Virus record (IMG/VR): IMGVR_UViG_3300025828_000036
Location: 1 to 48,854 of that record
DNA from: a virus
DNA length: 48,854 bases
Direction: 5' to 3' (one strand)
Made by a program: the position numbers and the translations under genes. Positions 1 to 48,854 of this stretch are shown here, one piece after another (position 1 is the stretch's first letter; every line of letters begins with the position of its first letter). The notes under the pieces are model-generated. The model saw only the letters and a list, made by a program, of their open reading frames with translations, was not told the origin of the DNA and made no database searches.

Positions 1-174
1 CAGCTTCTGGCAGCTGGCTCAAAACTGCTATATTCACCACATTTTCCGCCTGATTGCCAATGTTTAGCAATGAACTGGCACGTTTCTGTATAGATTCGGC
101 AATTTGTTCACGTTTCTGCCAGTCTCTGAGATCTAAGCTATCAGATTGCCAGTTTCGGAGCGTGTTAGCGCTAG
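1..174. repeat. terminal direct repeat, left copy (circular assembly overlap)
   Basis: These bases recur at 48681-48854 with one difference, g at 128 versus a at 48808. The repeat lies inside an open reading frame that continues correctly across the junction, so the molecule is circular or circularly permuted in the assembly rather than bounded by true short terminal repeats. The mismatch is synonymous (CTC versus CTT, Leu) in that frame. Confidence 0.93.
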
Positions 175-430
175 CCTCAATATCATTAGCTAATTGATCT
201 CTCACCAGTTCTGCTATCTGCTCAATACTCTTCTGTTCTAGCTTGGCAATCGGCTTTGCCCGCTTTGGCGCTGGCTTGGCAATGCTTTTCAAATTCCAAC
301 CGTTCCGCTTCGCATTATATGTTAACCCTCTGACACTGGCTCCGGTTGCGTCTGCAATATCTTTCCAGCTGCTTCCCTCAGCTCTCATTTTCTTAGCTAG
401 CCTTAACTGGTCCTCACTGATCTTAACCAT
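1..430 (-). CDS. HTH protein spanning the contig junction; candidate terminase small subunit
   Basis: The ATG is at 430 and the frame is open to base 1, where it continues at 48680 and ends with TAG at 48657-48655, giving 151 residues. Residues 1-45 look like a helix-turn-helix of the resolvase/small-terminase type (SWKDIADATGASVRGLTYNA). Two amphipathic helical stretches follow (about 60-130) and an acidic tail. A small HTH protein with a helical oligomerisation region fits a terminase small subunit, and no other candidate is seen, but it is 13 kb from the large subunit. A plain transcription regulator is the alternative. No strong ribosome site is visible. An AACCT-AGCTA-AGGTT inverted repeat lies just upstream (443-457). 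Confidence 0.6.
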   Translation of the reverse strand, partial: MVKISEDQLRLAKKMRAEGSSWKDIADATGASVRGLTYNAKRNGWNLKSIAKPAPKRAKPIAKLEQKSIEQIAELVRDQLANDIEASANTLRNWQSDSLDLRDWQKREQIAESIQKRASSLLNIGNQAENVVNIAVLSQLPEA

Positions 431-442
431 AGCTAAGAAATA

Positions 443-457
443 AACCTAGCTAAGGTT
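443..457. promoter_or_regulatory. inverted repeat upstream of the HTH gene, possible operator
   Basis: The sequence AACCTAGCTAAGGTT has half-sites AACCT and AGGTT around a 5-base centre. It ends 13 bp upstream of the ATG at 430, a usual position for an operator that controls the adjacent HTH gene. No binding data; inference from position only. Confidence 0.3.
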
Positions 458-516
458 AACTTCCAGCGCTCATTGGCGAATAGCTACACGAGGCCAGTGG
501 ATAGCTTCCACTCCTC

Positions 517-535
517 TGATCGGGGAACTCGATCA
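517..535. repeat. hairpin repeat, copy 1 (loop GGGAACT)
   Basis: Stem TGATCG/CGATCA, loop GGGAACT. The 15-base core ATCGGGGAACTCGAT is identical to that of copy 2 at 846-860. The base pair next to the core is G-C here and C-G in copy 2, a compensatory change that supports a folded RNA. Confidence 0.65.
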
Positions 536-711
536 TCTGATCTTTTAAATCTGAATCGGCATCTAGGTAAGCCATTGAACCTAGTTGGTGAAATGAGAAC
601 AGCGACGACACTGCTTCACGAGTAGATGCAACAATCGTGAAGTGGGAGCGTGGGGGAAGCACTAAGCAAAGCTTTCGGGGCTGATATGATGGGCATCTAT
701 ACCATCAACAG

Positions 712-759
712 CCTACCTACGTGGCGGGGCCACCGTAAAATCTTACTGTAACAGGTAGG
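712..759. other. nested hairpin, possible structured RNA
   Basis: Outer stem CCTACCT (712-718) pairs with AGGTAGG (753-759). It encloses the perfect hairpin GTGGC-ggg-GCCAC (721-733) and a further TTAC/GTAA pairing near 744-751. No coding frame explains it. Confidence 0.45.
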
Positions 760-841
760 GTTACAAGCAATCAGAGCGAGGCAGCGTGTAGGCATGCACT
801 CTGGCTTGTTGTGACAACAGGATTGCAAGCTTTTGACGGCT

Positions 842-864
842 TATCATCGGGGAACTCGATGGTA
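842..864. repeat. hairpin repeat, copy 2 (loop GGGAACT)
   Basis: Stem TATCATCG/CGATGGTA (8 bp with one G-U), loop GGGAACT. It shares loop and inner stem with the hairpin at 517-535, but the flanking pair is swapped. It lies about 20 bp before the leader hairpin of the first early gene. Confidence 0.65.
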
Positions 865-880
865 GGCCGTTGTTTGCTTT

Positions 881-941
881 CAGCGCATCACGAGGGTGCG
901 TTGAACACCAAACAACAACCAAAAACATAAGGAATAAAACT
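881..941 (+). promoter_or_regulatory. 5' leader module 1: hairpin plus A/C-rich leader
   Basis: Stem CAGCGCA/TGCGTTG (881-887/897-903, one G-U) is followed by an A/C-rich stretch lacking structure, then ATAAGGA and the ATG at 942. The hairpin ends 38 nt before the ATG. The same architecture recurs before the genes at 2561 and 5343. Confidence 0.55.
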
Positions 942-1337
942 ATGCAAATCATTCAATCCACACGGTTCAACGATCAATCAATCGTGAAAACAGACAGATT
1001 CAACAGAACAACCGAATCAATGATGGGCGCGAGGCAGTTTAAGCTATCTACAGGCTTAACAGGCCAAGCTGCAAAGCGTGCTTTTGAGGAGTATCAGCGC
1101 AAAGCTGGCAAATCTGGAGCAATCAATGTGGCTAGTATGGTGCAACAGAAGGGCATGCTGCTCACAAAACTGCGAGAGACTAAGGATGGATTTTGTGCCA
1201 CCTACGTCAGGCCTGAGACGGTCGCGGCCAAGCTTGGGCGCGGAAAGCGCACACTCACACCAGCGCAAATTTCTGAAGCTTTGGGTAATCTTTCGCCAGC
1301 CGACAAAGCAGCTCTGCTAGCTCAGCTGACCGCATAA
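942..1337 (+). CDS. hypothetical protein, first early gene
   Basis: A 131-residue protein. I chose the ATG at 942 because it follows ATAAGGA by a normal spacing; a longer frame from 870 would run through the leader hairpin. The sequence is mostly charged and helical. The middle (residues about 30-60, TGLTGQAAKRAFEEYQRKAG) and the C-terminus (LTPAQISEALGNLSPADKAALLAQL) look like short helical bundles. No catalytic motif or membrane segment is seen and I do not recognise the family. Its strong leader suggests high early expression. Confidence 0.8.
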   Translation: MQIIQSTRFNDQSIVKTDRFNRTTESMMGARQFKLSTGLTGQAAKRAFEEYQRKAGKSGAINVASMVQQKGMLLTKLRETKDGFCATYVRPETVAAKLGRGKRTLTPAQISEALGNLSPADKAALLAQLTA

Positions 1338-1367
1338 ACCAACAACCAAACAAAAACATAAGGAAAA

Positions 1368-1667
1368 ATGAAAGCAACCAGTGGAATCAGTGTCGCTGAG
1401 CTAGTCGAGCTTAGTGGAATAACCAAACAGACAACATACGTGGCACACGACTATGCTGTGCCGATGTATCAGGACCAACGCCGTTACGGAACCTACCCAT
1501 ACGGTGGCAATGCCATCAGCGTGTATTGGCGTGGAAGATTGTTCGAGGAGGTTATCTCCTACAGCAATCTAGCTAAGATGGCCCTAGACAGGCCAATCAA
1601 GCTCACTGAAGACCAGATAGCTGATCTGAAGCTGTATGCAATGCAGGAAGATGAGGTGGCATTATGA
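1368..1667 (+). CDS. hypothetical protein
   Basis: A 99-residue protein preceded by the A/C-rich leader style (ACATAAGGAAAA-ATG). It contains a Tyr/Gly-rich middle (RRYGTYPYGGNAISVYWRGR) and an acidic C-terminal helix. The stop overlaps the start of the next gene by 4 nt (ATGA), so the two are probably co-translated. The N-terminal 'SVAELVELSGITKQTTY' loosely resembles a helix-turn-helix but is too short to call. Confidence 0.75.
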   Translation: MKATSGISVAELVELSGITKQTTYVAHDYAVPMYQDQRRYGTYPYGGNAISVYWRGRLFEEVISYSNLAKMALDRPIKLTEDQIADLKLYAMQEDEVAL

Positions 1668-2221
1668 TCGACCCTAAGAGATTAATTAAACCGACAGATG
1701 CTTACTGGCGGAAGCAGGAGTTCCTGATCTTCTGCATACTGTCAGTGGGGAAGAATTCAGACGTAGCAGCAGCGAAGCTGGAGCTATTGCTTAGTGGGAA
1801 GGACAGATGGGAGACGCCATTTGAATACCTACTAAGCCAGAACATACCGGAGCTGATTATTCGAGCTAAGACCGGACAATATCAGCGCGTAGCAGCAGCA
1901 ATATCGAAAGCCATATCGGTGGACGTGGAGACAGTGACCTTGGACGAGCTGTTAGCTATCCACGGGATTGGGCCTAAGACTGCTAGGTTCTTTTTGGTCC
2001 ACGCGCAGGGCAAAGAGTATGCCGTGTTGGATACGCATATTTTGCGGTGGATGCGAAGCATATTCCCCGACTCACCTAAAGCGACACCGACAGCGCAAAC
2101 CTACGGTAAGTGGGAGAAGCTGTGCTTGATGATGATGAGAGCTGAGTTTCCGAATCACACGGCACTCACGGCAGACCTGATGATTTGGCTCAGTGAATCA
2201 GGAAGAGAGGTGGCAGCGTGA
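1664..2221 (+). CDS. HhH-GPD-type DNA glycosylase / AP lyase-like protein
   Basis: A 185-residue protein with the helix-hairpin-helix signature of the endonuclease III/OGG superfamily: LLAIHGIGPKTARFF (about 97-110) then AVLDTHILRW (120-129). The lysine used as nucleophile by bifunctional glycosylases (K105 in GIGPKTA) and the catalytic aspartate (D123) are both in the expected places. The four-cysteine iron-sulphur loop of endonuclease III is absent. It should excise a modified or damaged base and may cut the backbone, so roles in repair or in attacking or tolerating modified DNA are open. It is in an operon with small unknown genes, overlapping both neighbours by 4 nt. The substrate cannot be read from sequence. 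Confidence 0.72.
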   Translation: MIDPKRLIKPTDAYWRKQEFLIFCILSVGKNSDVAAAKLELLLSGKDRWETPFEYLLSQNIPELIIRAKTGQYQRVAAAISKAISVDVETVTLDELLAIHGIGPKTARFFLVHAQGKEYAVLDTHILRWMRSIFPDSPKATPTAQTYGKWEKLCLMMMRAEFPNHTALTADLMIWLSESGREVAA

Positions 2222-2424
2222 ATGAACACAGAAATCCCCTAACCGTTAAAAGCTTTATTCGGGATCGGGAAGAGATGCTTGAGCTAACCCAGACAGTTTC
2301 GCTTGCTGCTGACTGGGTAGGTTCAACTGACTTTCAGGAACACAGCAGTGCTGAGATGAGGCAGCGACTGGTAAAGCTAGGTTGCTACCTCTCAGACGCA
2401 ATATGGAAAGCTAGATATGAGTGA
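2218..2424 (+). CDS. small hypothetical protein
   Basis: A 68-residue protein. The GTG at 2218 overlaps the previous stop as GTGA, suggesting translational coupling. It is charged and helical (SAEMRQRLVKLGCYLSDAIWKARYE at the C-terminus) and carries no recognised domain. It ends the first early block just before an intrinsic terminator. Confidence 0.6.
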   Translation: MNEHRNPLTVKSFIRDREEMLELTQTVSLAADWVGSTDFQEHSSAEMRQRLVKLGCYLSDAIWKARYE

Positions 2425-2494
2425 CGTAATAGGAATCATACTCACAGCAATGCTAGGGATCGCTACGGCGATCCTTTTTTTATTGTGCAGCTAA
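2417..2494 (+). CDS. possible 25-residue membrane peptide
   Basis: An ATG at 2417, inside the end of the preceding gene, opens a 25-codon frame ending at TAA 2492. Residues 5-23 (IGIILTAMLGIATAILFLL) are continuously hydrophobic. It has no clear ribosome site and its last third is the terminator stem and U-tract, which may itself create the hydrophobic codons. Read it as a weak candidate only. Confidence 0.25.
   Translation: MSDVIGIILTAMLGIATAILFLLCS
2457..2481 (+). terminator. intrinsic terminator with UACG tetraloop
   Basis: Perfect 7-bp stem GGATCGC/GCGATCC (2457-2463, 2468-2474) with the loop TACG, a UNCG-type tetraloop, followed by seven T (2475-2481). It ends the transcript of the first early block. 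Confidence 0.8.
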
Positions 2495-2560
2495 ACTTTT
2501 GCCACCTGTTCAGCGGATAGGTGGCAGCAACAACAAACAAACAACATAAGGAACAAAACT
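2491..2560 (+). promoter_or_regulatory. 5' leader module 2: CTAAACTTTT box, hairpin, A/C-rich leader
   Basis: The decamer CTAAACTTTT (2491-2500) directly precedes the hairpin GCCACCT/AGGTGGC (2501-2507/2519-2525). A 35-nt A/C-rich leader with ATAAGGA follows, then the ATG at 2561. The decamer recurs at 5267-5276 in the same position relative to a hairpin of different sequence. It follows a terminator, so a promoter is expected here; TAAACT could be a -10 element, but no consensus -35 is visible. Confidence 0.5.
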
Positions 2561-2809
2561 ATGAGTCATTACTACGCGAAGATCAGCGAGTCAGCTCGCA
2601 AAACCACACCCACAGCTCGTGGGCATAAGTCTACAGGCATCACCACTCAGGCAGCGTGTGCGGACGGGTGCATCGAGGTCAGTCTTTGGCACAAAGAGGG
2701 CAAAGACTTCTTCAAAGTCGAGCGCATACCGTGGTCATACGGTGGGCAATCGAGAGGTCATAAAGAGCTGCTAGCTGAGGGAACACTAAACGATGAGGCA
2801 ATGCTATGA
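2561..2809 (+). CDS. hypothetical protein
   Basis: An 82-residue protein starting at the ATG after leader module 2. The N-terminal half is basic and Thr/Ser-rich (ARKTTPTARGHKSTGI) and the second half looks like a small beta-sheet domain (CIEVSLWHKEGKDFFKVERIPW). Its strong translation signals and position at the head of a transcript suggest an abundant early product. It overlaps the next gene by 4 nt (ATGA). No function is inferred. Confidence 0.75.
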   Translation: MSHYYAKISESARKTTPTARGHKSTGITTQAACADGCIEVSLWHKEGKDFFKVERIPWSYGGQSRGHKELLAEGTLNDEAML

Positions 2810-3036
2810 GTGAATACTACGACAGGAACAAAGTCATCGACCATCTCTGGAAGCATCAGGACCAGAATTATTGGGGCCATAAGGACATTCTCATCGAAGA
2901 TGTGGATCGCATTTTCAACGTAGTAAGCGATGTAGAAGAGGTCGTTGAGAGCTTTGAACACTGGGGCAAAGCGTTTTTGTGGGCAGCTAGGGTGCTCCGC
3001 AACAATCAGGACAGTCTGCTAGAGAGTCACGAGTAA
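2806..3036 (+). CDS. hypothetical acidic protein
   Basis: A 76-residue acidic, aromatic-rich helical protein, coupled to the gene upstream by an ATGA overlap. No motif is recognised. The pattern of helices with surface acidic residues (IEDVDRIFNVVSDVEEVVES) could suit a protein-binding or DNA-mimic role, but nothing specific supports that. Confidence 0.7.
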   Translation: MSEYYDRNKVIDHLWKHQDQNYWGHKDILIEDVDRIFNVVSDVEEVVESFEHWGKAFLWAARVLRNNQDSLLESHE

Positions 3037-3073
3037 AACCAAACCACAACATAATAATAATAATAATAATACT
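3037..3073 (+). promoter_or_regulatory. leader with (ATA)n tract replacing the Shine-Dalgarno
   Basis: The usual leader of this phage reads ACATAAGGAATAAAACT-ATG. Here ACATA is followed by an uninterrupted ATA trinucleotide tract (3051-3070) and then ACT-ATG, so the AGGA is missing. The start codon at 3074 therefore has no visible anti-16S pairing. Confidence 0.6.
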
Positions 3074-4246
3074 ATGGAACAAAACCCGAAAACAATGACG
3101 CAGGCAGAGCTACGCAGCTATCTGCGTGAACGTAAGAACAACGACGAGATCAACTTCACCAATCCAGACAGCGAAAAGCACTGGACACCGTTTGTTAACG
3201 GCCAGCTAGCTGGGTTTGGTGTAGATGCACTGCGTGTTGTAGCCACAACGTGGTCCTTCCCACCTGAGGGCTATGTGCTGCCATCTGCTGGCGATCCTCA
3301 GCCAGAACCTGAGCGCAAACCTCTGGTTCGTAAGAAGGAGAAGCCAGCTATCAGTCGTGAAGACTTGATCGAGATCCTCACTGGTAGCAGTGGTGATAGC
3401 CTAGATGAAGAGGACATCAGGAGAATCGTGGACGATCAAGTCACCGAGCGACTAGCTAGAGGTGGTATGCCTGAGAAGAAAATCATCATCACCCCAGTCA
3501 GTAAGGTGAAGATTGACGAGGTAGTCCACGAGAAGTTTGAGGATGTGACTACAATCATAGGCTGCGGAGAGAATGCGGCTATAGTCGGTGGAGCTGGGAC
3601 TGGTAAGACATTTATGGCTGAGCTGATAGCTAAGGCTCTGGACCTAGACTTCTACTTCACCGGTAAGGTTGACACTGAGCACCAGCTCATTGGATACCGT
3701 GATGCACACGGTCAATACTTCGAGACTGCTTTCTTCAAAGCGTTCACTAAGGGTGGTCTGTTTCTGTGGGATGAGTTCGATGCTAGCTCACCACGGGCAG
3801 CGACTAGGTTCAACAGTGCCATAGCTAACCGGATATGCGATTTCCCTACAGGCAACTATAAGGCTCACGAAAACTTCAGAGTCATCGCAGCCAGTAATAC
3901 TTATTGGAGTGGTGCTACCCGTGATTACGTTGGGCGCAACGAGATGGACAAAGCTACTAAGGATCGCTTCGTCTTTGTCGATGTTGATTACGACACCAAA
4001 GTCGAGAACGCTATAGCTAGCCAATACACTGGAGGGCTAGCGATTGCCAAGCGAGTGCAAGCGGTTCGTGGTGCTCTTCAGAAGCTTAAGATTCGCCACA
4101 TCGTGTCAATGCGGGCAACTGTGTCCGTAGCTAAGCTGATCAACGCTGGGTTCAGTCAGGAGAAAGCTGAGAAGTATGCAATGTGGAAAGACTTATCAGC
4201 TGAACAGATCGCTAAGATCGAAGCTCTGATCGGAGGTGCGAAGTGA
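3074..4246 (+). CDS. MoxR/CobS-type AAA+ ATPase
   Basis: A 390-residue protein. Residues 172-179 are Walker A (GGAGTGKT), 229-234 Walker B (LFLWDEFD), and an ASNT/RDR-type sensor and arginine-finger stretch follows (RVIAASNTYW; KATKDRFVFVDV). The 'DTEHQLIGYRDAHGQYFETAFFKAF' segment before Walker B is typical of MoxR/dynein-related ATPases. The first 140 residues are a charged, low-similarity extension. MoxR ATPases act as chaperones together with VWA-domain partners, and the next gene, overlapping by 4 nt, is VWA-like. The phage role (remodelling a phage or host complex) is inferred. The start has no Shine-Dalgarno (see the ATA tract). Confidence 0.85.
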   Translation: MEQNPKTMTQAELRSYLRERKNNDEINFTNPDSEKHWTPFVNGQLAGFGVDALRVVATTWSFPPEGYVLPSAGDPQPEPERKPLVRKKEKPAISREDLIEILTGSSGDSLDEEDIRRIVDDQVTERLARGGMPEKKIIITPVSKVKIDEVVHEKFEDVTTIIGCGENAAIVGGAGTGKTFMAELIAKALDLDFYFTGKVDTEHQLIGYRDAHGQYFETAFFKAFTKGGLFLWDEFDASSPRAATRFNSAIANRICDFPTGNYKAHENFRVIAASNTYWSGATRDYVGRNEMDKATKDRFVFVDVDYDTKVENAIASQYTGGLAIAKRVQAVRGALQKLKIRHIVSMRATVSVAKLINAGFSQEKAEKYAMWKDLSAEQIAKIEALIGGAK

Positions 4247-5130
4247 GCGACATCATAGATCTGGACGAGCTGAAGCGAGCTTACCCAGTGTCAAGTGCTG
4301 TCTGTTTTGACACTGTGTATGAGGCTATTGACTCAGCTAATAATAAGCAGAGCCTGTTTGACGATCCGTCATCCCAAAGAACTGACCGCAAAGATTGGAG
4401 TGGTTCTAGTGACTGGAAGGAGATGGAAAAGATTGTTCGCACCGGATGGGTCGAGGGCAGAGCGTCTATCTCGTCGGGGTTGGACACTCTTTATCGGAGC
4501 AATTCAGTCTCCATATCGTCTGGGAGGGATGCTGATTACGATGTAGCCGGTGCTTACCCAGATGTGCCTCTAGCTATATCTGGCGAGCTAGAGCATATGG
4601 TCAATACGGGTGATGAAATCGACTGTAAGCCTATCATTAGATTGGTGATCAATGTAGGGGCCAACTGGACCGTGGATTCACGGCAGCTTATGAACCGAGG
4701 CGCAGCAGTTGCTGCACTGGTTGATGAACTGGAGAGTGGTGGTAGCAGTTGTGAGATTCACGCCGTCTGGACACCGAAGAAAATAAACGGTCGTGCTCAG
4801 GCTGTTTATTGCATCGGCGTTAAGCGAGCGGGTGAGTCTACATCCATAGACGACATAGCGTTTTGCTTAGGTCACACTGCTATGCTTAGGCGCGTGATGT
4901 TTTCAGCTATGGAACGCCACCCCTTCGCTCACAATCACCGATTTTACGGGAGCGGATGCTACGGCACAACGGTTGACATAGATGAATACAGATGGCCTAG
5001 CGATTGTGTTTACCTAGCCTCGATTACGAATAACCCAGATCCATACTGCACTCCTGAGGGAGCTATGACTGAGGTGCGTAAGCTATACGAGGCACAGGCT
5101 AAAGCTAAGCAGTTGGAGGTTGACGTATGA
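4243..5130 (+). CDS. VWA-like partner of the AAA+ ATPase
   Basis: A 295-residue protein. Residues 131-180 (RLVINVGANWTVDSRQLMNRGAA..., then ELESGGSSCEIHAVW) have the strand-loop-helix-strand order of a von Willebrand A domain: a hydrophobic strand, then helix with N-R-G-A, then 'CEIHAVW'. The MIDAS motif DxSxS is not intact; the loop reads NVGANWTVDS. The first 110 residues are variable and acidic. Translational overlap with the MoxR-like gene (ATGA) supports a two-component MoxR-VWA pair. The assignment rests on pattern and gene pairing, so structure prediction would decide it. Confidence 0.55.
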   Translation: MSDIIDLDELKRAYPVSSAVCFDTVYEAIDSANNKQSLFDDPSSQRTDRKDWSGSSDWKEMEKIVRTGWVEGRASISSGLDTLYRSNSVSISSGRDADYDVAGAYPDVPLAISGELEHMVNTGDEIDCKPIIRLVINVGANWTVDSRQLMNRGAAVAALVDELESGGSSCEIHAVWTPKKINGRAQAVYCIGVKRAGESTSIDDIAFCLGHTAMLRRVMFSAMERHPFAHNHRFYGSGCYGTTVDIDEYRWPSDCVYLASITNNPDPYCTPEGAMTEVRKLYEAQAKAKQLEVDV

Positions 5131-5270
5131 ATAACCATCCACGTAAGCATCGAACAGGTAAGCGTCCCAAGTCTGTATCCTATAAGCCGACCAAAGCTTA
5201 CCCTACCCGATCAGAAACCAAACGGATTGAGCGCAGACTCAACCAGATGATTCTGTCAGGTAGCCTCTAA
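5127..5270 (+). CDS. small basic protein, 47 residues
   Basis: A short frame with its ATG at 5127 overlapping the VWA-like stop (ATGA) and TAA at 5268. It is strongly basic (MNNHPRKHRTGKRPKS at the N-terminus and KRIERRLNQM near the C-terminus), consistent with RNA or DNA binding. No family is recognised. The exact coupling to the upstream gene supports it being translated. Confidence 0.55.
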   Translation: MNNHPRKHRTGKRPKSVSYKPTKAYPTRSETKRIERRLNQMILSGSL

Positions 5271-5342
5271 ACTTTTCCACTCAGTAGGCGTATAGCCGTG
5301 AGTGGTTTCAAAAACAAAAACAAACAAAACATAAGGAATAAA
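5267..5342 (+). promoter_or_regulatory. 5' leader module 3: CTAAACTTTT box, hairpin, A/C-rich leader
   Basis: CTAAACTTTT (5267-5276) overlaps the preceding stop codon and is followed by the stem CCACTCA/TGAGTGG (5277-5283/5299-5305) with a 15-nt loop. The A/C-rich leader and ATAAGGA end 0-4 nt before the usual spacing to ATG 5343. It matches module 2 in order and spacing but not in stem sequence. Confidence 0.5.
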
Positions 5343-5744
5343 ATGAAACATAAGTTCATTATCACACTCAGTGTAGACATCAGCAAAGTCAGCGACACAT
5401 ACGCTGCGCTATCGTTAGTGGATGGAGTCAGGATCGACAGCGTGGAAGCATCCTCGCCTGTCGTTGTTGAGAGCAACGGCAACGGGCATATGCCTGAGAA
5501 GCCAGTAGCTAAAGCTAAGTCCAAAGCTAAGGCTAAGGCTAAGGTTAAGAGGAACACCTCAATTATGCACACCGACCCTCGCGCTGTGTTGAAGTGGTCC
5601 AGCGGCAAGCATGTGCTGAACACTGATGCTACACTAAAAAACTTAGGCATCTCTAAGTCTGATCTGCTGAAGATGAAGACACGCAACGGCACGCTTGAGG
5701 GTGCGCTGAAGCGCAGCATTGCACACACAGGAGGTAACCAATGA
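5343..5744 (+). CDS. basic protein with Lys/Ala repeats (histone H1-like linker)
   Basis: A 133-residue protein starting at the ATG 5 nt after ATAAGGAATAAA; an upstream in-frame ATG at 5298 lies in the leader hairpin and is less likely. Residues about 55-69 are an imperfect Lys-Ala tandem (KAKSKAKAKAKVKR), encoded by near-perfect AAAGCTAAG-type 6-bp DNA repeats. Such tails bind nucleic acid non-specifically in bacterial H1-like proteins. The C-terminal part (about 85-133) looks like a small folded helical domain. It may be a nucleoid-type or DNA-coating protein, or may tether its C-terminal domain to DNA. Repeat number could vary by slippage. Confidence 0.75.
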   Translation: MKHKFIITLSVDISKVSDTYAALSLVDGVRIDSVEASSPVVVESNGNGHMPEKPVAKAKSKAKAKAKVKRNTSIMHTDPRAVLKWSSGKHVLNTDATLKNLGISKSDLLKMKTRNGTLEGALKRSIAHTGGNQ

Positions 5745-6154
5745 AGAACAACATCCATAAGTGTCTGCTGATTGATCCATACACACAGACCATCAGCCCG
5801 CTGGACATTATCGAGGACGACATCCACGCAATACAGGATGCCATAGGTTGTAGGTGCTTCTGTGTCGGCGGATATCTAGCTAACGGCGATTGCATCTACG
5901 TGGATGACGAGGGTCTCAACACCCCCACTCACTTCTTCCGTATACCTTACGTGAACGGAGGTTATGCCCTAGCTGGTCGAGGTCTAGTCATTGGCACTGG
6001 AACCGAGGGCAGCTCTGCCTCAGTCGAGTCAACGATGGAGGAGCTGTATGATGCGGTCTACTGGAGGTTTGCAATCAGTATGAATGATGAAAGCGCGTTC
6101 GAGATTAAGGCTCGCGACGAGTGGACCAAAACTGGCGAGGAGGTGGGTGCATGA
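5741..6154 (+). CDS. hypothetical protein, DUF3846-like
   Basis: A 137-residue protein coupled to the preceding gene by a 4-nt overlap. The order 'IDPYTQTISPLDI...DDIHAIQDAIGCRCFCVGGYLANGDCIYVDDEG...' followed by '..LVIGTG' resembles the DUF3846 type of small phage/plasmid protein, in which a short beta domain ends in a 'G-x-LVIG' strand. The family has no known function. Confidence in the family is moderate at best. Confidence 0.6.
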   Translation: MKNNIHKCLLIDPYTQTISPLDIIEDDIHAIQDAIGCRCFCVGGYLANGDCIYVDDEGLNTPTHFFRIPYVNGGYALAGRGLVIGTGTEGSSASVESTMEELYDAVYWRFAISMNDESAFEIKARDEWTKTGEEVGA

Positions 6155-6366
6155 AAAAGACATACAAAATACCCGTGACGGCATCGTTCAGTGTTTACAT
6201 ACCCGTCGAAGCCCACTGTCTTGAGGAAGCGATATACAGGGCTAATCGTGTGCCGCTGCCAAATTCTGGTGATTGGGAATACATAGGAAACTTCGAGGTT
6301 TATAAGTTCATAAGTGAATTTCCAGAGGAACTCTTCAAATCGGAGGAAGAGGAGGTAGCTGTATGA
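6151..6366 (+). CDS. small hypothetical protein
   Basis: A 71-residue protein. The start is set at the ATG 6151, which overlaps the previous stop and follows a GAGGAGG ribosome site. The first half is a likely beta-hairpin (YKIPVTASFSVYIPVEA) followed by an 'EEAIYRAN' helix, and the tail is a run of glutamates. No function is assigned. Confidence 0.7.
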   Translation: MKKTYKIPVTASFSVYIPVEAHCLEEAIYRANRVPLPNSGDWEYIGNFEVYKFISEFPEELFKSEEEEVAV

Positions 6367-6818
6367 ACAGATACGGGATGCCAACTAAGAAGCAGCTAGT
6401 CAGCTACTACAGCGGAGATCGAGTCCAGTTTGACGGGGAGTATCACAGTGACGGCGAAGCTTGGATGGAGGAGAACGGAGTAGAGAACTACCTGTTCATA
6501 TCCGACACAGGTGCTACGTGTATGGCCTGCGGGTTCTACCGAGGCATCCAGAGGTGTCATATCCTCCCGCTGTGTGAGGGTGGTGACAATAGCCTAAAAA
6601 ACATTCACCTGCTGTGCAGGAATTGCCACTCCGAAAGCGAGTTCCTGTCCGGTGAAGCCTACTGGAAGTGGATGCGCCACGTTAATACAACTAGGTATGT
6701 ATGCTGGGCATCTCGCGTGCTTGAAACGATTGGGATGGAGACTGGCAAACCGCCTACTTACCAAAACCTAAAAGCCTACTGGAAACAAAAGCTAAGGCGT
6801 GAGGAGGTAGCTGTATGA
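6363..6818 (+). CDS. HNH endonuclease
   Basis: A 151-residue protein with a complete HNH/zinc signature: C53-x2-C56, RCH66ILPLCEGGDN76, N80-IH82LLC85-x2-C88H89. The two CxxC pairs should bind structural zinc and the H-N-H residues a catalytic metal. It sits in the coupled early operon, overlapping both neighbours by 4 nt. Free-standing HNH proteins in phages act as homing, packaging or host-DNA-cutting nucleases; the early position argues against packaging. Confidence 0.85.
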   Translation: MNRYGMPTKKQLVSYYSGDRVQFDGEYHSDGEAWMEENGVENYLFISDTGATCMACGFYRGIQRCHILPLCEGGDNSLKNIHLLCRNCHSESEFLSGEAYWKWMRHVNTTRYVCWASRVLETIGMETGKPPTYQNLKAYWKQKLRREEVAV

Positions 6819-7177
6819 GCCGTCTTACCATCCTGTCAGTAGCGTATTGCGCTCTGATAACAGCATACGTTGCTTGGCCTAAGCAGCAGCGCGAAGTTCA
6901 TACCGGTGTAGCTAGCTGGTATGGCGAAGCGTATCGAGGAAGGACCACTGCTTCTGGCAGCGTGTTCAATCCTGATGAACTAACAGCAGCGCATCGCAGC
7001 CTCCCGTTTGGGACTGTGGTGCGCTGCACCCTCGGCTCTCGTTCCGTTGACGTAGTGATCACTGATCGTGGTCCGTTTGTTGACGGGCGTGAGCTGGATC
7101 TAAGCAGGGCAGCGTTTGCTAAGCTAGCGCATACGGATGCTGGACTGATCAACGTGAAGTGGGAGGTGGTGAAATGA
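6815..7177 (+). CDS. RlpA-like double-psi beta-barrel protein
   Basis: A 120-residue protein. Residues 1-21 form a hydrophobic signal/anchor segment. Residues 31-120 match the RlpA barrel: GVASWYG (31-37), GRTTASG (42-48), LTAAHRSLPFGTVV (56-69), VVITDRGPF (80-88) and DLSRAAF (95-101). The Asp of DRG (D84) and His of TAAH (H60) align with the active-site residues of the bacterial septal lytic transglycosylase RlpA. The C-terminal SPOR domain of bacterial RlpA is missing. It may remodel or cut peptidoglycan. Early operon context fits envelope or division interference, but no other endolysin is evident, so a lysis role is possible. Confidence 0.8.
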   Translation: MSRLTILSVAYCALITAYVAWPKQQREVHTGVASWYGEAYRGRTTASGSVFNPDELTAAHRSLPFGTVVRCTLGSRSVDVVITDRGPFVDGRELDLSRAAFAKLAHTDAGLINVKWEVVK

Positions 7178-7512
7178 GCTACTACGAAGATGAAGGAGAC
7201 GAGATAGATGTCGAGGACTGTGAATACAGTGAAGACCTCTACAAAAAATTAAATCACTATCAGAAGATAGCTATGCTAGACCTGCTGCTAACGCGGGATG
7301 CAAATGTCGAAATCATTGATAACGAGACCGGCATTAGCTACCTGATGGACAGAGCGTTCGCGGAGGATATACAGCGCTACGAAAAACCGATCACCGTGAT
7401 AGTGCGAGTGCGTGATGTGGCATTCACTACGTATAGAAACGACGACAGGCATAAGTGGGAGGAGGGACCACAGCTAGGAACCATCGGGAAGAGGAAGGAG
7501 GCAGCGAAATGA
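7174..7512 (+). CDS. hypothetical acidic protein
   Basis: A 112-residue protein. The ATG at 7174, with GGAGGTGG just upstream and overlap with the previous stop, is preferred to an in-frame GTG at 7159. The first 30 residues are very acidic (YYEDEGDEIDVEDCEYSED). The rest looks like a mixed alpha/beta domain. No family is recognised; the acidity could suit DNA mimicry, but this is speculation. Confidence 0.7.
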   Translation: MSYYEDEGDEIDVEDCEYSEDLYKKLNHYQKIAMLDLLLTRDANVEIIDNETGISYLMDRAFAEDIQRYEKPITVIVRVRDVAFTTYRNDDRHKWEEGPQLGTIGKRKEAAK

Positions 7513-8381
7513 GCGACACACGAACGTGTAAGAAGTGCGGTGATACCAAGCCGGTTAATCTGTTCTACAAGCGGCGCAATGATAGAGGCTATTCTTTTCT
7601 GTCGGGAAAGTGTCGAGCGTGCATCCAGTCTGCGAAGCGAGAGCGTTATGCTAGTGACCCAGTGTATAGGGAGCACACGAAGGCTCGTTCAGTAGACGGA
7701 TACCAGCGGCGAAGAGAAGCTGCTGTAGCTCAGAAAGCTCAATACCGCAGCGCGAACAAAGAGGAAGTAAGGAAGTCTAGGAGGAAGTCATATTACGTCG
7801 ACTTAGAGGCTAGCAGGAAATGCCAGCGTGATCGCTACGCATCCGACCCTAATTCAGCTAAGAAAAGGCGAGAGTTCCGCAGCAGAAACGTAGAAAGAGA
7901 GCGTCTCGTTGCGAAGCTTTATAGGGTGAAGATGGGTGAGAAGCTTCGTGCAAAAAGAAGAGTGCAGAATGCTCGGTGGAGGGAAGAGAACAGAGACGAA
8001 TACAACTCCAGAAACAGAGAGTATTACGCAACCAGCATCAACCGGAAAATAGGGCTGAATTTGCGGAACCGAATCAACTCAACTGTTCGATACAAAGCAG
8101 GGCAAAAACAGAGGGATTCGCTGTCACTCCTACTAGGCTGCACAATCGAAGAGCTGAAGGCTCAGTTCGAGTCTCAGTTCACAGAGGGTATGACTTGGGA
8201 GAAGTTTATGTCAGGCGAGATACACATTGATCACATCAAGCCGTGCGCTTCGTTCGATTTGACTAAGGTCAGCGAACAGAAGAAGTGCTTCCACCACACT
8301 AACCTTCAACCACTGTGGGCTGAGGACAATCTGAGGAAGAGTGCTAAGCTAGACTTCGAGGTTCCCTCGCTTGCCGCTTGA
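7509..8381 (+). CDS. zinc-finger HNH homing-type endonuclease
   Basis: A 290-residue protein; the ATG at 7509 overlaps the previous stop. C7-x2-C10 and C35-x2-C38 form an N-terminal zinc finger. A long Arg/Lys-rich region with repeated 'RxRYASDP' and 'RREFRSRN' segments spans about 50-190 and should contact DNA. The C-terminal HNH core reads HIDHIKPCASFDL...HHTNLQPLW..DN. This architecture is common among mobile phage endonucleases inserted between genes. It is the last gene of the early operon, just before a strong terminator. Confidence 0.82.
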   Translation: MSDTRTCKKCGDTKPVNLFYKRRNDRGYSFLSGKCRACIQSAKRERYASDPVYREHTKARSVDGYQRRREAAVAQKAQYRSANKEEVRKSRRKSYYVDLEASRKCQRDRYASDPNSAKKRREFRSRNVERERLVAKLYRVKMGEKLRAKRRVQNARWREENRDEYNSRNREYYATSINRKIGLNLRNRINSTVRYKAGQKQRDSLSLLLGCTIEELKAQFESQFTEGMTWEKFMSGEIHIDHIKPCASFDLTKVSEQKKCFHHTNLQPLWAEDNLRKSAKLDFEVPSLAA

Positions 8382-8444
8382 CTCCTCTGCGTTCCGATCC
8401 TATACAACTGGCGTCCACTAATTCCTTATGTTGGACGTTTGGTG

Positions 8445-8477
8445 GACCCTCGCCGGTGACGACTGGCGGGGGTCTTT
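8445..8477. terminator. bidirectional terminator between convergent genes
   Basis: A 10-bp stem GACCCTCGCC/GGCGGGGGTC (8445-8454/8465-8474, one G-U) with a 10-nt loop, followed by TTT. It lies between the rightward HNH gene and the leftward nuclease gene. A second weaker stem, GTCCA/TGGAC, precedes it. Confidence 0.75.
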
Positions 8478-8896
8478 CATTCTCCTAACAGATGCCACGC
8501 ATCCTTATACTGATTCAGCCTATGATCTGGCGGCAGGTTAGCTGGTATCCTAAGCGTGGTTACCCTCACCTCTTCTACCGGAAACACGAAATACCACTCC
8601 ACTGGATTGATTGAGGCGATGATGAAGTCGCATTCCTTCTTCGTGTATTTCTTCTTACTGTAATTCCCCATCGAGGACATTATCCCATACCTCTGCGTCC
8701 CCCGCTCCAGCTTGCTGGTGCATTTAACCTGTATGCGATGTATCTGCCCACCTCTATGAGCTAGCAGATCGAAGTGCATCAGGTTGTGCGAGACCAGCGG
8801 AGCAAACACACACCAACCACGCCTAACCAGCTGGTAAGCTACACCAATCTCCCCGACCGGGCCTATCTTAGCATTGCTGCGTGCTCCAGATGGCAT
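8477..8896 (-). CDS. PD-(D/E)XK nuclease-like protein
   Basis: A 139-residue protein with the order of a PD-(D/E)XK fold: E16 in 'GPVGEIGVAYQLVRRGW', D43 in 'HFDLLAH' and Q56-V57-K58 in 'RIQVKCT'. This order (E, D, Q/E-x-K) matches homing endonucleases of the I-Ssp6803I/resolvase-like type. It is the last gene of the leftward early/replication operon. It could be a mobile nuclease or a Holliday-junction-type enzyme; the former is more likely given the isolated terminal position. Confidence 0.65.
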   Translation of the reverse strand: MPSGARSNAKIGPVGEIGVAYQLVRRGWCVFAPLVSHNLMHFDLLAHRGGQIHRIQVKCTSKLERGTQRYGIMSSMGNYSKKKYTKKECDFIIASINPVEWYFVFPVEEVRVTTLRIPANLPPDHRLNQYKDAWHLLGE

Positions 8897-8897
8897 G

Positions 8898-9740
8898 TCA
8901 AGTTACGTAATAGTTGGCCACTGAATCGTAGCTACGCAGATACCAGTTAATCACACCGGAAAATGTCGGGTCATCGTAAGGTGTCTGCGTTCTGAACGGG
9001 TGCTTGGCTGTATCAAAGCTGACATGTTCAGCAATCGACGCGTAAAGAATGTCTTGCACCCCGTCCCCGGCAAACGGATCAGCGTTTTTATCAATGGTCA
9101 ACCAGTCAGCCCCAATCAATTTATGCAACCTCTCAGCTACCAGCTGTATGAGTTCCTTAGTTGGGTGGTTAGCTGTGTATGATAGAAGTGTGTCTTTGTA
9201 GTTTGATCGGATCAGGTCCGACACAATCAGTGGCACACAGTTAGGCCCGCTAAAGCTGCGAGCCCGATCTTCGTGCTTAGATTGCAGGTCGAAATAATCA
9301 GAGCAAACTTTCTCTATGTCACGGCAGTAGCTAACATTCTGAACGCAGTCACGGATGAATTCTTCCTCTCCACCGCCTGTCAAGTGAGTCTCATACAAGC
9401 CTTTGTAGTGGAGGTGGGACGGCTGATTGATCGTGCGTCCCTCAACATAAATATGGCCAACATCAAAGTAGTAAAACGGGCAGTCCAGTGTAGGCATTAG
9501 AACCATCAATGCGCTGGGCTTGAGTAGCCTTAGTATATTCTCAGTTGCGAGAGCGTGGTCGTGCCTAAACCAGTATGAGGTTGGGTGAGTTATAATGATG
9601 TCAGCACTAGAAACCTTACTCTGAATCTCACTGGATGGAGTATCTCTTATGTGTAGGTATTCCCAGTCGCAGCTTCTAAGAGATGGAGATACCAACATTA
9701 TCGAGTGCAACTGACACATTCCTAGTGTGAGTAGTTTCAT
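8898..9740 (-). CDS. WcbI-like polysaccharide-modifying protein
   Basis: A 280-residue protein. The start is put at 9740 (MKLLTLGMCQLHSIM) because the opening strand and 'G-x-CQ' motif resemble the N-terminus of WcbI-type capsule-biosynthesis acetyltransferases; an upstream frame to 9785 reads through a terminator stem. 'NHPTKELIQLVAERLHKLIG' near residue 195 also fits that family. WcbI proteins are thought to acetylate capsular sugars. With three glycosyltransferases upstream in the same operon, it suggests modification of a surface or virion glycan. The family call is from pattern only. Confidence 0.5.
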   Translation of the reverse strand: MKLLTLGMCQLHSIMLVSPSLRSCDWEYLHIRDTPSSEIQSKVSSADIIITHPTSYWFRHDHALATENILRLLKPSALMVLMPTLDCPFYYFDVGHIYVEGRTINQPSHLHYKGLYETHLTGGGEEEFIRDCVQNVSYCRDIEKVCSDYFDLQSKHEDRARSFSGPNCVPLIVSDLIRSNYKDTLLSYTANHPTKELIQLVAERLHKLIGADWLTIDKNADPFAGDGVQDILYASIAEHVSFDTAKHPFRTQTPYDDPTFSGVINWYLRSYDSVANYYVT

Positions 9741-9754
9741 ATCTGAAATAAAAT

Positions 9755-9776
9755 AGGGACGCACACTCGTGCGCCC
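9755..9776 (-). terminator. terminator on the minus strand
   Basis: Read leftward, GGGGCGCAC-gagt-GTGCGTCCC forms a stem with one internal mismatch, followed by TATTTTATTT. It lies after the genes at 10006-9806 and just before the WcbI-like gene, so that gene may have its own promoter or depend on read-through. Confidence 0.6.
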
Positions 9777-9805
9777 CTGCCGCACCAGTTATTAAGCCTA
9801 AATTG

Positions 9806-10006
9806 TTACGTTGGTAACCCTGATGCGGTTCGCTTCTTTGCGAAAGTGCCACGCCTATTCCACTTATGACGATCAGCTGGGTCGCCACCTCTGGTTGACC
9901 AGAAATAGTCACAGCCACGCTGTATATCTCTGACGAGGTTGTAGTGGTAGGTGTTCTCGAATGCCTCTAATTCTGACTGTCCTGCTGCGATTGATTCGGG
10001 TTCCAT
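9806..10006 (-). CDS. small hypothetical protein
   Basis: A 66-residue protein with a good ribosome site (GGAAG, 2-3 nt before the ATG region at 10006). It is rich in charged and aromatic residues (CDYFWSTRGGDPADRHKWNRRG) and has a basic C-terminal part. It overlaps the preceding coiled-coil gene by about 40 nt in another frame. No function recognised. Confidence 0.55.
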   Translation of the reverse strand: MEPESIAAGQSELEAFENTYHYNLVRDIQRGCDYFWSTRGGDPADRHKWNRRGTFAKKRTASGLPT

Positions 10007-10149
10007 ATCTTCCGTATTCCCCTAAGCTGTTGTGATTGCGCTTCCTGTCTGCCCTTAACCTGAGCTATCTCCCTCATCAGAGCTGCTACCAGTGCCTCCA
10101 AACTGTTCACAGTTTTCTGGAGGATCAGTAGCTGCTCTTCTGCCTTCAT
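9967..10149 (-). CDS. small coiled-coil protein
   Basis: A 60-residue protein whose ATG at 10149 overlaps the stop of the nuclease upstream (ATGA) and follows AGGAAAG. Residues 1-40 form a clear heptad pattern (LLILQKTVNSLEALVAAL), typical of a short dimeric or trimeric coiled coil; the tail is Gln/Asn-rich. It may be a partner of the adjacent nuclease. No family is recognised. Confidence 0.6.
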   Translation of the reverse strand: MKAEEQLLILQKTVNSLEALVAALMREIAQVKGRQEAQSQQLRGIRKIWNPNQSQQDSQN

Positions 10150-10652
10150 ATCTTTCCTGTCTGCTTGTGTGTCCCCAGCACTGTCCCTCCGTCCAGCATC
10201 AGCTGGAACACTTCCTTCGCTCCCGCTGAACCACCTAGCGTCAGCGGTGCAACTGTTGTTTCCTTCCGCTTAACGCACATCCAGTTTCCATACTCATCGG
10301 TGATTGGCGAACGATAGATCACACCGTCTCCCATCATATAAGTGAACAGGTAGCTAGGGCATCTGAGTGCTGCTGCCACCGATTGCAGTGCTTCCAGCTT
10401 GTGTTTGTCGATGACTAGCTCGCAGTCGTATTTAGCTACGACATCAGAGAAGGATATGTTTCGACACTTAATCTCGTAGACACCGATTACTTTGTTGGTT
10501 CTGCGCTCAAGCAAGAGCCCGTCAACCCGTGAATACATATTGCCTATGGACAGCGTGTTCACTTCACGCCAGTGAGTGTTGATTGAATCAACCACGTAAG
10601 ACTCAGCTGCGTCAGCTGCTTCTCTGCGCTTCTTCTGTTCTTCTGTTAGCAT
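10146..10652 (-). CDS. PD-(D/E)XK endonuclease-like protein
   Basis: A 168-residue protein with the core E17...D44-x15-E60-x-K62 (SRVDGLLLERR, then VIGVYEIKCRN), the standard PD-(D/E)XK active site. A helical N-terminus precedes it. The following segment 'KHKLEALQSVAAALRCPSYLF' resembles the support strand/helix of restriction-type folds. It may process phage or host DNA. Its start overlaps the glycosyltransferase stop (TAATG). Confidence 0.7.
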   Translation of the reverse strand: MLTEEQKKRREAADAAESYVVDSINTHWREVNTLSIGNMYSRVDGLLLERRTNKVIGVYEIKCRNISFSDVVAKYDCELVIDKHKLEALQSVAAALRCPSYLFTYMMGDGVIYRSPITDEYGNWMCVKRKETTVAPLTLGGSAGAKEVFQLMLDGGTVLGTHKQTGKI

Positions 10653-11368
10653 TAGATTCCGTAGATGCGTTTGAGCTTGTTAAGGCAGTTGAGGCCATCA
10701 CTGGTTTCGCGCTCCGGCTCGTTAGCCCATCGTCTTTCTTTCACCCAGTGTTCTGAGGAGAAGTGCAACGTGTGGTATGCAGTCGGGTTAAACCTCAGCT
10801 GGTCGATTGAGTCAGCGCAGCCGGGGTCACCGCTGATGCCAGCTTCTGTAGCTACGTCACTGACCATATGCAGACCAGCACTGTAGAACATCCAGCCCTT
10901 CCAGCACCCAGCTGAGTGAGATTCTGGGGTTGTTGTTTCGGTCCTGTAGAACGCCGTCTCTATCATTTTTGCGATCAGAGGGTGCTGCGGCTCAGCAAAG
11001 AACAGGTAGTCGTGTATGATCCGCTCCTCTTCCCTTCCCTCCTTCTTAAACATCTGAACCTGCCTGTTGGTGTCGATGAACTCGCTAGCTGGCTTGGTTG
11101 GGTAGAGGTCGCAGTCTGCGTATAGACCACCGCTACGGTAAACAGCAGCTAAGCGTTGGACTCCAGCTCGCTGCACTGTTTCCATAGTCCTGTATGTAGC
11201 GATGTTCGATGGCCACATATGTTCCACATACGGATCTATGTCTTCGTCAGTAAGGAACTGGTAGTTCCAGTCTGGGTTGAGTAGCTTCCACCGCTCAACG
11301 CAGCATCTCTCAAAAGCATTAAGCCGTTCGTAGCTGCCGTGTAATTGGAAGATGTTTCTGTGGTCCAT
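10652..11368 (-). CDS. glycosyltransferase, DXD type (paralogue 1 of 3)
   Basis: A 238-residue GT-A-type enzyme of the 'glycosyltransferase sugar-binding region with DXD motif' family (capsular/mannosyl type). Marks are IFQLHGSYERLNAFER at the start, ERWKLLNPDWNYQF (24-38) and SGGLYADCDLYP with D85-x-D87 for the metal-bound nucleotide sugar. It shares these positions residue for residue with the next two genes upstream, so the three arose by duplication. It is cytoplasmic, with no membrane segment. Likely substrates are surface polysaccharide or virion protein; the sugar cannot be told. Confidence 0.85.
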   Translation of the reverse strand: MDHRNIFQLHGSYERLNAFERCCVERWKLLNPDWNYQFLTDEDIDPYVEHMWPSNIATYRTMETVQRAGVQRLAAVYRSGGLYADCDLYPTKPASEFIDTNRQVQMFKKEGREEERIIHDYLFFAEPQHPLIAKMIETAFYRTETTTPESHSAGCWKGWMFYSAGLHMVSDVATEAGISGDPGCADSIDQLRFNPTAYHTLHFSSEHWVKERRWANEPERETSDGLNCLNKLKRIYGI

Positions 11369-11372
11369 ATGG

Positions 11373-12098
11373 TTAGATGCCGTATTGTTTTTTCAGAATA
11401 TTTAGGTGGCTGATCTCCTCGGTCATCGGGTCTTTGCCATCACGTTTGAACCGATTATCAGGTATCCAGCTCTCTGTGCTGTAGTGGTAGATGTGACAGT
11501 CATCCGGTTTGGTTTGCATATCCCACACCCAGTTGTCGCCCCCAGCTAGGAGCCGTTCTTTGCGCTGGTTCACGACGATCTCAGACCAAGCGTGAATGCT
11601 GACTGACTCGTAGATGTAGCCAGTCCAACCCCACTCAGGATCGTCGATCAGATACCTACGGTTAGTCGTGCGCTCAAAGCACTCGTGTATGATCTGGTTC
11701 AAGCCCTCGTAGCCCTTAGCTGCTGCGAAGAAGTAGTCGCTGATGTAGATCTTATGATCTGGTCTCGGCTTCAGCTGGAACCAAGCGCAGTCCTCGGTCA
11801 TCGGCAGGAAGTTCTCCAGAGGTCGTATCAAATACACATCGCAGTCAGCGTAAACCCCTCCGCTTTGATAGACACAGGCAGCTCTCATTATTTGAGTGCG
11901 CTGCATAGGTGACATCTCTTTGTAGGTATCTGCGTATTGAGGCCACACATCTAGGATGTATTCATCTAGATCGTGCTCAGTGATGAAGCGGTATTCCCAG
12001 CCGGGGTTAAGCCCGCGCCAACGCTCAATTGACGCTCTCTCAAACAAGCCAAGTCGCTCATAGCTGTTGTGTATTTGGGAGACTTGCTTCGCTATCAT
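11373..12098 (-). CDS. glycosyltransferase, DXD type (paralogue 2 of 3)
   Basis: A 241-residue paralogue: VSQIHNSYERLGLFER, ERWRGLNPGWEYRF and SGGVYADCDVYL with D85/D87 at the same residue numbers as its neighbours. The C-terminal third differs from the others (DPEWGWTGYIYESVSIHAW), which is where acceptor specificity usually resides. Its ATG overlaps the upstream stop as ATGA. Confidence 0.85.
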   Translation of the reverse strand: MIAKQVSQIHNSYERLGLFERASIERWRGLNPGWEYRFITEHDLDEYILDVWPQYADTYKEMSPMQRTQIMRAACVYQSGGVYADCDVYLIRPLENFLPMTEDCAWFQLKPRPDHKIYISDYFFAAAKGYEGLNQIIHECFERTTNRRYLIDDPEWGWTGYIYESVSIHAWSEIVVNQRKERLLAGGDNWVWDMQTKPDDCHIYHYSTESWIPDNRFKRDGKDPMTEEISHLNILKKQYGI

Positions 12099-12811
12099 AT
12101 GCCGAACACCTCCTTAGCTACCTCAATCATACGCAGCTCATAGGTAGTCTGTTCCTCAAATGATGGTTTGGTTTGGCTTGGTATCCAGCAACCCGTAGCT
12201 AAGTGCAGACACTTAACATCATCAACCGGGATGTTGATGTATGCTGGGTGTGAATCAGCCCCAATGAGAGCGTCTTCTAGCTTCTCGTGCTTGCGGTAAA
12301 CATAGTTGTAAACGTGGACACCGCAGTGGTCAAAGTGCCACCCCATCCAAGCCTCTCTATTGCTGGGGTCAGGAGCAGGCTGACCGCTCATCAGCCGGTT
12401 TATCATTTCCCTAGCCACCTCTAAGGTGACAGGATCTCCCGCCGCTGATGCGAGTATGCCTCCAAGCCACATATCCCTATCATCATACTTAAACAGCACT
12501 CTCTGCCTGTCTGTCGGCAGGTAGTCACGCAGCGGCTTTACTGGATACATATCTAGGTCTGCGTAGAACCCGCCGTGTTTATGCAGCAGAGCACACCTTC
12601 GGATGTTATTCTTAGCTCCCAGATGGAACCCCTCATAGACTCTGTATTCATCTGGGAACAGCTCTTTGACAGCTACATCTGCCTCGTCATTGGTGGTGAA
12701 CCGGTAGTTCCACTCTGGATTCATCAGCTTCCATCGCTCTAGGCACACGCGCTCGAATGTCCCTAGCTTTTGATAGCTCTCGTGTGTTTGGAATATGTTC
12801 TTAGCAAGCAT
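12095..12811 (-). CDS. glycosyltransferase, DXD type (paralogue 3 of 3)
   Basis: A 238-residue paralogue. I chose the ATG at 12811 (MLAKNIFQTHESYQKLG), which aligns with the starts of the two downstream copies; the frame is open to 12967, but the extra N-terminus overlaps the previous gene and is unlike the family. DXD is D85-x-D87 in HGGFYADLDMYP, with L instead of C between. Probably translated by coupling to the gene upstream, whose end it overlaps by 11 nt. Confidence 0.83.
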   Translation of the reverse strand: MLAKNIFQTHESYQKLGTFERVCLERWKLMNPEWNYRFTTNDEADVAVKELFPDEYRVYEGFHLGAKNNIRRCALLHKHGGFYADLDMYPVKPLRDYLPTDRQRVLFKYDDRDMWLGGILASAAGDPVTLEVAREMINRLMSGQPAPDPSNREAWMGWHFDHCGVHVYNYVYRKHEKLEDALIGADSHPAYINIPVDDVKCLHLATGCWIPSQTKPSFEEQTTYELRMIEVAKEVFGI

Positions 12812-13151
12812 AAACAAAGTAGCTGGAGATTCTCCTGCCATCGTGAGCTGCTTGAACCACAGCTGCACGTATCGCATCCGCATCCACTCGCCATCTAGCT
12901 GGGATCGTTTGCTCCAGCAGGTCGCTCTTAAACAGGAACACAATCGCTGACTGAACATCAGTGGCATCCATCCACTTAGGGAACCGGCAGCGTTTAGCTC
13001 TGTTGTCTAGGATCAGTCGCCGCATAGCGTCGATGTTTACTGTGTTGTCTTCGTTGATCAGGCCAACCTGATAAGCGTCAACAAAGTCGCCAGCAGCTTG
13101 AATGATGATAGCTGCGAGCAGGTTCTCGTGGGGTGACAGGTCTTCTAACAC
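12801..13151 (-). CDS. hypothetical protein
   Basis: A 116-residue mostly helical protein with a likely GTG start at 13151 (the first start after an in-frame stop; no clear ribosome site). Residues 8-30 are helical and hydrophobic (LLAAIIIQAAGDFVDAY) but not long enough for a confident membrane span. It leads the glycosyltransferase block. Family unknown. Confidence 0.55.
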   Translation of the reverse strand: MLEDLSPHENLLAAIIIQAAGDFVDAYQVGLINEDNTVNIDAMRRLILDNRAKRCRFPKWMDATDVQSAIVFLFKSDLLEQTIPARWRVDADAIRAAVVQAAHDGRRISSYFVYAC

Positions 13152-13257
13152 AATTTAAACAGCCGTGGTGATCACTATGGGTTCCCGCTAGCTGTATCCA
13201 ACAGCCTGCACCTGTTCGGGGACATCCCCCGACTCTACGCCCACGCCTGTGTGTAAT
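13152..13257. promoter_or_regulatory. intergenic hairpin, possible terminator/promoter
   Basis: CGGGG-aca(t)-CCCCCG (13217-13231) forms a compact stem between the replication genes and the glycosyltransferase block. No U-tract follows on the minus strand, so attenuation or RNA processing is as likely as termination. No promoter consensus is obvious. Confidence 0.3.
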
Positions 13258-13644
13258 TTATTTGGCTCGTTTAAGATGTTCTTTCAGCAATGCGGTTAGC
13301 TCAGGATTCATAGTCACGCCTTCCAAAGCTGTTAGGACATCGTTCTTTTTAAGATTAGGTGTTGCAGCCAGTTGTCTGGCTCGGTTTTCCCAGTAGGTTT
13401 TCTTCTCGCCCTCTCTCTGTCGCTGGGCCATATCGTCAGATGGCTTGCCCCCAAGCGTGTCAAAACCTGCCTTAAACTCATCCCAGTTCGGTGGGTTTTT
13501 GAGCTTCCAGTATGGGACATATTTGGCTCCAAAGTTCTGCTCCAGATATTCTATGATTTCCTCATCAGTCATCTCGTCCGGTTTTGGTTGCAAAAAATGG
13601 ACGGCGGTAAAATCGACAGCCAATTTGCCGCTTTCATTTAGCAC
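13258..13644 (-). CDS. hypothetical protein following DnaB
   Basis: A 128-residue protein with a GTG start at 13644 overlapping the helicase stop by 7 nt. It is charged and helical, with an internal 'TDEEIIEYLEQNFG' helix and a C-terminal 'NPELTALLKEHLKRAK' helix. Coupled translation with DnaB hints at a replication role, but no motif supports one. Confidence 0.6.
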   Translation of the reverse strand: MLNESGKLAVDFTAVHFLQPKPDEMTDEEIIEYLEQNFGAKYVPYWKLKNPPNWDEFKAGFDTLGGKPSDDMAQRQREGEKKTYWENRARQLAATPNLKKNDVLTALEGVTMNPELTALLKEHLKRAK

Positions 13645-15008
13645 GCAACCTGCTGTTTTCGCTTCTCGTTAAGCCACATCTCGTGCTGTGGTAGCGATGC
13701 CTCCTCAAATCTGGTCTTATTCCTGACCAGCACTAGGTCAGCTGAGCCCTGTCGCCCTGCCCTGTTCTTCCCCACAGCTACCTTCAACAAGCTGTTCGGG
13801 CCGTCGAACATTGCGGGGTCTTCGCAATACAGGAAGAGGATCACATCAGCGTCCTGCTCAATAGATCCAGACTCTCTGAGCATCGACATCGTGGGCCGCT
13901 TATCAGCAGTCCTCTCCGCTTCGCGGCTTAGCTGTGCCAGTGCCAGCACTGGGATCTGGAGTTCCATAGCCATCTGCTTCAATCCGCCTGAGATGGCGGC
14001 GACCTGTAGATGACGATCCTTCTTACGATCCTCAGTCCCAGCTTTGATTAGCTGGAGGTAATCAATGATGATCAGCTTCACGCCGTGCTCCTTAACCAAG
14101 CGTCGAGCGTGGCTGCGGATCTGAGCTACCGTAAGTGATGAGTTGTCTATGATGTGGAGCGGTGCTTTGGATAAGCTGGGAGCCGCTGCGCTAGCTTTGC
14201 CTATGGTTTGCAGTCGTCCCTCGTGGTCTTTGCCGTGGTTGAGGATGTCTCCCATCAGATCACAGTCTGATTTGCTGGCCCACATACGCAGGTTCAGCTC
14301 GTCCTGAGTCATCTCGTAGCTGAAGAAAGCTACCGGAACATCGTTGGTGGCTAGGTGCATTGCGATGTTACCAGCGATAGCTGACTTACCCACAGCTGGT
14401 CTCGCAGCTAGGACAATCAATTGACCGGGGCGCATACCACCTAGGATGCGGTCCAGAGACGGGAACCCCATAGGAATCCCCGTCTCCTTCCCCTTATGCG
14501 CGTCTTCCAGCATCTCAATGAGCCGTCTGAAAGACTCCTTCCTGTTGTCTGATGTGTTGTCAGAGATTACTTTGCGGTTCAGCTCGAACACGACTGACTC
14601 AGCGCTGGCCACGAGATCATCGAGGTTATCAGAGTTGCCGCACTCCTCAGCTAGCTTCAGCCCCACCTCCTGCACCAGTCGGGCCTTCCGCTTTTCCTCC
14701 ACTACCTCAGCCCAGTAACTCCAGTTGTAAGCACTGGGACAGGCATCGAGAGCGTCATTGACATCAAGCAGCCCCGGAAGCTTTGTGGTGTCGTTTCCCT
14801 TAAATCGGTGGCAGAGTGTCTCACCACCTATCAAAATGCCGTCAGAATCCATCCTCGTGATTTCTCGCCACATCAGACGGGCTTTGAGGTCGTGAAAGTG
14901 TTCTTCGTTGATCCCTACGGAGCAGAGATCGTTGTATTTGCCCTGTAGGGCTGCACCGATTACGCCTAGCTCAGCGGGTCGGTCGTTTGGGATTGAATAG
15001 GTTTTCAT
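13638..15008 (-). CDS. dnaB: replicative DNA helicase, DnaB family
   Basis: A 456-residue helicase of normal length. The start is the ATG at 15008 (MKTYSIPNDRPAELGVIGAAL), where DnaB N-terminal similarity begins; the open frame to 15227 is the shadow of the initiator gene. N-terminal hairpin domain 10-150; RecA-like domain with Walker A ARPAVGKS (202-209), 'FFSYEMTQDEL' (228-238), Walker B LIIIDYLQL with D316, and 'LAQLSREAE..RP.MSMLRESGSIEQDADVILFL' in the C-terminal part. It unwinds DNA ahead of the host polymerase; no phage polymerase or primase is seen. It lies 4 bp after the initiator, the same order as lambda O-P or P22 18-12. Confidence 0.95.
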   Translation of the reverse strand: MKTYSIPNDRPAELGVIGAALQGKYNDLCSVGINEEHFHDLKARLMWREITRMDSDGILIGGETLCHRFKGNDTTKLPGLLDVNDALDACPSAYNWSYWAEVVEEKRKARLVQEVGLKLAEECGNSDNLDDLVASAESVVFELNRKVISDNTSDNRKESFRRLIEMLEDAHKGKETGIPMGFPSLDRILGGMRPGQLIVLAARPAVGKSAIAGNIAMHLATNDVPVAFFSYEMTQDELNLRMWASKSDCDLMGDILNHGKDHEGRLQTIGKASAAAPSLSKAPLHIIDNSSLTVAQIRSHARRLVKEHGVKLIIIDYLQLIKAGTEDRKKDRHLQVAAISGGLKQMAMELQIPVLALAQLSREAERTADKRPTMSMLRESGSIEQDADVILFLYCEDPAMFDGPNSLLKVAVGKNRAGRQGSADLVLVRNKTRFEEASLPQHEMWLNEKRKQQVAC

Positions 15009-15012
15009 AGAA

Positions 15013-15540
15013 TCAGTAGCTCGCATCCTGTAGGTAACGAGCCTCTTCGAGTGTTGTTGTTTTGCGTGGAGAGGAGGATTGCTTGGCAGTCTTACGAGCC
15101 CAGCCCTTAAACATAGCTTTCCAATCAACGAGCGGTTCGCCACGATGCAGCCAGTTGCGCTCTTCGTAGTGGTCGTAAAACTCCTCAGCCAAATCGGGGC
15201 GCGAAGCCTTAGCGGCATACGCCGCAACCTCCTCCTTCGTCGGAGCAGAAGCAGAGAAAGAAGGCATAGCGGGTTTAGCCTTCTCTTCTTTATTACTACT
15301 ACTACTACGTAGGAACGGTTGTTCCGGTTTTAGGAACGCTCGTTCCGGTTTTAGGAACAGCTGTTCCTCGGCAATTTTTGCCTCCCTCACTGCTTGACGC
15401 ACCGCACGGGTGGTTACACCTAGCAGTCTGGCCACCTCAGATTGGCTGGCATTAGGGTAGGTGTAGACCAGTCCGATCATCACCTTCTTACCCAATGACA
15501 GGTCAGTTTTGAGTATCTCATCTGGGATCTCGATCAGCAT
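15013..15540 (-). CDS. replication initiator / helicase loader with origin inside the gene
   Basis: A 175-residue protein. The ATG at 15540 has GGAG 3 nt upstream and is preferred to a TTG at 15549. Residues about 15-56 form a winged HTH (NASQSEVARLLGVTTRAVRQAV). Residues 103-150 match the C-terminal domain of phage O/DnaD/primosomal loaders (EFYDHYEERNW...PLVDWKAMFKGWARK). Between them residues 58-77 are a heptad repeat (LFLKPER, AFLKPEQ, PFLRSSS) because the DNA here is three 21-bp iterons. Lambda O has the same plan: DNA-binding domain, origin within the gene, helicase-binding domain. The gene directly precedes dnaB. Confidence 0.75.
   Translation of the reverse strand: MLIEIPDEILKTDLSLGKKVMIGLVYTYPNASQSEVARLLGVTTRAVRQAVREAKIAEEQLFLKPERAFLKPEQPFLRSSSSNKEEKAKPAMPSFSASAPTKEEVAAYAAKASRPDLAEEFYDHYEERNWLHRGEPLVDWKAMFKGWARKTAKQSSSPRKTTTLEEARYLQDASY
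15290..15367 (-). other. origin-like element A: three palindromic iterons plus TAG repeats
   Basis: Three 14-bp palindromes GGAAC-N4-GTTCC at 15312-15325, 15333-15346 and 15354-15367, period exactly 21 bp, with spacers GGTTTTA. Read on the minus strand the last palindrome is followed by TACG, four TAG and two TAA (15307-15290). The same order recurs at 48383-48473 on the plus strand. Iterons plus a TAG/TAA run and a following A-rich stretch resemble a replication origin. Confidence 0.7.
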
Positions 15541-15898
15541 CTTCTCCAACCCTCTCCACTAGATCTGAACGACTGATGATACTTAGGAAATCCTCGCCAC
15601 TAAGCGTGACAAGCCAACCGAATTGGTTCTTCGTGTGTGCGACGACTGGCATCTTCCCAGCGCAGTCCATCTTCGCTTGCATATAAGCGCCCCAAATATT
15701 GAGTCTCTCGACGTTTTTCACCTCCCAGTGGATACTGGGTAGCTCAGCGCAAACAACGTCCGCAGAAGAGCCGTCAGGAGCCTTCCCGCTGAATTGGCTG
15801 GAGCGGTAGGTAGTGGCAGGATTGAAGCCCATCTGCCTCAGCATATCCCGCCACATACGCTCACCGCGTTTGCCCTTCTCACGCTGCGACTTGCCCAT
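15518..15898 (-). CDS. PD-(D/E)XK resolvase-like nuclease
   Basis: A 126-residue protein with the resolvase-type PD-(D/E)XK core: E13 in KGKRGERMWR, D47 in SSADVV and E59-x-K61 in IHWEVKNVE, followed by 'MPVVAHTKNQFGWLVTL'. This pattern is common in phage proteins annotated as Holliday-junction resolvase-like and placed in replication/recombination operons. It lies between the RecB-like exonuclease and the initiator, overlapping both. It probably resolves branched DNA during replication or before packaging. Confidence 0.75.
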   Translation of the reverse strand: MGKSQREKGKRGERMWRDMLRQMGFNPATTYRSSQFSGKAPDGSSADVVCAELPSIHWEVKNVERLNIWGAYMQAKMDCAGKMPVVAHTKNQFGWLVTLSGEDFLSIISRSDLVERVGEDADRDPR

Positions 15899-16751
15899 CT
15901 GCTACCTCCCTAGCGTTGGCTGCTGGATCGAATGAGTTGGTGAGCTGCCAGATCTGGTTGGCTGCTTGGAATACCTTCCACGCATCAGCGACTTCTTCAG
16001 TCGTCCAGATCTTCGTGATCGGATAGCACGGAGCCTGCGAGCAGAGCACCACTGACATCACCTGCTGGATCTTCCTAGGCTTGTTGGGCCAGCTAGCGTT
16101 TTTGTATGCAGCCAGCTGCCAGATCCAACTCTCATACCAGTTAGGTTTCAGCTGACCCTTACTGTCCTCCTTAACGTCCTGCGTTTTGTAGTCCAGTAGG
16201 GTCAGCTTTCCACCCACTACCGCTAGTGCGTCTACCTGACCGGCGTATCCCAACCTCTCGTTAACGGCAGTAAACTCTGTGTCCAGAAACTGAACCTGCT
16301 CATCACGGGTCCACTGGATGTAGTGCTGAACAAACGGTTTAACCTCGTTGTATTCCTCGGTCAGAAAACCTGTCTTATTCAGCTCATCAATAGCTGCGTG
16401 GAACAGGCTCCCGAATGCCCTAGCATCCACCATCTTCTTCTGGGCGAATGCACGCACACGACTCTCATACTCACCAAGCTCATCGCCAGACTTTAGCGGG
16501 TTGGCTATGCAAGCATTGAAGATCTGCTGCTGCTTCCACCGATCCAGAGACGGGTTGGCTATCACCTTAGTTATGGTCGTAACGCTGGGGAATAACCCTA
16601 GCTTACGAGCATCGCGTTTGGTGGTGTTGCGAGGCTTACCGTCTTTAGAGAGGACAGTGTGCTGAGGACGGCCATCAGTGTGATACCAATGACCGCCCCC
16701 ATCACTGTTCAGCTCTCTGGTTCTGGTGTCTGGTTGAGCTGAGAGAAACAT
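15879..16751 (-). CDS. RecB/Cas4-like exonuclease
   Basis: A 290-residue protein from the ATG at 16751 (AAGG upstream); a longer frame to 16865 would overlap the SSB-like gene. Active-site marks of the RecB-type PD-(D/E)XK fold are AFGSLFHAAIDE (H118), LGYAGQVDALAVV (D174) and LTLLDYKTQ (D187, K189), followed by 'WYESWIWQLAAYKNA' (Q-Y motif). No four-cysteine iron-sulphur cluster is present. It is expected to degrade DNA ends, in recombination or host DNA breakdown, working with the SSB-like protein encoded just upstream. Confidence 0.82.
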   Translation of the reverse strand: MFLSAQPDTRTRELNSDGGGHWYHTDGRPQHTVLSKDGKPRNTTKRDARKLGLFPSVTTITKVIANPSLDRWKQQQIFNACIANPLKSGDELGEYESRVRAFAQKKMVDARAFGSLFHAAIDELNKTGFLTEEYNEVKPFVQHYIQWTRDEQVQFLDTEFTAVNERLGYAGQVDALAVVGGKLTLLDYKTQDVKEDSKGQLKPNWYESWIWQLAAYKNASWPNKPRKIQQVMSVVLCSQAPCYPITKIWTTEEVADAWKVFQAANQIWQLTNSFDPAANAREVADGQVAA

Positions 16752-16755
16752 AGCC

Positions 16756-17265
16756 TTAGAACGCGACCTTATCGTTGTATGGGCGATAGTCCGTAGCCAC
16801 GAACGCCTCGGCGGGATCTTCCACCGCGGTGCAGCTGGTGAGATTGCTGTAAATCTTGGTTCCATCGGTGGACTTGTTGTGGGTGAACACTAAATAGGCA
16901 GGTTTACCAACAACCTCTTCCTCGAATGAATCCTGAGTAGGGTAGTTTTTGATAGGCACTTCCCAGTCTCGGAAGAACTTATGCAGCTTCCCGTTCTCGT
17001 TAGCTATCGTCTGAGGAATGTTGAACCACTCCCAATGAACGCAGTGCTCCTTCTTCCCCTCCTCTACCTCGACCATCTTATCAGTCTGAAAAACCAGAAT
17101 GATCTGCTGCTTGGTCTCACCCTCTTTGGTCGTCTTACTGAACGGTAGCCCAGTCTTCTTATTGATTGTGACCACCTCCACACATACGCCCTTACACGGG
17201 CCTTTAGGATGTGGGGTGAAGTCTTTCTTAGGTGCTGTTGCAGTGTCTTCTGCGGTTAGGAACAT
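16756..17265 (-). CDS. single-strand DNA-binding-like protein
   Basis: A 169-residue protein; the ATG at 17265 is chosen since AAGGAG lies 7 nt upstream. An alternating beta pattern (CKGVCVEVVTINKKTG, QQIILVFQTD, HCVHWEWFNIP, YLVFTHNKSTDG) fits an OB fold. This type of protein in phages precedes a RecB-like exonuclease and is usually annotated as an SSB or recombination mediator. Acidic residues are not concentrated at the C-terminus as in bacterial SSB. Moderately confident by context. Confidence 0.6.
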   Translation of the reverse strand: MFLTAEDTATAPKKDFTPHPKGPCKGVCVEVVTINKKTGLPFSKTTKEGETKQQIILVFQTDKMVEVEEGKKEHCVHWEWFNIPQTIANENGKLHKFFRDWEVPIKNYPTQDSFEEEVVGKPAYLVFTHNKSTDGTKIYSNLTSCTAVEDPAEAFVATDYRPYNDKVAF

Positions 17266-17280
17266 ATCGTTCTCCTTCAT

Positions 17281-17529
17281 TTACTTTGTTTTTTTCGTTA
17301 TCATTTCCTGAGCCGCTTCAGCGGCTAAGAGCTTTTTCTCAATAACGGTGACATATGAGAGTAGGTCGTGGACCTCCTCCTTCACCGCTCCTATGAGTGC
17401 CGTAACCTCCATCCGCCACAGTCCCTTCGTGCCATCGGGGTTGTGCTCACGGATGCCAGCGTTAAATTTTTTGGTGAATTCACGGTCAAACTCAGACCGG
17501 ATCAGATCCCTAATTTCCTCATCCCTCAT
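17281..17529 (-). CDS. hypothetical coiled-coil protein
   Basis: An 82-residue charged, helical protein, possibly coiled coil at the C-terminus (EVHDLLSYVTVIEKKLLAAEAAQEM). It overlaps the RHH gene upstream by about 10 nt and lies 16 nt before the SSB-like start. No known family is recognised. Confidence 0.65.
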   Translation of the reverse strand: MRDEEIRDLIRSEFDREFTKKFNAGIREHNPDGTKGLWRMEVTALIGAVKEEVHDLLSYVTVIEKKLLAAEAAQEMITKKTK

Positions 17530-17683
17530 TGGATTCCTTAATTTTCTCCTGTATCCACCTGCTTACCACTGGCCCAATCTTCAGTCCGTTCTTGAGGCAG
17601 TAATGTGTGAGCTGTGTGTGCGCTGAGCGGTTTACGGCTATTGTTTTGTATCGTTGGTTGGAAGCGTTGTGTCGCGTAGTCAC
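17519..17683 (-). CDS. ribbon-helix-helix regulator, leftward
   Basis: About 54 residues if the GTG at 17683 is used; the frame stays open to an ATG at 17764, but that part reads through the palindromic operators. The core 'YKTIAVNRSAHTQLTHYCLKNGLKIGPVVSRWIQEKI' shows the strand-helix-turn-helix order of Arc/CopG-type regulators. As first gene of the leftward operon, facing a second RHH gene, it probably controls the lysis/lysogeny choice or autoregulates. The start is uncertain. Confidence 0.6.
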   Translation of the reverse strand: MTTRHNASNQRYKTIAVNRSAHTQLTHYCLKNGLKIGPVVSRWIQEKIKESNEG

Positions 17684-17701
17684 GTTCTGGCTATGTTGTA
17701 T

Positions 17702-17715
17702 TGTGTAGTTACACA
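17702..17715. promoter_or_regulatory. palindromic operator candidate
   Basis: TGTGTA-GT-TACACA is a 14-bp palindrome in the intergenic space between two divergent RHH regulators, where a regulator would be expected to bind. Confidence 0.5.
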
Positions 17716-17729
17716 GCGGTAAAGAAAAA

Positions 17730-17749
17730 TGTTGTAAAAATTTGCAACA
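17730..17749. promoter_or_regulatory. palindromic operator candidate
   Basis: TGTTG-N10-CAACA, with further AAA/TTT symmetry inside. The same TGTTG/CAACA half-sites occur without spacer at 18345-18356 just before the integrase gene and with 3 bp at 807-819. Confidence 0.45.
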
Positions 17750-17774
17750 CGGGATATGGATCACTTTAATGTAG

Positions 17775-17798
17775 CCGGTTTGGCTTAGGCTGAACCGG
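17775..17798 (+). promoter_or_regulatory. hairpin before the rightward RHH gene
   Basis: CCGGTT (17775-17780) pairs with AACCGG (17793-17798) and ends 7 nt before the ATG at 17806, so it covers the ribosome-binding position. It could be an operator or could limit translation. Confidence 0.4.
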
Positions 17799-17805
17799 AT
17801 TTGCT

Positions 17806-18063
17806 ATGCCAGAAAAAGACAGCAACAAAAGACGTAACCCAAATAAGAAGTCGCAGACATTCTATTTGCATAAGGACGTAATCGCTAAGCTTGAAGAACT
17901 CAGCCGCGTCAGTCGCTACACAAAGACGGACTTGATAAATCACTGGATTGAGCAGGAACACGCAATTCAGAAGGAAGCTGGGAATTTAAGTATTCAGACG
18001 GACCCATTCCCGCAGCCTGCGAAAGCAGGCGGAGCTTCTGAGAAGTCTCGTAAGGTAAAGTGA
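17806..18063 (+). CDS. ribbon-helix-helix regulator, rightward
   Basis: An 85-residue protein. After a basic start (KDSNKRRNPNKKSQ), residues 17-52 show the RHH pattern: strand SQTFYLH, helix KDVIAKLEELSRVS, turn RYTKTD, helix LINHWIEQEHA. The tail is disordered and basic. It is divergent from the leftward RHH gene across an operator-rich 120 bp and upstream of the integrase, so it is a good candidate for the lysogeny regulator. No CI- or Cro-type HTH repressor is otherwise seen in the genome. Confidence 0.7.
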   Translation: MPEKDSNKRRNPNKKSQTFYLHKDVIAKLEELSRVSRYTKTDLINHWIEQEHAIQKEAGNLSIQTDPFPQPAKAGGASEKSRKVK

Positions 18064-18097
18064 TTGGCGCATACTCGCTGAACTCAATGTCTGTCAT
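17909..18097 (-). CDS. possible third RHH-like protein, antisense
   Basis: A 62-codon frame opposite to the 3' half of the rightward RHH gene. Its ATG at 18097 has AGGA 10-11 nt upstream. Residues 12-40 (ITLPYETSQKLRLLSQAAG, MGPSEYLNSQL) have the strand-helix-turn-helix order of an RHH domain, and this part lies opposite the low-complexity tail of the plus-strand gene, not opposite its folded domain. It may be chance; codon statistics or homologues are needed. Confidence 0.35.
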   Translation of the reverse strand: MTDIEFSEYAPITLPYETSQKLRLLSQAAGMGPSEYLNSQLPSELRVPAQSSDLSSPSLCSD

Positions 18098-18216
18098 TAT
18101 GATTTTATCCTAGTTGTGATGGTGGGACAATACCTGTCCAAGCCCCCATCGAGTTATTAACAACCAGAGAATTTCCAACGGAACAACTGAGGTGGCTCTC
18201 TGAGCCTAAAATTGTG

Positions 18217-18277
18217 GGGTTCGAACCAGCGACTCCTGCCGTGTGAAGGCAGTGCTCTACCACTGAGCTAAGCGTGC
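18217..18277 (-). tRNA. partial tRNA-Val (CAC), probable attP core
   Basis: Sixty-one bases match a bacterial tRNA from position 1 to 62: acceptor 5' strand, T8-A9, D-arm GCTC/GAGC, anticodon arm CTGCC-TTCACAC-GGCAG with anticodon CAC (Val), variable loop, GCTGG and TTCGAAC followed by CC. The match then stops: the T-stem 3' strand should read CCAGC but reads CCCAC, and the following bases do not pair with the acceptor. So it is not a functional tRNA but the part shared with a host gene, the usual mark of an integration site. Confidence 0.75.
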
Positions 18278-18344
18278 TAAAGGACGAATAGAGTTGCGGG
18301 AACAACACGTATTAGGCGGTCAGAAACTACTCCGGTTGGTTCCG

Positions 18345-18356
18345 TTGTTGCAACAA
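18345..18356. promoter_or_regulatory. palindrome upstream of integrase
   Basis: TTGTTGCAACAA, a perfect 12-bp palindrome ending 20 bp before the integrase ATG. It uses the same TGTTG/CAACA half-sites as the operator at 17730-17749, so the RHH proteins may control both. Confidence 0.45.
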
Positions 18357-18376
18357 AAAACAACCTATGAACCGCT

Positions 18377-19183
18377 ATGAACACCGAACAAACTTGGGAT
18401 CGCCTGATCTCCATCTACGCTAGCACCGGTAAAGCCCCGACAAAGCAGCGCAAACTTCACGAGTTCAGTAAGAAACGCTGGAACAAGCTGAAGCAAACCC
18501 GTATAGACCAAACCACAGGCACAGACTTTCTGGAGCTGATGGAAGCCGGTGGTCAAATGACCCAGCAATACCTCTCCAGCCTCCAGTCATTGTCTATAGA
18601 ACTGGGCATCCGATCCCACGTTGTGCTGCCTAAGAAATATTGGCCTAAGATCGTCAGGAAACCTAAGCGTGGCATCACTGAGGATGAGCATCGCAGGTTG
18701 CAATCCAACATTCACAGCATCCGCTGGAGGATTTACTTAGAGATCCTGTGGGAAACGGGTGCTGCCCAGTCAGATGCTGCCTCGTTCCGAATCGAACTGC
18801 TGGGCCGGGACGAGATCATCTACAACCGGATGAAGACAGGCCAGCGTGCAGCTCAAGCCATCAGCCCAGAACTACGCAGACTGCTCGACTCAGCCATCGC
18901 TGGCAGGAAAAGCGGATTCATTCTTCCCAATATCCAGCAACTACACAGTAAAGACAGAGCGTCGATCTTCCGCAGAGCGTGCAAGCGTCTGGGGATAGAG
19001 GGTGTGACACTTCACAGCTACCGCTATGCGTGGGCTGAGAGAGCGTTCGAGCTAGGGATGCCAGAGAGGCTGGCGATGGTGGCGCTAGGTCACAACAGCT
19101 CGGCAATACATCGCGTCTACGCGAAGGGAGCGAAGGTAGTGGCTCCATCACTGTCTAGCTACAAAGCTACTTCTTCCTCTTAG
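18377..19183 (+). CDS. int: tyrosine recombinase / integrase
   Basis: A 268-residue enzyme. N-terminal core-binding region 1-105, catalytic domain 106-255. Catalytic marks are K153 in NRMKTGQR, H213-x2-R216 in LHSYRYAWAER, G238-H239 and the nucleophile Y248 in IHRVYAKGA. The first arginine of the R-K-H-R-H-Y set is absent: the usual TGLRxSE reads T127-GAAQSD. I know this variant from verrucomicrobial/planctomycete-type recombinases, which points to the host. It should integrate the phage at the tRNA-Val-like site just upstream. Confidence 0.9.
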   Translation: MNTEQTWDRLISIYASTGKAPTKQRKLHEFSKKRWNKLKQTRIDQTTGTDFLELMEAGGQMTQQYLSSLQSLSIELGIRSHVVLPKKYWPKIVRKPKRGITEDEHRRLQSNIHSIRWRIYLEILWETGAAQSDAASFRIELLGRDEIIYNRMKTGQRAAQAISPELRRLLDSAIAGRKSGFILPNIQQLHSKDRASIFRRACKRLGIEGVTLHSYRYAWAERAFELGMPERLAMVALGHNSSAIHRVYAKGAKVVAPSLSSYKATSSS

Positions 19184-19430
19184 CGGGACTGACTCGTCTG
19201 GGCTTGCCAGCAGGTTGGCCCAGACGCTTCTTCTCAGCAATCTTCTGCTTCTTCTCAGCTGCGCTCATCTCTCCAGCTGTCTTAGGGGTCTTACTGTTGA
19301 CCCGCTTTTTTGGGCGACAGTAAGGCGTTCCCCTACTCTCCCCCTTCTGCCTCCCGCACGGCTTGCCAGTGCGAACGTCAATCCACTCTTCAGCAAACCA
19401 CCTAGCTAGACCCTGCATTGGCTTAGGCAT
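19167..19430 (-). CDS. small basic virion-associated protein, DUF5872-like
   Basis: An 87-residue protein starting at the ATG 19430 (GGTGG upstream). Residues 8-50 (ARWFAEEWIDVRTGKPCGRQ..., then PYCRPKKRVNSKTPKTAGE) match the pattern of a small family seen in phages and large viruses that I recall as DUF5872: W-F-x-E-x-W-x-D, then C-G-R, then Y-C-x-P. The C-terminal third is Lys-rich. It ends the long late operon and overlaps the integrase stop by 17 nt in convergent orientation. Function unknown. Confidence 0.65.
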   Translation of the reverse strand: MPKPMQGLARWFAEEWIDVRTGKPCGRQKGESRGTPYCRPKKRVNSKTPKTAGEMSAAEKKQKIAEKKRLGQPAGKPRRVSPAKRKK

Positions 19431-19572
19431 ACTTGCCACCCTTCTTCTTATAGCATTGGACCAGCCAACCGTTGGCGTATGCGCTTGGGTAGACTTTGTA
19501 TTTCTTCTTAGCCTGAGCTTTACAGCTGGCATACAGGCTGGGGTTGGTTGGTTTTGGTTTCTTAGATGCCAT
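19423..19572 (-). CDS. small basic protein, 49 residues
   Basis: A short frame, ATG at 19572 and TAA at 19425-19423, overlapping the next gene by 8 nt. It reads MASKKPKPTNPSLYASC, then KAQAKKKYKVYPSAYANGW and ends KKKGGKYA. The 'PSLYA...KKKYKVYPSAYAN.WL...YKKKGG' pattern recurs in small proteins of marine phages and large viruses, often beside the DUF5872-like gene, as here. Probably a virion or DNA-associated protein. Confidence 0.65.
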   Translation of the reverse strand: MASKKPKPTNPSLYASCKAQAKKKYKVYPSAYANGWLVQCYKKKGGKYA

Positions 19573-19574
19573 AG

Positions 19575-19781
19575 CTAGTGCGCTTCTATCGTTGATTCGA
19601 GTTGATTGATGGTCTTCAATGCGTCCCTTACAAACTCTGTAGCTTCTGGGCTAGCGTTCACAGCGTGCTTGAAGCCTAGAGGGTGACGCTCAATCAGTGC
19701 CGCGCTGTTGGCTAGCTTCGTGGTGACGCAGCCCGTCTGGATCAGCCAGAGCATCATTAATAAGCCTATCCACTTCGTCAT
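19575..19781 (-). CDS. small lipoprotein, candidate outer-membrane spanin (Rz1-like)
   Basis: A 68-residue protein from the ATG at 19781. It has a signal peptide MTKWIGLLMMLWLIQ and lipobox LIQTGC, so it should be lipidated and anchored in the outer membrane. It overlaps the preceding lysis-type gene by 92 nt in another frame, the classical Rz/Rz1 arrangement. The mature part is short and helical. With the small membrane protein upstream it would join inner and outer membranes at the last step of lysis. Confidence 0.6.
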   Translation of the reverse strand: MTKWIGLLMMLWLIQTGCVTTKLANSAALIERHPLGFKHAVNASPEATEFVRDALKTINQLESTIEAH

Positions 19782-19905
19782 CCTTAGACTGTCTTCGTTT
19801 GTCAGCGTGAACATTTTTGGATTCCTGCCACAGAAATGCAGACAGCTGCTTGAGGACAGGTATCGCCCCAAGCAGCTGCTTGATCAGTTTGAATAAGCCA
19901 ATCAC
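19690..19905 (-). CDS. candidate inner-membrane spanin (Rz-like)
   Basis: A 71-residue protein with a GTG start at 19905 overlapping the holin stop as GTGA. Residues 1-26 are amphipathic to hydrophobic (IGLFKLIKQLLGAIPVLKQLSAFLW); the rest is highly charged and helical. The overlap with a lipoprotein gene and the place after the holin are the main evidence. The N-terminal segment is weaker than a usual transmembrane span, so this call is tentative. Confidence 0.5.
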   Translation of the reverse strand: MIGLFKLIKQLLGAIPVLKQLSAFLWQESKNVHADKRRQSKDDEVDRLINDALADPDGLRHHEASQQRGTD

Positions 19906-20129
19906 CGCTGGCCGTAGCTGTAGCTGCCACTGCCGCTAGCGTAGTTGCCAGCTGGCTTCTTCTCAGCAGCAACCTCAGCCTTCTGAACGCCGTGGCGAAC
20001 AAACAGTGCTAATGCGCTGGTAACGATTAGCTGGAGCATCTCGGCTAGTGCCAGATCTCCAGTGAAAAAACCTCCAACAGCGCCCAGTATGGCGGTGAGT
20101 GAGGCCCAGAATGTTTTTGTTTTAACCAT
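19902..20129 (-). CDS. putative holin
   Basis: A 75-residue protein from the ATG at 20129. Two hydrophobic segments, residues about 7-24 (FWASLTAILGAVGGFFTG) and 27-45 (LALAEMLQLIVTSALALFV), are followed by a charged, glycine-rich tail. Size and topology fit a class II holin. It precedes the spanin candidates. The upstream frame to 20207 belongs to the small Lys-rich gene. Confidence 0.65.
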   Translation of the reverse strand: MVKTKTFWASLTAILGAVGGFFTGDLALAEMLQLIVTSALALFVRHGVQKAEVAAEKKPAGNYASGSGSYSYGQR

Positions 20130-20130
20130 A

Positions 20131-20232
20131 TCAGTATTTTTTGCCGGACTTCTTCCCGCCGGACTTCTTCCCACCCTTCTTCGCAGACATCTTCTTAGCG
20201 CAGCCACAGCCGCATTTTTTACCGTTGTGCAT
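20131..20232 (-). CDS. 33-residue Cys/Lys/Gly-rich peptide
   Basis: A short frame with ATG at 20232 and TGA at 20131. It begins MHNGKKCGCGCAKKMSA and continues with GGKK-SG repeats. Extremely basic with three cysteines (CGCGC). It fits exactly between two real genes in the same direction, which supports translation. It may bind DNA or metal inside the virion; this is inference. Confidence 0.5.
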   Translation of the reverse strand: MHNGKKCGCGCAKKMSAKKGGKKSGGKKSGKKY

Positions 20233-20233
20233 A

Positions 20234-20527
20234 TCAGTATTTACCCTTACGTGATTTAGGACTGGAGGTAGCTCTGCCACCCTTAGTCCACAGCTCTGTG
20301 CAGGCTAAGTGCCTAGCTGTCCCCGGTTTAGCTGAGTCACATTTGTGCCTAGCTTTGAAGCTCTTCCTAGCTGCATCAGAGTAGTTGTTGCCGTAGCCTG
20401 TAGCCCCGGCGTGAACTAGCTTCTTCCCGCCATCTACGCAGTAGAGCTTCATAATTTTCTTACCGGGCCTAGTGGACGGCCTGACCTCCCCACACTTCAT
20501 TGACGCTTTAGGCGATTTCTTAGCCAT
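20234..20527 (-). CDS. small basic structural-type protein
   Basis: A 97-residue basic protein. The region 'KKLVHAGATGYGNNYSDAARKSFKARHKCDSAKPGTARHLAC' (given here by its key residues: RKSF-x-ARH-x-C and ARHLACTELW) is a pattern frequent in small proteins of marine phages and nucleocytoplasmic viruses. Cysteines at both ends of the domain could bind zinc. Function unknown; late-operon position suggests a virion role. Confidence 0.65.
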   Translation of the reverse strand: MAKKSPKASMKCGEVRPSTRPGKKIMKLYCVDGGKKLVHAGATGYGNNYSDAARKSFKARHKCDSAKPGTARHLACTELWTKGGRATSSPKSRKGKY

Positions 20528-20528
20528 A

Positions 20529-20684
20529 TCAGTATCGTCTCAGGATTTCTCGGATCTTCAAACAGATGTAGGTGAGAGATGCGATGCTGATCAGTAGCTG
20601 TAACACGACATCAATGTTAGCTGCCCAGTTGAACAGTCCAGCTACAGCTGCAAAGCCAACCTTAAAGTCATCCATTGTAATCAT
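20529..20684 (-). CDS. small membrane protein, possible second holin/antiholin
   Basis: A 51-residue protein starting at ATG 20684 with a very strong GGGAGGT ribosome site. It has an N-terminal amphipathic segment and one transmembrane span, about residues 24-42 (VVLQLLISIASLTYICLKI), then a basic tail. Two small membrane proteins in one late cassette often form a holin/antiholin pair. The frame upstream to 20810 lacks support. Confidence 0.6.
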   Translation of the reverse strand: MITMDDFKVGFAAVAGLFNWAANIDVVLQLLISIASLTYICLKIREILRRY

Positions 20685-20707
20685 CCCTACCTCCCTACTG
20701 TTTGAGG

Positions 20708-21040
20708 TTAGGCCCATACTCTCCGGGGTGTGGCTGGGGTTGGTGCGACCAAAAAACCGTATAGCGGCACAGCGTTCTCCCCCTCTAGACAACGTAGATT
20801 TACGTGCCATCCATCCTCTGCCACTGGTGCTTCGATCTCGTTGCCCTCAGCATCCCAGCTACCGCCGGTGTAAATGACTCCGAGGGTGTCGATGTTTCTG
20901 AATCGAGGACGGTATTCCCACTCGGTCTCAACAGGGTTCTCTGGGTCCGAGTTGTCCCAAGCAGTTGCGACTTTGTCGTAGAGGTTCGCTTTGGCTTCTT
21001 CTTCGCTGGCGAACTTCAACATTAGATCGGTGTAATGCAT
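20708..21040 (-). CDS. hypothetical tail-associated protein
   Basis: A 110-residue protein that is rich in aromatic and acidic residues (YTDLMLKFASEEEAKANLYD...). The alternation of short strands and 'GVIYTGGSWDAEGNE' loops is typical of small fibre-associated or chaperone-like phage proteins. It directly follows the 622-residue fibre gene, so it may help its folding or attachment. No catalytic motif is seen. Confidence 0.65.
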   Translation of the reverse strand: MHYTDLMLKFASEEEAKANLYDKVATAWDNSDPENPVETEWEYRPRFRNIDTLGVIYTGGSWDAEGNEIEAPVAEDGWHVNLRCLEGENAVPLYGFLVAPTPATPRRVWA

Positions 21041-21063
21041 ATCAGTTGATTGAGTGTCTGTTG

Positions 21064-22932
21064 TTAGGAGGTCAGAGCTTGGAGGTTGGTGTCAGACAAA
21101 GCCTCGTTGTATAGGGCGACCCGCTTGATGTGGCCGTTTAGCTCATAACCAGAAGACGATTGACCTCCGACATAAAAACTCGCGCCATCAAAATCGGGCA
21201 ACGGGCAACTTGTGTCTGCGTTCCCCAGCGTGCCGTTGAGGGCCCCTCGGTAGTCATTAGTATCCCACCGCAGTGCCATCGAGTAATCAGTGTTTGCGGT
21301 GATGTCTGTCTGAATCGACGTGTCGATGACAGTAGCCCCATCCGTGTCACCAAACGTCTTGACGTCGCCTCCACCAGAGATGTATGGCCTAATCAAGCCG
21401 CGCGTGTTTTCGATGGAAGCGATTCGACGGGTTGAACCAAGTACTGAGTTGACTTTAAAGTCAGCTTGCATACTCACTGGTCCACCCGTATATCCGATGT
21501 CAGCGGCATCAACAGATAACGACTCAGCGGCTTTCGTGGTCGCCGCACCCTCCGCTTTCAAATAGCTGTAGCTGTGACTGCTTTGAGTCAGGTTCGCGCC
21601 CCAGAGGATGACTGACCCGTACCCATTACCGGTGTAGATAACGGTGGAGGAATCAGTGGCTGTGTGAAAATAAACTGCCCCGTTGTTTGTGTTCGAGGTG
21701 GTGAACGTCATTTGCAGACGATACCAACCATTGCCCACACTGCTGGAACTGAACGTGCCGCTGCCATCAGTCACATTGTGTGTTCCATCACTCAAATTAA
21801 AGACAGCTCCGGTATTAGCGGCTCCAATATTCGTGTATAGGCGGCAGAAACCAAGCCCAGCAGCTTTGGCATAAACCGTGGCCGTGTAAGTTGTTGAGCT
21901 GCTAATACCCGTCACGTTGTCAGTGCGAACATGATGCCCAACACCAGTCGCAGTCGTCTCAACAACTAGGTCAGCGGTCAGTGTGCCATCTGGAGCAACC
22001 GCAGCATTTGACTCGACGGTCGTGTTGGCTTTCGTCCAATACGCATTCGATAAGTCTTCCGTGTATTGTGCAAGCTGCTGGAACTGCCCCTCAATGAGAA
22101 TGCCCATAGATTGCCCATCAGACGATGGGTCGTATTCAAATCTGGGTTGCCCAGCCGTTGCCACCGATTTAAGTGACGGGGCATAGGAGCGGCTTATCTG
22201 GGTTGTGGTTGGGCTGTCGTAGACCGTGGCTCCAGTCGTGTTGAGCTGTGGTCCCCATAGAACAATCGAGCTGGAACCATCGCCAGCGTATGAGTCAACC
22301 CCGTAGGATGTTGAGAAAACTGGACTAGAGGTCGTCATTCCAAAAAAAAGACCGTTCAGCGCAACTGCCGTAAATGTTGCAGTGATTTTGTAATAACTGC
22401 CAACCAGCACTTGCGTTCCACTAACTCCACTAAAACTGGTTGCCCCGCCGTTTGCTGTTGTGACTGCCCCTCCAGCTAGGTCAAAAACTAGGTTCGACCA
22501 ATTTTGGAATGCACTATACAACCTCACATATAGGTAGCGAGTTCCACTGCCACGTTTGGCATAAACAGTCAGTGTGTATGTGTCTGCTCCAAGCGATAGT
22601 GCTTGGTCGTAGAGCCTATAATCGGTCGCTGAGTTTTCACTCAACGTAATTGCCGTAGAACTCCCGTCAGGTGCAGTTGCACCGACAGTGTTTGATTGAT
22701 TGCTGCCAAAATTCCAGTAACTGGCATTGTCAAAGTTCTGACTGCTTTTCAGCAAATTCTCACTGCTCAGGTGCTTCTCATTTGACCAGTAATGCACCGC
22801 CGATGGCGCAGCATAGGTGGGTGGAGTGTCGGCACGACTGAACGTCATCCGTGGGTCCAGCCTACCCGCATTCGCTGCGTCTAGGGTAAAGACCGGACGT
22901 TGACTTGGGTAGGTAGAACTGAACGATGCCAT
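21064..22932 (-). CDS. tail fibre / receptor-binding protein with carbohydrate-binding modules
   Basis: A 622-residue protein. Two repeated jelly-roll-like modules, at about 57-245 and 283-465, share the pattern 'NLL..S..F.NA.YW', 'APDG.S.A', 'YT..VYAK', 'LWGAQL'. The C-terminal 150 residues (ISMQADFKVNSVLG..., then YNEALSDTNLQALTS) resemble a LamG/concanavalin-type domain. Such chains of sugar-binding modules are typical of marine phage fibres that bind surface polysaccharide. The order N-terminal anchor, module, module, LamG is visible directly; receptor identity is unknown. Confidence 0.8.
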   Translation of the reverse strand: MASFSSTYPSQRPVFTLDAANAGRLDPRMTFSRADTPPTYAAPSAVHYWSNEKHLSSENLLKSSQNFDNASYWNFGSNQSNTVGATAPDGSSTAITLSENSATDYRLYDQALSLGADTYTLTVYAKRGSGTRYLYVRLYSAFQNWSNLVFDLAGGAVTTANGGATSFSGVSGTQVLVGSYYKITATFTAVALNGLFFGMTTSSPVFSTSYGVDSYAGDGSSSIVLWGPQLNTTGATVYDSPTTTQISRSYAPSLKSVATAGQPRFEYDPSSDGQSMGILIEGQFQQLAQYTEDLSNAYWTKANTTVESNAAVAPDGTLTADLVVETTATGVGHHVRTDNVTGISSSTTYTATVYAKAAGLGFCRLYTNIGAANTGAVFNLSDGTHNVTDGSGTFSSSSVGNGWYRLQMTFTTSNTNNGAVYFHTATDSSTVIYTGNGYGSVILWGANLTQSSHSYSYLKAEGAATTKAAESLSVDAADIGYTGGPVSMQADFKVNSVLGSTRRIASIENTRGLIRPYISGGGDVKTFGDTDGATVIDTSIQTDITANTDYSMALRWDTNDYRGALNGTLGNADTSCPLPDFDGASFYVGGQSSSGYELNGHIKRVALYNEALSDTNLQALTS

Positions 22933-22935
22933 ACG

Positions 22936-23214
22936 TTATGCCTCGGTTGGAGTTTCAGTAGCGCCTGATTCTGGCTCAGTTGCTGGCAGCGAAGCTTGGT
23001 AGGCTGCAATCACTTCGTCTGTCCAAGTCGCATTTGCGATGGCAACCACTCGGTCAGCTTGACCAGTGAGGTCGTCGCCGGGGTTTAAAACGTGGCGGTG
23101 AAAGCTGGCAGCGATTTCCTGACCGTCTTTGAGAATTTGGTGACGGTCTCTGATTTGAAGCACCCCATTGGCGAGGCACTCGATTTTATCAACGATTGTG
23201 AGTTCAGTTAGCAT
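22936..23214 (-). CDS. small conserved tail-fibre-associated protein
   Basis: A 92-residue protein of a type often found next to phage fibre genes: LTIVDKIECLANGVLQIRDR, 'SFHRHVLNPGDD', 'VVAIANATWTDEVIAAYQ'. It may be a fibre assembly factor or a minor structural protein. It sits between two fibre genes. Confidence 0.7.
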   Translation of the reverse strand: MLTELTIVDKIECLANGVLQIRDRHQILKDGQEIAASFHRHVLNPGDDLTGQADRVVAIANATWTDEVIAAYQASLPATEPESGATETPTEA

Positions 23215-23261
23215 GATGATTTGTTTTGGTCCATCCCGTCAGTCCAGACGGGGTAAATTGG
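23215..23261 (-). terminator. hairpin between fibre genes
   Basis: CCCGTC-agtcca-GACGGG forms a 6-bp stem, extended by flanking C/G, between the two fibre genes. No U-tract follows; partial termination or RNA processing is possible. Confidence 0.35.
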
Positions 23262-24650
23262 TTAGGCGGTTTGGTAGGTTACCGAAATCATGATTTGATT
23301 ATTTGAACCACCGCTGGTGTTTAGGTCGCTCACGCTGCCTCCAATTAGGTGGCCGTCTGTGGTGCTATATCGTTTGGTAAGCAGTATTTTGTTATTATTT
23401 CCCATAACGTAGCCTCCAGCCGGAGCGGCAGACCAACCGTATGCGTAGCCAACACTGACGCTGATAGACGAGTTTGCTGCTGAGGTAAACGGAAGACCGT
23501 GAATCTGAACAGTCCCTGACCCTCCAGTTGTATCGAGGGTTCCGTCACTTCGGATGTAGCAATTGGCTGTCACCACATTTCCAATTTTGGTGTATTTAGC
23601 GGAATTCACATGAGTGGTTGCGGTTGCAAAACTGCCGCTGTCGGGCGCAAACACAGGCGTCCAAGTTCCAGTCTCGTAGTCGTCAAGTAATCCCCCAGTG
23701 GTTGGGGTGACCGTTCCAGTTCCACTAGCAACAGCCCCGAAATCTATGCCTTTACCACTCGTTCCAATAACGAGGTTGCCTTGCAGCACCTCCAAGTCAC
23801 CGGGGTCGTTGATAGATACTCGATTTCCCCCACCGGCTCCTAATATCAGTTCGTCGTTTGCGTGGTTGTAAGCTACTCGCCCCCTATACGCATTTGCGCC
23901 AGTGCCATCAGCAAAAAATATGTATCCAGTGCTGGCAGTGCCAGTGACAATGGTTGCGCCCTTGTTTCCGCTTTCGCTACCAATAACCAGATTATTGGCG
24001 TTGCTATTGTAGCTACCCGGCGTAGATGTCCCGATGCCGACCCGGCCCTGATTATCTATTACTGCCCTCACACTGGGTGAGGTTGACCCACTTGGCGTGG
24101 TTGAAAACTCTAGCCTAGTTGGTGCGGTTGACGCACTCCACGTTGAATCAGCTTTGGCCTCGATTTTTGCCCCAGTCAGTGGCGTGGCACTATTGTCCAT
24201 CCCAGCGATAGACAGTGTGCCAATGCGGTCGTCAGTGTTTATCGAGCCATCCTCGGCTTGCAGTGTTATTTCTGCGGGACTGTCGGAAGTGCCATCTGAT
24301 TTGACTGTAAAGCTTTCGATGTGGTCCGTCACCTCAAGCCTATCAACTGATATGCCCTCAGACGATTGGTAGGCCATATCGCCCAGCATACCGTTCAGCG
24401 GAACCTCGTTGGGTGCAGTGCCAACGTCTGGGACTTCGAGATTAAGCTTAGAGGTGTCGAGACTAGCTACGTCAGAGAGATTGTTTGCTTCGTCTAGGTA
24501 TGTCCCAGCTACCTGCGAGCTGATGTCGTTGACCAAATCGCCCTTAACGATTTTACGTGTGCCGTTCGACGAGCCGTCGATAGCTACGTAGTCGTCGCTA
24601 GCTAAAGTTGTAGCTGTCTGCGTTAGGTCTTTAATCCGTTTATTTGCCAT
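23262..24650 (-). CDS. tail fibre / tail appendage protein
   Basis: A 462-residue protein. Its N-terminus 'KRIKDLTQTATTLASDDYVAIDG' is the common virion-attachment motif of phage appendage proteins. It is followed by beta-repeat regions with 'GRVGIGTSTPGSY' (about 210), as in intramolecular-chaperone-bearing fibres, and a Gly/Ser/Thr-rich C-terminal domain containing 'LLDDYETGTWTPVF'. It is one of two leftward fibres, separate from the collagen-like fibre on the other strand. Confidence 0.8.
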   Translation of the reverse strand: MANKRIKDLTQTATTLASDDYVAIDGSSNGTRKIVKGDLVNDISSQVAGTYLDEANNLSDVASLDTSKLNLEVPDVGTAPNEVPLNGMLGDMAYQSSEGISVDRLEVTDHIESFTVKSDGTSDSPAEITLQAEDGSINTDDRIGTLSIAGMDNSATPLTGAKIEAKADSTWSASTAPTRLEFSTTPSGSTSPSVRAVIDNQGRVGIGTSTPGSYNSNANNLVIGSESGNKGATIVTGTASTGYIFFADGTGANAYRGRVAYNHANDELILGAGGGNRVSINDPGDLEVLQGNLVIGTSGKGIDFGAVASGTGTVTPTTGGLLDDYETGTWTPVFAPDSGSFATATTHVNSAKYTKIGNVVTANCYIRSDGTLDTTGGSGTVQIHGLPFTSAANSSISVSVGYAYGWSAAPAGGYVMGNNNKILLTKRYSTTDGHLIGGSVSDLNTSGGSNNQIMISVTYQTA

Positions 24651-24663
24651 AGTGGTAGTAGAG

Positions 24664-24855
24664 TTATGCGGTTGCGAAGGCTGTCAGCGAGAAGCCGTCA
24701 CTGGTGATCAGGTAGTCGCCCAGATCATCTATCAGTAGTGACTCGTCAATTGTGGCTCCGTCAGTGTCCGTGAGTATGCAGAGACTGTTGAGGCCTCCCA
24801 TATCGAGAGAGGTGTGCAGCTCTTCACTCAGGTCTAGCCCGAACCGCAGGTTCAT
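24664..24855 (-). CDS. small hypothetical protein
   Basis: A 63-residue acidic protein filling the space between the fibre and the next structural gene in the same direction. 'NSLCILTDTDGATIDESLLIDDLGDYLITSDG' suggests a short beta-rich domain. No family is recognised; gene spacing is the main support. Confidence 0.55.
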   Translation of the reverse strand: MNLRFGLDLSEELHTSLDMGGLNSLCILTDTDGATIDESLLIDDLGDYLITSDGFSLTAFATA

Positions 24856-24856
24856 T

Positions 24857-25267
24857 TTAGTTGAACTCGGTTACAGCGACAGAGGTGGTTTGACCGCTGG
24901 CACAAACGGCGTGAACCGTTCCAGTGTAGCCCTGTAATGTGACCACACCACCATCTCCAGCATCAGCAGAAGCAGCAGCCTTCAGAATAAACGAGAACCG
25001 TTTGGTTCCGCTAATCACTGGGTCATCTCCGAAGCGGATGTAGACCTTCGATCCAGCGATATTCTGAATGCTAAGAAATTTGCGAGCAGCGTTCGCTGCC
25101 AGAACCGTGCTAGCTGCGTCTGTAACGTCAGCTACGGTATCGTTGTTGAGGGAGGCAGCTTCGCCTCCTAAGTTTTTGAGTGCGCCTAGAATTTTATTCT
25201 GCACCCTCAACGGAGAGTCAGTCACCGACTGGGTTACTCCGTCCGAATAGATCTGTGGTTGATTCAT
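24857..25267 (-). CDS. hypothetical virion protein
   Basis: A 136-residue protein with 'ASTVLAANAARKFLSIQNIAGSKVYIRFGDDPV' (key part: AANAARKFLSIQN), a pattern common in minor head or tail proteins of many phages and usually a single beta domain. Its place just after the capsid gene suggests a head-decoration or joining role. Confidence 0.65.
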   Translation of the reverse strand: MNQPQIYSDGVTQSVTDSPLRVQNKILGALKNLGGEAASLNNDTVADVTDAASTVLAANAARKFLSIQNIAGSKVYIRFGDDPVISGTKRFSFILKAAASADAGDGGVVTLQGYTGTVHAVCASGQTTSVAVTEFN

Positions 25268-25300
25268 AAACTGTTTTCTGCTGCGTCGAGTTTATTAAGG

Positions 25301-25334
25301 CCAGTGACCCGCCCGCACGTAGGCGGGTCACTGG
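25301..25334. terminator. 13-bp perfect hairpin after the capsid gene
   Basis: CCAGTGACCCGCC (25301-25313) pairs perfectly with GGCGGGTCACTGG (25322-25334) around an 8-nt loop. It lies after the capsid stop in the leftward operon. On the minus strand it is followed by CCTTAATAAA, not a U-tract, so it may reduce read-through or protect the capsid mRNA 3' end. Confidence 0.6.
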
Positions 25335-25352
25335 TTGAATATTGTTTAGCTA

Positions 25353-26624
25353 CTAGCTAGAGCAGGTGGTTACGTCAGTTCCGCTCAGTGCGGAGCCAAC
25401 GCCACAGGCACGCTTGAAGATCAGAGTCATACCGTAGGTAGGGAACTCTGGTCGTGGGGCGTGTTTGAACTCTGCGAAGTGGCGACCCAATTTGTCCAGC
25501 GGGTCCAGACAGGATGCTGCTGGGTTTTGGATCTTGTTACCACCGGTCACCCACTGCCACTCACCCATATAGCTGGTAGGATTCCAGCTAACGCCACCAG
25601 CTGCGTTCACTGGAGGAACGATCTCAGAGGTGAAGACGTTAGGGTTCAGAACAATAGCTGCTTCGTATGGAGCCGCTGCGTATGCTGGGTTCAGCACAGC
25701 CTTCTTACCGCCAGCTGCACCAACAGTAGTCATCAGGTAGGTAGCAACACGGGTGTATTGGCCACTGCCTGAGTCGTAGGTGTAGCGAGGAGGACGCAGA
25801 TTAGGAACGTGCCGGAAGTTCTTAATAGAACGGGTAGCTCCTAGTCGGCTCATCAGCTCAGCTGTGGCTCCCTCACCGCTCTGGGCGTGACGGAAGTCAT
25901 TGCGTAGCTCGCTGTTGTTGAGCGCAATCTGTTGGCTGGCTTCCAGTCCGATGAGAAGAGGGAACACAGGTCCGTCTTCACCGAAGGTGATGTAGCCATT
26001 GCTGTCTGGGTTGGTAGCACCACGGTCGATCAGCTCAACCGCGATCTGGTCGAGGTATTGCTGAGTCAGCGTGGAGGTTGCGTCACCGAGCGTGGTGAGA
26101 GCGGTGATGTCGTTCTCAGTGTCGATGATGCTGTTGGTGTTACCGACGGCAACCTTAGATGCAAACTTGGTGTAGAGAGTCTCGTAGCGTTTTTCCCAGC
26201 TCCGCTGAGCACGCTTGGTCATCTCTTCAATGTAAGCACGCAGGAATACGTCCACATTGTGGTCGTATATCAAATCGTCTTTACAGATGATTGGTCCCTG
26301 AAGTGCGAATGTCTCAGGTGAGTAGCTGCGGGTCGAGTAACCAACTTCAACATCGTTGAAAGTGCTCGCACAGCTACCACCAGCTCCACCGCCAACGCCA
26401 CCGCCAACTCCAGAGGCAGTAACAGTTGTCCAAGTTTCTTCGTCGCTAGTGGGTTCGCTATTCTCGATAGTGAAGGTGGTCTTTGTGACACCAGCACCAG
26501 TTTCAAAAGTTCCGCGTGGGATAGCGTTAAGCCACACAGAACGGTAAGAAGCATTGCGATACACCTCGTCTGAGAGGTTCTCTGTGGCAATCGCAAATGC
26601 GTCAAACACGGTTGAACAAGCCAT
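25353..26624 (-). CDS. major capsid protein
   Basis: A 423-residue protein. The ATG at 26624 has AAGGAG 7 nt upstream; the frame beyond has no support. Length, position after the scaffold block and the overall pattern (long helix 'VFLRAYIEEMTKRAQRSWEKRYETLY', then 'ALTTLGDATSTLTQQYLDQIAVELIDRGA', and a C-terminal axial-domain-like beta region) fit an HK97-fold capsid protein of the podovirus type. A glycine-rich loop (GVGGGVGGGAGGSC, about 75-88) is unusual. Six cysteines, two in the last 15 residues, may form disulphides. It assembles on the scaffold encoded two genes upstream. Confidence 0.8.
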   Translation of the reverse strand: MACSTVFDAFAIATENLSDEVYRNASYRSVWLNAIPRGTFETGAGVTKTTFTIENSEPTSDEETWTTVTASGVGGGVGGGAGGSCASTFNDVEVGYSTRSYSPETFALQGPIICKDDLIYDHNVDVFLRAYIEEMTKRAQRSWEKRYETLYTKFASKVAVGNTNSIIDTENDITALTTLGDATSTLTQQYLDQIAVELIDRGATNPDSNGYITFGEDGPVFPLLIGLEASQQIALNNSELRNDFRHAQSGEGATAELMSRLGATRSIKNFRHVPNLRPPRYTYDSGSGQYTRVATYLMTTVGAAGGKKAVLNPAYAAAPYEAAIVLNPNVFTSEIVPPVNAAGGVSWNPTSYMGEWQWVTGGNKIQNPAASCLDPLDKLGRHFAEFKHAPRPEFPTYGMTLIFKRACGVGSALSGTDVTTCSS

Positions 26625-26841
26625 AATTTTCTCCTTAGAAAAAGTTAGGGATACGATGTTCCACTCGCTCATCCACGCAGATGAGTGCGGATACACCACT
26701 TGCTCGGTAGGCCAATCCCGAATTGGGCCAGTGCGATTGCCAATCGCTGTAGGGCTAATGAGGTGAGCTTTAGTTATGCACGCAGCTCATCGTGCAATAC
26801 CGTTGTCGCGCTAGCTGTGACTAACGTCAAACGGATCTGAA
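26625..26841 (-). promoter_or_regulatory. capsid mRNA leader with hairpins
   Basis: Over 200 bp without a gene upstream of capsid. Hairpins: CCAAT/ATTGG (26712-26726), GCGATT-gcc-AATCGC (26733-26747) and CACTC/GAGTG around 26660-26690. On the minus strand TTTGACGTTAGTC (about 26818-26830) carries a TTGAC-type -35, with no clear -10. A separate capsid promoter or an RNA-stabilising leader is likely, given the high dose of capsid needed. Confidence 0.45.
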
Positions 26842-27675
26842 TTATTTTTTGCACATCAGATCCAGCTCCTGACCGGGGCTGGCTGATAGAACCCAGTCCA
26901 GAGCTTCTGATGCTGTAAGGTTTTTTGAGTGATCTGAATCCGGCATTATCACGGTGAAAAGATTCAGAATACTGAAGAATGATTGGGTCGTAGCGTCATC
27001 CAAAGCTTGAGGCCATAGCTCAAAGAACGCGCACCTGACCCTACCCCAGAACGAGAGGGCTATGCTTGAGGCAATGTTAATGTCGTTGCCCTGTGTGTCT
27101 GATTTAAAAATAAAATCACCGCTAGGGAAATAGGACTCCCACTTGTTTCTTTCGGTGTTGGCGCTGATTTGCTTGACTGGAAACACCTCGGCTTGATCGC
27201 TAGCAAACGACTGGTTAGTGGTGCAGTTGCCATAGTTTGAGCGATCTACATATAGGCTCAAATCCTTAGCGTCTCGACCCAATGCACAGTTGGTCATCCT
27301 TACATCTCGAATGTTGGCTAGGTTGTATCTGAGCATTTTAAAGCTGTGGGGATGCGGTTCATAGCAGAATGCAGTGTTAACTGAGGGGTTGGCAGCTAGC
27401 ATTTGTCTCGTAAATAACCCAAAGCTCGCACCCACATCAATGATGGCCACCGGAACATCGGACTCAGACACGGAGTGTGTTGCAAAGTGAGTCTTTACCA
27501 AGTCCCAGCACCCGTGATGAAGTGTCTGGGAGCCCATAGTGCAGTCGCACGGTAGGTGGAGGTATGCTTGGTTACCGTCATTGTCAGTGATATTCAGCTC
27601 GCTGTTCTGGTCTGGGTATAACCCCAAACTGAACACTGCGCTCTGTGACCTTATTGTATGTATAGCCTCGTTCAT
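26842..27675 (-). CDS. FkbM-family methyltransferase
   Basis: A 277-residue protein. SAM-binding motif I is VAIIDVGASFGLF (76-88), followed by 'AFCYEPHPHSFKMLRYNL' (102-119) and 'FIFKSDTQGNDINIA' (188-202), the FkbM version of the acidic post-motif. FkbM enzymes O-methylate sugars or other hydroxyl groups. The gene lies between scaffold and capsid in the morphogenesis operon, so it may methylate glycans on virion proteins together with the two glycosyltransferases upstream. Host surface methylation is the alternative. Confidence 0.8.
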   Translation of the reverse strand: MNEAIHTIRSQSAVFSLGLYPDQNSELNITDNDGNQAYLHLPCDCTMGSQTLHHGCWDLVKTHFATHSVSESDVPVAIIDVGASFGLFTRQMLAANPSVNTAFCYEPHPHSFKMLRYNLANIRDVRMTNCALGRDAKDLSLYVDRSNYGNCTTNQSFASDQAEVFPVKQISANTERNKWESYFPSGDFIFKSDTQGNDINIASSIALSFWGRVRCAFFELWPQALDDATTQSFFSILNLFTVIMPDSDHSKNLTASEALDWVLSASPGQELDLMCKK

Positions 27676-27690
27676 AATAGCGGAACGGCA

Positions 27691-27717
27691 GCTGATCTAC
27701 CCGTGAGCGTGATCAGC
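27691..27717. terminator. hairpin between scaffold and FkbM genes
   Basis: GCTGATC (27691-27697) pairs with GATCAGC (27711-27717), extended by GC-rich flanks. It follows the scaffold stop and precedes the FkbM start. No U-tract, so a processing or attenuating stem is as likely as a terminator. Confidence 0.35.
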
Positions 27718-27787
27718 CGGGGGTGCAACTAACGACAGTAGTCGAGACAACAGGAAGTCACTGCCGCCCACGGCCCCGCAGCCGTAA

Positions 27788-28897
27788 TTATCGGGCTCCC
27801 CTGATCCCCATCTGGCGAAGCTCGCCAAGCACGCGGTCGGAGAATGAGTTGGACGATTTGGGCCTAGACTTGGTGTCAGAGCTGGTTCCAGCTGCGCTAG
27901 GCTCTGCGCCCTTCAGCTTGGATAGCTCTGCGTTGAGACGCCTGTTGTGCTCCACTAATGCGGCATTCTGCTCAACGAGAGCGCCACCACTAGCAGCCCA
28001 GAGAGCTGCCGTTGCTGCGTCCTCAAAGCTGTTCTGCTCCATCAATATCTTCTTAGCCAGATTGACTCGCTCTCGGACACCCGTGTTCCACTCCTCATCA
28101 CCCTCGCGCAGCTGGTAGATAGGGATGTTGTCCTGAGCTTCTTTCAGCATTGTGCTGAAGCTCTTCTCCAGTGCTTTGTTGCGCTCCGTAGACTTCTGCT
28201 CTGACAGTAGCGACTCCTCCTGCACCAGCTTGTCGTAACTGGCTTTGCTATCAGCTAGCTGCTGATCACGCTCGTAACTGATCTCGTCAATGCGGTTAAC
28301 AATGCCCTGTAGGTAAGCTTGTCTAGAAGCGGGCAGCTCACCGACCAACTCATCCAGCGCGTTTGCCCTGCCCTCGCCTACTGGCATACGCAGGATCTTC
28401 TCTAGCTGGGCTCGATCAGCTTCACCTACGTATGCTTTGGCTCTGTCAATCTGAGCATCTATAGGCTTAACGAACTGCTCTCTGAACTTTGGATGCCGCT
28501 CCAGATTCGTCAGACTGAGCGTCTTACTCATCTCGTCATACTCTGATCGAAGCTTCTCAAGCTCTTCAGCTACGCTTGAGTTAGCCTCAAACTCGCTGAC
28601 CTGTGATAACAACTCAGCGACTCTGGCCTTAGCCTCGTCGCGTTCCTGCTTGATTAGCTTGAAGTCTTTTGCGCTTCTGGACTCCTTAGTGTCAGTGTTC
28701 TCAACTTCTGCTGACTCCACCTCAGCTACAGGTTCTGCAACCGGCTCTGGTGCTGGCTCTGGTGCTGGCTGTGGTTCATCTGACATAGCTCTGCGAAAAG
28801 CATCTGCCATAGAGCCGATGTTTTTGTTTGTCTCAGGATGTAGGGACGGTCTTCCCGTCACTGCTGCTGGATTTGGTTCTACTGCTGTATCACTCAT
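27788..28897 (-). CDS. scaffolding protein
   Basis: A 369-residue protein. It has a Pro/Glu/Ala-rich disordered N-terminus (about 43-65), a long coiled-coil body (80-330: 'KLIKQERDEAKARVAELLSQV', 'EEESLLSEQKSTERNKAL') and a basic C-terminus. This is the standard composition of podovirus capsid scaffolds. Place between portal and capsid supports the role. Confidence 0.82.
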   Translation of the reverse strand: MSDTAVEPNPAAVTGRPSLHPETNKNIGSMADAFRRAMSDEPQPAPEPAPEPVAEPVAEVESAEVENTDTKESRSAKDFKLIKQERDEAKARVAELLSQVSEFEANSSVAEELEKLRSEYDEMSKTLSLTNLERHPKFREQFVKPIDAQIDRAKAYVGEADRAQLEKILRMPVGEGRANALDELVGELPASRQAYLQGIVNRIDEISYERDQQLADSKASYDKLVQEESLLSEQKSTERNKALEKSFSTMLKEAQDNIPIYQLREGDEEWNTGVRERVNLAKKILMEQNSFEDAATAALWAASGGALVEQNAALVEHNRRLNAELSKLKGAEPSAAGTSSDTKSRPKSSNSFSDRVLGELRQMGIRGAR

Positions 28898-29175
28898 ATG
28901 TTGTTTGTTGGACTAAATGTTGCCTCTGGTTCCTGTGGAAGCTCTGGAGATGATTGCCCCAGTGCTTTTAAGACTTTCAGCGCATACTCGAAGCCCTTCT
29001 GCATCCCGTGTGCATAGGCGTAGTCTGTTGCGCTGGCCCCAAATGCCAGAGGTATCCGCACTAGCGGCATCTCCTCTCGCATCACGTTCATCATCTCGAT
29101 GTAGGTTTTGTTCTGCTGTAGCGCGTGTGCGTTAGCTACAGCTGTCGGTGAGTTACACCACTCTGTTAGTGTCAT
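28894..29175 (-). CDS. small conserved protein of the head module
   Basis: A 93-residue protein coupled to the scaffold gene by a 4-nt overlap. It is helical with 'NSPTAVANAHALQQNKTYIEMMNVM' and 'AYAHGMQKGFEYALKVLKALG'. Proteins of this pattern are regular neighbours of portal and scaffold genes in marine podoviruses. Function unknown. Confidence 0.65.
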   Translation of the reverse strand: MTLTEWCNSPTAVANAHALQQNKTYIEMMNVMREEMPLVRIPLAFGASATDYAYAHGMQKGFEYALKVLKALGQSSPELPQEPEATFSPTNNI

Positions 29176-29816
29176 ATTGATCTAGCCGTCTTCAAGCAGG
29201 TCAGCCGGTCTGTGTTTCTCGTTTTGTCTGAGCAGTAGTGAACGAGGCTGGCTGTGTCCCAACCGTTGTCACCATATTCAATAACGTCATTGGATGTGTT
29301 GTAGGACATCCGGTCGTGGCATTTCTGGATCACAAACATATCGCTGGTTGTTTTGGTTGACCCAATCTGGCTACATACCTCATCTACTTTGCATGTCGCA
29401 AAAAACAGGCACATAGATAAATACCCGTAAGGAGTTCCAGAGACCAAAGCGGGCGTAGCTGTTTGGTAGCCAACGTGGATCTCGTGTATTGTCAGGTCGG
29501 CTGGCGGTTGGCGAGCCTCATACGAATAGTTGATAACGTCATAGTCGGACATAAAACCACCACCAGCAGCTGCTACAGCTAGCCATCTGTGGTAGCAGGC
29601 CATCTCGTAATCAACCGCATTTACGGTGGGAAGCCTCAATACGGCTTCAGAGAACTCCCGGAAGAACGGATGCTTCTCGGCATCAGATCTGTTCAGCACC
29701 ACCGGGAACCATCCGCGAGCTGACCAGCTGGTTCTCCAGTGATAGATCATCTGCATCTGCTCACTATCGTCTTTGTGAGCTACCTTCTCGTAGTATGTGT
29801 AGACTTTTTGTTGCAT
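29172..29816 (-). CDS. glycosyltransferase-like protein in the head operon (1)
   Basis: A 214-residue protein with GT-A-type features: 'IYHWRTSWSARGWFPVVLN' (24-42), 'YHRWLAVAAAGGGFMSDYDVINY' with D91-x-D93 as DXD. It is unlike the three paralogues at 10.6-12.8 kb in sequence order beyond the DXD, so it is a separate acquisition. It overlaps both neighbours and is thus expressed with portal and scaffold. A virion-modifying role is inferred from that. Confidence 0.7.
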   Translation of the reverse strand: MQQKVYTYYEKVAHKDDSEQMQMIYHWRTSWSARGWFPVVLNRSDAEKHPFFREFSEAVLRLPTVNAVDYEMACYHRWLAVAAAGGGFMSDYDVINYSYEARQPPADLTIHEIHVGYQTATPALVSGTPYGYLSMCLFFATCKVDEVCSQIGSTKTTSDMFVIQKCHDRMSYNTSNDVIEYGDNGWDTASLVHYCSDKTRNTDRLTCLKTARSI

Positions 29817-30574
29817 CGTCGTGAGTTGTTAACCTGCTTCTTAGCCATCCTGCGTTCTCTAAGCCTGTCTATGAGGGACATATCTTTATTTCGGTGGAAC
29901 AGTGATGCGTCGAAATCCACCAAATCATCTACGTCTGACTGCTTCTTAAACGTGGGGCAAACTCCTCCGTATGTGACAGCGCGGTTGTTGGTGTCCACCT
30001 CCCACACATTCATAATGAGGTGTGTGTGGCGAGAGTTCTGGACTACGCCGTCATAGCTGCCAGCTACGTCCCAAGCCACGCCTTCTGGCGGGATCATTAT
30101 GGCTGTGCTGTATTCGTGCAGGTTGGGTGGGTAAACAGCTACACCGTTTAAGTGTAGCGATGTTGGGTGGATAGCGCCGTGGACTATGTGGCCTAAGAAC
30201 TTCTTCCCACAGCCCTGATAGTCTCGCCATATGTCATCAGCCCACTTCTCTCTGATTGGGATAGCATCAGGTTCCCAGAACAGGAACGGGCGCTGATGCT
30301 TGTTGATGATCTCCCAGCACAAACATTGGAACGCGTAGTTCTGGGGATTAGGCCAGTTAGGTCTGCCCTTCCACTCGTTGTAGCAGAAGTGTATGACGCT
30401 CCTAAACGCCTTCCCCGCAGCCTCGTCTATCTGCCTGATCATAGCCTCAGGCACATCCGTGTCATATGAGAGTAGAACGTCGAAGTCTGACTTCCCGTCT
30501 AGCTCATACGCCCACTGAATATTTTTTAACGCGCTTCTACAGTCCTTTATGCAGAACGGAATAACCAGTATCAT
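29780..30574 (-). CDS. glycosyltransferase-like protein in the head operon (2)
   Basis: A 264-residue protein beginning with a Rossmann-like strand (MILVIPFCIKD). 'RPFLFWEPDAIPIREKWADDI' (95-114) has E101-P-D103 at the DXD place and 'HLNGVAVYPPNL' follows, typical for a GT-A family seen in large marine phages. The C-terminal 40 residues are basic and rich in Arg/Lys. It is coupled to the glycosyltransferase-like gene downstream by a 37-nt overlap. Confidence 0.7.
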   Translation of the reverse strand: MILVIPFCIKDCRSALKNIQWAYELDGKSDFDVLLSYDTDVPEAMIRQIDEAAGKAFRSVIHFCYNEWKGRPNWPNPQNYAFQCLCWEIINKHQRPFLFWEPDAIPIREKWADDIWRDYQGCGKKFLGHIVHGAIHPTSLHLNGVAVYPPNLHEYSTAIMIPPEGVAWDVAGSYDGVVQNSRHTHLIMNVWEVDTNNRAVTYGGVCPTFKKQSDVDDLVDFDASLFHRNKDMSLIDRLRERRMAKKQVNNSRRCNKKSTHTTRR

Positions 30575-30601
30575 TAGTTGTCTCGACTTTGTTGTGTTGC
30601 A

Positions 30602-32800
30602 TCAGAGGTTGGCAGCAGCTCTAGCATCCGCCAGAGCCATCTCCTGCCTGAGTTTGAGATTGTTGCGTTCTATCTCAGCACGAAGAGCGGCGTCTTTACG
30701 TGCTTCATCCCTCTCCATAGCAGCCATCTTCATCTGCTCTTCTGGGCTTGGACCAGCTGACTGGGCCTGCATCTCTGCCTGAGCCTGTGCCTGCTGCTCC
30801 ATCTGCTGTGTGACCTGATTAGCTAGCTCGTTAGCAAAGCCAGTCAGTTCGTTGAGTTGTTCTTCAAGCTGCTTAGCTTCTGTCTTTCTGTTTGGGTCAA
30901 CTGACAACTGCATCAGGTGTTCCCCAATGTGTGGAATTAGCAGCCCGAAATATTCTGCAATCTGAGAACCGTCAGCACCCTGCTGCACAGCTTGCGCCAG
31001 CTCTCCACCCTTAGCTAAGTGGGTCTGAGCGTGGATCAGGTGATTTTGGCTGTCAGTAATCACGACCGGGTTGCCGGTCTGCATTACTGCGTTCTCAATG
31101 TTAGCTTCTGCAATCTGGTCTTTGGCGTAGACATCCACTTCCGGCTCCACCATATACCGGCCAACCTGCTGCTGACCTGCCAGAGCAGCAATGTAGTCAC
31201 GCGTCAAAGCGTTACGCCCAGACTCAGGCAGCTGACCGCTGATCTGCATAAGACCAGCCAGTGTTTGAAGCCGTAGAAAAGCTGACCCCTGTCCGTAGTT
31301 GCGACTGGCTTGGATATAGTCGATGTCCTTCAATGCCTCGGATGGCACACCACGCTCACGAACACGCTTCTGAAACTGAATCGCATCATAATCAGTCACG
31401 TTGGGGTCAGCTGCCCTTCGGTAGCGTTCCTCGAAGAATCGGTCTAGCTGCTGGTAGTAGCGAGCGATCTGCGTCTTACCCAGCACGCTAGCCTGCTGGA
31501 CAATCGCTTGGACTTCAGTGGCTGTTTTGGGATTGCCCTGTGGCTTGTCCAGTCTCTGGCGATATTGCGAGAGATTGGACTGCATCACGTTCTCTAGCTC
31601 ACGGTCCACAGCGATAGGTGCATCAGCAATTCCAGAGAACTGCCTCTGCACTACACGGTATCCAGCAGGTAAAATTGAATATGGCCCCATCTGAACTACG
31701 CTGGCTTTCTGCGTAGCTTCTGGGGTTTCAGCCTGTAGCTGGAGAGAGCTGGCTGTGGCAGCAACGTCAATCATATGACACTTCTGCCGGTTCTTCAGCT
31801 CGATGACTGGATACATCTTCACCCCAAGCCCCTTCACGCTGTGGTGGTGGCCGTCACCCTTATCATAATACATTGGGTGCAGCACCTGATCCCACGTATC
31901 ATACTTCCCTACGTATTTGTAGAGGAAGCTGCGACCGTCATCTTCTAGAACAATGTAGCAGCTGATCTTACCTTCTGGATCATCACCAGTCGGATACTCG
32001 CGCACATAAACGTGAGCTGCGTTTACCAAGCTACACTGGGCTGAGTAGTGGATGTCGTTGTTGCGTATGCGCTGCTGATGCCACTCCCAGTTTCGCTGTC
32101 TGCGATACTCCTCTGGACCAGCGTTAATGATTGCCTGACGCACTGCGTCCACATCCCAGCCAACACTGCTCGCTGCTTGCGGATCGCGGATGTAGTGGTA
32201 TAGCTCGTGAGCTTGGTAGCGCCTACGGACTACGGCAACCTCCCAGTCTGTCGGGTTACTGCGTGTGTTCTCTGGGATAAGTAGGTCGCCAGCTTTAACG
32301 GCTCTCGCACGCCAGCTAGTAGGGCTCTCGAACACCAGAGGTCCAGTCCCGAACAATACCATCTCGTGCTGGCTGATCTGCATCGTGTAGTCAAACTCAC
32401 GATCTTTCTTCTGAAGCCTGTCGAACTCTTCGGTAATGATTCTGGAATACTGGACCTTCTCAGATGCGTTCCCGTGGTTGGTTCTGACCGTGGCGTAAGT
32501 AGGTGTCTCGCTGAAGATGTCGTAGAAAGCGGTCAGAGACACAGAGAAGAACGCTTCAGCTTCTCGGAAGTTGACGTTGGTGCGGTAAGCTTGTCCGGTC
32601 TTCCTGAGCTGAGCTGGGCTGTATGGCGGGTTGCCATCAATGATACCCTTAACCTTAGCCCTGATGCGATTACGCTCCTCATCAGAGCGAATCATCATCT
32701 GAACCAGATCGACTACCGCCTCTGGTGAGTTCAGCCTAGACTTTGGCGGCTGACCGTCCTCGTTGATTTCCTCCAGTGGCAGCGTGTTGCTCGTGTTCAT
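30602..32800 (-). CDS. portal protein
   Basis: A 732-residue protein; the ATG at 32800 has GGAAG at good spacing, and a TTG at 32812 is less likely. Its length, place after large terminase and the content (conserved middle with 'WNQ'-type aromatic segments, a long helical C-terminus 'ELANQVTQQMEQQAQAQAEMQAQSAG' rich in Gln) fit a podovirus portal forming the dodecameric DNA channel. The Gln-rich C-terminal helix may form the barrel inside the head. Confidence 0.82.
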   Translation of the reverse strand: MNTSNTLPLEEINEDGQPPKSRLNSPEAVVDLVQMMIRSDEERNRIRAKVKGIIDGNPPYSPAQLRKTGQAYRTNVNFREAEAFFSVSLTAFYDIFSETPTYATVRTNHGNASEKVQYSRIITEEFDRLQKKDREFDYTMQISQHEMVLFGTGPLVFESPTSWRARAVKAGDLLIPENTRSNPTDWEVAVVRRRYQAHELYHYIRDPQAASSVGWDVDAVRQAIINAGPEEYRRQRNWEWHQQRIRNNDIHYSAQCSLVNAAHVYVREYPTGDDPEGKISCYIVLEDDGRSFLYKYVGKYDTWDQVLHPMYYDKGDGHHHSVKGLGVKMYPVIELKNRQKCHMIDVAATASSLQLQAETPEATQKASVVQMGPYSILPAGYRVVQRQFSGIADAPIAVDRELENVMQSNLSQYRQRLDKPQGNPKTATEVQAIVQQASVLGKTQIARYYQQLDRFFEERYRRAADPNVTDYDAIQFQKRVRERGVPSEALKDIDYIQASRNYGQGSAFLRLQTLAGLMQISGQLPESGRNALTRDYIAALAGQQQVGRYMVEPEVDVYAKDQIAEANIENAVMQTGNPVVITDSQNHLIHAQTHLAKGGELAQAVQQGADGSQIAEYFGLLIPHIGEHLMQLSVDPNRKTEAKQLEEQLNELTGFANELANQVTQQMEQQAQAQAEMQAQSAGPSPEEQMKMAAMERDEARKDAALRAEIERNNLKLRQEMALADARAAANL

Positions 32801-33381
32801 ATCTTCTTCCAACAGTGATCGGGCAGGTTATCGTTCTCCCCCTCAGAGATCACTGATTGTAGTGCATCGAGTGGTATCCAAACCTGTGCCGCATTAAAGC
32901 AGCCGCAATGCTTGCAGGATTTCAGAGAGCTGTCATACGCAGTTTTACGGCCACCTACTATGAACTCGATGGCTTTCTTAACTAGCGGCTTGTTGCACCC
33001 GCTACACCCAGTTGGCTCCACGTTATCCGTGCAAGCAGCGCATATCTCGGCTCTGCGATTAGCTTCGTCTTCGTCTGCCCGCTTGTTACCAGCAGCTATG
33101 AGGGTCTTCGTAAGCCTGACGGCCAACGCTAATGTCAGCGGCTGCGCCTGAGATGGCTTTTGGGATTGGTCCTCACACAACTCTGGTCGCTCGTGGCAGA
33201 TATACATTTCAACAGCATCATCAATGTTAAACGGAACTGGCAGGTTGTTAGCTTTGCGGTGTTGAATCACCCTCTCAACCAATGACCGGAAGTCGTAGGC
33301 AGTGAGAGTGTGATTGGTTTCCTGTTGTGTGTAGCTGTAACCACCGTGAGGGGTTAGAGACGTAGGTATGAGTCGCTTCAT
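32797..33381 (-). CDS. cysteine-rich zinc-binding protein
   Basis: A 194-residue protein. A cluster C-x2-C-x8-C-x2-C (AEICAACTDNVEPTGCSGC, about 112-130) and a second CKHCGC (155-160) form a likely zinc ribbon. Its start is coupled to the large terminase stop (TAATG). Small zinc proteins in this place are common in marine podoviruses; a packaging or head-assembly role is plausible but unproved. Confidence 0.65.
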   Translation of the reverse strand: MKRLIPTSLTPHGGYSYTQQETNHTLTAYDFRSLVERVIQHRKANNLPVPFNIDDAVEMYICHERPELCEDQSQKPSQAQPLTLALAVRLTKTLIAAGNKRADEDEANRRAEICAACTDNVEPTGCSGCNKPLVKKAIEFIVGGRKTAYDSSLKSCKHCGCFNAAQVWIPLDALQSVISEGENDNLPDHCWKKI

Positions 33382-35051
33382 TAGGCAAATGTGTCGTAGT
33401 AGATACTGTCGTATTCCTGCACCATCTGATCCCAGCCAGTCTTACCAGCTTTACTACCAGAAGCGGTGGCGTATCCACCAAGCCTTCTAGCCATCTCCAC
33501 AACCAGAGCTACAGCGTCAGCCAAGTCGGGAGACTTACCTGTTCTGCTTTTCATATCTGCTTTGCGCTCGATGATTGTCAGGCGTTTCTCGTCGTCAAAC
33601 ATGCGACCACAGAACTCAATAACAGCATCGTGCTGCATACCTCGCAGCTGCTCATTGATTGCCCACTGCCTAACACTGAACCATAGCTCAGTAACTTTAT
33701 TGGCATAGACATCGCTGCTCTTACGGTGGTCCTCTGGAGATACGGGCCTGTCGCTAGCCTTACCACCAAACTCGACTCTCTGTATCTGGGGGCTCCAAGT
33801 CTTAGCTAGAATGTCGCACAGCCCTCCACCCTCACCCGTAGCGTCAACAGCTAGGTTACTAGGATGGATGCGGTATTCCTCACATATCTGTCGAGTCCGA
33901 TTTGCAATCTGGAAGTGGACGGGCTCGGATGACTTGGCATCAATCTCGATGATCTCGTTCCTCTCAAGCTGGATGCCCATCTTCCCGTTGTCGAAGTCGC
34001 CATACCTAGCCACTTGAAGGACACACCTGTCGCCACCGTTGAAAGCAGGGTCAAGCCCAGCAATCATTTCGCTTTTCGTGAGGAAGACAGCTGAGTGCAT
34101 TACTCGGTATTTCTCAACCAAGCTCTCGCTGAGGACAGTTTTGCAGACACCTTCTGGAGCCCACATCCCTCGTGTGTATTTCCAGAACTTAGGAGAGTCT
34201 TCGCCGTCATACTTCTGCGCCTGACGAACCTGATCCTCGTTAATCAAAAAGTCATACTTAGATTTTCCAGCTAGGATGTTGGGAGACTTCATTCCGTCAA
34301 AGCGAACGCATATCCCCCGCTCTGTCTCCCACTCATCATCCTCGATGCTCACCGAACCCCACCCGTTCTTAGGCGTGGCAAACCTGCCGTGCTGGTCGAA
34401 CTTGCTATGAGGGTTACCGATAGCTAGGAACTTAAACTCCCGTGTCCCCTTCTGTAAGTTGGAACATGCTTCAAACGCAGCTTCGGGGGTGTCTGTCGCC
34501 TCATCAACGATAACCATCGTGCGCGGAGAGCGGATACCCTGTATGTTGGCGACTGCCTTTGATGTTGCCCCATCTAGAACCGGGATAGCAAAGATAGCGT
34601 GTTTGTCATCACCTCTTATCGCTTGGATGGTGGTTTTGCTGTCAACGATGTGAGCTGGGTAACCACCCTTACAGGTGCGATACAGATCCTGTATCACAGG
34701 CCAACCACGTTTGCGGATCATCTTAGCTGTAGTTGATGTGAGAATGATCGAAGTCAGCAGAGGTGCTGCTAGGAAGTAGACCATAGAATACAAGCTGGCA
34801 GCATACGTTTTGCCGCTAGCTCCGCATCCTGCCCAGCATACCCACTGGTTTTCACACAGCGATTCGATCTGCTTCTCAAGCCACGGATTCCAAATCAGCT
34901 TAGGCCACAGCATAGAAGCTGCGTTCCTAAAGTGTTTGTAGGCTCCTAGTCCACCACGCTCAGGTTTGTGATTAATCCTAAAAGCGTATAACTCCAGCTC
35001 GATCTCGTTTAGTTGCAGGTCAAACGCGAGGTTGTATTTGTGCTTGATCAA
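33381..35051 (-). CDS. terL: terminase large subunit
   Basis: A 556-residue packaging motor. Walker A is GCGASGKT (75-82), Walker B TMVIVDEATD with D183-E184, and the coupling motif 'FLAIGNPHS' (208-216) follows. The RNase-H-like nuclease has D334 (AGLDPAFNGG), D403 (AVDATGEGG) and D512 (PDLADA). The likely start is TTG at 35051 with only a weak GGA upstream; no ATG is available before an in-frame stop. It is the first gene of the leftward virion operon. Confidence 0.95.
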   Translation of the reverse strand: MIKHKYNLAFDLQLNEIELELYAFRINHKPERGGLGAYKHFRNAASMLWPKLIWNPWLEKQIESLCENQWVCWAGCGASGKTYAASLYSMVYFLAAPLLTSIILTSTTAKMIRKRGWPVIQDLYRTCKGGYPAHIVDSKTTIQAIRGDDKHAIFAIPVLDGATSKAVANIQGIRSPRTMVIVDEATDTPEAAFEACSNLQKGTREFKFLAIGNPHSKFDQHGRFATPKNGWGSVSIEDDEWETERGICVRFDGMKSPNILAGKSKYDFLINEDQVRQAQKYDGEDSPKFWKYTRGMWAPEGVCKTVLSESLVEKYRVMHSAVFLTKSEMIAGLDPAFNGGDRCVLQVARYGDFDNGKMGIQLERNEIIEIDAKSSEPVHFQIANRTRQICEEYRIHPSNLAVDATGEGGGLCDILAKTWSPQIQRVEFGGKASDRPVSPEDHRKSSDVYANKVTELWFSVRQWAINEQLRGMQHDAVIEFCGRMFDDEKRLTIIERKADMKSRTGKSPDLADAVALVVEMARRLGGYATASGSKAGKTGWDQMVQEYDSIYYDTFA

Positions 35052-35054
35052 TCC

Positions 35055-35133
35055 GTTTGACAGTAGGGGCTTCAGAAATACTGATTTACCCTTATAGGGA
35101 ACACTCCCTCAAACTTTCAAAAGATTGTCAAAC
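35055..35133. promoter_or_regulatory. symmetric divergent control region of the virion genes
   Basis: GTTTGACA (35055-35062) and its exact inverse TGTCAAAC (35126-35133) are centred on 35094. CCCT-TAT-AGGG (35089-35099) has the same centre, with 26 bp on both sides. TTGACA on each strand could be the -35 of face-to-face promoters for terL (left) and the fibre gene (right). A -10 at normal spacing is weak on both sides (ACTGAT region rightward). Confidence 0.6.
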
Positions 35134-35134
35134 G

Positions 35135-36211
35135 ATGGGTATTACTCTCAACCAGAACACCGACTGCTGCGAAACAACCTGCACATCAACGACAGTCAAC
35201 ACGCCCGGTCCTCAGGGACCAGCTGGCCCAGCTGGAACCAACGGAACAAACGGGGCTGACGGCATTAGCGCCTACACCAATACAACCGCAGCTTACACAA
35301 TTCCCGCTGCGCTAGGCATTATTAACGCTTACGTCACTGATGACACAGACGTTACTTTTACTGCTGGGCAGATTGTTTACTTCGCCAACGTAGGTCACTT
35401 CAAAGTATTAGGGGTAGGATCTGATTACTTAAACGTGCAGCGGTTGGATTACACTGGCGACCCCGGCGTGACGGGAGGGACTATCCCATCTGGCACACTG
35501 GTTGTGCCTGCTGGTATGCAGGGGCCAGCTGGAGCTGACGGAGAAATTACTGGGCTTACAGCTAAGGGCGAACTTGCCACTTTCAACGGTCTCAGCTCAT
35601 CGGCAGACAAGCTTTCACCGGGGGCTAACGGCACTGCGCTATTTGCAGACTCAACGCTTAACTTAGGCATTAAGTGGAAGCAGCCAGCTTTCAGCGACCT
35701 AAGTGGCACTGTTGATCTGGGTGGGTCTCAGGTTTCTGGGCAGATAGACATCAGTGGTAGCAGCGTTACTGGATCACTGCCACTCACTGACCTAGCTAAC
35801 AGCGGTGGCGCAGCTGGCGACTTGGCATACTGGAACGGTAGCAGCTGGGTGAGGTTGGCTATTGGCTCTGCTGGTCAGGTGCTGTCGCTGAGCGGCTCGA
35901 CTCCTCAGTGGGTTGACACAACAGGCCCAAGCTATGCGCTGAGGACTTATGTGACTAGGGATCACTCCGCTGGAACCACGAGTGCTGACGCCTCTTCAGT
36001 GAATGTAGCTTCGGTTTCTAGCACTAGCAGTCCAGTTGCTTTCACCATTACTTTCACCGACCCAGTGTCTACTACTCTGCCGTTGGTGTTCTCGTCTAGC
36101 GACGAAACCGTATATAAGATAACAGCTCGCAGCACAGCTTCGGTAACTATTGGAGCAACCTCCCCGACGACAAGCACTGACCATTCAATATCCGTAGTTG
36201 CATTTAACTGA
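35135..36211 (+). CDS. collagen-like tail fibre protein
   Basis: A 358-residue protein from the ATG at 35135; a TTG at 35057 would include the control region. The N-terminus is cysteine-rich (DCCETTCTS). Residues about 24-44 are Gly-X-Y collagen repeats (GPQGPAGPAGTNGTNGADG), a further GPAG lies near 130, and beta-helix-like Ser/Gly repeats follow. The C-terminal 90 residues look like a small beta domain. Triple-helical fibre with a knob is likely. It is the first gene of the rightward virion operon. Confidence 0.8.
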   Translation: MGITLNQNTDCCETTCTSTTVNTPGPQGPAGPAGTNGTNGADGISAYTNTTAAYTIPAALGIINAYVTDDTDVTFTAGQIVYFANVGHFKVLGVGSDYLNVQRLDYTGDPGVTGGTIPSGTLVVPAGMQGPAGADGEITGLTAKGELATFNGLSSSADKLSPGANGTALFADSTLNLGIKWKQPAFSDLSGTVDLGGSQVSGQIDISGSSVTGSLPLTDLANSGGAAGDLAYWNGSSWVRLAIGSAGQVLSLSGSTPQWVDTTGPSYALRTYVTRDHSAGTTSADASSVNVASVSSTSSPVAFTITFTDPVSTTLPLVFSSSDETVYKITARSTASVTIGATSPTTSTDHSISVVAFN

Positions 36212-37962
36212 TGCCAGTCATTGATCAACAGCGCATCTCTGACGGGTTTATAACCCTAGAACGCGGGATAGACGCTGGGAAAGCTCCCAGCATGTTGCCA
36301 CGTAATCAGGCTAGCTTTGCTGTGAACGTGACGATGCGCGGTGGTTTCGCTAAAACCAGACCAGCGTTTAACAACATACCACTTACCTTCTCAGCTACAC
36401 TGCCGGAGGAAGCTGAAGCAATGCAGTCGATCTGGGAGACTGGCCGCTATCAGGGCGCTTACAACTACAGATACGGCAGGTATAGCTATCTGGTCTGCGC
36501 TATTGGTGGATACATCTTCCGCATCGACATGCCTTCCGGTGTGGTCAGCGACATTACTCCTAAGAAGTCTGATGGCACTGCTGACATCAATCCACCGGAC
36601 ATACCTGTTTTCTATTTCCAACAGGCTGAGCAATACCTAGTCATACAGGACGGTCAGAGCAGAGCGATCATTTACAACGGTGCTGGATGCCGCAGATCAT
36701 CTCCTGATGCAGACGAGGTTCCCACTGGGACCGCTATGGCGTTTGGTAACGGCAGGCTCTGGGTAGCCAGACGCAATGAGTTTGTAGCTGGGGATATTTC
36801 TGGTGGCGGCACTGAGGTTATTCAGTTCACGGAGAACACCTACATAGCTGAGGGCGGCGCGTTCGCTGTGCCGCTTGATACAGGCAACATCACAGCTATG
36901 AAGTTTATGAACCAGCCTGACAGCAGTTTGGGTCAGGGCGAACTGCTGGTTCACACTACTGATGCAGTATTTGCAGTCAATGTCCCAACAAGCAGAGACG
37001 ACTGGAAGAATGTCACGTATCCGACTGTTCGGATTGTGGCTATCAATTACGGTGCGGTTAGTGATCGTAGCTGCGTGCTGGTTAACGGCGATATGTTCTA
37101 TCGTGCTCCTGATGGTATTAGGTCTTACGTCAGCAGCAGGCGAGAGTGGCAGGAATACGGTCAGATACCGATCAGCCGTGAGATCAACCCGCTTCTAACT
37201 AACGAGACACAGACAGGCATAGCCGAAACCACTAGCGGTGTCCTGTTTGATAACCGTTACCTGTCCACTGTCACACCGCAGCCAAGCAGTCGTGGCACTT
37301 ACTTTAAGGGATTAGCTGTTCTGGACTTCGATTTGGTAGGAGGGACTGGGGCGAAAGCGCCCGCAGCGTGGGAGGGACTTTGGACGGGACTCAATTTCCT
37401 ACAGCTATTAACGGCTGATGTTGAGGGTGAGTCGCGCTGCTTTGTGTTCAACCTCAGCTCCTCCTGCCCTATTCAGCTTTGGGAGCTGACGCGCGATGGT
37501 AAGAAGGACAACAACTCAACCAGTATTAGCTGCTACATCGAGAGCCCTAGCTACACGTTTGAGAATCCGTTTGAGCTAAAGCGGCTTGAGTATGGAGAGA
37601 TGTGGATAGACCAGCTGGAGGGTCAGGTGTCCTTCGATGTTAAATACAAGCCCAACCAGTATCCAGCGTGGGTCAACTGGAACACGTTCATTGAATGCGC
37701 GAAGACATCCAACTGTGACCCAGACGCTGGTTCCTGCCTGACTTTCAATAACTACAAACCTCAATACAGAACTCGACTGCGCCTACCTCAGCCAGAGGAT
37801 GATTGCGAGTCAACCAACGGTGCTCCTATGCGTAACGGCTACGAGATGTCCGTTAGGATTGGTTGGACTGGTCAGGTCAGAATTAAGGGCTTCCGATTGC
37901 ACGCATACCCAGTAATTGAAGAACCATACGGAGGATGCGGCAGCACTAGCAGCTGTGTATGA
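36211..37962 (+). CDS. tail nozzle / tail tubular protein B-like
   Basis: A 583-residue beta-rich protein ('YFQQAEQYLVIQDGQSRAIIYNG', 'AMAFGNGRLWVARRNEFVAGDISGG'). These repeated blades with aromatic 'YxV/LVIQ' and 'GRLWVA' strands are typical for the beta-propeller nozzle of short-tailed phages (T7 gp12, P22 gp10-like). It overlaps the stop of the fibre gene by one base (TGATG). The last residues CGSTSSC are again cysteine-containing. Confidence 0.72.
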   Translation: MPVIDQQRISDGFITLERGIDAGKAPSMLPRNQASFAVNVTMRGGFAKTRPAFNNIPLTFSATLPEEAEAMQSIWETGRYQGAYNYRYGRYSYLVCAIGGYIFRIDMPSGVVSDITPKKSDGTADINPPDIPVFYFQQAEQYLVIQDGQSRAIIYNGAGCRRSSPDADEVPTGTAMAFGNGRLWVARRNEFVAGDISGGGTEVIQFTENTYIAEGGAFAVPLDTGNITAMKFMNQPDSSLGQGELLVHTTDAVFAVNVPTSRDDWKNVTYPTVRIVAINYGAVSDRSCVLVNGDMFYRAPDGIRSYVSSRREWQEYGQIPISREINPLLTNETQTGIAETTSGVLFDNRYLSTVTPQPSSRGTYFKGLAVLDFDLVGGTGAKAPAAWEGLWTGLNFLQLLTADVEGESRCFVFNLSSSCPIQLWELTRDGKKDNNSTSISCYIESPSYTFENPFELKRLEYGEMWIDQLEGQVSFDVKYKPNQYPAWVNWNTFIECAKTSNCDPDAGSCLTFNNYKPQYRTRLRLPQPEDDCESTNGAPMRNGYEMSVRIGWTGQVRIKGFRLHAYPVIEEPYGGCGSTSSCV

Positions 37963-38234
37963 GTAGTCCATCCCTAACAGTTAGTTGCTCGGATTCAACG
38001 GACCAAAGCCCGTTCAGCTATTCGCTTGGATGCGCTCCAGCTGCTGATACGTGGACAGTCAGTGCTTCGCCGTCTACAGCAATTAGCTGTAGCGACCTAT
38101 CAGCTCAATCCGCATACCAGCCAGTGCTGAGCGGAGATTGCACAAGCTCTACATCCTCAACCTCGACAGCACTGATCTCTGATGACGGCTTCCTGTTCAT
38201 CACTCATCTATCTGAATTTATCATACCCAGCTAA
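37959..38234 (+). CDS. small Ser/Thr/Cys-rich virion protein
   Basis: A 91-residue protein coupled to the nozzle gene by ATGA. It contains two tandem, similar units (LTVSCSDSTDQSPFSYSLGC and AISCSDLSAQSAYQPVL..DC) of about 38 residues, each with two cysteines. Probably a small extracellular-stable decoration or tail protein with disulphides. No homologous family is known to me. Confidence 0.6.
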   Translation: MSSPSLTVSCSDSTDQSPFSYSLGCAPAADTWTVSASPSTAISCSDLSAQSAYQPVLSGDCTSSTSSTSTALISDDGFLFITHLSEFIIPS

Positions 38235-38239
38235 ATACA

Positions 38240-38995
38240 ATGCCTACCAATCAATCAGTCACTCTCGTTAAGGGAACGGTTCCAGACGGAACATGCTTTG
38301 GCTCCGTGTCGGAGCTTTATGACACGTTTGTCGATCTTACCACAGCTTACGTCAACGGTGCTTACTCGCTGTTTAATTACGGTGACACTGAGCCTTCCGC
38401 TGCTGACAGAGATAAGCCGTGGATTAGAACTGACGGTGGCTACCCTGACAGGCTGTATGTCTACTACGATGGCTACTGGATTGCTAAACACCCAGTGCCA
38501 GCTGGTGGCAGTGAACGCAGGATCTGGGCAGGCACAACTGCTGACCTGCTTTCATACGAAGCTCCGGGTAACTCGTCCTCTACAGCTACATCTTACACAG
38601 GACCGTTCTGGGAAGTTGACACAGCTTTATCGGCTAAGTTCCTAGTGGGAGCTGGAACATTTGCTGGAGGCACAGTGGTCAATGTGAACGGCACTGGAGG
38701 CAGTGATGAGATTACGCTAACTAGCGGACAGCTCCCCGATCACCAGCATAAGGGTAAGGCTTACTACAAAGCATCTGGCGGCACAGCTGGATCAGATGCC
38801 AGCGGGTTAACTGACAACTTAGCCCACGAGAACAGCGGACACACAACGAGCACTGGATACACCAGCTCGATTGCAGCGGCGGGTGTGCTTACCACTGAGA
38901 CAGTTGGTGGTGACAATGATCCAATCACAAACCTGCCTCCATACTACGGCGTTTACTTCATTAAACGAACCGCTCGCATCTACTACACACCATAA
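38240..38995 (+). CDS. tail collar-like fibre / receptor-binding protein
   Basis: A 251-residue protein. The C-terminal half matches the phage tail-collar pattern: 'ITLTSGQLPDHQHKGKAYYK' with an H-x-H metal ligand pair near 166-171, then 'NLPPYYGVYFIKRTARIYY' at the end. In T4 gp12 a similar HxH coordinates iron in the receptor-binding trimer. The N-terminal part 'DTEPSAADRDKPWIRTDGGYPDRLYVYYDGYW' is typical for attachment to the tail. Confidence 0.78.
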   Translation: MPTNQSVTLVKGTVPDGTCFGSVSELYDTFVDLTTAYVNGAYSLFNYGDTEPSAADRDKPWIRTDGGYPDRLYVYYDGYWIAKHPVPAGGSERRIWAGTTADLLSYEAPGNSSSTATSYTGPFWEVDTALSAKFLVGAGTFAGGTVVNVNGTGGSDEITLTSGQLPDHQHKGKAYYKASGGTAGSDASGLTDNLAHENSGHTTSTGYTSSIAAAGVLTTETVGGDNDPITNLPPYYGVYFIKRTARIYYTP

Positions 38996-40005
38996 TGAAG
39001 GTCACCCTCGGAACAGCTAAGGAGCGGATCGCTAAGCACCTCAACCTGTGTGCTACTGATTCGCGCACGACTGACTACATCAACGAAGCTCAGCGCAGGC
39101 TGATTGAGAGCGGTAAGTGGAAGGGAACGTATGGTAAGTTCACGCTATGCGCTACCAACGGCTGTATCGCTTGGCCTCGGCAGATTGAGACAATCGAAAC
39201 TGTAGCTGTGTGTAGCAATCCCGGCACAGTTCGTAACGGTTGGTTTGAGTTCGTTGAAAGCGGCTACGGCCTAATGTCCGATAAGGACAACATTGGTTAC
39301 CAGCTACTAGACCGTGGTGAATCCCCTACTCACAGTGATTTGTCAGGTGCAGGCAAACAGCTGCGTGTGTATGCGTTCCTAGAAGCTGACGCCGGTAAGA
39401 CCGTGACCATACAGGGCTACGACAGCAACAACAACTGGGTAAGAACACTGAAGAGCGGTAGCGGAGCTACTGCCGTGTATCAGGATGGCGAGGTTGTTAC
39501 GCTTATTAACGGCTACGTAGACACAGCCACCAGCTTTAAGAGCGTTACGAATGTTCTAAAAGATACCACTCAGGGCAACGTGCAGGTCTATGAGATCACG
39601 GATGCTGCTACCCCTACTCTGGTTGACATAGCCACATACCAACCTGACGAGACGTTACCTAGCTATCGTCGGTCAATGATACCTAGCTTGGGTGGTGCTG
39701 CTGGGTGTGAGGACGGCGATGAGAAGCGAGTTCCAGTCACGGTTATAGCTAAGCTGAGGTTCATCAATGCCGTAAACGACACGGATGTCTTGATGGTAAG
39801 CGACCTCTACGCTGTGAAGAATATGGCAATCGCCATCAAGCTTGAGGAGAACAGAGACTTTGGTGCAGCAGCAGAGTATCGGAACCTCGCATACGACTCA
39901 CTTCAGAACCAGATCGCTAATCATATGGGTGATGGCGTGGTTCCAGTTTTACAAATGACAAACCTAAATACCACCGGCGGTGGCGGAATAGAAAGCGTGA
40001 TTTGA
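38995..40005 (+). CDS. tail adaptor / tail tubular protein A-like
   Basis: A 336-residue protein whose ATG overlaps the collar gene stop (TAATG). The N-terminus 'TTDYINEAQRRLIESGKWKGTYGKFTLCATNGCIAWPRQIETIE' (key parts: YINEAQRRL, GCIAWPRQI) is the start pattern of podovirus adaptor proteins that bind under the portal. The C-terminal helix 'NMAIAIKLEENRDFGAAAEYRNLAYDSLQNQ' supports it. Confidence 0.72.
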   Translation: MKVTLGTAKERIAKHLNLCATDSRTTDYINEAQRRLIESGKWKGTYGKFTLCATNGCIAWPRQIETIETVAVCSNPGTVRNGWFEFVESGYGLMSDKDNIGYQLLDRGESPTHSDLSGAGKQLRVYAFLEADAGKTVTIQGYDSNNNWVRTLKSGSGATAVYQDGEVVTLINGYVDTATSFKSVTNVLKDTTQGNVQVYEITDAATPTLVDIATYQPDETLPSYRRSMIPSLGGAAGCEDGDEKRVPVTVIAKLRFINAVNDTDVLMVSDLYAVKNMAIAIKLEENRDFGAAAEYRNLAYDSLQNQIANHMGDGVVPVLQMTNLNTTGGGGIESVI

Positions 40006-40006
40006 T

Positions 40007-40852
40007 ATGGCACTAGGAATGTTAGCAGCAGGAGCTGCATTAGGATTAGGTGGTTCCCTGTTGAAGAAGGGGCCAAAGATCCCCACCTACAAACCCGTCG
40101 ATCAGACTAAGGAACAGGAAGCAGCAATCGCTGCAAACCTAGCCAGCTTTGATCAGGCACGCCAACTAGCTGACCAGACGACAGCCGCCGATCAGGACAG
40201 GCTTGACTCGATGCTGGCACGCACGATGCCTAACTACCGCGAGCTACTTAGCGGCGCTGGCAGTGCTGTTCAGAATATGATCGCAGGTCAGCTACCTATG
40301 GCAGATCAGCAGATGATTATGCGTAGAGCTGCTGAGCGCGGGACCAGTATGGGGCTCGGTGGTAGCGCAGCTGGCAGGAACCTGACCGCTCGTGATCTGG
40401 GCTTATCTAGCTTGCAGATGACGCAGGCTGGTTTGGGTGCATTCAACCAGCTGTCATCCAACCTACGCCAGAACTATATGGTGAACCCAATGTCCACATC
40501 GTCGATGTATGTGTCACCGTCACAACGAATCGCCAACTCAATACAGGAGAACCAATTCGCATACAATGCGCTGGTTGGTAAGCGACAGTCTGATGCGGCG
40601 AACAGTTTTGGGAATAAGCTGGCAGGCTTCGCTAGCACTGCTGGCGGTATGATGATGGGCGCTGGGTTGCAGGGTATGATGGCTCCAGCTGCTGCGGCAG
40701 CTAACCCCGGAACCGTAGGTGCAGCTAACGCAGGCAACGCCGGTTTCTTCTCACGTATGCGAAGCAGTATAGGTGGAATGTTTGGAATGTCCGGCACTCC
40801 ACAAAGCGACACCCTCAATTCATCAGGAATGCCTAACTGGGCAACATCTTAA
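40007..40852 (+). CDS. ejection / internal virion protein 1
   Basis: A 281-residue Ala/Gly/Met-rich protein. Residues 2-18 (ALGMLAAGAALGLGGSL) and about 200-230 (FASTAGGMMMGAGLQGMMAPAAAAA) are hydrophobic and glycine-rich, like membrane-inserting segments of ejection proteins; the middle is helical. It is the first of three genes placed as T7 genes 14-16 are, so it probably forms part of the channel for DNA entry. Confidence 0.7.
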   Translation: MALGMLAAGAALGLGGSLLKKGPKIPTYKPVDQTKEQEAAIAANLASFDQARQLADQTTAADQDRLDSMLARTMPNYRELLSGAGSAVQNMIAGQLPMADQQMIMRRAAERGTSMGLGGSAAGRNLTARDLGLSSLQMTQAGLGAFNQLSSNLRQNYMVNPMSTSSMYVSPSQRIANSIQENQFAYNALVGKRQSDAANSFGNKLAGFASTAGGMMMGAGLQGMMAPAAAAANPGTVGAANAGNAGFFSRMRSSIGGMFGMSGTPQSDTLNSSGMPNWATS

Positions 40853-40860
40853 TCAACGCT

Positions 40861-41811
40861 ATGGCAGAACCAGTAGATTACTTTTTACAGGGCGCAAACC
40901 TCGGAATGAGGGCGGCTCAGTTTGGAACTCAGACGAGGCAGGCTGACGACCGTATGGCTGAACAGCGCAGACAATTTGACCTGAGCAGAGGTGACCAGAA
41001 CGAGCAGTTCAGAACAAATTTCGCGGAGAGGTCTAGGCAGTTCGAGCTGAACAGAAAGATTGCACTCGATGAGCTGGAACTGAGGAATAAGGAATACACG
41101 CTTAGGCAGGAAAACGCCATAGTTAATCAATCGCTACAGCTAGCACAGTTGTATAAGTCTCAATTTGAGAGTCAGGAAATGATGCGGAAAGCTAATGAGG
41201 CAAAGCAGTTCGCTCCAATTATGTCTTCATACAGCACCAAGCTTTCCAACTGGAACGGCGAGGGCAGCCCTCCAGCTGAGCCAGCTAATCTTCCGAAAGA
41301 GCTGCGAGAAGAAGCAACTGCAATGCGGTTTAATGCAATCAGTGTTGCAAGCAATGATCGCAGCCTAAAGCTTCAATACGAAGCTCAAGCAGCTAGTCAG
41401 AAACGGTGGAACGACGGATTGGAGTATATGACAAAATTTAAACCAGAGTCCGTTACCTTCAATCAAGACACCAATACGTTTTCATACGACTGGAACGAAT
41501 ACACCGAACTTCGTGCTTCTGATGCTAGGCAAGCCAAGCGGCTGTCAGAGCTTAAGCTGATGGCTGAAGTGAAAAAACTACTGCCACCTGACGCTACCGA
41601 GCGTGAGCAAAAGTGGGCTGAAGAAAATGCAGTGAAGTTCTACACGCCGGGAGAGATGGGTGAACTTGGCAAGTTCGATACTGAGGGGTTCAAACAGGGC
41701 ATGAACGCTGCGATGAACAGACCAAAGCTTAACGGCCCACCCCCGCTGACAGAGGAGTCAAGCTTTGAGGATATTTTAAACTTCCTCAACGCAGGCGGTG
41801 CAATTTTCTAA
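40861..41811 (+). CDS. ejection / internal virion protein 2
   Basis: A 316-residue, strongly helical protein rich in Gln, Glu and Arg (residues 35-115: 'RRQFDLSRGDQNEQFRTNF', 'ENAIVNQSLQLAQLY'), predicted coiled coil. Placed between the membrane-type ejection protein and the giant one, like T7 gp15. No enzymatic motif is seen. Confidence 0.7.
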   Translation: MAEPVDYFLQGANLGMRAAQFGTQTRQADDRMAEQRRQFDLSRGDQNEQFRTNFAERSRQFELNRKIALDELELRNKEYTLRQENAIVNQSLQLAQLYKSQFESQEMMRKANEAKQFAPIMSSYSTKLSNWNGEGSPPAEPANLPKELREEATAMRFNAISVASNDRSLKLQYEAQAASQKRWNDGLEYMTKFKPESVTFNQDTNTFSYDWNEYTELRASDARQAKRLSELKLMAEVKKLLPPDATEREQKWAEENAVKFYTPGEMGELGKFDTEGFKQGMNAAMNRPKLNGPPPLTEESSFEDILNFLNAGGAIF

Positions 41812-41823
41812 GGCAACTCAATC

Positions 41824-44800
41824 ATGCCATCCAGAACGCTCGACACTTTAAGGTCTAGGTTCCCGAAGCTTCGTGAGAACTCAGATGAAGAAATAACTGT
41901 GGCACTTGGTAGTCGCTTCCCGAAGTTAGCAGAGGAAGATCCTGACTTCGCCAAAGACTACTCGCTATTCACTCGCAACCCGGTAGCTGGAGCCGTTGAA
42001 GACTTTGGCAAATCGTTTCTAGCGTCTGCTGTTTACGACACAGGAGCTGCTGGATGGAGCATTGTTGAAAACCTCTACAAACCGTTTAGCGCTGAAGCTG
42101 CGAAGTGGGCTAGGGAAAATGCAGACCAAGCGGATAAGATGTCTCAGCGGCTTAGGGAAAGCGGAGACATAGCCTCAGATCTAACTAGCGCAAGCTTTGA
42201 CAGAGGCGTTGATCAGGATTCGTTCCCGTCAAAACTAGGTAGCGGTGCTGCTAGCTTGGTTCCTGTGGTGGGAGCTGGTGCAGCTGGAACGCTTGGAGGA
42301 CTGGGCGCTGGCGCAATCACGGCTGGCACTGCTGTGCTTTCCGGTCTTCAGTCCTTCGGCTCAACGTATCAGCAAGCTCGTAAGGGCTATGAAGATCAGG
42401 GGATGAGCGAGGAAGAGGCTGCTAAGGCAGCTGTAAAGCCAGCAGCAGCTCAGGGCTCGCTGGATGTGCTTCTCACAGCAGGTGGTGGAGTTGTCGCAAA
42501 CAAGCTAGGGGCTGTTGACTTAGAGAATCTAGCACTCGCCCTAAGATCTAAACCAGTTCAGGAAGGCATCGACAGTGTTGCTAGAGGTTCTGGTCTGGCT
42601 CAGATAGCTAAGGGCGCTCTTATTGAGGGTGCTGTTGAGGAAGCGCCATCCGCTTTCATTGGCTCATACGTCATTGCTAGGAAGTCATACGACCCAAGCG
42701 TAACGCTTGACCAGTCATTCAGAGAAGCGTGGGATGCTTTCTTAGTTGGATCAACTTTGGGTGGACTCGGTTCGGTTCCGTCAGCTGTAGGTAGGAAGAG
42801 GAAATCTCCAGAAGAAGAAGCTAGACGGCAGACATTACGGGACACCGCGCCACGCACTGCTGCAAAACTAGATCAACAGGACGCAGCAAACGAACAACAA
42901 GCTGCTATTGATCAGGTTCTGCCTGAGGGCGCTAAGCTAGATGACCCGGCGGCACAGTTTGCCGAAGCTAACAAAGACGTCCCGATGGGAGGAAAGCGTC
43001 CGGTTAGTGAGCTACCGCTTGATCCACTTTCAGAGGCAGACGCTGAGCAGATACAAGCCGCAGAAGATGAGCGCGTGCTGGAGGGTCAGGCAGATCTACA
43101 GAGAATGTCCACTCCACCAGACGCTATACAGCTCTCCGAGATCGCAGAGCAGGAGCTAGAGAGGGACAACCTAACCCCAACTAACAGAGCGGCTGTAAAC
43201 AGGCTTCTAGACAGGAAGTCAGAAGCAGTAGCGGACTCTTTGGACAGCAGCCCCGAAGCTCTGCCTCAGGTGCTAGAAGACATCAACAGGATCGACCAGA
43301 ACATAGCTAGGCTGATTCCGGGCATACCTGATCAATCTACCCCAATCACCATTGAACAACTTCAACAGCTCCAACAGGCATACATAGAAACCCCCACACA
43401 GGTGGATGCACAGCCAGAGCAGGAAGTTGATCAGGTAGAACCGGAACCAGTTGCTGAGGTAAAGCCTCTTAAAGTTGGCGGAGAATCTGTTGAGCTTGAT
43501 GCCGAACTGGACAGCCAACTCAGAGGCGAGTTCAGAAAAGCCTTCAATGACCTGCGTAGGCAATTCGGGTCGATGCTTGGTGTCAGGAAGATTTCAGTTG
43601 TTGAACTACCAGCTGGAGCTGGGGTAGCTAGCGCAGCTAGAGCCGGAAACACGGATACAATCTTTATTGATCCTAAGCGTTTGGCTGAGAGCAGAAACAA
43701 TAAGCGTTTCAGCCTAAGTAAAGCCATCGAGGAAGAAGCTATCCACAATCTCGATGTTCAAGCTCTCAAATCTGAATACAACAGGCAGCTGTCTGCTGGC
43801 GACATAGACGGGTCAATGTCTGTCACTCAGTATGTTGAAGACGCATACACTAAGGTAGCTGACGGTATGACAGCTGATGAGAAAGCATCTGCTCGTCGTG
43901 TCTACGGAATGAACTTCCGAGACGATGTGCATATGGCTCAGGAATTCATACGCCAGCTCATACAGAGAAAGCACACTGAGTCGGTCACTGAAGACGCCAA
44001 GCGCAACACACTGATCCGGAACATCCTCGAAGCAATACAGAGAATTCTAGGTAGAGCCCAGCTCTCTGGAGCAGCAAAGCAACACTTTGATCAGGTTGAT
44101 AACTTCCTGCTTGATATGTATTTAGCGGAAGTTGCCGATACATCTACTGCCGAAGAACGCACAGCTGTTGAGCAAGCACAGCAATCTAGGAAGCCAGTAG
44201 CTACCGAAGAGGATGCTAGGGAGGATCATTATAGGGTAGCTCAGGAACGAATTGACAGTGCTCTAAGGATACAGGGCTGGCCTGCTGTTGGGTCTGAGCA
44301 ATACGACTACACTCGCTACAAAGCTATTCTAGAATTTGATGAAGCATACAAAGCTGGAGAGTTCGTTGAGTCGGATGAAGGTGTCCCTCCGTTGTCTTGG
44401 TTTAAGACAGTTGTCAGCAATCGTGGCAAAGACGCCATAAAGCGATCAAATGCGAAGAAACGTGGCGGCAATGTTGAGAAGCTTTCGATAGACGCCCCGG
44501 TCGCCGAAGACAGTTCTGACGGAATGCAGGTGGCTAGCAAGTCATCAGCAGCTGGCCTGACTCCGGGCGGTGAGGGTATGGTCCAGACTTTGGAAGCAGA
44601 GTCGCCTAAGATTGGGTGGACGCCAATGCAGCAAAGCGTGCTCGTTGATGTGTTCACCGGAAACAAAACGGTCACCGAGATCGCGACAGACCGTGGTGTC
44701 ACTAAGTCTAGGATTAGCCAAGTTCTGAAAGATGCTCAGATGAAGCTGATCGACTACATCGACAATGTAAACCCAGAGTTTGGCGACATCCTGAGCGAAA

Positions 44801-47589
44801 TACATCGTGAGAACTCAGCTAATGCAGAGAACCCATACGCATACGCCTCTAGTCCTAGAGCTAGCTTGATCGAGCGCATACTTGGCGCAATCGCTGATCC
44901 TAAGAAGAAGCTGCTAGAACTGAAGAAGTTTGGGAAAACAATCCTCAAAGATCCGCTCAAAAACATCACCAACCCGCTGACCGGTAAAGCAGACATCAAC
45001 CTGTTCCAGCTTAGGGTGCAGAAAGATGGCTACATCAACAAAGTGATGAATGTCGTTAAGCAGCAGCGACGAGATCTGGAGTCTGCTGTAAGGGCAGAAT
45101 ACGGATCTGACATCAGTCAGGCTGACAGGACTCTCATCAATATGCACCTAAACGGACTCAATATGGTGCTCAAGCCTTTGCCCGAACGCACAGCTCAAGC
45201 TGTAGCCGCTATGCGTAACCAGATAGATGCTCTGTCTAGGTATATGATGCAGGAAGGCTATATCGACGGGGAGCTTAAAGCGAAGGTTGAGGGTAACATT
45301 GGTATGTATCTGGCTCGCAGCTACCGCATCTTTGATGACGCAGACTATAAGAGCAACATAGCGCCAGAAGTCCTGACATCCGCCGAGAACTACATCGCAG
45401 CTGAGCTGATGAACCGGAAGCCTCGTAAGGGGCAAATGCCATACACTGAATCCAGAGCTAGGATGGAAGCTCAGGTTATTGTTCAAGACTTGCTAGACCA
45501 GCTCTCCTCTGAGGGCGCAGTAGATAAGTTTACGAGCGGCAAACTGGGTGCGAAGAATCTGGACCTGTTTAAGAAACGTAAGACTATCGCCCCAGAGATC
45601 CGGGCATTGATGGGTGAATACACCGATCCAGATGTCAATTACGCCAGAACCGTTAGCCGTATGGCTCATCTCATCGGGAACCAGAAGTTTCTGAACGATG
45701 TGAGGGAAGCTGGTATGAATAAGATATTCTTTGAGAAGCAGGCTATGGCTTCCAGAGCTGGAATCGCTAACAGTAAGATCACACCGGCTAACGAAAGCTA
45801 CTCGCCTCTAGCTGGGCTTTACACAACGCCCGAAGTTAAGGAACTGCTCGACACCTACAACGAAACCTACAACGGGCTTGGGAACGGGATGTTTGATATG
45901 CTCGCCCAGCTCAATGTAGCTACAAAGTCAGTAAAGACTGTCGGCAGTCTGATGACTCACGTTAGAAACTTGATAGGTCAGCCGTTCTTCTTAGCTATGA
46001 GCGGTTACTGGAATTTGAGGGAGTGGAAGTCATTTGTCCCATCCGTAAAAGCTATATGGGCTGACGCTGCTGGTAGCAACAAAGCTGCACAAGCTTACTT
46101 CAACAGGATGACCGAGCTTGGCTTAGTTGGTGAAGAGATTACAACAGCTGAGCTGAAGAGGGCTCTGGGAGACCTAAACCAGAACCTGTCGTCATCACTC
46201 GACCCGAACCAATCCTTAAACAAAACATTTGCTGAAGCGATTGGTAAGGTCTGGAACAAAACAGCAGGCACAGCAACGCGTGTATACCGGGCATCGGATG
46301 AGCTAGGTAAGATAATGGCTTTCGAGATGGAGAGATCCAAGCTCGCTAAGCTACCAAACAATGCAGGGCTAACTCCCAAAGAGCTGGACCAGAAAGCCGC
46401 TACTCGCGTCAGGCAGACAATGCCCACATACTCCGAGATCCCTCCTGGGGCTCAGTTCCTAGCTATGCAGCCAGCACTTGGTCCGTTTATGTCGTTCGCC
46501 TACGAGTCAATCAGAACTCAGGTAAACAACATTAAGATTGCTGTTGAAGAGATTAAGAACGGCAATACCAGCTATGGTATGCAGCGACTAGGCGGGCATC
46601 TAGCTGTTACAGGTGCTTACGCTTACGGCTTCCAGCTGCTAAGCTCAATGCTAGGCGGGGTCAGCGGTGAGGAGCAGGATGAAGTCAGATCACTGCTCGC
46701 TGACTACGAGAAGAACTCCACGTTTTACTTCAGCCGCGACGAGGACGGTAAAATCAATTACATCAACGTCAGCTTCAATAACCCCTACTCTGCTACGACA
46801 GATGCCATAATGTCTCTGTTTGGAGCTAGAGGCGTGCAGGGCGATGGCTCAGCCTCCAGCCACATTATCAACTCTGCGGCAGCTGCTTTTGATCCGTTTG
46901 TGTCTGAAACAATCATTGCAGGCGGAATCATTGATGTGCTCAGAAACAACGATAGCTATGGCAACTACATCTGGAACCCAGAAGCCAGCGGCACAGATCA
47001 AGCTCTGGACTTCGTTACGCACATAGGGAAGCTGTTCCTGCCGGGGACAGCTGAGAGAGCTATCAATAGGTGGTTCCCGGCTTTTAAGGGCGAAACACTA
47101 GAGTCAGGTGAAGAGCCTACGCTGACTAAGGAAGCCCTATCTGAGATCACAGGTCTTAGGCTCAGAACCATCGACTACACAGACAAGCTGCAACGCATGT
47201 CATTTGCCAATAAGAGGAGGATCAATGATGCCAATAAGATCTTCAATAAAGTTGCTGGCAATCGTGGCACAGTTAGCTCTGAGAGTATGATCTCTGCCTA
47301 CCGATCTGCCAATGACAGCAGGTATGAGATCTTCAAAGACGTTCAGCGTCAGGTCCAAGCAGCGCGTCTGGGTGGTCTGAGTGATGCCCAGATTCTGAAC
47401 GCACTGGCAACCAACGGTATGACCGAAACAGACGCTAGGCACATACTCGCTGGCCTGTATCGGCCAATGCAAATCTCTAAGAGCATCCTAAAGTCAGCTA
47501 TTGCGGCCAAGCACCCAGTCCCTATTGGGGCTATCAATGTGGTTAAGAGGGAATACAACAGAAAACCAATCAATGAACAGGATGAGTAG
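41824..47589 (+). CDS. giant ejection protein (1921 residues) with sigma-factor-like module
   Basis: The last of three ejection genes. A Gly/Ala-rich hydrophobic segment lies at 139-178. Residues 570-660 resemble a degenerate zincin: 'ISVVELPAGAG..., TIFIDPKRL, ..AIEEEAIHNLD' with E638-A-I-H641 but E instead of the first His of HExxH. Residues about 800-980 look like a sigma factor: region-2-type 'PPLSWFKTVVSNRGKDAIKR' (855-875) and region-4-type 'WTPMQQSVLVDVFTGNKTVTE' with helix-turn-helix 'IATDRGVTKSRISQVLKDAQ' (953-972). The C-terminal half (1000-1650) resembles long helical domains of polyvalent phage proteins ('LGPFMSFAYESIRTQVNN', near 1550). It would be injected with the DNA. The sigma assignment is by pattern only. 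Confidence 0.78.
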   Translation: MPSRTLDTLRSRFPKLRENSDEEITVALGSRFPKLAEEDPDFAKDYSLFTRNPVAGAVEDFGKSFLASAVYDTGAAGWSIVENLYKPFSAEAAKWARENADQADKMSQRLRESGDIASDLTSASFDRGVDQDSFPSKLGSGAASLVPVVGAGAAGTLGGLGAGAITAGTAVLSGLQSFGSTYQQARKGYEDQGMSEEEAAKAAVKPAAAQGSLDVLLTAGGGVVANKLGAVDLENLALALRSKPVQEGIDSVARGSGLAQIAKGALIEGAVEEAPSAFIGSYVIARKSYDPSVTLDQSFREAWDAFLVGSTLGGLGSVPSAVGRKRKSPEEEARRQTLRDTAPRTAAKLDQQDAANEQQAAIDQVLPEGAKLDDPAAQFAEANKDVPMGGKRPVSELPLDPLSEADAEQIQAAEDERVLEGQADLQRMSTPPDAIQLSEIAEQELERDNLTPTNRAAVNRLLDRKSEAVADSLDSSPEALPQVLEDINRIDQNIARLIPGIPDQSTPITIEQLQQLQQAYIETPTQVDAQPEQEVDQVEPEPVAEVKPLKVGGESVELDAELDSQLRGEFRKAFNDLRRQFGSMLGVRKISVVELPAGAGVASAARAGNTDTIFIDPKRLAESRNNKRFSLSKAIEEEAIHNLDVQALKSEYNRQLSAGDIDGSMSVTQYVEDAYTKVADGMTADEKASARRVYGMNFRDDVHMAQEFIRQLIQRKHTESVTEDAKRNTLIRNILEAIQRILGRAQLSGAAKQHFDQVDNFLLDMYLAEVADTSTAEERTAVEQAQQSRKPVATEEDAREDHYRVAQERIDSALRIQGWPAVGSEQYDYTRYKAILEFDEAYKAGEFVESDEGVPPLSWFKTVVSNRGKDAIKRSNAKKRGGNVEKLSIDAPVAEDSSDGMQVASKSSAAGLTPGGEGMVQTLEAESPKIGWTPMQQSVLVDVFTGNKTVTEIATDRGVTKSRISQVLKDAQMKLIDYIDNVNPEFGDILSEIHRENSANAENPYAYASSPRASLIERILGAIADPKKKLLELKKFGKTILKDPLKNITNPLTGKADINLFQLRVQKDGYINKVMNVVKQQRRDLESAVRAEYGSDISQADRTLINMHLNGLNMVLKPLPERTAQAVAAMRNQIDALSRYMMQEGYIDGELKAKVEGNIGMYLARSYRIFDDADYKSNIAPEVLTSAENYIAAELMNRKPRKGQMPYTESRARMEAQVIVQDLLDQLSSEGAVDKFTSGKLGAKNLDLFKKRKTIAPEIRALMGEYTDPDVNYARTVSRMAHLIGNQKFLNDVREAGMNKIFFEKQAMASRAGIANSKITPANESYSPLAGLYTTPEVKELLDTYNETYNGLGNGMFDMLAQLNVATKSVKTVGSLMTHVRNLIGQPFFLAMSGYWNLREWKSFVPSVKAIWADAAGSNKAAQAYFNRMTELGLVGEEITTAELKRALGDLNQNLSSSLDPNQSLNKTFAEAIGKVWNKTAGTATRVYRASDELGKIMAFEMERSKLAKLPNNAGLTPKELDQKAATRVRQTMPTYSEIPPGAQFLAMQPALGPFMSFAYESIRTQVNNIKIAVEEIKNGNTSYGMQRLGGHLAVTGAYAYGFQLLSSMLGGVSGEEQDEVRSLLADYEKNSTFYFSRDEDGKINYINVSFNNPYSATTDAIMSLFGARGVQGDGSASSHIINSAAAAFDPFVSETIIAGGIIDVLRNNDSYGNYIWNPEASGTDQALDFVTHIGKLFLPGTAERAINRWFPAFKGETLESGEEPTLTKEALSEITGLRLRTIDYTDKLQRMSFANKRRINDANKIFNKVAGNRGTVSSESMISAYRSANDSRYEIFKDVQRQVQAARLGGLSDAQILNALATNGMTETDARHILAGLYRPMQISKSILKSAIAAKHPVPIGAINVVKREYNRKPINEQDE

Positions 47590-47761
47590 CTACCACCACA
47601 GCAACCTGCCACTCGTTGAGCAGTTTGATAACGCTCTGGCAATGGTCATCAACGAGTTTAGTGGCACACTCTACTACCACGAGATGGTAGGTATCCTAGC
47701 AATGCACCAGCACAGGCTTGCATTAGAAGCTCAGGACGGAGCCAGCGACGAAGAGGACTAA
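47573..47761 (+). CDS. small hypothetical protein, end of virion operon
   Basis: A 62-residue protein from the ATG at 47573, overlapping the giant gene by 17 nt; an alternative ATG is at 47582. The core 'NLPLVEQFDNALAMVINEFSGTLYYHEMVGILAMHQHRLALEAQ' (key part: LYYHEMVGIL) is a helical pattern I associate with small phage proteins of unknown role. Its stop abuts the convergent gene on the other strand. Confidence 0.6.
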   Translation: MNRMSSYHHSNLPLVEQFDNALAMVINEFSGTLYYHEMVGILAMHQHRLALEAQDGASDEED

Positions 47762-48024
47762 TTGTAGCCCATATCGTTAGTCACAGCGGGTAGCTCGTCT
47801 AAATCCTTAAGCATACCCGTGAGGTTGTATGCGTGACAGGCTAGTGTATCAGCACGCTCAGTATCTCCCCTAGCCTTAAACAGCTCTATAAGAAACTCCA
47901 CAGCACTCAGACCCTGCTGTATCGCTGCTATCTCAGAAGAGTCCAGTCTGTATGTCTTCAGATGAAGAGGCTTCTCACTGAGCACCTCATTGACAATCTC
48001 TGGGGTTGGGGTCTTCCTGATCAC
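47758..48024 (-). CDS. small hypothetical helical protein
   Basis: About 88 residues if the GTG at 48024 is used; the frame is open to 48096 but that part overlaps the upstream gene. The C-terminal 60 residues are helical (IAAIQQGLSAVEFLIELFKARGDTERADTLACHAYNLTGMLKDL, with TPR-like spacing). No function recognised; start uncertain. Confidence 0.55.
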   Translation of the reverse strand: MIRKTPTPEIVNEVLSEKPLHLKTYRLDSSEIAAIQQGLSAVEFLIELFKARGDTERADTLACHAYNLTGMLKDLDELPAVTNDMGYN

Positions 48025-48322
48025 TGATATACGCTGCCCTGATAGGTGGCACACCGTCAAGCAGCTTCGCCCTACGGCGTTCCAGCCTGCGCTCACGAGC
48101 CCTCATCACATCATAGCCCTTAGGTCTATTGCGAGTCTTAGAGCCAATGAACTTGAACATACCACTACCACACTCACCACACCTGCCCTTCACGCCCAAC
48201 CTCTGCTTATTCTCATACTCCACAGCATCGAGTATTGGTTGATGCGCTCTGCACTTCATACAATACCCCGTAATCGCTTCAGAATGCCCCTCAGACTGCG
48301 TTTCATCCTTCATTAATGACAT
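47987..48322 (-). CDS. zinc-ribbon protein, DUF5679-like
   Basis: About 111 residues from the ATG at 48322 (a second ATG at 48313 is possible). 'GYCMKCRAHQPI...GVKGRCGECGSGMFKF' holds two CxxC pairs (C-M-K-C and C-G-E-C) spaced as in the DUF5679 zinc ribbon. The C-terminal half is very basic (RARERRLERRRAKLL), suggesting nucleic-acid binding. It is the gene nearest to origin-like element B. Confidence 0.65.
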   Translation of the reverse strand: MSLMKDETQSEGHSEAITGYCMKCRAHQPILDAVEYENKQRLGVKGRCGECGSGMFKFIGSKTRNRPKGYDVMRARERRLERRRAKLLDGVPPIRAAYISDQEDPNPRDCQ

Positions 48323-48382
48323 TACACTACACAACACGACAGCGCGTTTCTAGCCCTATTACAGAGCCAGCAAAGGCCAATA

Positions 48383-48473
48383 GGAACACTCGTTCCTAAA
48401 AGCGGAACAACCGTTCCTAAAAGCGGAACGCTCGTTCCTATGTAGTAGTAGTGTGTATATATAATAGTATAAG
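48383..48473 (+). other. origin-like element B: three palindromic iterons, TAG repeats, AT-rich DNA
   Basis: Palindromes GGAAC-N4-GTTCC at 48383-48396, 48404-48417 and 48425-48438, period 21 bp, spacers TAAAAGC. The last is GGAACGCTCGTTCC, identical to the middle one of element A. It is followed by TATG, three TAG and an AT-rich run. The junction GTTCCTATGTAGTAGTAG differs from that of element A by one base. Being intergenic, with an AT-rich flank, it is the better candidate for the active origin. Confidence 0.7.
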
Positions 48474-48579
48474 ACTGGTATATGGGGGGAGTATGAGGGG
48501 GGATCAGGCAGCGCATAGGGGCTTATTGCCTGATTTGGATTTTACCCAAAAAATGTGTGGGGTCGTATATATGAATGAC

Positions 48580-48604
48580 GGGGGGCCAGAGGGGGGTGGT
48601 GGGG
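48580..48604 (+). other. G-run cluster, possible quadruplex
   Basis: Runs of six, six, two and four G within 25 bases. With the pair of six-G runs at 48484-48502 it makes this strand unusually G-rich next to the candidate origin. Quadruplex formation is inferred. Confidence 0.4.
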
Positions 48605-48654
48605 TCTGTTTTGCCGGTGTCGATTGTTCATTGCCAACCTATGGCAATAGCTAG

Positions 48655-48854
48655 CTAACCATCTATTGCAGAACTACTTGCAGCTTCTGGCAGCTGGCTC
48701 AAAACTGCTATATTCACCACATTTTCCGCCTGATTGCCAATGTTTAGCAATGAACTGGCACGTTTCTGTATAGATTCGGCAATTTGTTCACGTTTCTGCC
48801 AGTCTCTAAGATCTAAGCTATCAGATTGCCAGTTTCGGAGCGTGTTAGCGCTAG
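48655..48854 (-). CDS. second partial copy of the HTH / candidate terS gene (3' part)
   Basis: The window end repeats the 3' part of the gene at 1-430, here with its true stop TAG at 48657-48655. It is an assembly duplicate rather than a second gene. The C-terminal residues encoded only here are ASSSAIDG. Confidence 0.85.
   Translation of the reverse strand, partial: SANTLRNWQSDSLDLRDWQKREQIAESIQKRASSLLNIGNQAENVVNIAVLSQLPEAASSSAIDG
48681..48854. repeat. terminal direct repeat, right copy
   Basis: Repeats bases 1-174 with a instead of g at 48808. See the left copy. Confidence 0.93.

Follow-up and report, generated by a model that had tools for sequence, protein, structure and literature searches.

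A phased palindrome array of an uncultured bacteriophage and its twin inside an initiator gene: most likely two matching replication-start sites

Background

Phage SPP1 encodes its own DnaB helicase and has two origins, oriL and oriR. Both are copies of one initiator-binding repeat array next to an AT-rich tract: the first lies within the initiator gene, and the second, which is intergenic and 12-13 kb away, is bound by the same initiator, gp38 (PMC6316719, PMC3485210). The lambda ori lies midway through the initiator gene O: it has inverted-repeat iterons in tandem and, to one side of them, a tract in which most purines are on the strand that leads away from the iterons (NC_001416; PMC5043065). 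In the basal unwinding system of DnaA, phased duplex-binding sites are followed by a TAG/TAA trinucleotide repeat: published DnaA-trios read 3'-GAT-5', and that of C. difficile (5'-CACCTACTACTATTACTACTATGA-3') lies between the DnaA boxes and the DUE (PMC7561715). At V. cholerae ori2, a non-DnaA initiator (RctB) works with [G/A]ATCA repeats in the DUE, and binding by RctB is experimental (PMC10797057). Here we describe two arrays of an uncultured phage and compare them with these systems.

Results

Two matching arrays in the window

The window (the whole stretch of 48,854 nt analysed here) carries three exact GGAAC-N4-GTTCC palindromes in intergenic DNA, at 48383..48396 (GGAACACTCGTTCC), 48404..48417 (GGAACAACCGTTCC) and 48425..48438 (GGAACGCTCGTTCC). 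The preliminary description of this DNA had reported these palindromes with their spacing of 21 + 21 bp, and to their right TATG, a TAG run (TAGTAGTAG) and an AT-rich run (TGTGTATATATAATAG); all of this was borne out in the sequence. The element formed by the two runs (48439..48478, plus strand; TATGTAGTAGTAGTGTGTATATATAATAGTATAAGACTGG) holds four TAG and no CTA, a TAG count reached by only 0.13% of 40-mers in the window.

A second triplet, overlooked in that description, starts at 15312, 15333 and 15354 on the minus strand (15312..15367; palindromes 15354-15367, 15333-15346 and 15312-15325, again at 21-bp spacing). The window thus holds six exact GGAAC-N4-GTTCC against ~0.07 expected from shuffled windows, arranged as two triplets of exact 21-bp spacing, with none beyond them. 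Read on the minus strand, the second array is GGAACAGCTGTTCC-TAAAACC-GGAACGAGCGTTCC-TAAAACC-GGAACAACCGTTCC-TACG-(TAG)4-TAATAA, the array being followed by TACG TAGTAGTAGTAGTAATAA. The TAG-run element after it (15272..15311, minus strand; TACG(TAG)4TAATAA AAGAAGAGAAGG) is 65% AT and 70% purine on one strand, and its TAG content exceeded that of synonymous resampling (p=0.0005 for the window's copy).

This second array lies within the gene of the winged-HTH protein that the preliminary description had named (15540-15013, minus strand, 175 aa), here taken as the putative initiator gene (15013..15540). An AlphaFold2 model (mean pLDDT 75) predicted an HTH domain (~1-58), a disordered linker (~60-95) and a small C-terminal domain (~100-150), and it is the linker between the two domains that is encoded by the array and the TAG element. 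The protein is an HTH plus a small helical domain and not an AAA+ protein, as judged from sequence families and AlphaFold2. Foldseek against viral models matched it to phage proteins named replication initiator and replisome organizer. Searches of Pfam, NCBIfam and PHROGs returned HTH families and the unnamed phrog_15768 only (the latter matched by 15 of the 15 initiators scanned), and no curated initiator family matched its sequence. PDB sequence and fold searches gave generic HTH matches only. Directly downstream lies the phage's own DnaB-family replicative helicase (13638..15008, minus strand; phrog_19, 5e-96; PF03796, 3e-75), and upstream are two PD-(D/E)XK nuclease genes (15518..16733, minus strand), which together form a replication/recombination operon.

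The record is classed as linear, yet its first 174 bp (1-174) recur at its end (48681-48854) with a single mismatch, from which it follows that the genome is either circularised or permuted or terminally redundant. Measured across the genome ends, the two arrays are about 15.6 kb apart and point towards each other. A near relative, IMGVR_UViG_3300025889_000339, has both arrays on a single contig of 38 kb, where they lie at 5529 and 20106, oppositely oriented and 14.6 kb apart, which matches the arrangement in the window. GC skew, suggested earlier as a check around 48.4 kb, tracked gene direction and marked no origin.

Boxes replaced together with the HTH domain

A search that used aligned sequences of the adjacent DnaB as query yielded about 28 contigs of relatives, and about 25 related metagenomic contigs carried an array in the orthologous initiator gene, with its own palindrome in each lineage. 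For example, the genic boxes were GTATCGATATCGATAC in L155, L157 and L158, GTGAACATCTGTTCAC in L140-L144, TGCGACAC-N4-GTGTCGCA in L153, CTTTACCTTATGTAAAG in L147-L149 and GTATCAATTTTGATAC in L152. Even diverged relatives (DnaB identity 50-70%) had at least three repeats at 20-22 bp spacing in the same gene, with other sequences. A scan with the AAA protein of 3074-4246 found no further arrays. All of these relatives are metagenomic, the diverged lineages are incomplete genomes, and related sequences are mutually non-independent.

Similarity of the boxes followed identity of the HTH domain (partial r=0.61 with the C-terminal domain controlled for, a value not reached in any of 5000 permutations) and was hardly correlated with the C-terminal domain (r=0.10). 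Moreover, three lineages (L146, L151 and L152) have nearly identical C-terminal parts and differ in the HTH and the boxes. Therefore the HTH and the boxes were replaced together.

Covariation of the boxes is also established between the two loci. Four contigs (G018, G021, G022 and L242) cover the region after the large virion gene, and all four have an array at this syntenic place: GTAAAG-N4-CTTTAC repeats in G018, TTGGTAC / TTAGTAC types in G021 and L242, and GTATAGTATAC in G022. The fraction of 7-mers common to the second array and the initiator array of matching type was 0.55 in the window, 0.56 for G018/L147, 0.42 for G022/L156 and 0.52 for G021/L150, and was mostly near zero between unrelated array types. 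Thus the boxes of three of the four further second arrays match a known initiator array, L242 having no clear match. The partner of G021 (L154, of the type of L150) comes from the sample of G021, that of G022 (L156) from the sample of G022, and that of G018 is a sister type; because the two arrays of G018, G021 and G022 are on different contigs, only the window and G002 show with certainty that both arrays belong to one genome. Between G021 and L242 both half-sites changed together (from TTGGTAC...GTACCAA to TTAGTAC...GTACTAA), a difference that suggests selection on the palindrome. On one contig (L145/L240), sequence from left of the second array runs into sequence from right of the genic array; this contig could be an assembly chimera or a product of recombination between arrays. 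A small HNH-like ORF begins just right of the second array in G018 (~24903-25130) and G022 (~26524-26750) and is absent in the window.

A TAG-rich strand kept beside changing boxes

Within 40 nt right of the last box, 15 genic and five non-coding arrays together held 79 TAG versus 14 CTA. Among the genic copies, a TAG-rich strand followed the array in 13 of the 15 sampled lineages. For most copies a TAG count as high occurs in only 0.1-2% of the 40-mers of their own record or contig; the two TAG-free copies and G022 (10%) depart from this. In most relatives this flank is moderately AT-rich only (50-72% AT). A motif directly after the last box, TCC[AG]TACCTAG, is common to several coding and non-coding copies.

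The genic copies held 60 TAG against 10.3 expected under synonymous codon resampling (maximum 20 in 2000 trials). Furthermore, the codon frame of the run differs, being AGT (Ser) in four lineages, GTA (Val) in six and mixed in three. The frame differences, the synonymous excess and the presence of non-coding copies together establish that the constraint acts on DNA and not on protein. This constraint is not absolute: two of the 15 genic copies (L136 and the L140 group) have an A/G-rich strand that lacks TAG, while L144 has TAG despite sharing the boxes of L140.

According to the preliminary description, an origin of this kind would be contradicted by related phages that conserve the palindromes and lose the TAG run. 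The opposite was found, as relatives keep TAG and change the palindromes at both coding and non-coding sites. The search that it proposed for box spacing and TAG/TAA runs in related phages thus recovered the array with TAG in most of them, the two A/G-rich lineages being the part that did not follow.

Discussion

Comparison with described systems

The SPP1 layout, in which the initiator gene and a second, non-coding site bear one and the same repeat array, is what we found here, at a distance of 14.6-15.6 kb. The phage differs from SPP1 in that its boxes are palindromic, phased at 21 bp and turned over between relatives, and in its TAG-triplet strand; no helicase loader was recognised, the virion is of a different type, and the initiator is unrelated by the searches made, SPP1 being compared via papers and not via sequence. 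The genic copy also shares with lambda the inverted-repeat iterons placed between the domain-coding parts of the initiator gene and an adjacent A+T-rich, purine-asymmetric tract whose purine-rich strand runs in the same sense. The TAG-triplet motif, the second array elsewhere and a phage-encoded DnaB (P plus host DnaB in lambda) set it apart, and neither a P-type loader nor an O-family sequence match was found, the only resemblance being a weak structural match to a GpO N-terminal protein (E=0.12). Compared with V. cholerae ori2, there is likewise a short repeated strand-specific motif beside a non-DnaA initiator, but initiator and motif are unrelated to those of ori2, and binding is inferred here, whereas it is experimental for RctB. 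No TAG-triplet element in a phage origin was found in the literature searched, the coverage of which is incomplete.

We consider it probable (about 0.77) that the two arrays are sites of one initiator, the genic one being a lambda-like origin and the one at 48.4 kb a second site comparable to SPP1 oriR. Most likely, then, replication of this phage has two matching start sites, of which the 48.4-kb stretch is one. Its earlier interpretation as a phage origin stands insofar as its anatomy and the comparative evidence fit an origin or initiator-binding site; because of the twin array inside the initiator gene, it is probably not the only or main one.

Alternative readings

How far the intergenic array acts as an origin is the point on which a rival account has most in its favour. 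Possibly, though we hold this to be doubtful, only the genic array is an origin, and the intergenic one titrates or handcuffs the initiator (as an inc-like site) or serves as a fork barrier: additional origin copies block initiation in lambda (PMC4488673), gp38 at SPP1 oriR has been proposed to stall forks (PMC6316719, PMC3485210), and the two arrays point at each other. However, the intergenic copies retain a TAG/unwinding-like tract in addition to the boxes, which would be needless for a pure binding or titration site. It is improbable that the HTH protein is instead a transcription regulator, the arrays its operators and the TAG/AT-rich tract promoter DNA. A 21-bp spacing of palindromes is what operators typically show, the genes on either side of the intergenic array are arranged divergently, and the HTH resembles MarR and sigma-region-4 folds; but one array sits deep within coding sequence, the TAG tract is shared by both arrays, the gene belongs to a replication operon beside dnaB and has structural matches to phage initiators, and a search for promoters of the sigma-70-like type found none at the array.

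Two further accounts concern the TAG run itself. It might have no role as DNA and be only a poly-Ser coding repeat or microsatellite in the linker of the initiator, given that Ser4-6 is encoded in four lineages and that close relatives differ in copy number by whole triplets. This we rejected as highly improbable, since the run persists in a second frame (GTA, Val), recurs in non-coding arrays and exceeds the synonymous expectation. Least probable of all, and rejected too, is a true DnaA-trio with host DnaA engaged on the TAG strand. TAG, TAA and AAG triplets do match the composition of DnaA-trios, a likeness drawn in the preliminary description, but it fails on polarity, as TAG here reads away from the boxes while in published trios it is CTA that does so, and the initiator is not DnaA-like. 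That the boxes are not DnaA boxes, as had been noted, was confirmed: the only exact TTATNCACA in the window is at 5563, with none near either array.

Proposed mechanism and meaning

Under the two-site reading that we prefer, dimers formed by the HTH domain of the initiator would bind the phased palindromes of both arrays. At the genic copy, which we infer to be the primary origin, the initiator complex may strain the adjacent strand-asymmetric TAG/AAG-rich element in the manner of lambda and SPP1 oriL; one strand would then be captured and the phage DnaB, encoded next door, loaded there, the TAG strand presumably being the place of duplex opening or helicase loading. The intergenic copy, as a second initiator site, would be a late or secondary origin, or else a barrier at which bound initiator stops forks and shifts replication to concatemers. 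The palindromes diverge with the HTH, probably to make replication specific to each phage, while the neighbouring TAG-rich strand is kept by selection acting on the DNA. More tentatively, and with less than even odds in our judgement, a non-AAA+ initiator or its DnaB would capture one strand via the TAG triplets themselves; these would be a trio-like single-strand element of separate origin from DnaA and of opposite polarity, selected at two loci while boxes and HTH were repeatedly replaced.

The sequence information for origin opening has until now been hard to separate from that for initiator binding, and here the two have been separated by nature: at two places of the genome, a dozen lineages have exchanged the duplex sites along with the HTH and kept the TAG-rich strand beside those sites. 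Such natural chimeras provide a ready set for work on triplet-guided strand opening or helicase loading without DnaA. Moreover, a large group of uncultured phages seems to have retained the two-site layout known in detail from SPP1.

Other features of the phage and its relatives

A search of genome contigs with the DnaB alignment gave no match to a host. Planctomycetes were considered as host and rejected, a terminase match of 84% in MAG TMED75 and one match of 36% being too unreliable.

A tyrosine integrase and a tRNA-like remnant adjoin each other (18377-19183 and 18215-18285 of the window); a tRNA search at the remnant called no tRNA. From its sequence the pair is a probable attachment site, and the phage may therefore be temperate. 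A small-terminase-like HTH ORF crosses the record ends (430..1 and 48680..48655, minus strand; weak PHROG hits), far from the large terminase at 33381-35051. It adjoins a conserved non-coding G-rich motif (48548-48599; AAAAAATGTGTGGGGTCGTATATAT...GGGGGG...GGGGGGTGG), which is also present right of the second arrays in G018, G021 and G022 and is a candidate packaging or end site. Elsewhere in the window are a CobS/CbbQ-like AAA ATPase followed by a DUF7192 protein (3074-5130) and three tandem sugar-transferase-like genes (PF04488; 10652-12967). An apparently unrelated phage of high GC (L014:9506-9623) carries 5-6 tandem GGAACCACGGTTCCGAATTTG / GGAACCACGGTTCC units of 21 bp near HTH and DnaB genes.
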